In this document: piece by piece, positions 1 through 33,495 of the stretch
Layout: each line of letters begins with the position of its first letter
Position numbering within the stretch: position 1 is the first letter of the stretch
Origin: Bacteroidota bacterium
GTDB lineage: Bacteria > Bacteroidota > Rhodothermia > Rhodothermales > JANQRZ01
Reading direction: 5' to 3'
Assembly: GCA_038746285.1 (NCBI GenBank)
Contig: JBCDKT010000045.1
Location: 1-33,495 of the forward strand
Length of the DNA stretch: 33,495 bases
Program-made: the position numbers and the translations under genes
The notes under the pieces: generated by a model
The model's input: only the letters and a program-made list of their open reading frames with translations
The model's database searches: none
Told to the model about the DNA's origin: nothing

Positions 1-34
1 AACGCCGTTCTGATGTCACAAGCCCCGAAACCGA

Positions 35-119
35 GTCATTCCCGACCCAGATCGGGAATCCATGCAGCGTCGGCACGCGGTGCCATCGTGGCGTGGATTC
101 CCGCCTGCGCGGGAATGAC
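35..119. repeat. Imperfect inverted repeat (REP-like), arms 35-62 and 94-119
   Basis: The left arm starts GTCATTCCCG and ends CGGGAATCCA; the right arm starts TGGATTCCCG and ends CGGGAATGAC, so the two ends are reverse complements. Each arm also holds its own short hairpin (CCCGA..TCGGG and CCCGC..GCGGG). This is the form of widespread bacterial intergenic palindromes. Nothing else is recognised in positions 1-223. Confidence 0.7.
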
Positions 120-223
120 GGGCGTCTTGGGCAGAAAAGCTAAGACCTGACCGAGTCCATAACACGCTCTAGGCGAGCACGCGATCATCACCCGCGTACC
201 TCCGTAAACTAACGACCTCCGCT

Positions 224-430
224 ATGTCTGCTATCCAATCGAAAGCCGACATCGTTCGGATCGTGCAGTCACTCCCGGACGGAACCTCACTCGACGATGT
301 GATCGAGCGGCTCATTCTCCTCCGCAAGATCGAGGTGGGGTTAGCTCAGGAGGGGCAGGGCATCCCGCAGGCTGAAGCTGAGGCTGAGTTCCACAAACCT
401 CGTCAGGATCGGTCGTGGAACCGTGGCTGA
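224..430 (+). CDS. Small antitoxin-like protein (RelB/ParD-type partner of a ParE toxin)
   Basis: A 68-residue protein. The core (SKADIVRIVQSLPDG, then DVIERLILLRKIEVGLAQ) resembles short antitoxins that sit just upstream of ParE/RelE toxins: an N-terminal helix, an LPDG/LPDD turn, a helix ending in a VERGLAQ-like motif, and an acidic EEAEA-type stretch (here QAEAEAEF at 49-56). The last dozen residues do not look like the family's usual end, so the reading frame may be altered there. A degenerate toxin-like remnant overlaps its 3' end. Assignment is by pattern memory only; it could simply be an unassigned small protein. Confidence 0.5.
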   Translation: MSAIQSKADIVRIVQSLPDGTSLDDVIERLILLRKIEVGLAQEGQGIPQAEAEAEFHKPRQDRSWNRG

Positions 431-542
431 GGTCGTCTCGCTGGCCATACGTCTGGGCGTCGAGCGGTCTGCGAACGGAAGACTCGGAAACAGAGAGAGT
501 GTAGGCAGCCGTTCCATACCGGCTCTCCGAGTTCGTGGTGCG
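423..542 (+). pseudogene. Eroded ParE/RelE-like toxin remnant
   Basis: A GTG at 423 overlaps the antitoxin stop by eight bases, the usual antitoxin-toxin coupling, and begins MAEVVSLAIR, like the start of ParE toxins. The frame does not continue as a plausible toxin, but another frame near 517-546 reads YRLSEFVVRP, close to the conserved ParE C-terminal segment before the final tyrosine-arginine strand. The span is too short for a complete toxin (about 95 residues), so this is read as an internally deleted and frameshifted copy. The similarity is short and may be chance. Confidence 0.3.
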
Positions 543-552
543 TCCCAGTGTC

Positions 553-580
553 GTAAGGGCGTAGCATGCTACGCCCCTAC
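553..580. repeat. Near-perfect palindrome GTA..GGGCGTAGC/GCTACGCCC..TAC
   Basis: Positions 557-576 (GGGCGTAGCATGCTACGCCC) are a perfect 20-bp palindrome flanked by GTA on the left and TAC on the right. It resembles the GTAGGG-type palindromes at 27336-27416 and is probably a REP-like intergenic element or a bidirectional hairpin downstream of the convergent sugar dehydrogenase gene. Confidence 0.7.
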
Positions 581-638
581 AGCGGTTGAGACGGGGCGCT
601 GGGCAGGTCCCATGCACCATCATCTCAGCGAACAGGTA

Positions 639-1955
639 TCAGTCGCGCGGGGCGACGCGGAGGATGCGGCCGTTGCGGTCGTCGGTCGCTAGGTAGAGCG
701 CGCCGTCGGGGCCTTCGACGACCTCGCGGATGCGCTCGCCGAGGTCGGTGAGCAGGCGCTCCTCGCCGACCACGCGCTCGCCGTCGATCACGACGCGGAC
801 GAGCGCCCGGCTCGACAGGCCGCCGATGAAGGCGTTGCCCGCCCACTCCGGCACGAGGCGGCCCGAGTAGAACGTCATCCCCGAGGGCGAGATCACCGGG
901 TCCCAGTAGTAGACCGGCTGCTCCATCCCCTCGGCCTGCGTCCGCCGGTGGATGCGCTGCCCGGAGTACTCCTCGCCGTAGCCAATGGTCGGCCAGCCGT
1001 AGTCCAGGCCTGGCCGGACGAGGTTCAGTTCGTCGCCGCCCTGCGGCCCCATCTCGACCTCCCAGAGCTGCCCGTCGGCGTCGAAGGCGGCGGCGAGGAC
1101 GTTGCGGTGGCCGCTCGACCAGATCTCCGGCCGTGCGCCCTCGGTATCCACGAACGGGTTGTCCGGCGGGACGGCACCGTCGGCCCGGACGCGGACGATC
1201 TTGCCGAAGTGACTGCCGAGGTCCTGAGCCTGGTGGCGGCCTTCCAGAACGGACCGCTCGCCGAGCGTGACGAAGAGGTGGCCGTCCTCCGCCCAGACGA
1301 GCCGCCCGCCGGAGTGGAGCGTGGATTCGAGCGTCGGCATCATGCGGAAGACGACCTCGACGCGGTCGAGTCGGGGTGCGGTGTCCTCGCTCTCCACGAG
1401 CCGGCCGCGAGCGACGGCGAGGCCGTTGCCGCCTTCGCGCGGCTCGGAGTAGCTGACGTAGACCACGCTGTCAGCGGCATAGGTCGGGGCAGGCTCCACG
1501 TCGAGCAGACCACCCTGGCGCCGCGCGTCCACGTCGGGAATGCCCTCGATGGGGGCCGAGAGCGCGCCGTCGGTCGAGACGATCCGGAGGCGGCCTGGCT
1601 TCTCGGTGACCAGCATCCGCCCGTCGGGCAGAAACGCAATCGCCCACGGCTCGACGAGGCCCTCGGCGATGGTCTCGACGGCGAGCTCAGTCTCGGTCTG
1701 CACGGCCGGGGCGCGGGTCTGGCCGAGGAAGGCCGGCTCGAACTCGGGCACGTTCGGCGGGGCGGTCTCGACGGGCGCGCCGGCAGCGGTGCCGGGGACG
1801 GACTGCTGGCTGTTCGCCGCGCCGCCGGGTGCGCGGTTGCCGTCCTGGGCCGACGCGGGGTCGGGCGTGCTGCAGGCGACGAAGGCCGCGATGAGCGTGA
1901 GCAGGAGGGGGTAGCGCCACGCGGCGGGGGCGGATCGAAAAGACGAGGCAGTCAT
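639..1955 (-). CDS. PQQ-dependent aldose sugar dehydrogenase (GSDH/YliI family) lipoprotein
   Basis: A 438-residue protein predicted to oxidise the C1 hydroxyl of aldoses with pyrroloquinoline quinone outside the cytoplasm. The start at 1955 gives a short N-region, the hydrophobic stretch LLLTLIAAFVAC and a cysteine suited to lipidation; five codons further upstream in frame would add MHLRA before it. Family landmarks are GLVEPWAIAFLPDGRMLVTE near 85-105, HSGGRL (whose His matches the catalytic base of soluble glucose dehydrogenases), YGWPTIGYGEEYSG, and DPVISPSGMTFYSG in the last third, consistent with a six-bladed beta-propeller. The neighbour upstream on the same strand is a TonB-dependent receptor; a 92-bp gap separates them. 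No PQQ biosynthesis gene is in the window, so cofactor supply is unknown. Confidence 0.9.
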   Translation of the reverse strand: MTASSFRSAPAAWRYPLLLTLIAAFVACSTPDPASAQDGNRAPGGAANSQQSVPGTAAGAPVETAPPNVPEFEPAFLGQTRAPAVQTETELAVETIAEGLVEPWAIAFLPDGRMLVTEKPGRLRIVSTDGALSAPIEGIPDVDARRQGGLLDVEPAPTYAADSVVYVSYSEPREGGNGLAVARGRLVESEDTAPRLDRVEVVFRMMPTLESTLHSGGRLVWAEDGHLFVTLGERSVLEGRHQAQDLGSHFGKIVRVRADGAVPPDNPFVDTEGARPEIWSSGHRNVLAAAFDADGQLWEVEMGPQGGDELNLVRPGLDYGWPTIGYGEEYSGQRIHRRTQAEGMEQPVYYWDPVISPSGMTFYSGRLVPEWAGNAFIGGLSSRALVRVVIDGERVVGEERLLTDLGERIREVVEGPDGALYLATDDRNGRILRVAPRD

Positions 1956-2047
1956 GGCTCGGAGGTGCAATGGGTCGAGAGGGGAGGAGTAAATACGCGA
2001 CGGCGCTGCGCGTGGTCCGGGCGCGGTCTAGTCGGTCGAGATGCCGC

Positions 2048-4132
2048 TTAGCGGAGTGTGAGGGTCAGCCCGGCGAGGACGTGCCGCCCTGCCGCCGGCT
2101 CGGCGTAGCGCCCGCCGAAGGCGTTGACGACGACCGAGCCGAGGTAGCGCGCGTCGCCCACGTTGCGGACCTCGACGAACGGACTCGCCGCGAGGCCGCC
2201 TGCCAGTCGGAGGGCGTACGCGCCGAGGCGGAGGTGAACGACGGCGTAGGCGTCTGCCTCAGCTTCATTTGCGCTGTCGGCGGGGTAGCTGCTCGCAGCC
2301 TCGGCCGCGAATCCGACGACGAGCGGGAGCGTGTGCGGCCCGACCCACGTCAGCGTCCCCGTCGCGAGGTGGTCCGGCACCCCCGGCACCGCATTGCCCT
2401 CGACCGTCAGCGCGCCCGCGCTCTCGGCGAAGCGCGCCCGCGTGTAGGCGTAGGCGACGGCACCGTCGAGTCGTCCACCCGCGAGGGGCACCGCCCGGGC
2501 CTGGAGTCCGACCTCGACGCCGACGTGCGTCGTCCGGCTCTCGTTGCGGAAGAACGTCACCTCGTCGATCTCGAACGGGACGAGGAGGTCGTCGACGGTC
2601 GCGGCGAAGACGGCGAGGTCGAGTCCGAGGGTGCCGCTACTCGGCATAGCGAGGGCGAGGCGAGCCCCGGCCTCGGTGCCCCACGTCCGCTCCGGCTCCA
2701 GCGCCGGGTCGAAGCCGGGCTCGCCGTCAGGCCGGTTGCCGAGTTCGGTCGTCGTCGGTGCGTCAAGGGCACCGGCAGCGTTGGCGAAGAGGGTGTACGC
2801 GAGGCGTGGGGTCGCACCCGAGTACGCGACCCCCACCGACGGCGAGACCGCCCGGAGCGTCCGTGTGTCCGCCGCCAGGCCAGCCGCGTCGGCGCGGTAG
2901 CCCAGCGCGTCGGCGCGGGCGGCGGCGCTCGCCGTGAGGCCCGGCGCGAGCGGCACCTCGATGCGACCGAAGAGCGCACCCGAGAGGACGGTCTCGACTT
3001 GATTGGTGAGGATCTCGCCCGGCGCGCCGTCGTCGTTGGCCGATTCGAGGCGGTCGTCGCGCTGGCGCTCGCCCTCGGTGCCGACTGCCCAGCGAATCCG
3101 TCCGGCCTCGCCCTCGGCGGAGAGGCGAAGCCCGGCCGTCTGGCGGTTGAGTTCGATGTAGCGTGGGACGATGGGGTTGTCGAGGGCCCGGAGCCCGCCG
3201 TGCGCCATCGCCCGGAGCGTGACGCCGCCGACAGGCCGCGCAAACGTCACCCCGAGGTGGCCCTGCGTGAGCCGCTTGCTCGCGTCGCGGGCGACGACGA
3301 TCTCGCGCGTCTGGCGCGGGTCCTCGGCGGCGGCCTCCGCCGAGATCCCGCCGGGCGACTCCAGCCTCGGCGCGTGCGCGAGGAGCCCGACTACGCCGAG
3401 CGTCCCGCCGGCTACATCAGCCTGGCCCGAGACCCCGCTTCGCCAGAGGCGGGCCGAGCCGTGGTCGCGGTAGCCGTCCTCGTCGAGGTACGACCCCCAC
3501 ACCGCGAGCCGCCGTCCCGCGCCGAGGTTCGGCCGTACGGCAACGGTGCCCGATGCCGTCCCATATCCGCCGCCGACAGCGCGGGCCGTCGCAGCAGGCG
3601 CAGACGCCGGAGCTTCCGTTGAGAGTGCCACGACGCCTCCGGCCCCTGACCCCCAGAACGTCGAGGCGGGGCCGCGCACGACCTCGGCGCGTCGGACGAG
3701 GGCGGGGTCGACCACGTCGAGCTGCGTCTGGCCGTCGGGGAGCGTAAGCGGGACGCCGTCGAGGAGGACGTGGGTGCCGCGCACACCGAAGGCGGCGCGC
3801 CAGCCGATGCCGCGCACGAGGAGACGCTCGCCCTGGGCGCGGCTCTCGCGGCCCGAGACCCAGAGGCCGGGAACGCCTGCGAGCGCGGCCCCAAGTCCGA
3901 GCGCGGGGTCGGTCGCAGTCTCCGCCTCGGCGCGTTCGCGGACGGTGAGGGCGGGCGGCGCGGCGGTCCCAGCGAGCGCGTACGGCGCGGCTGCCGTCAC
4001 TTCTACGACGCCGAGCGCTTCGGTATCCAGCGTGTCTGTCTCAGCCGGCTGAGCGATAGGTGCGGAAGCGGCGAGGGTAGTCCACGCGACAGCAAGGATA
4101 GAGGCAGCGAGGCAGCGAGGGGAGAGGGGCAT
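2048..4132 (-). CDS. TonB-dependent outer-membrane receptor
   Basis: A 694-residue outer-membrane transporter using the TonB/ExbB/ExbD system. The start at 4132 was chosen because it is followed by a good signal peptide (MPLSPRCLAASILAVAWTTL, then a small-residue cleavage region); the frame stays open upstream without family features. The plug domain occupies roughly 60-200, with LLVRGIGWRAAFGVRGTHVL, LLDGVPLTLPDGQ and the RRAEVVRGPASTFWGSGAGGV segment typical of plugs. The remainder is beta-barrel with many alternating strands. No carboxypeptidase-like CarboxypepD_reg domain of the SusC type is visible, so a siderophore, vitamin or metal ligand is more likely than glycans, but the substrate cannot be read from sequence. 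It is transcribed divergently from the epimerase gene. Confidence 0.92.
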   Translation of the reverse strand: MPLSPRCLAASILAVAWTTLAASAPIAQPAETDTLDTEALGVVEVTAAAPYALAGTAAPPALTVRERAEAETATDPALGLGAALAGVPGLWVSGRESRAQGERLLVRGIGWRAAFGVRGTHVLLDGVPLTLPDGQTQLDVVDPALVRRAEVVRGPASTFWGSGAGGVVALSTEAPASAPAATARAVGGGYGTASGTVAVRPNLGAGRRLAVWGSYLDEDGYRDHGSARLWRSGVSGQADVAGGTLGVVGLLAHAPRLESPGGISAEAAAEDPRQTREIVVARDASKRLTQGHLGVTFARPVGGVTLRAMAHGGLRALDNPIVPRYIELNRQTAGLRLSAEGEAGRIRWAVGTEGERQRDDRLESANDDGAPGEILTNQVETVLSGALFGRIEVPLAPGLTASAAARADALGYRADAAGLAADTRTLRAVSPSVGVAYSGATPRLAYTLFANAAGALDAPTTTELGNRPDGEPGFDPALEPERTWGTEAGARLALAMPSSGTLGLDLAVFAATVDDLLVPFEIDEVTFFRNESRTTHVGVEVGLQARAVPLAGGRLDGAVAYAYTRARFAESAGALTVEGNAVPGVPDHLATGTLTWVGPHTLPLVVGFAAEAASSYPADSANEAEADAYAVVHLRLGAYALRLAGGLAASPFVEVRNVGDARYLGSVVVNAFGGRYAEPAAGRHVLAGLTLTLR

Positions 4133-4152
4133 GCAGTCGATCAGAGGTGGGC

Positions 4153-4261
4153 TCCGAAGGTACGTCACCCGGCAGGTGCAGGCGGACCGAGTCGGCCTGC
4201 GCTGCGTTGGCAGAGGGCAGCGCAGCTGCCCAGAGACGGTCTCCTCGCACGTACCTTCGGA
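4153..4261. promoter_or_regulatory. Divergent promoter region with a perfect 13-bp inverted repeat
   Basis: TCCGAAGGTACGT at 4153-4165 and its exact reverse complement ACGTACCTTCGGA at 4249-4261 lie between the divergent TonB receptor (start 4132) and epimerase (start 4299). Read in the sense of each gene, both arms give TACCTTCG, one mismatch from the Bacteroidetes -7 box TAnnTTTG (minus copy 4155-4162, plus copy 4252-4259). They lie about 22 and 39 bases upstream of the start codons. No clear -33 TTG is seen. They could alternatively be an operator for one shared regulator. Confidence 0.5.
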
Positions 4262-4298
4262 AACGACACGCCCGACTCTCGACCCCCGATCCGTTCCT

Positions 4299-5276
4299 AT
4301 GAAAGTCCTCGTCACCGGCGGTGCCGGATTCATCGGTTCCCACGTCGCCGACGCGCTCGTCGCCCGCGACTACGACGTCCACGTCGCGGACGACCTCTCC
4401 GGCGGCCGCCGCGAGAACGTCCCCGACGGCGCGACCTTCCACGAGCTCGACATCCGCTCGGACGCCGCTGCCGACCTCGTGCGGAGCGAGCGGTTCGACG
4501 CGCTCGTCCACCTCGCGGCGCAGATGGACGTCCGGCGCTCCGTCGCCGACCCGCGCTTCGACGCCGACGTGAACGTGCTCGGGTTTCTGAACCTGATGGA
4601 AGCCGGGCGCGAGGCGGGGCTGAGGAAGGTCGTCTTCTCCTCGACGGGCGGGGCGATCTACGGCGACCCCGACCCAGCGGTGAACGGCGGCGGGCCGCAG
4701 CCGGAGGCGCATCCGCAGCGCCCGCTCTCGCCCTACGGCATCACCAAGCTCGTCACCGAGAAGTATCTCTACTTCTACGAGCAGAGCTACGGCATCCAGT
4801 GGGCTGCGATGCGGTTTGGCAACGTCTACGGCCCGCGCCAGAACCCGCACGGCGAGGCCGGCGTCGTCGCCATCTTCGCCGAGCGCCTCCTCGACGGCAA
4901 GCAGCCCGTGATCTACGGGCACGGCGAGCAGACGCGCGACTACGTCTACGTCGGCGACGTGGTCGAGGCCGTCCTCGCGGGACTCGACCACGACGCCTCC
5001 GACGTGTTCAACGTCGGCACCGGGCGCGAGACGAGCGTCAACACCCTCTTCCGGGTGCTCAACGACCTCACCGGCGGCCACGCCGAGGAGCAACACGCCG
5101 AGGCCAAGCCCGGCGAGCAGCAGCGGAGCGTCCTCGACGTCTCGCACGCCCGCGAGACGCTCGGCTGGGAGCCGAAGGTGGAGCTGGAGACCGGGCTGAG
5201 CCGGACGGTCGACTGGTTTCGGGAGCGGAGGAGCGGAGGAGCGGAGGAGCGGAAGAAAACGAGCACTGCTGGCTAG
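4299..5276 (+). CDS. NAD-dependent epimerase/dehydratase, GalE-like UDP-sugar 4-epimerase
   Basis: A 325-residue extended short-chain dehydrogenase. The start at 4299 (MKVLVTGGAGFIGSHV) is where the Rossmann fold begins; the frame is open further upstream but without conserved sequence. Visible motifs are GGAGFIG at 7-13 (NAD), DDLSGG at 31-36, HLAAQMDVRRSV at 71-82, catalytic SST near 114-116 and Y146xxxK150 (YGITK), then RFGNVYGPRQ and the YVGDVVEA segment. These fit a UDP-glucose/UDP-GlcNAc 4-epimerase; the sugar specificity is not readable. The C-terminus is odd: four perfect 8-bp repeats at 5222-5253 encode a charged Gly/Glu/Arg tail after the natural end near DWFRE, so an intergenic repeat seems to have been captured as coding sequence. 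Confidence 0.85.
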   Translation: MKVLVTGGAGFIGSHVADALVARDYDVHVADDLSGGRRENVPDGATFHELDIRSDAAADLVRSERFDALVHLAAQMDVRRSVADPRFDADVNVLGFLNLMEAGREAGLRKVVFSSTGGAIYGDPDPAVNGGGPQPEAHPQRPLSPYGITKLVTEKYLYFYEQSYGIQWAAMRFGNVYGPRQNPHGEAGVVAIFAERLLDGKQPVIYGHGEQTRDYVYVGDVVEAVLAGLDHDASDVFNVGTGRETSVNTLFRVLNDLTGGHAEEQHAEAKPGEQQRSVLDVSHARETLGWEPKVELETGLSRTVDWFRERRSGGAEERKKTSTAG

Positions 5277-5330
5277 ACGGTGGAGACCGATCCTCTTCCA
5301 CTCTTTCCCACTTCCACTCTTCCGTTCCTG
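5222..5330. repeat. Octamer tandem array (GGAGCGGA x4) with GAAAACGAGCA tail and pyrimidine arm
   Basis: GGAGCGGA occurs four times without change at 5222-5229, 5230-5237, 5238-5245 and 5246-5253. GAAAACGAGCA follows at 5255-5265, and a pyrimidine-rich stretch fills 5291-5330, ending just before the scpA start. The array lies in the 3' end of the epimerase gene. The same 11-base tail follows another octamer array at 29346-29376. Confidence 0.75.
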
Positions 5331-5333
5331 ACC

Positions 5334-6101
5334 GTGTACAGGGTTCAGCTTCAGAACTTCGAGGGGCCGCTCGACCTGCTCCTGTTCTTCATCCGCCGCG
5401 ATGAGCTGGACATCCACGACATCCCCGTCGCCCGCATCACCGACGAGTACCTCGCCTACGTCCGCGTCCTCGAAGAGATCGACCTCGACGGCGTCGGCGA
5501 CTTCGTCTACATGGCCGCGATCCTGATCAGCATCAAGGCCAAGCTGCTCCTGCCCCGGCCCGACCTGGACGACGAGGGCGACCCCATCGACCCTCGCGCC
5601 GAACTCGTCCAGCGCTTGCTCGAATACATGCGCTACAAGGAGGCTGCTGGGCACCTCGGCCGCCGCTTCGAAGAACGCGGCGAGCAGTTCGTCCGGGGTG
5701 CCGCCGCGGACGTGCAGGTGCATGCCGAGGAGGAGTCTGAGCCGAGCTACCGCGTGTCGGTCTTCGACCTGATCTCGGTCCTCAAGCGCGTCCTCGCGCA
5801 GGCCCCCGACGAGGCATTTATCCACCCGGTCCAGCGTTACGAGCACACGATGGAGGAGCAGCAGGCCTTCGTCCTCGACCGCATCCGCAGCGGCCGGACG
5901 GCGTTCACGACGCTCGTCGCCCAGCGCTCGAAGCCGTTCATCATCACCACCTTCCTCGCCATTCTCGAACTCGTCCAGCGCCACGCGCTGCGGATCGTCG
6001 ACGGCATCGCCGACGAGGACTTCTGGCTCGCCCCCGGCGAGCGCCCCGCCGTCCACGACTCGCTCGAAGCCGCCGTGAGCCTGAAACGGGAAGACGTGTA
6101 G
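5334..6101 (+). CDS. scpA: Segregation and condensation protein A
   Basis: A 255-residue kleisin that bridges the heads of SMC and, with ScpB, forms the bacterial condensin that organises and segregates the chromosome. The conserved N-terminus VYRVQLQNFEGPLDLLLFFI is directly visible, followed by the RRDELDIHDIPVARITDEYL segment and the YMAAILISIKAKLLLPRP helix; the C-terminal winged-helix part ends near SLKREDV. The GTG at 5334 is preferred: the in-frame GTG at 5280 would add only low-complexity residues from the pyrimidine repeat, and ScpA proteins normally start just before the YxVQLxxFEGPLDLLL motif. No Shine-Dalgarno sequence is visible. scpB follows after 150 bp on the same strand. Confidence 0.93.
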   Translation: MYRVQLQNFEGPLDLLLFFIRRDELDIHDIPVARITDEYLAYVRVLEEIDLDGVGDFVYMAAILISIKAKLLLPRPDLDDEGDPIDPRAELVQRLLEYMRYKEAAGHLGRRFEERGEQFVRGAAADVQVHAEEESEPSYRVSVFDLISVLKRVLAQAPDEAFIHPVQRYEHTMEEQQAFVLDRIRSGRTAFTTLVAQRSKPFIITTFLAILELVQRHALRIVDGIADEDFWLAPGERPAVHDSLEAAVSLKREDV

Positions 6102-6117
6102 CACAACGAAAGAACCA

Positions 6118-6225
6118 TGTCATCCCGAGCGTAGTCGAGGGATCTTTCCGGGCACGGCCTCGACTCTCCGTCACACGCTTCTCCGAAGAGACCCCTCGGC
6201 TTCACGTTGCGCCGCTCGGGATGAC
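6118..6225. repeat. Inverted repeat of the TGTCATCCCGAGCG type between scpA and scpB
   Basis: The left end reads TGTCATCCCGAGCGTAGTCG and the right end reads CGCTCGGGATGACA, its reverse complement over 13-14 bases; the inner parts (GTCGAGGGATC against CCCCTCGGCTTC) pair imperfectly. This is a familiar intergenic palindromic repeat of Bacteroidetes-like genomes, about 108 bp. It may act as an RNA hairpin between scpA and scpB. A TAGCTTAC at 6241-6248 lies only four bases before the scpB start and is not called as a promoter. Confidence 0.7.
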
Positions 6226-6251
6226 AAGCAAAGAGTAGCGTAGCTTACCGC

Positions 6252-6920
6252 ATGGAACCTCTCGAACGTGTCACCGAAGCCCTCGTGTTCGCCGCCGACG
6301 AGCCGGTGACGGCGCGCGCCGTGGCGGAGGTCTACGTCTCGGTCACCGGGAACGAAGACGTGGACGAGGCTACCATCGAAGAGGCCGTCGACGCACTCAA
6401 CCTGGCCTACCAGCAGGCCGGGCGGGCGGTTCGGATCGAGCGCTGGGCGGGTGGCTTTCGGATGGCGACGATCCGGGAAGTCGCGCCGTTCGTGCAGGCG
6501 TTTGTCGCAGAGGAGGCCGAGCGGCGGCTGACGCGCTCGCTGATGGAGACGCTCGCGGTCATCGCCTACAAGCAGCCCGTCACCAAGCCCGAGGTCGATT
6601 TCGTGCGCGGGGTCGACTCGGACTACGCGCTCAAGAAGCTCCTCGACAAAGCGTTCGTCGAGATCGTGGGGCGGGCCGAGGCCGTCGGGCGGCCGCTGCT
6701 CTACGGGACGACCGGGTTCTTCCTCGAACAGTTCGGGCTCAGCGCGCTCGACGAGTTGCCGCGCCCGCGTGAAATCGAGCAGCTTCTTAACGATCCGGCT
6801 TTCGTCCAGGAGCGTACCGAACTCCTCATCAACATCGAAGCAGGAGCGGAGGGGGAGACCCGTCCCGAACAGGAGGCATCGTCCGATGGCGAAGCGGCAG
6901 CGCAGCAAGCAGAGGGGTAG
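6252..6920 (+). CDS. scpB: Segregation and condensation protein B
   Basis: A 222-residue protein with two winged-helix domains that dimerises and binds ScpA. It opens MEPLERVTEALVFAADEPVT, the typical ScpB start (an N-terminal helix, then the low-occupancy loop), and the second domain contains LTRSLMETLAVIAYKQPVTK and the VDSDYALKKLLDKAFVEIVG and GRPLLYGTTGFFLEQFGL segments that are family hallmarks. The last 40 or so residues are acidic and Glu/Ala-rich, probably disordered. The 3' end overlaps the start of rluB by 35 bases, implying translational coupling. The scpA-scpB-rluB order is a common arrangement in bacteria. Confidence 0.93.
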   Translation: MEPLERVTEALVFAADEPVTARAVAEVYVSVTGNEDVDEATIEEAVDALNLAYQQAGRAVRIERWAGGFRMATIREVAPFVQAFVAEEAERRLTRSLMETLAVIAYKQPVTKPEVDFVRGVDSDYALKKLLDKAFVEIVGRAEAVGRPLLYGTTGFFLEQFGLSALDELPRPREIEQLLNDPAFVQERTELLINIEAGAEGETRPEQEASSDGEAAAQQAEG

Positions 6921-7734
6921 TGCCGAGTCCACGCGGCGGCGCAAGGTGGCCGAGCGGAAGCGGCGCGCCGAGGCGTCGTCCCGGGCCGCGCCCGACCCCA
7001 GCGAGCCCGTCCGGCTCAACCGCTACATCGCCCAGGCGGGCATCACCTCGCGCCGCAAAGCCGACGAACTGATCGCCGCCGGCAAGGTCCGCGTGGGCGG
7101 GGTCGTCGTCACCGAACTTGGAACGAAGGTCGTGCCGGGCGAAGCCGTAGAGGTCGAGGGGCAGCTCATCCAGCAGCAGGCGTTCGACTACGTGCTGCTC
7201 AACAAGCCGAAGAACACCATCACGACGGTCGACGACGACCGCGACCGGGCCATCGTGATGGACCTGCTCGACGACGACGCCCGCGCGCGCGGCGTGGTGC
7301 CGGTCGGGCGGCTCGACCGCGACACGACGGGGCTCCTCCTGCTGACGAATGACGGCGACCTCACGCACCGGCTGATGCACCCGAGCTACGCCGTCGAGAA
7401 GCTGTATCTTGCTCGCGCCTCCGCGCCCGTCAGGCCGCACGACCTCGACGCGCTCCGCAAAGGCATCGACCTCGACGACGGGGCGGCCAAAGCCGACCGC
7501 GCCGAGTACGTCTCCGACGATCCCCGCGAAGTCGGCCTCGCCCTCCACGAGGGCCGCAACCGGCAGATCCGCCGCATGTTCGAAGCGCTCGGCTACGACG
7601 TCCACCGCCTCGAGCGCGTGCAGTACGCTGGCCTCGACCTCGGCACGCTGAAGCGGGGCGCGTGGCGGCGGCTGAAGCCGCGCGAGATCAACCGCCTCCG
7701 CCGCTCGGTGAAGCTCAAGCCTCTGGTATTCTAA
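6886..7734 (+). CDS. rluB: 23S rRNA pseudouridine synthase, RsuA/RluB family
   Basis: A 282-residue enzyme converting a uridine of 23S rRNA (U2605 in Escherichia coli numbering for RluB) to pseudouridine. The start at 6886 is supported by an AGGAGG about ten bases upstream, one of the few clear Shine-Dalgarno sequences here, inside the scpB coding region. Residues 1-40 are a basic Arg/Lys tail. An S4 RNA-binding domain follows at about 41-100 (RLNRYIAQAGITSRRKADEL). The catalytic domain carries GRLDRDTTGLLLLTNDG, with D144 the predicted nucleophile, and LHEGRNRQIRRMFEALGY. The alternative RsuA/RluE/RluF identity is less likely given the scpAB neighbourhood. guaB starts 15 bases downstream. 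Confidence 0.88.
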   Translation: MAKRQRSKQRGSAESTRRRKVAERKRRAEASSRAAPDPSEPVRLNRYIAQAGITSRRKADELIAAGKVRVGGVVVTELGTKVVPGEAVEVEGQLIQQQAFDYVLLNKPKNTITTVDDDRDRAIVMDLLDDDARARGVVPVGRLDRDTTGLLLLTNDGDLTHRLMHPSYAVEKLYLARASAPVRPHDLDALRKGIDLDDGAAKADRAEYVSDDPREVGLALHEGRNRQIRRMFEALGYDVHRLERVQYAGLDLGTLKRGAWRRLKPREINRLRRSVKLKPLVF

Positions 7735-10347
<2,613 letters not shown>

Positions 10348-10352
10348 AGAAG

Positions 10353-10433
10353 GGAGGATGGAGGATGGCGAATAGAGGATAGAACACAATTTCGCCCCTG
10401 CTGCTATCTTCCATTTTCCATCCTCCACCCTCC
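10353..10433. repeat. Long hairpin-forming inverted repeat between guaB and the peptidase gene
   Basis: Two 30-base arms, purine-rich at 10353-10382 and pyrimidine-rich at 10404-10433, pair at about 25 of 30 positions around a 21-base loop. The left arm holds GGAGGATGGAGGATGG; the right arm ends exactly at the ATG of the peptidase gene. It may act as a terminator-like structure after guaB, or fold the leader of the next gene on read-through transcripts. The form (purine repeats, AT-richer centre, pyrimidine repeats) resembles the elements at 5222-5330 and 31783-31900. Confidence 0.7.
10405..10412 (+). promoter_or_regulatory. Candidate -7 promoter box TATCTTCC for the peptidase operon
   Basis: TATCTTCC ends 21 bases before the ATG at 10434 and fits the TAnnTT(C/G)(C/G) pattern seen before many genes here. 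It lies inside the right arm of the hairpin. There is no obvious -33 TTG. Confidence 0.35.
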
Positions 10434-11501
10434 ATGTCTGACCGCCTCGCCACGATCCGCCGCCTGACGGCCGAGCACGGGGCCGACGCGGCGCTTGTCA
10501 CGTTCCTGCCCGACGTCCGGTGGGCCGTCGGGTTCACGGGCTCGAACGGGCTGCTCGTCGTTGGCCCGAACGCCGCGCATTTCCTCACCGACGGGCGCTA
10601 CACCGCGCAGGCCGCCGCCGAGGTCGAGAGCGCGAAGGTCCACGTCCCGGACTCCAACCTCGTCGAGCACGTCGAGCGTGAAGGGCTGCTCGGCGATGCC
10701 AGCACGGTACTCGTCCAAGGCGATCATGTGACGGTCGCGCAGTGGGAGAGCTTCCGCACGCGGTTTCCGGCGACCATGTTCGAGTCGGTCTCAGGCCTGC
10801 TGCGCGAAGTGGTCGCCTCGAAGACGGAAGAGGAGATCGAGGCGATCCGGCGGGCGCAGGCGGTGACGGAAGAAGTCTTCGATGCCATCCTGCCGCTCAT
10901 CGGGCCGGGCGTGAGCGAGCAGGACCTCGCGGCCGAGATCGTCTACCAGCACCTCAAGCGCGGCGCGAGTGTGATGGCCTTTGAGCCGATTGTCGGCTCC
11001 GGTCCGAACGGGGCGCTGCCGCACGCGCGGGCGTCGAGCCGCACGTTCCGGCCGGGCGACCTCGTCGTGATCGACATGGGCTGCGTGCTGGATGGCTATG
11101 CCTCGGACATGACGCGGACCGTCGCCGTCGGCGAGCCGGGCGAGGCCGCGCGGAAGGCGTACGCCGTCGTGCTGGAGGCGCAGGAGCGCGCCACCGAGGC
11201 CGTCCGCGCCGGGGCCTCGGGCAAGGCCGTGGACGGCGTCGCACGCGGCATCATCGAGGGTGCGGGGCTGGGCGAGCACTTCTCGCACGGGCTCGGCCAC
11301 GGGGTCGGGCTGCAGGTCCACGAGTGGCCACGCCTCTCGCACCGCGCCGATGACACCCTGCCCGAGAATGCGGTCGTGACGGTCGAGCCGGGCGTCTACC
11401 TGCCCGAGCGCTTCGGCGTTCGCATCGAAGACCTCGTCGTGGCGCGGGCGGACGGGCCGGAGGTGCTGACCCGCACGCCGAAGGCGCTGCTGACGCTGTA
11501 G
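10434..11501 (+). CDS. Xaa-Pro aminopeptidase family protein (M24B)
   Basis: A 355-residue dinuclear metallopeptidase predicted to cleave X-Pro bonds in the cytoplasm. The N-terminal creatinase-like domain (about 1-125) includes VRWAVGFTGSNGLLVV and FLTDGRYTAQAAAEV. The pita-bread catalytic domain contains the metal ligands D214 and D225 (IDMGCVLDGYASDMTRT, spaced 11 apart as in PepP), SHGLGHGVGLQVHE at about 284-297 with the histidine ligand and substrate-binding histidine, and glutamates in VTVEPGVYLP and GVRIEDLVV. Both PepP-like and PepQ-like names are possible; the short length fits the PepQ/YpdF-type group. A glycosyltransferase gene starts three bases after the stop, so this heads a four-gene unit. 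Confidence 0.9.
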   Translation: MSDRLATIRRLTAEHGADAALVTFLPDVRWAVGFTGSNGLLVVGPNAAHFLTDGRYTAQAAAEVESAKVHVPDSNLVEHVEREGLLGDASTVLVQGDHVTVAQWESFRTRFPATMFESVSGLLREVVASKTEEEIEAIRRAQAVTEEVFDAILPLIGPGVSEQDLAAEIVYQHLKRGASVMAFEPIVGSGPNGALPHARASSRTFRPGDLVVIDMGCVLDGYASDMTRTVAVGEPGEAARKAYAVVLEAQERATEAVRAGASGKAVDGVARGIIEGAGLGEHFSHGLGHGVGLQVHEWPRLSHRADDTLPENAVVTVEPGVYLPERFGVRIEDLVVARADGPEVLTRTPKALLTL

Positions 11502-11504
11502 CTC

Positions 11505-12407
11505 ATGCCAGCCGACGGCTTGCCGAGCGTCTCGGTCATCGTCCCGGTCTACAACCAGGCCGACACGCTGCCGACGACCCTACCGGCCCTCCTCGACCAG
11601 GACCACCCGGCGGAAATCGTGCTCGTGGACGACGGCTCTGGGGACGGCTCGGGGGACGTGCTGCGTACCCTGATCGATGGGCGCTCAACGGCTCGCGTGA
11701 TCGCGCACGAGGCAAACCGGGGCCGGGCGGCGGCGCGCAACACCGGCATCGCGGAGGCGACAGGGAAGGTGCTGCTCTTCCTCGACGGCGACATGCGGCC
11801 CGCGCCCGACTTCGTCCGGCAGCACGCGCTCGCGCACCGCGCCCCCGGCGTGGTCGGCGTCGTCTCGTCCCCAGTCCTCGAAGGGCTGAACCTGCGCGAC
11901 CCATACCACCGCTACGTGCAGTCACGACGCGGAGCCTCGGCAGGGCAGGACGGCGAGGCTGTGCACTTCAAGTACTTTATCATAGGCTATACCTCGGTCA
12001 AGGCCGAGGCCGTGCGCGCGGTCGGCGGGTTCGACGAGCGGTTCACCTACGGCGAGGACATAGACTTTGCCATCCGCTTGCACGAGCACGCGCCGGGCGG
12101 GCTGGTCTACTCGGCTCGCGCCCGCGTCCACCACTACGCGCACGGCACGCTCGGCGACCGGCTCCGCAAGCTGCGCGCGTTCGGGCGGAGCAACCTGCCA
12201 CTGCTGTTCGAGAAGCACCCGGAGGCGATGAATGCGGCCAACCTCGGCTTCGTCGCGTCGCCGGTGCGGTGGCTGCTGCGCCCGGCGGTGGCCGCCACGC
12301 TGCGCCCGCTGCTGCCCGCGCTGCCCGGTGCGCTCCAGCATGCCGCCGTGCGCTACCTTGTCGCCACCACGATTGCCCGCGCCTACCGCGACGCCCCGGC
12401 CCGATGA
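11505..12407 (+). CDS. Family 2 glycosyltransferase
   Basis: A 300-residue GT-A fold enzyme transferring a sugar from a nucleotide donor. The N-terminus reads SVSVIVPVYNQADTLPTTLP, then EIVLVDDGSGDGS and the GRAAARNTGIAEATGKVLLFLDGDM segment, whose DGD is the metal-binding DxD equivalent. GGFDERFTYGEDIDFAIRL carries the ED acidic pair of the acceptor/base region. A C-terminal helical or membrane-proximal part follows (about 225-300), ending without a clear transmembrane pair. It starts three bases after the peptidase stop and overlaps the next gene by four bases (ATGA). Likely roles are lipid-linked or surface glycan synthesis together with the membrane transferase two genes downstream; the donor is unknown. 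Confidence 0.88.
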   Translation: MPADGLPSVSVIVPVYNQADTLPTTLPALLDQDHPAEIVLVDDGSGDGSGDVLRTLIDGRSTARVIAHEANRGRAAARNTGIAEATGKVLLFLDGDMRPAPDFVRQHALAHRAPGVVGVVSSPVLEGLNLRDPYHRYVQSRRGASAGQDGEAVHFKYFIIGYTSVKAEAVRAVGGFDERFTYGEDIDFAIRLHEHAPGGLVYSARARVHHYAHGTLGDRLRKLRAFGRSNLPLLFEKHPEAMNAANLGFVASPVRWLLRPAVAATLRPLLPALPGALQHAAVRYLVATTIARAYRDAPAR

Positions 12408-12811
12408 ACGCCCAGACCCGCACGTTCCCCAGCACCCCGGACGCCGTCACCGCAGCGTCCTCGTTCGTGCTAGACGCTGCCGAGCCGCTCGGGCTTTCCG
12501 ACGAGGTCCGCGAGGCGATGCTGCTCGTCGTCGGCGAGGCCGTGGCGAACGCGGCGGGGCACGGGAACGGGTACGACGCGGCGAAGCAGGTGACGGTCGT
12601 CTGCTCGGTCGCGGACGGCGAGGCGCGGCTGTGCGTCGAGGACGAGGGCGAGGGGATGTCGGCGGACCGCCTCGACGGGGCCGCGCTCCCCGATGACCCG
12701 CTGGCGACGAGCGGGCGCGGCCTCTTCATCATGACGACCGTCGCCGAGCGCCTGTGGCTGGAGGCCGGCGGACGGCGCCTCTGCCTCGCGTGGACGCACG
12801 ACGCCTCGTGA
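12404..12811 (+). CDS. RsbW-like anti-sigma factor / serine kinase ATPase-domain protein
   Basis: A 135-residue single-domain GHKL ATPase. The N-box EAVANAAGHGN is at 45-55, the G1 box DEGEGM in the middle, and GRGLFIM near 106-112 is the G2 region. This is the compact form of RsbW/SpoIIAB-type anti-sigma factors and of ATPase modules acting in partner-switching systems; no histidine phospho-acceptor domain is present, so it is not a sensor kinase. The start overlaps the preceding stop as ATGA, and the stop overlaps the next start as GTGA, making it the middle of a translationally coupled unit with two glycosyl-transfer genes. No anti-anti-sigma (STAS) gene or sigma factor lies in the window, so its partner is unknown. 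Confidence 0.85.
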   Translation: MNAQTRTFPSTPDAVTAASSFVLDAAEPLGLSDEVREAMLLVVGEAVANAAGHGNGYDAAKQVTVVCSVADGEARLCVEDEGEGMSADRLDGAALPDDPLATSGRGLFIMTTVAERLWLEAGGRRLCLAWTHDAS

Positions 12812-14664
12812 GTACGGAGCGCAGTCGGTCGAGGTGGATCGCCGAGCGCGGGCTGCTCGTCGCGGCGATGAGCGCGGCGGTAGGGTGTGCTGCCCTGGAG
12901 AGCGACGCGGCGGAGATCGGCTTTGTCGCCGCAGTGTGCCTCGGTACGGTCCTCGTCGTGCGTGCGTGGCACCGGGAGGACGTGACGATGCGCGAGGTGC
13001 TCGGCCTCGCCGTGCTGTTCCGGCTCGCGGCGTTTCCGCTCCTGCCGGGCCTCTCGGACGACGGCTACCGCTACGTGTGGGATGGCTTGCTGCAAATCGA
13101 CGGGATCAACCCGTACGCGTTCCGCCCCTCGGACCTCGCCGCGCAGTACCCCGACCTGTTCGAGCAGCTCAACTCGTCGGACTACTTCTCGGTCTACCCG
13201 CCCGCGTCGCAGCTTGTGTTTGCCCTCGGCGGGCTGTTCGGGTGGCCGGCCGCGTGGTACGTCATCAAGGCAGTCTTCGTCGGGATCGAGCTAGCGGGCC
13301 TCTGGACGATCAGCCGCGTCGTGCCGGCGCGGGCGCTCGTGCTCTGCGCGTGGCACCCGCTCGCGGTCATCGAGATCGCGGGGCAGGGGCACACCGAGGC
13401 GGGGATGGTCGGGATGCTGCTCCTCGCCGCGTGGGCGGTGTACCGGGCGAAGCCGGGGTGGGCCGTCGCCGCGCTGACGGTGGCGGGCTGGTTCAAGCTG
13501 GTGCCGTTCGTGCTCGTGCCGTTTCTGCTGCGGCGCGTCGGGTGGCGCTGGGTGTGGGTCGCCGCCGCGGTGTCGGTCGCGCTCGCGGCCCCGTACGCCG
13601 CGCCGTTCGTCCTGCCGAACGTGGCCGAGTCGCTCGGGCTCTACACCGGACTGTTCGAGTTCAACGCCGGGCCATACTACCTGCTGAAGGAGGCGGGGCG
13701 AGCGTGGACGGGGGGCGACGTGAGCAAGTCGCTTGGCCCGTTATTGCAAAACAATTTTCTGGTTGGGTTAGCCGGCATCTATCTGGCGGACGGGCTCAAG
13801 CGCTGGCCGCTGGTGTGGACCTGGCTCGCCGCCCTCGGCCTGTTCCTGGCGACCGCGACGACCGTCCACCCGTGGTACCTCCTCGGCGTCCTCGCGCTCC
13901 TCCCGCTGACGCTCGGCGATGCGTCGGGGCCGCCGGTCCGGCTGCACGCGGCGGCCTGGCTCTGGCTGTCAGTTGGCACGGTGGGCACCTACCTGTTCTA
14001 CACGCACGGGGCGACGCCGTACTGGACGGCTGTCGTCCTCGGCTGGGCAGGCTGGGCGGTGCTGCTCGGCACAGCGGTCGTCCTCGCGGCGCTGCCTGCG
14101 CTCATGCGGAAGCGCGCCCGCGACAAGTGGACCTGGATACGCCCACACGTCGGCGCGCCCGACCGCGTGCTCGACCTCGGGGCGGGGGACGGGTTCGTCG
14201 GCGAAGCCGTCGCCCGCGATCTCGGTGCGGAGGTCGTGCTGGCCGACGTGGTCGACTTCAACCGGACCGACCTGGCGCTCGTACTCTATGATGGGCACCG
14301 GCTCCCGTTCGCCGACGACAGCTTCGACGTGACGCTGCTCACCTTCGTCCTCCACCACGCCGCCGACCCCGACGCCGTGCTCCGCGAGGCCCGGCGCGTG
14401 ACGCGCGGCCGGGTCGTCGTCCTCGAATCGCTCGTCGAGACCGCGTGGGACCGACGCTGGCTTCCCTTCGCCGACCGCCTTGCTAACCGCCTGCGGTCCG
14501 GTGGGCGGATGGAAGAGGAAGTGTTGCGCTTCGGTTCAGCCGCGGCGTGGCGCGAGCGGTTTGCGGCGGCGGGGCTGCGGGTGCAGGCCGAAGAGCGGCG
14601 CGGGCGCAGGCTCCACAAGCGCCACCTCTTCGTGACGGCTATAGGGTCGATTGAGGCAACGTAG
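12808..14664 (+). CDS. GT-C-type membrane glycosyltransferase fused to a SAM-dependent methyltransferase
   Basis: A 618-residue two-part protein. Residues 1 to about 430 form a polytopic membrane region with many hydrophobic helices and, after the first pair, SDDGYRYVWDGLLQIDGINPYAFRPSD-type sequence: the paired acidic DD and WDGxxQxxGxNPY pattern of polyprenyl-phosphate-sugar-dependent (GT-C/GT87-like) transferases. Residues of about 430-618 are a class I methyltransferase: VLDLGAGDGFVGEAV near 454-468 is the SAM-binding motif, with DGHRLPFADDSFDVTLLTFVLHH as motifs II/III. The GTG start at 12808 gives a GTGA overlap with the previous gene. The cytoplasmic methyltransferase tail would modify the same or a neighbouring lipid-linked product. 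No frameshift is visible at the junction (LMRKRARDKWTWIRPH). Confidence 0.8.
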   Translation: MSTERSRSRWIAERGLLVAAMSAAVGCAALESDAAEIGFVAAVCLGTVLVVRAWHREDVTMREVLGLAVLFRLAAFPLLPGLSDDGYRYVWDGLLQIDGINPYAFRPSDLAAQYPDLFEQLNSSDYFSVYPPASQLVFALGGLFGWPAAWYVIKAVFVGIELAGLWTISRVVPARALVLCAWHPLAVIEIAGQGHTEAGMVGMLLLAAWAVYRAKPGWAVAALTVAGWFKLVPFVLVPFLLRRVGWRWVWVAAAVSVALAAPYAAPFVLPNVAESLGLYTGLFEFNAGPYYLLKEAGRAWTGGDVSKSLGPLLQNNFLVGLAGIYLADGLKRWPLVWTWLAALGLFLATATTVHPWYLLGVLALLPLTLGDASGPPVRLHAAAWLWLSVGTVGTYLFYTHGATPYWTAVVLGWAGWAVLLGTAVVLAALPALMRKRARDKWTWIRPHVGAPDRVLDLGAGDGFVGEAVARDLGAEVVLADVVDFNRTDLALVLYDGHRLPFADDSFDVTLLTFVLHHAADPDAVLREARRVTRGRVVVLESLVETAWDRRWLPFADRLANRLRSGGRMEEEVLRFGSAAAWRERFAAAGLRVQAEERRGRRLHKRHLFVTAIGSIEAT

Positions 14665-14890
14665 ACGCGGGCGGTGGAGCAGCGCAAAAGCCGCCGCGTC
14701 GGGTTGGCCTGCGAGCGCGGTCTATACCGCCGACTTGCGAGCACTACGGTCTTCCTGCTCGCGGAGAGCGGAAGCGCGCGCACGGAAGAACGCTGCTTGC
14801 TCCTCCCACGGCTTACCCTCTAACTAATCGTGCTAGTGTAACGTTATCTGACTAAGGTCTGCGCGCTAGTTGGACAGCTTCTACTTTATG
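14665..14890. other. Intergenic junction with a gene remnant and an attC-like palindrome
   Basis: On the minus strand, 14824-14722 can be read as a roughly 33-codon tail (EGKPWEEQAAFFRARASALREQ-like) ending in TAG, in GC-rich DNA, with no recognisable family: a possible 3' remnant. At about 14818-14875 lies an imperfect palindrome, CTCTAAC to GTTGGAC, immediately downstream of the AT-richer gene that follows. G+C drops at about 14820. No other gene is supported here. Confidence 0.25.
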
Positions 14891-15766
14891 TCACCAAGAT
14901 GTGAAGTAAAACAGCAATTCTTTTTGGGCGTCGAGGTAGACATGCGTGTACTCTCCGAATGACATATTGATCTTCCATCCGTAGGAACCTAGCGGAGTCA
15001 CAGCAGAGGGCAAGAACCCAAAGTCACCAGGTGGAACTTTAGATAACACCTTGATCCACGTGATCTCACCATTCGTTACGCCTCGGAGAATCCACTGATC
15101 GGTAGCAGTCTTGCATAGCTCCAAATCAAATTCGTCGCTGATCGCCACCCTCTCGAATGTCGTGAGACTATCACTTGAATAATAACTCGGAGCTAACCAG
15201 GGTCCGTCGTCAAATGTGATTATCATGTATCCGTAACGCTGCGGCTCCTTAGCTTGCACCCGAAACCACTCTATCATGCGGTCAAGATTTTCATGATTCT
15301 CTAAGCCATGATTTAGACGGAACTCGAAATGACTCTCAGGGCTTAAGGTATCGACTAATTGCGCCGCGCTGCGAGCGAATTTTACTTCATCCTCAGTCCA
15401 CTCTTCTTTTTGCCACAGCGGCTGTAGTCGAAGGAACGTGCTCGGAATCATAGTCCACAGGAAACGTTCTGTCATGCCTAGACTAGGGTCGAGAGTCACT
15501 GAGTCTTCCGCAGCTCCGGCAGGGGCTAGCTCGTCGAGAACTCTTGCCCCATCGAAGAGGTTGTCTATTTCATTCAGGATCTTGTCTATCTCAGTTGCTG
15601 ATTCTCCAATAGGCATTGATACTTGTCCTTCGCCCATCAAGGGCCACATTCGAGACGCAATGAAAGGCTCAAAACTCGGATACAAGCCTCTCACTGTTTG
15701 GGCGGATGCCTCACAAAGTACTAAGATTAGAGTAAAACAAAGGATAAGAGAGATAATTCGATGCAT
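14891..15766 (-). CDS. Orphan secreted protein of unknown function in AT-richer DNA
   Basis: A 291-residue protein that I do not recognise. A signal peptide is clear: MHRIISLILCFTLILVLCEASAQ, with cleavage after ASA. The mature part is mildly acidic with many aromatic residues and no obvious catalytic motif; it contains LSPESHFEFRLNHGL, MIEWFRVQAKEPQRYGYMII and a C-terminal strand-rich segment with GSYGWKINMSF and KELLFYFTSW, suggesting a soluble alpha/beta or beta protein in the periplasm. Codon use differs sharply from the neighbours (many A/T-ending codons, visibly lower G+C from about 14820 to 15830), so it was probably acquired by transfer. No promoter box of the local TAnnTT(C/G) type precedes it. 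The downstream side holds an attC-like palindrome and the upstream side a truncated toxin gene. Confidence 0.75.
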   Translation of the reverse strand: MHRIISLILCFTLILVLCEASAQTVRGLYPSFEPFIASRMWPLMGEGQVSMPIGESATEIDKILNEIDNLFDGARVLDELAPAGAAEDSVTLDPSLGMTERFLWTMIPSTFLRLQPLWQKEEWTEDEVKFARSAAQLVDTLSPESHFEFRLNHGLENHENLDRMIEWFRVQAKEPQRYGYMIITFDDGPWLAPSYYSSDSLTTFERVAISDEFDLELCKTATDQWILRGVTNGEITWIKVLSKVPPGDFGFLPSAVTPLGSYGWKINMSFGEYTHVYLDAQKELLFYFTSW

Positions 15767-15792
15767 ATTCCAGAATGCACGCGCCGTGGCGG

Positions 15793-15969
15793 CTAGAGAG
15801 TATTGAGTGTCGTAGAACGCAATGTAACACGAGTGTCAGACACGATGGCTTCGTTCTTCCCGTTGCGTAGACCGAGCTGCCAGACAGAGACCGCGTCGAT
15901 GTCCTCGAAGGTCTCGCTGATCCACAGCGCGAGATTGGGCGACATTTGCGCGTCGATCCAAAGCGTCAC
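15793..15969 (-). pseudogene. 3'-truncated DUF5615 (PIN-like) toxin
   Basis: GTG at 15969 to TAG at 15793 gives 58 residues beginning MTLWIDAQMSPNLALWISET and continuing through AVSVWQLGLRNGKNEAI. This matches the first ~45 residues of DUF5615 PIN-like toxins (normally about 110-120), whose active-site DAQLSP motif is conserved here. After EAI the sequence (VSDTRVTLRST...) no longer resembles the family and soon ends, and the expected TKDSDF motif and C-terminal half are missing. The start overlaps the DUF433 stop by four bases (GTGA), the standard antitoxin-toxin order. The break lies at the edge of the low-G+C DNA carrying the orphan gene, so insertion or replacement is the likely cause. 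Confidence 0.75.
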
Positions 15970-16190
15970 GCCGCAATCACCGGGTGATCCACGCGGCTGC
16001 GCGCGAAGAGGAGGGCGGCCTCGATGTCCTCGGCTTCCAGGTCGGGCATCTCATTGAGGATGTCCTGACGGGACAAACCGGCGGCGAGGAGGTCCAGCAC
16101 GTCCGTGACACGAATGCGCATCCCCCGGATGCAGGGGCGGCCCCCGCACTGCTTCGGGTTAAACGTGATGCGCTCTTTCCAGTCGGTCAT
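15966..16190 (-). CDS. DUF433 antitoxin
   Basis: A 74-residue complete DUF433 protein: ITFNPKQCGGRPCIRGMRIRV at 9-29 is the signature (GGxPCIRGxRI), followed by the winged-helix-like VLDLLAAGLSRQDILNEMPDLEAEDIEAALLFA. DUF433 proteins are antitoxins commonly paired with a downstream DUF5615 PIN-like toxin (VapBC-like arrangement); the expected partner is present but truncated. The protein probably binds its own promoter. A TATCTTCT box lies about 30 bases upstream of the start. Residual function without an intact toxin would be as a regulator or as an anti-addiction remnant. Confidence 0.9.
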   Translation of the reverse strand: MTDWKERITFNPKQCGGRPCIRGMRIRVTDVLDLLAAGLSRQDILNEMPDLEAEDIEAALLFARSRVDHPVIAA

Positions 16191-16218
16191 AACAGGACGG
16201 TCTCGTCTCGTGTAGGTC

Positions 16219-16226
16219 AGAAGATA
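16219..16226 (-). promoter_or_regulatory. Candidate -7 box TATCTTCT for the DUF433 gene
   Basis: Read on the minus strand, TATCTTCT ends 28 bases upstream of the DUF433 ATG (16190). It fits the local TAnnTT(C/G) pattern with a final T. It falls in the 70-bp gap downstream of the cotransporter gene. Confidence 0.3.
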
Positions 16227-16260
16227 CCTTCGCCCTGTCTACGTTGATCCTCGCTGCACG

Positions 16261-18453
16261 TCACAGCAAGTCCTCCTCCGGCTGGGCGTTGTAGACGAGC
16301 AGTACCGTCCCGACGGCCTCGGCGAAGGCGTCGAGGCGCTCGCCGTAGGGTTCGGCCGCGTCGGCGTCGGGGGCTTGCATGCCGAGGATCGTCAGGTCCA
16401 CGTCGCGGCTGTGCTCGGCGAAGAGGGCCTCGATGGGCTCCTCGCCGCGCACGACGATGTGGGGCGTGGCCTCCACCCGAACCTCTTCTAGCAGTGCGTT
16501 GATGTGGTCGCGGGTCTGCTCGGCCCCCTCCTCGCTGTCCACCACGCGGGAGAGGCGCAGCTCGGCGTGGTGCCAGTCGTTGCTGCGCGCGATGAGGTAG
16601 CCGAGCAGCAGCATCAGGTCGGCATTGCCGCCGCGCCCGCCCCACCAGACGTTGATCACCTGCTGCCGCCCGAAGCCGCGCTTGTCGTCGACCCGGAGGA
16701 AGAGGACCGACTTGTCGAGGTCGGCGAGGTTGCGGAGGAGGCGTACGAGTGTGGCGCGGCCCGGCGCGGTGTGGCTCCAGCCCATCAGCACGGCGTTGGG
16801 CTCCAGCGTTCCGATGCCGTGCGCCTGCGCCACCGAGACCGCCCCGTGCGTGAAGTCCGGCACCACGCTCGCCTCGGCGAAGGCCGCCATCCGCCGGTCC
16901 TTGATGTACTCCCGGATGCGCCGCTCGGCGAATTCGCGAAGGTGGACCTTGTTCTGCTCGTCGGTCTCGCCCGTGATGAGTTGGACGAAGGTCACGATCC
17001 CGCGCCCGAGGCTCAGCCACTCGGCGAGGGCGACGAGGCGCTCGCGGTTGTGGGGCTGCCCGGTGAAGACCACGATGTTGGGTCGCCAGTTGCGCCCGGC
17101 CTCGGAATCCGGCGGGCGGCGCTCCAGGTTGAGGAGGGCGTAGCGCGCAATCGAGGTCCAGATGCCGCTCCGCACGTCGCCCCAGGTGCGCACCATCCGG
17201 CGGCGGCTGAGGAGGAAGAAGATGCCGTACGAGATCACGATCGCCCCCACCGTCGCCGGCGCGTTGATGAGGAACATCGCCCCGTAGCAGCCCAGCCCGC
17301 CGAGAAGCGACACCCACACGGGCACGTTGAAGCGCGGCCGGAAGCTCGGGTTGCCCACGAGGCGCTCCGTCGCCGCGACGAGGTTGACCATCCCGTAGGT
17401 GTTGAGGAAGAACATCGTGATGATCGGCGCGACGAAGTCGAGGTCGCCCAGCCAGATGACGCCGACGGCGACGAGGCCGGTGAGGAGGACGGCCACGCGC
17501 GGCTCGGTCGGGCTGCCGAGCTGGCCGGCCATCCAGCCGGGTGTGACGCGGTCGCGGGCCGTCGCCTGGAGGGTGCGCGGCGCAGCGAGGACGCTCCCGA
17601 GCGCCGACGAGAGCGTGGAGGCCGCCACGCCGGCGAGGATCAGCACCGGGACGCTCGCGATCTCCTCCATCGCAAGCGTGTTCGTGATCAGCTCCCCGGC
17701 CGTGAGCTGGAACGCAAACCACACCGCCGCCGCGATGTAGACGACGGCCGTGAGGACAATGGACGCAATCGTTCCGCGCGGGATGCTCGTCGAGGGGTCT
17801 TTGAGGTCGCCCGAGAGGCTGATCCCGACCTCGATCCCGGTCACGGCGGGGAAGAAGACCGCAAAGACGACCCAGAAGCTGATCCCCTCGGTGTAGCTCT
17901 GGGTGAGGTTCGGCTCCACGAAATCGCCCCAGTCGCCGGTGAAGAACGACGCGAGCGCCGCGACGAGGATTGCGAGGATGCCGTACTGGATCCGCAGCGC
18001 GAAGTCGGCCCCGACGTAGGCGATCACGACGAAGGCGAGCGCCACACCGGTCGAGATCAGCCGCGGGTCGAGCGCGGCGAACCACGCGAGGCTCCCCATC
18101 GCCTCGGTGAAGCCGATGATGTAGAACGCGACCGAGATCGCCTGCGAGAGGTAGAGCGGAATCCCAATCGCCCCGCCGATCTCGAGCCCGAGCGAGCGCG
18201 AGATGAGGTAGTAGTTGCCGCCCGCCTTGACGTCCATGCTCGTCGCAATCGCGGAGAGCGACAGCCCCGTCATGAACGAGATCGCGTTCGCCATCAGGAT
18301 GATCGCGAGCGCCCCCCACAGCCCGGCCTGCCCGACGACCCACCCGGTCCGCAGAAAGAGGATGATGCCGAGGATCGTGAGGACGTTCGGCGTGAAGACG
18401 CCCTTGAACGTGCCGAAGCGGCCGGCGGCGGGCGAGGCGGTGAGGTCGGCCAT
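16261..18453 (-). CDS. SLC12-family cation-chloride cotransporter (APC superfamily)
   Basis: A 730-residue inner-membrane transporter. Residues 1 to about 420 contain about twelve transmembrane helices. The start FGTFKGVFTPNVLTILGIILFLRTGWVVGQAG matches TM1 of Na-K-Cl/K-Cl cotransporters, and AGGNYYLISRSLG and GIPLYLSQAISVAFYIIGF follow in TM3 and the next loop. The soluble C-terminal half (about 440-730) begins RPNIVVFTGQPHNRERLVALAEWLS, resembling the cytoplasmic SLC12 C-domain, and includes VINVWWGGRGGNADLMLLLGYLI. The final ~80 residues (HIVVRGEEPIEALFAEHSRDVDLTILGM...) look like a universal-stress-protein-type fold. The role is probably coupled K/Na and chloride movement for osmotic balance, plausible for a marine or halophilic organism; ions are not readable. 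Confidence 0.88.
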   Translation of the reverse strand: MADLTASPAAGRFGTFKGVFTPNVLTILGIILFLRTGWVVGQAGLWGALAIILMANAISFMTGLSLSAIATSMDVKAGGNYYLISRSLGLEIGGAIGIPLYLSQAISVAFYIIGFTEAMGSLAWFAALDPRLISTGVALAFVVIAYVGADFALRIQYGILAILVAALASFFTGDWGDFVEPNLTQSYTEGISFWVVFAVFFPAVTGIEVGISLSGDLKDPSTSIPRGTIASIVLTAVVYIAAAVWFAFQLTAGELITNTLAMEEIASVPVLILAGVAASTLSSALGSVLAAPRTLQATARDRVTPGWMAGQLGSPTEPRVAVLLTGLVAVGVIWLGDLDFVAPIITMFFLNTYGMVNLVAATERLVGNPSFRPRFNVPVWVSLLGGLGCYGAMFLINAPATVGAIVISYGIFFLLSRRRMVRTWGDVRSGIWTSIARYALLNLERRPPDSEAGRNWRPNIVVFTGQPHNRERLVALAEWLSLGRGIVTFVQLITGETDEQNKVHLREFAERRIREYIKDRRMAAFAEASVVPDFTHGAVSVAQAHGIGTLEPNAVLMGWSHTAPGRATLVRLLRNLADLDKSVLFLRVDDKRGFGRQQVINVWWGGRGGNADLMLLLGYLIARSNDWHHAELRLSRVVDSEEGAEQTRDHINALLEEVRVEATPHIVVRGEEPIEALFAEHSRDVDLTILGMQAPDADAAEPYGERLDAFAEAVGTVLLVYNAQPEEDLL

Positions 18454-18487
18454 GGGGTGAGGCGGGGCGCGAAGCAGAAGAGCGGGC

Positions 18488-18495
18488 GGAAGATA
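18488..18495 (-). promoter_or_regulatory. Candidate -7 box TATCTTCC for the cotransporter gene
   Basis: On the minus strand TATCTTCC ends 34 bases before the ATG at 18453, followed by a pyrimidine-rich leader. It is identical to the box before the peptidase gene (10405). Confidence 0.4.
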
Positions 18496-18511
18496 GAGGC
18501 GGACGCACCAT

Positions 18512-18547
18512 CCTGCCCGTCAAGTCATCCCTGCCCGTCAGGTCATC
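18512..18547. repeat. 18-bp tandem duplication CCTGCCCGTCA(A/G)GTCATC
   Basis: Two copies, 18512-18529 and 18530-18547, differ at one base. The second copy includes the stop codon of the DinB-like gene (TCA at 18543-18545). Probably a local slippage duplication. Confidence 0.8.
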
Positions 18548-19073
18548 GTCGGTCCAGCACCGACAGGTATGCCCGCCACGGGCCGACCGCGTCGCGGTAG
18601 ACCTTAGCCATTGCCCGGTTGATCTGTGCGATGTGGCCGAGGTCGTGGACGGTCCACGTTGCCAGGAGTTGCCGCAGTGTCACCGTGCCGAGGTCGGGGT
18701 GGTGGCCCTGGCGGTCAAGGCCTGCCTCGGCAAGTCTGAGCGCATCGAAGTCGCGGAGGTTCTGGGCGCGGAGCGCGGCGAAGGCGTCGAGCAGCTCGTT
18801 CAGCGTTTTGCCCCGGCTGGCTTCTTCCTGCGCGAAGCGGTCGAACGGCTCGAAGGCGTGTGGGCCGCCATCGGTGAGGATCAGCCTCGCCCGAACCATC
18901 CAGTCGGTTCGCTCGCCGTGGATCAGGTGGCCGACCACGTCGAACGGGCTCCACGTCCCAGCCCCCTCGTCGGCGTGGACGAACGGCTCGGGCAGGTCGC
19001 GGAGGAGCGCGCCGAGCGTGGCGGGCGTACGGGCGAGGAGGTCGCGGCCGTGATCGAGGTCGAACGTACTCAT
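18543..19073 (-). CDS. DinB-superfamily metal-binding protein
   Basis: A 176-residue four-helix-bundle protein of the DinB/YfiT type. The metal triad is visible: H49 in DVVGHLIHGE, and H143 and H147 in WTVHDLGHIAQ. The N-terminal helix has the usual LLARTPATLGALLRDLP form and the C-terminal helix ends RDAVGPWRAYLSVLDRR. Members include thiol-dependent transferases (bacillithiol, maleylpyruvate isomerase-like) and many of unknown reaction; the partner thiol cannot be told here. It sits 27 bases downstream of a same-strand alpha/beta hydrolase gene, so co-transcription is likely. Confidence 0.85.
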   Translation of the reverse strand: MSTFDLDHGRDLLARTPATLGALLRDLPEPFVHADEGAGTWSPFDVVGHLIHGERTDWMVRARLILTDGGPHAFEPFDRFAQEEASRGKTLNELLDAFAALRAQNLRDFDALRLAEAGLDRQGHHPDLGTVTLRQLLATWTVHDLGHIAQINRAMAKVYRDAVGPWRAYLSVLDRR

Positions 19074-19100
19074 GGGCAGTCAGTGGGGCTGAGGTAGTGC

Positions 19101-20336
19101 TCAGTGCGGAGGGGACGATGCGCCGAGTCGCGCGTCGCTCAGCCAACTGACGATCCGCTCGAACACGACCCGGCTGCTGAGTAAGTCGAAGTGATGTAGG
19201 CCGTAGCCGACGTACTGGTGGGCGTCAGGCATGGAGAGCGACTGCGCGGGGCCCTGGCACCGGGCCAGCGCACTGCAGACCGAAACGAGGCCGTCGCCCG
19301 GCAGATCGGCGAGTGCATCCCCGCGGCGCGTTTGTCTCGTCGCGGCGACGGCAAAGCACGCGACCCCTTCGGCGAGCGGTACGTGAGAGGGACGCCGGCC
19401 CCGCTCCTGCTCGTCGAGTATCGTTCCGTGACGAAGGTCCTGGATCGCCGCGCTTCGGATGAGGCCCAGCCGGGCGAACGGTGCCGTGTAAGGGCTCATG
19501 CCGAGGGCCTGGTCGACGAGGGAGCCAGCCTGCTCTGGCGGAGCCCCGTGATGCGGCGTGCCGAGAAAAACGATGTGCTTCAGCGCTGGCAGCCATGCGT
19601 GATCCGCCTGCGCTCCGTAGTGACACGCACTCCGCGCGACGAGCCCGCCCATGCTGTGCCCGAGGATAGATATCTCGCGTACGGGCACGGGCCACGTCTG
19701 CAACACCGTGTCGAGCAGGGCTGCAAAGTCCCGGCCGTTTTCCGCAATGCTTCGGCCGCTGTTGTAGCGGAGGTAGACAGGGGTCAGGCGAAGTTCGCGA
19801 GCGAGCGCGGTGCCGTGGTCGTGCCCGTCGCGGGTCCAGCCGAGATCGTTCATGCAGAGGCCGTGCACGAGAACCAGCAACCGGTCGTGCCGTGGCCCGA
19901 ACTGCGCTCGGAGCGCGTGCCGGTCGAGAGCGAGAGGTCGCCTGCCGTGCCGAAGCTGCATCGGGATCGCCAGCGGGTTGCCCGTGGCCGCAAGGTGATC
20001 GCCGACCACGCCGTTGACGACGGCGCGCAGGGCGTCGCGGCGCGGCCCCTCGCTCTCGCAGTCGAGGTAGGGAGCGATCTGCGCGAGGAACGCATCGAGG
20101 CCACGACCGGCCGCCCGTGTCACACCGCGAACGCGGCGGTAGACGAACCCGGTGAGTCCGCCCATCCGGCCCGGCGCGGACAGCCCGAGGGGCGGTGCGA
20201 GATGCGCGACCGACCGGTGCATGTCTTCCACGAGGTCCGTCACGCCCACGGTGGCATCGACGGCGAGGCGGCTCATACCGCGAGCGTCGGACAGGAGGCT
20301 TGCGCCCATTGGGGCCGTGTCGGCGTGTGGTAGCAT
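19101..20336 (-). CDS. Alpha/beta hydrolase, triacylglycerol lipase/PGAP1-like
   Basis: A 411-residue serine hydrolase. The oxyanion-hole segment LLVLVHGLCMNDLGW is at about 153-167 and the nucleophile elbow GHSMGG has Ser228; FLGTPHHGAPPE and the PGDGLVSV segment follow, with HHFDLLSS near the C-terminus offering the catalytic His. GHSMGG with HGLCMN fits esterases and lipases acting on lipid or polyhydroxyalkanoate-like substrates. The long N-terminal ~140 residues (LAVDATVGVTDLVEDMHRSVAHL) look like an extra helical domain. The ATG at 20336 is preferred; a GTG at 20375 would add 13 residues (MVGSISPLPREGW) without support. No signal peptide is evident. Substrate unknown. Confidence 0.8.
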   Translation of the reverse strand: MLPHADTAPMGASLLSDARGMSRLAVDATVGVTDLVEDMHRSVAHLAPPLGLSAPGRMGGLTGFVYRRVRGVTRAAGRGLDAFLAQIAPYLDCESEGPRRDALRAVVNGVVGDHLAATGNPLAIPMQLRHGRRPLALDRHALRAQFGPRHDRLLVLVHGLCMNDLGWTRDGHDHGTALARELRLTPVYLRYNSGRSIAENGRDFAALLDTVLQTWPVPVREISILGHSMGGLVARSACHYGAQADHAWLPALKHIVFLGTPHHGAPPEQAGSLVDQALGMSPYTAPFARLGLIRSAAIQDLRHGTILDEQERGRRPSHVPLAEGVACFAVAATRQTRRGDALADLPGDGLVSVCSALARCQGPAQSLSMPDAHQYVGYGLHHFDLLSSRVVFERIVSWLSDARLGASSPPH

Positions 20337-20411
20337 CCAGCCCTCACGGGGCAACGGAGAGATAGATCCTACCACGTACCGAATCCGCAGTAGACGCGCA
20401 GTCGGGGGAGG

Positions 20412-20861
20412 TCAGCAGTCGCCGGAGCGTGGACGGGCCTGGTGCTCGGCGCGAAGGTGCTGGTAGGCGGGGTCCGTCTTCGCCGCCTTGAGGCGCTCGT
20501 CGAAAATCAGCGCGGCCTCGCGCTTCCCGGCGTCGGCCCAGCGCAGGGGCTCGCGGACGTTGCGGTCGGCGTCGTACTTCCGACCGCCGGGGTACTTCGC
20601 ATAGCGCATCGCCCGCGTGTAGCCCATCTGGAGGTACTTCCGCGCCATGTCCATCCCGACGAAGTCCCCCGCCTCGCGGTAGGCCTCGAACTTCGCCCAG
20701 ATCGCAGCCGACGAGGTCCGCGCCGCCTCCGGCGTCTTGAACGACCACAGCGGGAGCAGCTCTGACTTGTACGGCTGCACCTTGAACACGCCGCGCTCGC
20801 CCCGGCCGATCTCGTAGCACTCGGGGCGCGCGCGGAAGTCGACGTCGTATTCCACCGCCAT
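20412..20861 (-). CDS. DUF4385 family protein
   Basis: A 149-residue protein matching DUF4385: YDVDFRARPECYEIGRGERGVF at the start, VQPYKSELLPLWSFKTPEAARTSS, and the strongly conserved DFVGMDMARKYLQMGYTRAMRYA, GGRKYD near the middle. No catalytic function is established for the family. The protein is soluble, with no signal peptide. It lies alone between the hydrolase and the PIN-toxin gene on the same strand, with 75- and 31-bp gaps. The C-terminal ~30 residues beyond RKYDAD (FDERLKAAKTDPAYQHLRAEH) are a helical tail. Identification rests on a distinctive remembered motif set. Confidence 0.85.
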   Translation of the reverse strand: MAVEYDVDFRARPECYEIGRGERGVFKVQPYKSELLPLWSFKTPEAARTSSAAIWAKFEAYREAGDFVGMDMARKYLQMGYTRAMRYAKYPGGRKYDADRNVREPLRWADAGKREAALIFDERLKAAKTDPAYQHLRAEHQARPRSGDC

Positions 20862-20892
20862 CAGACAGGGTGCTGGTGCTGTCGGCTACGTG

Positions 20893-21315
20893 TCAAGGCG
20901 CGTCCTCGAGAAGCAGGGCGCGGAACCCAGCCTGCCGGAAGTGAATGTCGGCGGTGAGAGCAGCCTGGATGCCGCGCTCGCGCATCACCACGAACGAAAT
21001 GCAGTCCACGAGGCCCCACTCTTTGTCCAGCCGTTCGCGGAAGAGGTCGAAGGATTGGTTAAATAGATCCGGTGCAAGCGGAATGACCTCGATAGACGGG
21101 TCGAGCAATATTCCTTCAATGACGGCAACAGCGCTGCGTCGGAGGCGACCCCCTGCGAGCGAGTTGCCCACCTCCAACAGAACGGCTTGCGTCGTGACGA
21201 TGCGGTTAGCATCCGACTCCAGATGACGTTGCCAGCGACGAGCGACTTCGTGGTGCTGATCTCCAGCGGAAGCCAGTGCGACTACGTGAGACGTGTCGAG
21301 TAAAACCTCACCCAT
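20893..21315 (-). CDS. PIN-domain ribonuclease toxin (VapC-like)
   Basis: A 140-residue PIN protein. The metal-binding acidic residues expected of the fold are D7 (VLLDTSHVVAL), E48 (AVLLEVGNSL), D104 (GLVDCISFVVM) and D123 (LTADIHFRQAGF), so the nuclease site is intact. VapC toxins cut tRNA or rRNA when free of antitoxin. The start overlaps the 3' end of the upstream antitoxin gene by eight bases, so the pair is translationally coupled in the antitoxin-first order. It appears complete and, unlike the DUF5615 gene at 15793, shows no damage. Confidence 0.88.
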   Translation of the reverse strand: MGEVLLDTSHVVALASAGDQHHEVARRWQRHLESDANRIVTTQAVLLEVGNSLAGGRLRRSAVAVIEGILLDPSIEVIPLAPDLFNQSFDLFRERLDKEWGLVDCISFVVMRERGIQAALTADIHFRQAGFRALLLEDAP

Positions 21316-21532
21316 CGAGCTTCCGCTCTCCGGTCACGTACTCGTTGATATTTTCGGACCAGTCCGGTGGACCGTCGAGGTCAAGCGACTCCATGATGCG
21401 GAAAGCGGAGTACGGCTCGGCTGGTGCTGGTTCGGGGTCTTCGACAGTCAGGCGCACGCGCTCGCCCTCGGCGAGGTCGAGAGGCTCGTCGGGGCGGAGC
21501 ACGGCACCGTCGTAGGTTGCGTAGATCGTCAT
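21308..21532 (-). CDS. Antitoxin of the DUF104/AF2212-like type
   Basis: A 74-residue protein starting MTIYATYDGAVLRPDEPLDLAEGERVRL, the compact beta-strand start of DUF104 antitoxins (DGxLxPxxPLxLxEGxxVxV), followed by an acidic proline-rich linker and a C-terminal helix region (YSAFRIMESLDLDGPPDW) likely to bind the toxin. The start at 21532 is preferred over an in-frame Met seven codons upstream. It precedes and overlaps a PIN toxin gene, an expected pairing for this family. Confidence 0.85.
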   Translation of the reverse strand: MTIYATYDGAVLRPDEPLDLAEGERVRLTVEDPEPAPAEPYSAFRIMESLDLDGPPDWSENINEYVTGERKLDG

Positions 21533-21580
21533 CGGTCTTACAGGGTGGGGCACTCGAACGTCCAGAGCGAGACCCGGGTT

Positions 21581-23128
21581 CTAGCGGTTGCGGCCGTACT
21601 GCTCGTGGCTGGAGACCCAGTCGTTGGACGAGATCGCCGAGGCGAGCGAGATCTCGCCCGCGAGGACGACGCCCGCGATGATCTCGGCGAGCTTCTTGGC
21701 CTTGTCCTTGCCGGCGCAGCCGAGCATCTTGAGGCACTCCTGCTGCGTCGCCCCCCCGGTGCCGCCGCCGTAGGTGGCGATGATGAGCGACGGGATCGTG
21801 ATCGACATGTAGAGGTCGTCCTCCGGCGTCAGCTCGCAGTAGAGCAGCGCCGCCGAGGACTCCGAGACGTTCGCCACGTCCTGCCCCGTCGCGATGAACA
21901 TGGCCGTGATGCCGTTGGGCGAGTGGAGGCCGTTGTTGTTGGCCCCGGAGAGGATCGAGCCGACGGCCCCGGCGATGCCCCAGTGGTAGTACAGCCCGGC
22001 AGGCTCGACGCGCATGTGCTGGCGCAGCACCTCAGCCTTGACCGTGCACTCGGCGGTGACGCGCTTGCCGCGCGTGCGCATGATGTTGACCTGGCTCGCC
22101 TTCTTGTCGGTGGCGAAGTTGCTCTCGAGGTAGAAGCGCCGGATGGTGTCGTTGTTGTCGAGGATCCAGGAGCACGCGGCGAAGGTGGCGCGGCCGACCA
22201 TGTTCTGCCCGGCGGCGTCGCCGGTGGAGAAGTTGAAGCGGCAGAAGGCGAACTTGTTCGAGAGGTAGGTGTCGATGTAGAGCAGCTTGCCGACGCTCGT
22301 CGTGCTCTCGGCAGCGTCGCGGATCGGGTCTGTGTTGTCGGCGAGCCACTGCTTGAAGTCGCGCGCCTCGCGGGCGCTCTCGAAGATGAAGACCGGCGCG
22401 CGCTGCATGCAGTCGTCGGAGACGGTGCACTTGACGCCGCCGGAGAGGTTGAGGACCTTCATGCCTCGGTTGTAGCTCGCGACGAGCGTGCCCTCGGTCG
22501 TCGCGAGCGGGACGAGGAATTCGCCCTTCGCGTACTCGCCCTTGACGTGGAGGGGCCCGGCGATGCCCAGCGGGATCTGCGCCACCCCGACGAAGCTCTC
22601 GACGTTGCCCTGGAGCGTGTGCGGGTCGAACGAGTAGTGGGGGACGTGCTCGAGTTCGATCTCGCTGAACGCCTCGATGAACCGGTGCCGGGCGGCGATG
22701 GCGTCCTCGCCGTAGTCGTCCTCGCGGTCGCGCGGAATGCGGGCCCGGTTCTCGTCCTGCGGGCGCCGGATCGCGTCGCGGACCTCGAACTGGAGGTCGC
22801 CGAAGCCGGCGGCCTGGTAGCCAATCGTGAGGTCGTAGCTGCCCTCGCCGAGCTTCATGCCGTTGACGTTGACGTGCATCGTCTCACGGAGCGGGAAGGC
22901 GAGCGGGTCGTCCTCCGAGATGTCGCTCGGCCGGAGGGTGCGGCCATCGTCGAGCGTGAGCGTGATGTTCTCGGCCGGGATGTGCTCGTCACCGATGGCG
23001 ATCTCCTTGAGGCCGGTCAGCTCGACGTCGGTGAGCCGGTTTTTGATGCTGAAGCGGACGCCGCCGTTGTGGTTCTGGAGGCTGCCGAAGGTGTAGAGCT
23101 GGCGGAGGACGAGCGACGGGATTTCCAT
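21581..23128 (-). CDS. hmgA: Hydroxymethylglutaryl-CoA reductase, class I-like, with extra N-terminal domain
   Basis: A 515-residue enzyme reducing HMG-CoA to mevalonate with NAD(P)H. The catalytic core (about 145-515) keeps all four catalytic residues: Glu212 in ATTEGTLVAS, Lys in NFATDKKASQVN, Asp in IATGQDVANV, and the C-terminal His in SSHEQYGRNR (matching the KSHxxxNR end of class I enzymes). STGDAAGQNM near 302-310 and GGGTGGATQQECLKMLG are the nucleotide and CoA-binding motifs. Residues 1 to about 120 (LVLRQLYTFGSLQNHNGGVRF..., DLTIGYQAAGFGDLQFEV) form an additional beta-rich domain, not the membrane anchor of eukaryotic enzymes; its role is unknown. It is monocistronic as far as seen, behind a sigma70-like promoter. 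No other mevalonate-pathway gene is in the window. Confidence 0.95.
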   Translation of the reverse strand: MEIPSLVLRQLYTFGSLQNHNGGVRFSIKNRLTDVELTGLKEIAIGDEHIPAENITLTLDDGRTLRPSDISEDDPLAFPLRETMHVNVNGMKLGEGSYDLTIGYQAAGFGDLQFEVRDAIRRPQDENRARIPRDREDDYGEDAIAARHRFIEAFSEIELEHVPHYSFDPHTLQGNVESFVGVAQIPLGIAGPLHVKGEYAKGEFLVPLATTEGTLVASYNRGMKVLNLSGGVKCTVSDDCMQRAPVFIFESAREARDFKQWLADNTDPIRDAAESTTSVGKLLYIDTYLSNKFAFCRFNFSTGDAAGQNMVGRATFAACSWILDNNDTIRRFYLESNFATDKKASQVNIMRTRGKRVTAECTVKAEVLRQHMRVEPAGLYYHWGIAGAVGSILSGANNNGLHSPNGITAMFIATGQDVANVSESSAALLYCELTPEDDLYMSITIPSLIIATYGGGTGGATQQECLKMLGCAGKDKAKKLAEIIAGVVLAGEISLASAISSNDWVSSHEQYGRNR

Positions 23129-23184
23129 GGCGATGAGGGGTAGGGGAACACAAGAGGACGTAGGCTACAGGATACAACCGACAT

Positions 23185-23213
23185 AGGATAATAGGCTGTT
23201 CCCACATTGTCAA
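23185..23213 (-). promoter_or_regulatory. Sigma70-like promoter upstream of the HMG-CoA reductase gene
   Basis: On the minus strand TTGACA (23213-23208) is followed after exactly 17 bases by TATCCT (23190-23185), about 57 bases before the ATG at 23128. This is a consensus -35/-10 pair of a kind not seen elsewhere in the window. TATTAT three bases earlier gives an alternative -10 with a 14-base spacer. Confidence 0.55.
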
Positions 23214-23303
23214 TCGGGGGAGACCGGATAGCGGCCGTGCGATGGTACACGAACGTCACGTCGGCGTGAGACTTCCGTGAGGATGCGGGTCCGACTGGCA
23301 GGC

Positions 23304-23311
23304 TAGGTTGC
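23304..23311 (+). promoter_or_regulatory. Candidate -7 box TAGGTTGC for the spondin-domain gene
   Basis: TAGGTTGC lies 60 bases upstream of the ATG at 23372 and fits TAnnTT(C/G)(C/G). The leader between them is pyrimidine-rich near the start. No Shine-Dalgarno sequence is seen. Confidence 0.35.
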
Positions 23312-23371
23312 TTGTGTGCCGGGGCTCATCCCCGGCCTCATCCTGTTTCCTCTCGCTTAGACCATCCCACC

Positions 23372-24712
23372 ATGTCTTTCAAACTGCTCTCCTACGCGGT
23401 GCTGCTTGCGCTCTTCGTCCCAGTCCTCTCGGGCTGCGACAGCGACGACGATGACGACATCGACCCCGTCGACCAGTCGCGCACGTTCACCGTCACCATC
23501 GACAACGTCGGCCCGGCCAACCCGGTGCTGAAAAGCGGCGTCTTCAACACACCCGTCGGCGCGTCCGACCCGGCCCCGATCGGTCCCGGCGGAGCCTATG
23601 AGGTCACGTTCACGGCCGGCCCCGGTCAGCGCCTGTCGTTCTCGACGATGTTCATCCAGTCGAACGACCTCTTCTACGCTTTCCCCGGCTCCGGCCTCCC
23701 GCTCTACCTCTCGGACGGCTCGGCCCGCACGGGCGACGTGACGGCCGAGTTGAACCTCTACGACGCCGGCACCGAGGTCAACGAGGAGCCGGGCACCGGC
23801 CCGAACCAGGCTCCGCGTCAGCCTGGCCCCGACACCGGCACCGATGAGAACGGCGTCGTGCAGCGCGTCGTCGATGTCAACGACGGGTTCAAGTACCCCG
23901 GCAACAACGAGGTCATCCGCGCCACGCTCGAGCACGACGGCAACGTCGGCTTCACCTTCCGCATCGAGAACGTCGGCGGCCAGGTCAACGGGCAGGACAT
24001 CCCGCTCTCGCCCGGCTCGTGGGCCGTGCACTCGGACATGATCGCGTACTTCGAGCGTGGCGCGGTAGCCAGCGGCGGCATCGAAGCCATCGCCGAGGAC
24101 GGCAACCCCGCCCCGAGTGCGGCGGAGCTGGCCCCGGTCACCGGCCTGACTGTTCCGCTCTCGCCCGGTGCCTACGCCGTCCACACGGACGCCGTCGCGT
24201 TCTTCGAGTCCGGCACCGCTGCCAGCGGCGGCATCGAGGCCATCGCCGAGGACGGCGACCCGTCCGTCGCCGCTGGTGAACTCGCGGGCGTCGCCGGCAT
24301 CAACGGCCTCGGCGCGTTCGACACGCCCGTCGGCGCGAGCGCCCCGGCTCCCATCGGCCCCGGCGGAAGCTATACGTTCACCTTCGACGCCTCGCCGGGC
24401 GAGCTGCTCTCGTTCGCGACGATGTACATCCAGTCGAACGACCTCTACTACACCTTCCCCGGCCAAGGGCTCGAGCTCTTCCCCGGCGGCACCGCCGTCA
24501 GCGGCGACGTGACGGCGCAGGTCCGTCTCTACGACGCCGGCACCGAGGTGGATGAGGAGCCGGGCGTCGGGCTCAACCAGGCCCCGCGCCAGGCCGGCCC
24601 CGACACGGGCGTTGACGAGAACGGCGTCGTCACCCGCGTTCAGGGCACCGACGACGGGTTCACCTACCCCGCGCCGTCGGAGATCATCCGCGTCACGATC
24701 ACGTCGCAGTAA
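23372..24712 (+). CDS. Lipoprotein with duplicated spondin_N-type domains
   Basis: A 446-residue surface or periplasmic lipoprotein. The signal peptide ends LFVPVLSGC, a clear lipobox with Cys22, followed by a DSDDDDDIDPVD acidic spacer. Two spondin_N-like modules follow. The first begins FTVTIDNVGPANPVLKSGVF and has PGQRLSFSTMFIQSNDLFYAF and the LYDAGTEVNEEPGTGPNQAPRQPG stretch. The second repeats PIGPGGSYTFTFDASPG, LLSFATMYIQSNDLYYTF and LYDAGTEVDEEPGVGLNQAPRQAGPDTG. Between them are two copies of an LSPGxxAVHxDxxAxFExGxxASGGIEAIAEDG unit. The start at 23372 is set by the signal peptide. Spondin_N modules are adhesive or ligand-binding in animals; in bacteria the role is unknown. The internal repeats show at DNA level (24068-24103, 24221-24256). 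Confidence 0.85.
   Translation: MSFKLLSYAVLLALFVPVLSGCDSDDDDDIDPVDQSRTFTVTIDNVGPANPVLKSGVFNTPVGASDPAPIGPGGAYEVTFTAGPGQRLSFSTMFIQSNDLFYAFPGSGLPLYLSDGSARTGDVTAELNLYDAGTEVNEEPGTGPNQAPRQPGPDTGTDENGVVQRVVDVNDGFKYPGNNEVIRATLEHDGNVGFTFRIENVGGQVNGQDIPLSPGSWAVHSDMIAYFERGAVASGGIEAIAEDGNPAPSAAELAPVTGLTVPLSPGAYAVHTDAVAFFESGTAASGGIEAIAEDGDPSVAAGELAGVAGINGLGAFDTPVGASAPAPIGPGGSYTFTFDASPGELLSFATMYIQSNDLYYTFPGQGLELFPGGTAVSGDVTAQVRLYDAGTEVDEEPGVGLNQAPRQAGPDTGVDENGVVTRVQGTDDGFTYPAPSEIIRVTITSQ
24068..24256 (+). repeat. Direct repeat inside the spondin lipoprotein gene (153-bp offset)
   Basis: The 36-base stretch 24068-24103 recurs at 24221-24256 with a single base change, in frame, 153 bases (51 codons) apart. 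It encodes ASGGIEAIAEDG in both copies, showing a recent intragenic duplication. Confidence 0.85.
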
Positions 24713-24754
24713 GGAGAGCGGGCCGGCTCGTGGGTGTCGGCCCCATGCGACGCA

Positions 24755-24792
24755 CGACGGGCGGGACGGGCTACGGCTCGTTTCGCCCGTCG
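24755..24792. terminator. Possible terminator hairpin after the spondin gene
   Basis: CGACGGGCG (24755-24763) and CGCCCGTCG (24784-24792) form a 9-bp stem with a 20-base loop, 43 bases after the stop. There is no U-tract, so intrinsic termination is uncertain. Confidence 0.3.
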
Positions 24793-24835
24793 GCATGTCG
24801 GGGTGACGCGTGATTAGCTGACGCTTTGCTTCGGG

Positions 24836-24895
24836 TCGTGATACGTGAGGTCTGATGCCATCGCTGAAGCCAGGTTCGCGCATCACGGGTCACGA
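24836..24895. repeat. Imperfect inverted repeat TCGTGATACGTGA / TCACGGGTCACGA
   Basis: 13-base arms at 24836-24848 and 24883-24895 pair at 11 positions; a related ACGCGTGATT lies at 24805-24815. It could be an operator for the downstream two-component system or an intergenic repeat. Nothing else is recognised in 24713-24993. Confidence 0.35.
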
Positions 24896-24958
24896 ATTGT
24901 GCCCTGCATCTTACCCTTCCGTGACATCCTCGCGCGCCGGCCCCGCGTAGCCGGGTCC

Positions 24959-24966
24959 TATCTTGC
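24959..24966 (+). promoter_or_regulatory. Candidate -7 box TATCTTGC for the two-component operon
   Basis: TATCTTGC lies 27 bases upstream of the response-regulator ATG (24994), followed by a C/A-rich leader with no Shine-Dalgarno sequence. It fits the recurrent local box. Confidence 0.4.
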
Positions 24967-24993
24967 CACACCCACCCACGCCGCGCACCTGCC

Positions 24994-25713
24994 ATGACCA
25001 AAGACCCTGCTATCCTGCTCGTCGAGGACGAGCCCGACATCGCCGACCTGCTGACGCTCCACCTCGGCGACCTCGGCTACCGCGTCGACGCCGTCGCTGA
25101 CGGGGCACTCGGTCTGCAGAAAGCGCTCGCGGAGCCGTACGCGCTCATCATCCTCGACCTGATGCTGCCGGGCATGAACGGCCTCGAAGTCTGCAAGGCC
25201 ATCCGGGCGAGCCAGCGCACGACGCCGATCCTGATGCTGACCTCGAAGTCCGAGGAGGTCGACAAGGTGCTCGGGCTCGAACTCGGCGCGGACGACTACG
25301 TGACCAAGCCGTTCTCGATCCGCGAACTCATCGCCCGCGTCCGGGCGCTCCTGCGCCGGGTCGAACTCGGCCAGCCCGAGGAAGAGGTCGGCGAGCTCGC
25401 CCTCGGGGACCTCCTGATCGAGGTCTCGAAGCGCAAGGTCCGCCTCGGCGGCGAGCCCGTCGAGCTGACGGCGAAGGAGTTCGACCTGCTCGCGCTCTTC
25501 GCCCAGCACCCCGGCCGGGCCTACAGCCGGCAGGAGCTCCTCGACAAGGTCTGGGGCTACCAGTACGCCGGCTACAGCCACACCGTCAACTCGCACATCA
25601 ACCGCCTCCGCTCGAAGATCGAGCCCGACCCGGCGAACCCGCGCTACGTCCAGACCGTCTGGGGCGTGGGCTACCGCTTCGCCGAGGAACAAGAACTCGT
25701 CAGCGACGAGTGA
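24994..25713 (+). CDS. OmpR/PhoB-family response regulator
   Basis: A 239-residue transcription factor. The receiver domain (about 5-120) has the acidic pair E11/D12 (LLVEDEPD), phospho-acceptor D55 (LIILDLMLPGMNGLE), the conserved Thr/Ser switch (LMLTSKSEE) and K105 (DDYVTKPFSI). The C-terminal winged-helix DNA-binding domain (about 140-232) includes LTAKEFDLLALFAQHPGRAYSRQELLDKVWGY and VNSHINRLRSKIE with WGVGYRF at the end. It is complete. The histidine kinase begins ten bases downstream on the same strand, so the pair forms an operon and phosphotransfer from H288 of that kinase to D55 is expected. The controlled genes and stimulus cannot be read. Confidence 0.95.
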   Translation: MTKDPAILLVEDEPDIADLLTLHLGDLGYRVDAVADGALGLQKALAEPYALIILDLMLPGMNGLEVCKAIRASQRTTPILMLTSKSEEVDKVLGLELGADDYVTKPFSIRELIARVRALLRRVELGQPEEEVGELALGDLLIEVSKRKVRLGGEPVELTAKEFDLLALFAQHPGRAYSRQELLDKVWGYQYAGYSHTVNSHINRLRSKIEPDPANPRYVQTVWGVGYRFAEEQELVSDE

Positions 25714-25723
25714 CGGGCGCTGA

Positions 25724-27307
25724 GTGAAGAGCGCAAACGTGAGACCCCCAACTTCTGCCCCCCGACCCGTGAAACGCTTCCTGCTCTCGTTCTACGCCCG
25801 CCTCTCGGCCATCTTCCTCGTGCTCCTCGTCGCGCTCGGGGTGGTGCTGGCCGTGTGGACGGCCCAGTCCGCGATCCGGCTGACCGAGGCGGCCGACCAG
25901 CGCCTCAACCGCGACCTCGCGCGGACGCTCGCCCCGCAGTTCCAGCCCCACCTCCGCACCGACATCGACCAGGAGGCCATCAGCAGCATTATCGAAGGGC
26001 TGACGACGATCAACCGCCGCATTGACGTCTACCTGCTCGGCGATACAGGCATGATTAAGGGCGCGTTCGTGGGGCCAGGCCACGAGGTGGCGATGCCGGT
26101 CGTGGACGTGGGGCCGCTCGACCGCATGATGTCCGGCGCGGACGACTTCCCGATCCTCGGCGACGACCCGCTCCAGCCGGGCCGCCAGCGCCCGTTCTCG
26201 GTCGCTCCGGTCGAGATCATGGGCGAGACGGGGTGCTACCTCTACATCACGCTCGGCACCGAGGCCTACGACTCGGCCCTCGCCATGCTGCGCGAGTCGT
26301 TCATCGCCAGCGGGACGCTCCGGGCGCTGCCGCTCGCGCTCCTGCTGACGGCGATCGCCGGCCTCATCCTCTTCGGGTTTATCACGCGGCGGCTGCGCCA
26401 CATGACCGAGGTCGTCGAGGAGTTCGAGCACGGGCACTACGAGCGCCGCGTGCCGGTGGCCTCCGAGGACGAGGTGGGCCAGCTCGCCGTCTCGTTCAAC
26501 CACATGGCCGACAAGATCGTGGCGAACCTGGACGAGCTCAAGCGCAACGACCGGCTCCGGCGCGAGCTCGTCGCGAACGTCTCGCACGACCTGCGCAGCC
26601 CGCTTGCCTCGGTCCAGGGCTACCTCGAGACCGTCCTGATGAAAAAGGACGAACTTAGCCCCGACGAAGCCGAGCGCTACCTCTCGATCGCCCTCCGCAA
26701 CGCCAACCGGCTCTCCGACCTCGTCGGCGAACTGTTCGAGCTCTCGAAGTTCGACGCGCAGCAGGTCGAGCCGGAGGTCGAGCCGTTCGCCGTGGCCGAG
26801 CTCGTGCAGGACGTGGTGGCGCAGTTCCAGCCGCGCGCCGAGGCGCAGAGCGTCGCGCTCACGGCCTCGCTTTCGGACCACCTGCCGACGGTCCACGCAG
26901 ACATCGGCCTGATCGAGCGCGTGATCGCGAACCTGACGGACAACGCGCTGCGCCACACGCCGGAAGGTGGCCGCGTGCAGGTGGCGACGGCCGTCGAGAA
27001 CCGGCGCGTCGTCGTCCGCGTCTCGGACACGGGCTGCGGCATCAGCGAGGCCGACCAGGCGCGCATCTTCGAGCGTTTCTACCGCAACGACGAGGCCCGC
27101 ACCTCGACCGCCGCGAGCGGGTCCGGTCTCGGCCTCGCTATCACCAAGAAGATCCTCGACCTTCACGGTTGCACGATCCGCGTCCAGAGCACGCCGGGCG
27201 AGGGAGCCACGTTCTCGTTCGACCTGCCGACGGCTGTGATGAGCGAGCCGAGGCCCGCAGGCCGGCGCGTCCGGGACTGGTCGAAGGACCGAGCCGCGCA
27301 GCGCTAG
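25724..27307 (+). CDS. Sensor histidine kinase with HAMP domain
   Basis: A 527-residue inner-membrane kinase. TM1 is at about 19-45 (FLLSFYARLSAIFLVLLVALG), a periplasmic sensor region spans 46-195, and TM2 is at about 199-222. A HAMP linker follows (TRRLRHMTEVVEEFEHGHYERRVPV, to about 272). The HisKA domain has ELVANVSHDLRSPLASVQGYLE with phospho-acceptor H288, and the ATPase domain shows NLTDNALRHTP (N-box), DTGCGI (G1), IFERFYRND (F-box) and GSGLGLAI (G2). The GTG at 25724 is used; a second GTG at 25769 (MKRFLLSFYARLS) is equally plausible and starts directly before TM1. It is paired with the response regulator upstream. The C-terminus has a basic Arg-rich tail of about 20 residues beyond the ATPase domain. 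Confidence 0.92.
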   Translation: MKSANVRPPTSAPRPVKRFLLSFYARLSAIFLVLLVALGVVLAVWTAQSAIRLTEAADQRLNRDLARTLAPQFQPHLRTDIDQEAISSIIEGLTTINRRIDVYLLGDTGMIKGAFVGPGHEVAMPVVDVGPLDRMMSGADDFPILGDDPLQPGRQRPFSVAPVEIMGETGCYLYITLGTEAYDSALAMLRESFIASGTLRALPLALLLTAIAGLILFGFITRRLRHMTEVVEEFEHGHYERRVPVASEDEVGQLAVSFNHMADKIVANLDELKRNDRLRRELVANVSHDLRSPLASVQGYLETVLMKKDELSPDEAERYLSIALRNANRLSDLVGELFELSKFDAQQVEPEVEPFAVAELVQDVVAQFQPRAEAQSVALTASLSDHLPTVHADIGLIERVIANLTDNALRHTPEGGRVQVATAVENRRVVVRVSDTGCGISEADQARIFERFYRNDEARTSTAASGSGLGLAITKKILDLHGCTIRVQSTPGEGATFSFDLPTAVMSEPRPAGRRVRDWSKDRAAQR

Positions 27308-27335
27308 CGTGTTTTGCGGGGCGGTTCGGCAGAGC

Positions 27336-27416
27336 GGACGCCTCGGCGAGGCGTCCCTACCCCGCCGCTAGCTCGGGTAAGGCTAGCTCCGGTAGGGCGC
27401 GCTCGCCGAGCGCGCC
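27336..27416. repeat. Inverted pair of REP-like palindromes (REPIN-like)
   Basis: Two hairpins, each with perfect 10-bp arms and a one-base loop: 27336-27356 (GGACGCCTCG / CGAGGCGTCC) and 27396-27416 (GGCGCGCTCG / CGAGCGCGCC). The first is followed by CTAC and the second preceded by GTAG, so they are the same kind of element in opposite orientation, 39 bases apart. GCTAGCTC occurs twice between them. They sit between the convergent 3' ends of the histidine kinase and acetyltransferase genes and could also act as a bidirectional terminator. Confidence 0.75.
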
Positions 27417-27448
27417 GCGGCACCGGCGCAACGTGCTCCAGGGACGCG

Positions 27449-27910
27449 CTACCTGCGGGGCCGCACGTCTTTCCACATCACGTAGTGCGGCCCGATGCCG
27501 GGGATGCCGAACTCCTCGCCGACCGTTTCGAAGCCCAGCCGCTCGTAGAAGCCGAGCGCCGGCGTGCGGGCGTTGCACCACAGCAGGACCGTGCCCGTTG
27601 TGCGGATGTGCTCGATGCAGCGGCCGAGGACGGCGCGCCCCAGGCCTGTTCCCTGGAGGTCCGGCCGCGTCGCCATCCCGCGCAGCCGGAACGCATCTGC
27701 CGGGTCGAAGCCGGCGCGCGGCGCGACCGGCATCGGCTCGGGGAAGATGCTGGCGATGCCGACGACCTCGCCGTCGAGGAGTGCGCCCGCGTGGAAGCTG
27801 CCGGGGGCGTCGTCGCCGGGATAGACGAGCGACCCAGGCGGCTGCCCGGGGCGGAGGACCGTGCTACGGAGGGGCCGCGTCTCAGCCGCGGTGATGGGTC
27901 GAACAGTCAT
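27449..27910 (-). CDS. GNAT-family N-acetyltransferase
   Basis: A 153-residue acyltransferase using acetyl-CoA. The fold is visible from MTVRPITAAETRPLRSTVL through GALLDGEVVGIASIFPE (strands 2-4). The CoA-binding motif A is RGMATRPDLQGTGLGRAVL (Q/RxxGxG/A) at about 77-95, followed by LLWCNARTPALGFYERLGFE in the C-terminal half, with the usual YERLGF tyrosine. The acceptor is unknown. It is encoded convergently to the two-component operon and is the last gene of the minus-strand block, with its own candidate promoter box upstream. Confidence 0.9.
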   Translation of the reverse strand: MTVRPITAAETRPLRSTVLRPGQPPGSLVYPGDDAPGSFHAGALLDGEVVGIASIFPEPMPVAPRAGFDPADAFRLRGMATRPDLQGTGLGRAVLGRCIEHIRTTGTVLLWCNARTPALGFYERLGFETVGEEFGIPGIGPHYVMWKDVRPRR

Positions 27911-27939
27911 CGAGGCTCAGGAATCGAGGGTCGGGTTTT

Positions 27940-27947
27940 GCAAGCTA
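27940..27947 (-). promoter_or_regulatory. Candidate -7 box TAGCTTGC for the acetyltransferase gene
   Basis: Read on the minus strand TAGCTTGC ends 29 bases before the ATG at 27910, in the 80-bp gap after the barrel-protein gene. It matches TAnnTT(C/G)(C/G). Confidence 0.4.
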
Positions 27948-27990
27948 CATCGCCAAGCGTGGCGGGGCCCGTCACGCAGCGTCTCGCCGT

Positions 27991-29340
27991 CTACTGCAAG
28001 GCGACGCGGACGCCGACGAAGGGCTCGAACCGGCGCTCGACGAGGTAGCGCGCCTCGCCGTCCGGTCCGTCCTCGAGCCGCTCGTAGCCGTAGCGGGAGC
28101 GGAGCACCAGCCACGCCGGGCCGGGGAGGGCGTAGTCGAGGTGGAAGACGAGCACGTTCTGCGCCTCGTACTCGGTGAACAGGTCGAAGAACCCGCTCCG
28201 GCCTTGCTGCTGCACCTCGAAGACAAAGCGGAGCGGGTCGCCTCCGCCCGGCGCGAAGGCGAGGCGGACCGTGCTCTCGGTGAGGTCGTCGCCGCTGAAG
28301 TCGCGCTGGACGTAGCCGGCGAACTCGAACGAGTTGAAGACGAGAGCGTGCAGCCCGACGTTCAGCGCGAAGCCGCCGGCGGCCTCGTCGAGTGGTGTGC
28401 CGACGGGGACCGGGGACCCCGACGCGAAGAACGCTTCGTCGTCCAGGATGCGCGCGCCGGGGTTGCTGAGCGCGTAGAACGCGTTGAAGTAGCCGGGGAT
28501 GAACCGCTCACCGCTCTGGGAGAACCCGACCGCCGCCCCGAGCCGCCCGAACCCGGCGAGGTCGCGGCTCGCAAACTCGACCCCACCACCGTATCCGCTA
28601 CCGTACTCGGTGAACCGGGCGTAGCTCGCGTAGGGCGAGAGCGCGAAGTCGCCGATCTGCCACAGCGCTAGGCGGGCGTCGACGGCGAAGGCGGTCGTGG
28701 CCGTGTCGGCCGGGAGGCGGAGGTCGGTGACGGCCGTGGCACCGACCGTCACCGACTGCAGAAACGGACTGAGCGCGCGCTCGAACGGGCGAATCTCGCC
28801 CCGGCCGCCCACGAGCCCGTTCAGCCGCACGTCGTCGGCGACGCCCATCACGCGGACGAACGGAAGTTGCACGGCCGTCTCCAATCCGACCGTCCGGTGG
28901 TCCCACGCCGAGGTCGTCTGGAAGGCGCGCACGAGGTGCCCCGGCCCCAGCGTGAGCTGCCTGACGGGGCCGACGCGCGCGTAGACCGGGAGCCGCGGCG
29001 TCGGGTCGAGCCGGGCGTAGCGGACGAGCCGGAGGAGGTCGTAGGTGTCGTCGAAGTCTTCCTCGTACAGCCCGTCGCTGACGCGAAGCCGCCCGCCGAT
29101 GCCGAGCGAGAGCGGCCCCGCCGCAAGGTCGGCCTCTAGCCCGATCCCGCCGCGCCACGACACGCCGATGTAGGACGGTCCAGTGAGCGCCATCAGACGC
29201 GCCACGCGCGGCCGAGCGTCGCGCACCGGCATCTCCAGCGGATCGTCCGCCGCGCCGAACGCGAACGGCGAGAGGGCCGCTGGCTGGGCGCTCGCCGCGC
29301 CGAAGAGCGAAGCCAGGAAGACCGGTAGGAGCCGGAGCAT
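27991..29340 (-). CDS. Predicted outer-membrane beta-barrel protein of unknown function
   Basis: A 449-residue protein with a signal peptide (MLRLLPVFLASLFGAASAQ, cleavage after ASA) and then many alternating-hydrophobicity strands with aromatic residues at intervals, e.g. RVARLMALTGPSYIGVSWRG, GLEADLAAGPLSLGIGG, FEFAGYVQRDFSG, RFVFEVQQQGRSGFFDLFTEY and YLVERRFEPFVGVRVALQ at the C-terminus, typical of outer-membrane barrels. No plug or OmpA domain is present, so a porin-like or lipid-handling role is possible; no family is recognised. The start at 29340 is chosen for the signal peptide; the longer frame (to 29472) would be translated repeat sequence. Its leader carries an octamer array. Confidence 0.75.
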   Translation of the reverse strand: MLRLLPVFLASLFGAASAQPAALSPFAFGAADDPLEMPVRDARPRVARLMALTGPSYIGVSWRGGIGLEADLAAGPLSLGIGGRLRVSDGLYEEDFDDTYDLLRLVRYARLDPTPRLPVYARVGPVRQLTLGPGHLVRAFQTTSAWDHRTVGLETAVQLPFVRVMGVADDVRLNGLVGGRGEIRPFERALSPFLQSVTVGATAVTDLRLPADTATTAFAVDARLALWQIGDFALSPYASYARFTEYGSGYGGGVEFASRDLAGFGRLGAAVGFSQSGERFIPGYFNAFYALSNPGARILDDEAFFASGSPVPVGTPLDEAAGGFALNVGLHALVFNSFEFAGYVQRDFSGDDLTESTVRLAFAPGGGDPLRFVFEVQQQGRSGFFDLFTEYEAQNVLVFHLDYALPGPAWLVLRSRYGYERLEDGPDGEARYLVERRFEPFVGVRVALQ

Positions 29341-29345
29341 GGAGC

Positions 29346-29387
29346 GGTGGGACGGTGGGACGGTGGGACGGTGGACGAAAACGAGCA
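29346..29387. repeat. Octamer tandem array (GGTGGGAC x3+) with GAAAACGAGCA tail
   Basis: GGTGGGAC occurs at 29346-29353, 29354-29361 and 29362-29369, then a truncated GGTGGAC at 29370-29376. GAAAACGAGCA follows at 29377-29387, identical to 5255-5265. On the minus strand the array is the leader of the barrel-protein gene, directly before its ATG (29340). The plus strand has spaced G-runs with quadruplex potential. Confidence 0.8.
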
Positions 29388-29392
29388 ATTTA
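29385..29392 (-). promoter_or_regulatory. Candidate -7 box TAAATTGC for the barrel-protein gene
   Basis: Minus-strand TAAATTGC lies 45 bases upstream of the ATG at 29340, in the AT-rich end of the repeat element, with the octamer array between box and start. It fits the local pattern and would place the array in the transcribed leader. Confidence 0.35.
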
Positions 29393-29468
29393 ACGAGCCG
29401 GTCGCGCTCTGCGCTAACGCTGTTCGCTCTCCTGGCCCTCCGTTCCCTCCACGCCAAACTGGCTCTCC

Positions 29469-30998
29469 TCACCCTCCCCGCGCCGCGCTGTAGGCGAGCT
29501 GTTCCGGTGAGGCGGGCCGCCCCAGCATCGAGACCAGGTACCCGACCGTCATCGTCACGCCGAGCCCCACGGCCGTAGACCAGATAAACGGGATAGGCTC
29601 GAAGCCGAGGAGGGCGTAGAGCGCCGGCAGGCCGAAGTCGTTCTCGGTCACCATCAGCACGACGAGCGTGCCGACAATCGCGCCGGCGAAGGCCCCGTGC
29701 CCGTTCGCCCGCCGCGTCAGCATCCCGAGCAGGAACAGCCCGAGGAGCCCGCCCGCGAAGTAACCCATGAAGCTCAGGATGAGGTCGATCAGCGGGGCCT
29801 CGGTCCGCGCCGCGTAGATCCCGATTCCGATGCCCAGGATGCCTGCGGTCACCACGACTGCCCTGGCGAACCGCAGCCGCGACGGCTCCGGCGTCTCGGG
29901 CCTAAACCGGCTGAGGAAATCGACCGTGAGGGCCGCCGCGAGTGAGTTCAGCGCCGAGTCGAGGCTCGACATCGCCGCGGCGAAGACGGCGGCGACGAGC
30001 GCCCCGGTCAGGATAGGCGGCACCTCGGTGTTGACGAAGTGCGGCATCACCTGGTCGGGCGTGAGCCCGTCCGGCAGGAGCGCCGGAAACTCCTGGTAGA
30101 ACAGGAACAGGAAGACGCCGAGGAGGAGCGAGAGCGTGACGCCGACGACGCCTGCCCCGACCCCCAGGAGGAGCGCCCGCTGCGCGTCGCGCGGCTCGGC
30201 GACGGTCATGTAGCGCTGCACCGGCTGCTGGTTGGTCCCGAAGAGCGAGAGCGCGAGGAGGCCGTAGCCGAAGACCGCCGTCAGCAGGCCGGTCCCCGCC
30301 GTCAGGTCCTCGGTGTGGACGAGGTCGAGCTTGCCGGCGGCGGCGGCCCCGGCAAAGGCGTCGCCCCAGCCCCCCGACGTCCCCGCCACCACGACCGCCA
30401 TCGAGGCAATCACCCCGGCACTCATGATCGCGAACTGGATCACGTCGGTCCAGATCACGGCCGAGATGCCGCCCAGGACGGTGTAGACAATCGCGATCAC
30501 GCCGAAGATCACGACGGCCTCCTCGACGCCCGTCAGGCCCGGCACGAGATCGGTCGGGACGACGGCGGAGAAGAGGAGGGCGGCGCCGTAGAGGAGCGTC
30601 CCGGCCCGGAGTAGGACGGTCAGCGCGAAGAGCGACGAGCCGAGGAGGCGGCTCTTGAGGTCGAAGCGCGCTTCGAGGTACTCGTAGGCCGTCGTGAGGC
30701 CGCGCACCTTGTGGAAGAACGGGATGAAGAGCACCGCCACGATGACCGCCGCGAGGATGTCGCCCAACTGATACTGGAGGTACCACAGGTCGCTCGCGTA
30801 GGCGTAGCCCGGCACGCCGAGGATCGAGGCCGCCGAGAACGAGGTGGCGATGATGGAGAGCCCGGCGGCCCACCACGCCACGCCCCGGTTGCCGACGAAG
30901 TACGCCTCGGTGTCGGTCTGCCGCCGGTTGGCCCAGACGCCGATGGTGACGATAGCGGCGACGTAGAGGCCGAGAACGAGCCAATCAGCGACGTGCAT
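29469..30998 (-). CDS. Sodium:solute symporter (SSS family)
   Basis: A 509-residue inner-membrane symporter with about 13-14 transmembrane helices. It starts MHVADWLVLGLYVAAIVTIG, with DTEAYFVGNRGVAWWAAGLSI (the SSS signature after TM1), SFSAASILGVPGYAY in TM2, GGISAVIWTDVIQFAIM (TM5-6), FGTNQQPVQRYMTVAEPRDAQRA, and AAAMSSLDSALNSLAAALTVDF in TM8, which supplies the Ser/Ala ligands of the conserved Na2 site. Substrates of this family include sugars, amino acids, carboxylates, iodide and sialic acid; the solute is not readable. It is transcribed divergently from the Lon-domain gene over a symmetric promoter region. Confidence 0.93.
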   Translation of the reverse strand: MHVADWLVLGLYVAAIVTIGVWANRRQTDTEAYFVGNRGVAWWAAGLSIIATSFSAASILGVPGYAYASDLWYLQYQLGDILAAVIVAVLFIPFFHKVRGLTTAYEYLEARFDLKSRLLGSSLFALTVLLRAGTLLYGAALLFSAVVPTDLVPGLTGVEEAVVIFGVIAIVYTVLGGISAVIWTDVIQFAIMSAGVIASMAVVVAGTSGGWGDAFAGAAAAGKLDLVHTEDLTAGTGLLTAVFGYGLLALSLFGTNQQPVQRYMTVAEPRDAQRALLLGVGAGVVGVTLSLLLGVFLFLFYQEFPALLPDGLTPDQVMPHFVNTEVPPILTGALVAAVFAAAMSSLDSALNSLAAALTVDFLSRFRPETPEPSRLRFARAVVVTAGILGIGIGIYAARTEAPLIDLILSFMGYFAGGLLGLFLLGMLTRRANGHGAFAGAIVGTLVVLMVTENDFGLPALYALLGFEPIPFIWSTAVGLGVTMTVGYLVSMLGRPASPEQLAYSAARGG

Positions 30999-31020
30999 GG
31001 GGGAGAGGGGAGAGGGAGGC

Positions 31021-31061
31021 GGAATCTACTGGACAGCGGCCTCTCGTGACCGGTAGATTCG
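31021..31061. promoter_or_regulatory. Divergent promoter pair with inverted TAGATTC boxes
   Basis: GAATCTAC at 31022-31029 and GTAGATTC at 31053-31060 form a perfect 8-bp inverted repeat with a 23-base spacer. In the sense of each gene they read TAGATTCC (minus, 31028-31021, 22 bases before the symporter start at 30998) and TAGATTCG (plus, 31054-31061, 48 bases before the Lon-domain start at 31110). Both fit TAnnTT(C/G)(C/G). Confidence 0.45.
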
Positions 31062-31109
31062 CGCGTCCTCATCTCAAGAGACGCTCGCCGTCTTCTAACC
31101 CTCCGGCTC

Positions 31110-31742
31110 ATGGCTATTCCCACCCCCGACGCGCTCCCTCTCTTCCCCCTCGGCGTCGTCCTCTACCCCGGCGAACCGATGCCGCTTCACATCTTCGAGG
31201 ACCGCTACCAGGCGATGGTCCGCCACTGCCTGGAGACCGAGGAGCCCTTCGGGATCGTGCTGGCCGAGGACCAGGACTTGGCCCGCATCGGCTGCACCGC
31301 CCGGATCGACCGTGTGCTCCAGCGCTACGAGGACGGGCGGATGGACATCCTCACCGTCGGCGAGGAGCGCTTTCGGATCGAGGAGGTCCACCAGGAGCGG
31401 CTCTACCTCACGGCCCGCGTCACCTCCTTCGAACCGCTCGACGAGGGCGTCGCCAACCCGGCGGCGCGGGAGCGGGTCATCACGCTCCACATGAAGCTCC
31501 TCGAACTGGCCGGGGAGAACATCCGCCCGGTGATCTACGAAGGCCCCAAGCGCATCTCGTTCGTCGTCGCCCAGAACGCCGGGCTCGACCTGGAGAGCAA
31601 GCAGGAAGTCCTGGAACTCGCCACCGAAGAGGAACGCCTCGAGTATCTCGGCGCGCACCTCGAGCAGCTCATCCCCGAAGTCCGCAAGGCCCGCGAGCGC
31701 AACCGCCGCATCCAGTCCAACGGCCACCTGAAGGAGGAGTGA
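31110..31742 (+). CDS. Lon-protease substrate-binding (LonN) domain protein
   Basis: A 210-residue protein consisting of the Lon N-terminal-like (PUA-like) domain without ATPase or protease parts. The start LPLFPLGVVLYPGEPMPLHIFEDRYQAM is the family signature, followed by FGIVLAEDQD, IGCTARIDRVLQRYEDGRMDILTVGEERFRI and a helical C-terminal half with SFVVAQNAGLDLESKQEVLELATEEERLEYL. Stand-alone LonN proteins may bind proteins for quality control, but the function is not settled. The C-terminal helix ends in a charged tail (RERNRRIQSNGHLKEE). It is divergent from the symporter. Confidence 0.9.
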   Translation: MAIPTPDALPLFPLGVVLYPGEPMPLHIFEDRYQAMVRHCLETEEPFGIVLAEDQDLARIGCTARIDRVLQRYEDGRMDILTVGEERFRIEEVHQERLYLTARVTSFEPLDEGVANPAARERVITLHMKLLELAGENIRPVIYEGPKRISFVVAQNAGLDLESKQEVLELATEEERLEYLGAHLEQLIPEVRKARERNRRIQSNGHLKEE

Positions 31743-32046
31743 GGAGGGCGGGTTCGGCGTGGAGGGAACGGAGGGTGTTAGGAGGTTGGGAGGTTGGGAG
31801 GTTGGGAGGTTGGGGGAAGCAAAACCGCGAAAACTACCGAGGCCGCCGCGCAACGCGCCATCGTCTCACCGTTCTCCGTCCACCGTTCTCCGTCCACCGT
31901 CTCACGGTCCTCTGGAACAGGGCTTGCGTCTACAGGGTCGAATTGCCATCGTTAGAGTGTGCGGCGCGCTGCACGGCCGTACGCCCTGCGTGCCTCCGCC
32001 CGTCCGCCCCGGCTGACCACCATCCTCGACACCAACCTCTTCTGAC
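31743..32046. repeat. 304-bp non-coding stretch with an octamer array and a 14-bp pyrimidine repeat
   Basis: AGGTTGGG occurs four times at 31783-31790, 31791-31798, 31799-31806 and 31807-31814, followed by GGG. A second array, CACCGTTCTCCGTC, occurs at 31867-31880 and 31881-31894 with a third partial copy. The first array has four evenly spaced G3 runs (quadruplex potential). The overall order purine array, AT-richer centre, pyrimidine array matches the elements at 5222, 10353 and 29346. No gene is seen. Confidence 0.75.
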
Positions 32047-32502
32047 ATGAACATCCTGACCCGCTTTGTCCTGCTCGCTGTCGCCTGCGTTTTCCTCGGC
32101 TCCACCGCGTTTGCCCAGAGCCCCATCGGCATGTGGCGCACGATCGACGACGAGACCGGTGAGCCGAAGTCTCTCGTCGAGATCTACGAGCAGGACGGCG
32201 AGCTCTACGGCAAGATCGCCAAGCTCCTCCCCGACGACGGCAGCATCCCCGAGGTCTGTGAGATCTGCGAGGGCGAGTACCACAACAAGCCGCTCGTCGG
32301 CGTCGTGATCATCAAGGGGATGGAGCAGGACGGGGACGAGTGGGAGGACGGCACGATCACCGATCCGGCCAACGGCAAGACGTACAGCGCCAAGATGTCG
32401 CTCAGCGATGCGAATACGCTGGAGGTGCGAGGCTTCATCAAGGTGCCGCTCATGGGCAGCGCGCTGGGCCGGACGCAGACGTGGTACCGGGTGGCCGAGT
32501 AG
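32047..32502 (+). CDS. DUF2147 family periplasmic protein
   Basis: A 151-residue protein with a signal peptide (MNILTRFVLLAVACVFLGSTAFA, cleavage before Gln). The mature part matches DUF2147: SPIGMWRTIDDETGEPKSLVEIYEQDGELYGKI, the acidic CEICEGEYHNKPLVGVVIIKGM (two Cys, a possible disulfide) and GTITDPANGKTYSAKMSLSDANTLEVRGFI, ending RTQTWYRV. The fold is a lipocalin-like small beta-barrel. No catalytic role is established; neighbours do not form an obvious operon. The start is preceded by a C/T-rich leader with no Shine-Dalgarno sequence. Confidence 0.9.
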   Translation: MNILTRFVLLAVACVFLGSTAFAQSPIGMWRTIDDETGEPKSLVEIYEQDGELYGKIAKLLPDDGSIPEVCEICEGEYHNKPLVGVVIIKGMEQDGDEWEDGTITDPANGKTYSAKMSLSDANTLEVRGFIKVPLMGSALGRTQTWYRVAE

Positions 32503-32732
32503 CCGAACTTCCGACCTGCTGACATCGCCAGAGCGGTCCTTGTGCCTCGGCGCAGGGGCCGCTTCGGTTGTATACTTCTGCCGCCCGCAGCTCGAGACGT
32601 GGCGGGCCCAGCAGTTCCTTTGCCTCGAACCCGGAGTCCGGCACCGCGTTTAGCCGGCAGCCCCGCACTCCGGCCTAGACCTCCGACGCGCCTTCTCCGT
32701 TTCGACTTCCAACACCGGCATCGTTTGGCATC

Positions 32733-32750
32733 CCGCTGCAGCCAGCGGGC
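32733..32750 (+). promoter_or_regulatory. Hairpin directly upstream of the HNH gene start
   Basis: CCCGCTG (32733-32739) and CAGCGGG (32744-32750) form a perfect 7-bp stem with a 4-base loop, ending ten bases before the GTG at 32761. It could affect translation initiation. Upstream, 32503-32732 shows no gene; a weak TATACTTC is at 32571-32578. Confidence 0.45.
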
Positions 32751-32760
32751 GGGGGGTGGC

Positions 32761-33270
32761 GTGAGCGCGCTCAGCGGGCACGTCCTCGTCCTCAACCAGG
32801 ACTACCGCGCCATTAGCGTCTGCAGCGTGGAGCGTGCCGTGGTGCTGCTCTTCCTCCACAAGGTCGAGCTCGTCCACGCACGCGCCGACCGGGTGCTGCG
32901 CTCGGCGCGCGCCGAGCACCCGTGGCCGAGCATCGTCCGGCTCAAGGCGTACGTCCACGTCCCGTACAAGCGGATCATGCTCTCGCGCAAGAACCTCCTC
33001 CGGCGCGACGCGCACCGCTGCCAGTACTGCGGCAGCTACGACCGCCTGACGCTGGACCACGTCCTGCCGAAGTCGCGCGGGGGCAAGGACACCTGGGAGA
33101 ACCTCGTCGCGGCCTGCGTGCCGTGCAACAACCGCAAGGGCAACCGGACCCCTGCTGAGGCCGGCATGACGCTCCAGCGCAAGCCGTTCCGCCCCAGCCA
33201 CGTCATGTTCATCCGCGACTACATCGGCCGCCTCGACGACCACTGGAAGCCGTACCTGTTCCTGAGTTAG
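32761..33270 (+). CDS. HNH endonuclease
   Basis: A 169-residue protein. The N-terminal part (VLVLNQDYRAISVCSVERAVVLLFLHKVE) is the conserved lead-in of a common bacterial HNH family. The nuclease follows: RCQYC (C87/C90) and ACVPC (C119/C122) bind a structural zinc, DH at 99-100 is the catalytic core, and ENLVAACVPCNNRKGNR completes the HNH fold with N114 and N124. The GTG at 32761 is preferred because the upstream in-frame residues are low-complexity Arg/Pro. The stop TAG at 33268-33270 touches the terminal sequence of an insertion sequence, so the final residues may be altered from the original gene. Function is not established; members occur in most genomes and may act in DNA repair or defence. 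Confidence 0.85.
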   Translation: MSALSGHVLVLNQDYRAISVCSVERAVVLLFLHKVELVHARADRVLRSARAEHPWPSIVRLKAYVHVPYKRIMLSRKNLLRRDAHRCQYCGSYDRLTLDHVLPKSRGGKDTWENLVAACVPCNNRKGNRTPAEAGMTLQRKPFRPSHVMFIRDYIGRLDDHWKPYLFLS

Positions 33271-33495
33271 AGACTGTTTGGTAAGCTATGCTACTCGACG
33301 AAGCATCAAGCGGATCGCGCTCAGATGCACCATCGCCTCGCTGACCGCCGGGAGATATTCGTAGTCCTTCGACAACCGACGGTAGCCACCGAACCACGCG
33401 AACGTCCGCTCCACGATCCAACGCTTCTTCAGCACTACGAACCCACGCTGACCCGGCTCTCGATGCACCACTGCCCACGCCCAGCCAAACACGCG
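33271..33495. mobile_element. IS5-family insertion sequence, one end (cut by window edge)
   Basis: The sequence from 33271 begins AGACTGTTTGGTAAGC, the form of IS5/IS427-like terminal inverted repeats, and encodes a transposase on the minus strand to the window's end. The other terminus and the rest of the element are beyond 33495. Confidence 0.8.
33286..33495 (-). CDS. IS5-family transposase, C-terminal part (runs off the window)
   Basis: About 68 codons are visible; the N-terminal two thirds lie past the edge. The stop is TAG at 33286. The visible C-terminus has [26 protein letters not shown], containing the YREK-like region with the catalytic Glu of the DDE triad (WIVERTFAW), followed by the usual helical end ([18 protein letters not shown]). 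This identifies a DDE transposase of the IS5 (IS427-type) group. The frame is intact within the window; whether the whole gene is intact, or made by programmed frameshifting as in some IS427 elements, cannot be seen. Confidence 0.88.

Follow-up and report, generated by a model that had tools for sequence, protein, structure and literature searches.

A GT-C glycosyltransferase and a class I SAM methyltransferase in one polypeptide, conserved in one order of Bacteroidota

At the locus studied here, a single open frame joins two enzyme domains. It lies in a window (the whole stretch of DNA that was analysed) of 33,495 nucleotides from a Bacteroidota bacterium, runs on the forward strand from a GTG at 12808 to a stop at 14664, and encodes 618 amino acids. 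The frame is open back to another GTG at 12754, and the start at 12808 gives a 4-base overlap with the upstream stop. The N-terminal half is a polytopic GT-C glycosyltransferase and the C-terminal half a class I SAM methyltransferase, with the boundary at about residues 435/436. This is a novel domain architecture assembled from two known families, and a literature search found no description of a GT-C/methyltransferase fusion. The features are the following:

11505..12407, + strand: GT2 glycosyltransferase, 300 aa, overlapping the HATPase gene by 4 bases (Pfam E 2e-29); most relatives have a GT4 in its place
12404..12811, + strand: small HATPase_c_2 (RsbW-like) protein, 135 aa, overlapping the fusion by 4 bases (Pfam E 5.4e-20)
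12808..14664, + strand: fused GT-C glycosyltransferase / class I SAM methyltransferase, 618 aa
12808..14112, + strand: GT-C domain, residues 1-435, with an additional N-terminal hairpin and the GT-C core from about residue 52
13051..13086, + strand: catalytic loop L82-S-D-D-G-Y-R-Y-V-W-D-G93, with D85 as proposed catalytic base
14011..14148, + strand: last membrane helix, residues 402-447, unbroken into the methyltransferase, with the basic RKRARDK on the cytosolic side
14113..14661, + strand: class I SAM methyltransferase domain, residues 436-618
14167..14196, + strand: SAM-binding motif I VLDLGAGDGF, residues 454-463

The earlier note on this DNA had described the joined frame, a motif for each half and 4-base overlaps with a GT2 enzyme and an ATPase. 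All of this was borne out: the motifs are present (the first-loop pattern from residue 83 onward), the overlaps are real, and relatives are fused too.

At the level of distribution, a search of 60 relatives found fusion homologues as single frames, at 83% identity in the same genus, 61% in the same family and, for full-length matches, 39-54% across the order. Twenty-nine fused proteins, the window's included, align over the two domains; invariant columns number about 50 and are distributed across both. We then surveyed 114 genomes of the order with a profile of these 29 proteins at a threshold of 1e-40, counting the classes by hand from the rows. The profile matched in 82 genomes and found nothing in 32. 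Both domains stood in one full-length row in 62 genomes, and two more (G338 and G344) gave two rows each that we assigned to one long frame (720 and 588 aa, the latter with a stop read through). Among the irregular rows, G023 ends at a contig edge, G010 consists of two frames and G050 is partial. The GT-C part alone was present in 15 genomes (12 in genus g14 and three in g25). A contig search with the single protein retrieved one relative, from a Rhodothermales bacterium metagenome-assembled genome. Separate genes in relatives, which the earlier note had named as a possible refutation, are thus not what the order displays. The fusion is real and long-conserved in one bacterial order, and it is not a frameshift artefact.

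Outside the order, no row spanned both domains in 296 genomes of the phylum, where the GT-C relatives lack the methyltransferase; at most four candidates per genome were scored in this search, so a second copy could escape it. Standalone GT-C proteins are frequent there (mostly 430-510 aa, E down to 4.5e-83). They have the same domain as the fusion, but no methyltransferase and GT2 neighbours of their own. Strong methyltransferase matches outside the order were restricted to G106 and G117, both rows of the query. In eight GT-C-only genomes of the order tested for a separate methyltransferase, none was found, the best match (E 9.4e-11) being at the generic level. Beyond Bacteroidota, the search for the fusion covered plasmids. 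A plasmid-borne fusion was rejected as well, as the three plasmid records that matched all covered 30% of the query or less. On a Miltoncostaea oceani plasmid (NZ_CP064357.1, 609970-610389, match H3), a GT-C-like match overlaps a feature whose annotation reads glycosyltransferase family 2 and is possibly another GT-C fusion.

For the GT-C half, the evidence is mainly structural. AlphaFold2 modelled the whole protein with a pLDDT of 93.1 and a pTM of 0.88. Since methyltransferases took up most rows of the full-length structure searches, the GT-C half (residues 1-435) was modelled alone, with a pLDDT of 95.9. The top structural rows were all GT-C fold proteins, which places the half in this superfamily by fold: ALG3 (VIA Z 23.0, rmsd 3.9, 336 aligned), GPI mannosyltransferase I (21.1, also found by profile at E 4e-4), ALG6 (20.2), PIG-U (19.8), ArnT (17.2) and PimE (17.0 over 346 residues, Foldseek E 1.7e-4). 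The two best matches, ALG3 and GPI mannosyltransferase I, are eukaryotic dolichyl-phosphate-mannose transferases; they differ from the fusion in their low identity (11-15%), in a match that does not include the methyltransferase, and in their eukaryotic acceptors.

Family models were less informative for this half. No Pfam or NCBIfam glycosyltransferase family matched the window's GT-C half at E 0.01. The GT87 profile (PF09594) matched 29 of the 43 GT-C members at E <= 0.01 (best 1.1e-10), with the window's half below threshold. The MptA/MptB models TIGR03459 and NF038066 matched 15 and nine of the 43 at the same cut-off, and neither recognised the window's half as an equivalog.

The fold alone is no proof of glycosyltransferase activity, because PIG-U, according to PMC12041525, has the GT-C fold and is no glycosyltransferase. 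The residues of the site argue for activity. D85, R88, D92, Y130, H195, K230 and W356 are invariant in 43/43 GT-C rows, and the first-loop motif of the window protein reads S83-D84-D85...R88-Y89-V-W-D92-G93...G99-I-N-P-Y. D85 is the acidic residue expected of the superfamily in the first extracytoplasmic loop, and its catalytic role is predicted from sequence. Such an invariant catalytic signature supports a probable glycosyltransferase activity of the GT-C half.

PimE, the mycobacterial polyprenyl-phosphate-mannose-dependent alpha-1,2-mannosyltransferase of family GT87, is a close comparison for this site. Its description (PMC12041525) gives an active-site set of D58 (base), Y62 (its partner), K195 (phosphate-binding), W319 and H322. 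The fusion resembles PimE in its fold, in its first loop, where D85-x3-Y89 has the same spacing as D58-x3-Y62, and in K230, which aligns with K195 in a weak sequence match (E 0.063). H354 aligns with PimE H321 and W319 falls onto T352, both in a segment of negative score; W319 has no clear counterpart in the fusion. The structural match to PimE covers residues 56-429 and leaves the N-terminal hairpin and the methyltransferase outside; the PimE acceptor is a mycobacterial PIM.

For the methyltransferase half, family models gave a direct answer, and it was the only half of the window protein that Pfam recognised: Methyltransf_11 at residues 455-533 (E 6.9e-12, 46.3 bits, cut-off 21.2) and Methyltransf_23 at residues 449-594. 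The domain has the marks of a class I SAM methyltransferase, namely a Rossmann-like fold (VIA Z 19.0 to 1vl5), motif I and an acidic residue after strand 2. The SAM-binding residues, whose loss on alignment would have counted against the earlier note, are intact: L455, D456, G458 and G462 are invariant in 29/29 fused proteins, and D480 is kept in 90% or more. Methyltransf_11-type class I enzymes share the fold and motif I, but in the fusion the domain is anchored to a polytopic transferase instead. Against the UbiE/MenG quinone methyltransferase equivalog, it scored 46.2 bits with a cut-off of 327. Its best PDB relatives act on many small molecules, phospholipid enzymes among them, and therefore the sequence does not indicate a sugar target. 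One relative of this methyltransferase (L121) lies near a UbiA-family gene.

At the topological level, we assigned sides by alternating the membrane helices outward from D85 and then counted loop charges in the 29 proteins. The cytosolic loops 168-176, 211-217 and 241-248 were net positive in 29/29 and loop 328-335 in 22/29, and the linker 432-446 had a mean charge of +4.8 (net positive in 28/29). The periplasmic stretches 80-131 (mean -5.3) and 264-306 (-1.7) were net negative on average. Two loops go against the charge rule: 367-377, at net -0.55 and positive in 1/29, and 229-232, positive owing to K230. In the AlphaFold2 model, DSSP assigns one helix from 402 to 447 that continues from the membrane into the methyltransferase. 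The predicted arrangement is a GT-C active site on the periplasmic side and a methyltransferase on the cytosolic side, joined by one continuous helix. SAM is located in the cytosol. If the predicted sites lie on opposite faces, one molecule cannot meet both at once, and a flipping step must intervene.

Regarding the evolution of the two domains, we built a tree of 56 GT-C domains by maximum likelihood, with 18 of its 53 inner branches left open and no firm deep placement for L048, family f4 and the paralogues. One branch (100/100) sets the 16 standalone GT-C proteins from other Bacteroidota apart from all the rest. The eight GT-C-only proteins of the order fall into two groups among the fused ones, which requires two changes among the order rows. 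Label counts alone do not separate gain from loss. Family f13, to which g14 belongs, has the fused form in seven further genera (g161 and g165 by two-row matches), and this form also occurs on deep branches; the GT-C-only form in two genera is thus best read as two losses of the methyltransferase. Genomes of family f15 (L067, L068 and L069) also carry a second GT-C paralogue that is unfused; its branch is very long, and it has its own conserved neighbourhood (c37, c30, c43).

The GT-C and methyltransferase domains share a history and co-diverge: their identity matrices correlate with a Mantel r of 0.76, and 0/5000 permutations reached this value. Both domains are under purifying selection. dN/dS was computed on seven pairs, two of which were saturated at silent sites. 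In the other five, for the GT-C and methyltransferase domains respectively, it was 0.18 and 0.13 between the window and L032, 0.24 and 0.18 between the window and L033 (with silent sites close to saturation), 0.13 and 0.14 for L036-L037, 0.13 and 0.31 for L064-L070, and 0.13 and 0.20 for L049-L064.

The gene neighbourhood is conserved too. The usual order in fused relatives is guaB, an M24 peptidase, GT4/GT2, often an FG-GAP subtilase, HATPase, the fusion, and on the other strand a gene that, from its sequence, we take to be miaA. Counted by hand over the 29 fused loci, a GT2 or GT4 lies upstream in 22 (a further locus, L051, is ambiguous, as GT4 and peptidase profiles match one long frame), in 23 the upstream neighbour on the same strand is the HATPase, and a miaA-like gene follows the fusion in 19; the window has no miaA-like gene there.

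The earlier note had linked the fusion to this RsbW-like ATPase. Adjacency holds, and an obligate link does not: HATPase homologues occur in 86/114 order genomes, including some without the GT-C gene, and were not found in several of the fusion-bearing genomes among the 114, so that the HATPase is no obligate partner. The neighbour protein (P0003) passes the cut-offs of general HATPase models and scored 28.1 bits against the RsbW equivalog PRK04069, with a cut-off of 145. The RsbW-like gene is a positional neighbour, and a regulatory partnership may exist without being required.

Some further features of the region are recorded here. In many relatives, a subtilase of about 1430 residues with FG-GAP repeats lies upstream of the HATPase-fusion pair (L066, 4566-8870); it is absent in the window. 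The window's guaB (7750-10347, + strand) encodes an IMP dehydrogenase with a 378-residue in-frame insert (window 8650-9783, C301 to N678) directly before the active-site loop SICTTR. With its Hint and weak LAGLIDADG matches, it is an apparent intein; in L032, of the same genus, guaB is uninterrupted (487 aa). Downstream, a 291-residue ORF (14891-15766, - strand), whose start is signal-like, matched neither Pfam nor NCBIfam. It lies in the window's lowest-GC 1-kb block (0.505), and in the neighbour table its cluster (c58) appears in the window and L032 only.

Concerning donor supply, the window's genome has 15 GT2 matches. One GT2 of 332 aa resembles polyprenyl-phosphate-sugar synthases in its PDB matches (ArnC 1.2e-43, GtrB-type sll0501 7.6e-25, DPMS 4.4e-15). 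Another, of 252 aa, has 50-61% identity to the GT2 of about 230 aa that adjoins standalone GT-C genes in other Bacteroidota, and its solved relatives by sequence are GpgS and, weaker, DPMS. Across the 114 order genomes, the 252-aa type and the GT-C gene occur together in 74, GT-C alone in eight, the GT2 alone in four and neither in 28 (Fisher p 2e-15, uncorrected for shared ancestry, owing to which the counts are not independent). In the loci of standalone GT-C genes (L102-L117), the same-strand cluster includes the GT2 of about 230 aa (10/16) and a cellulose-synthase-like membrane GT2 of about 490 aa (11/16), an unnamed three-gene glycan module.

At the functional level, what was computed for the fusion comprises the single frame, its conservation, the domain folds, the constraint on both domains and the topology signal; for the donor, the acceptor, the methyl position and a common pathway for both domains, we infer the following. 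At slightly under even odds, the fusion would be a membrane enzyme with two heads that serves the assembly of lipid-linked glycans and performs two steps of one pathway on opposite faces. The GT-C domain would take a hexose, mannose if the analogy holds, off a polyprenyl-phosphate sugar and attach it to a lipid-anchored glycan at the periplasmic face, with D85 as a putative base and K230 and H354 probably near the donor phosphate. The donor class of ALG3, GPI mannosyltransferase I, ALG6, ArnT and PimE speaks for such a donor. The methyltransferase, tethered at the cytosolic face by the rigid helix, would use SAM on a membrane-bound intermediate of the same pathway before flipping, and the likeliest reaction would be O-methylation of a sugar that the neighbouring GT2/GT4 has added. 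The earlier note had suggested a methylated lipid-linked sugar pathway. The fold, the upstream glycosyltransferase in 22/29 loci and the GT2 co-occurrence favour the lipid-linked sugar; its methylation we infer.

A more specific version, possible and still rather doubtful, is a trans-bilayer bifunctional enzyme in which one lipid-linked intermediate is methylated by the cytosolic head and, once flipped, glycosylated by the periplasmic head. Methylation would then mark or gate the outer extension, in an enzyme kept across one order with the methyltransferase lost twice.

A different and unlikely possibility is that the donor is what becomes modified: a polyprenyl-phosphate sugar would be methylated in the cytosol, and the GT-C domain would transfer the O-methyl-hexose outside. 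The same topology and membrane tethering fit this scheme, as do the resemblance of the co-occurring GT2 to GpgS and, weaker, DPMS, and the methyltransferase relative near a UbiA-family gene. However, the GT-C gene occurs without the methyltransferase in 15/114 genomes, and the donor is then not necessarily methylated.

It is less probable still that the GT-C half mainly anchors a methyltransferase for a quinone, a phospholipid or a small hydrophobic substrate. The weak likeness to UbiE/MenG models (46 bits against 327) and the small-molecule and phospholipid enzymes among the best PDB matches point this way, but the catalytic-site residues of the GT-C half are invariant, that half is under constraint, and the recurring neighbours are glycosyltransferases.

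In WbdD, methylation caps a growing lipid-linked glycan. Control of length or export of this kind, with a cytosolic cap and a GT-C domain acting on the capped, flipped product, has a slim chance here: it agrees with methylation at the cytosolic face and transfer outside, but there is no kinase domain among the fusion's family matches and no polymer is known. Finally, an erroneous join of two genes in sequencing or assembly can be practically dismissed, since the split of G010 lies within the GT-C half rather than at the domain joint and the 62/114 order genomes with the fusion in one row rule such a join out.

Returning to the two-headed enzyme, the GT-C and methyltransferase activities are separable, because two genera retain the GT-C gene and lack the methyltransferase; these genera are a natural experiment. 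If the model is true, methylated envelope glycans are predicted in the order, on which a literature search found nothing. Moreover, one polypeptide would couple a cytosolic SAM-dependent step to a periplasmic polyprenyl-phosphate-dependent step across the same membrane.
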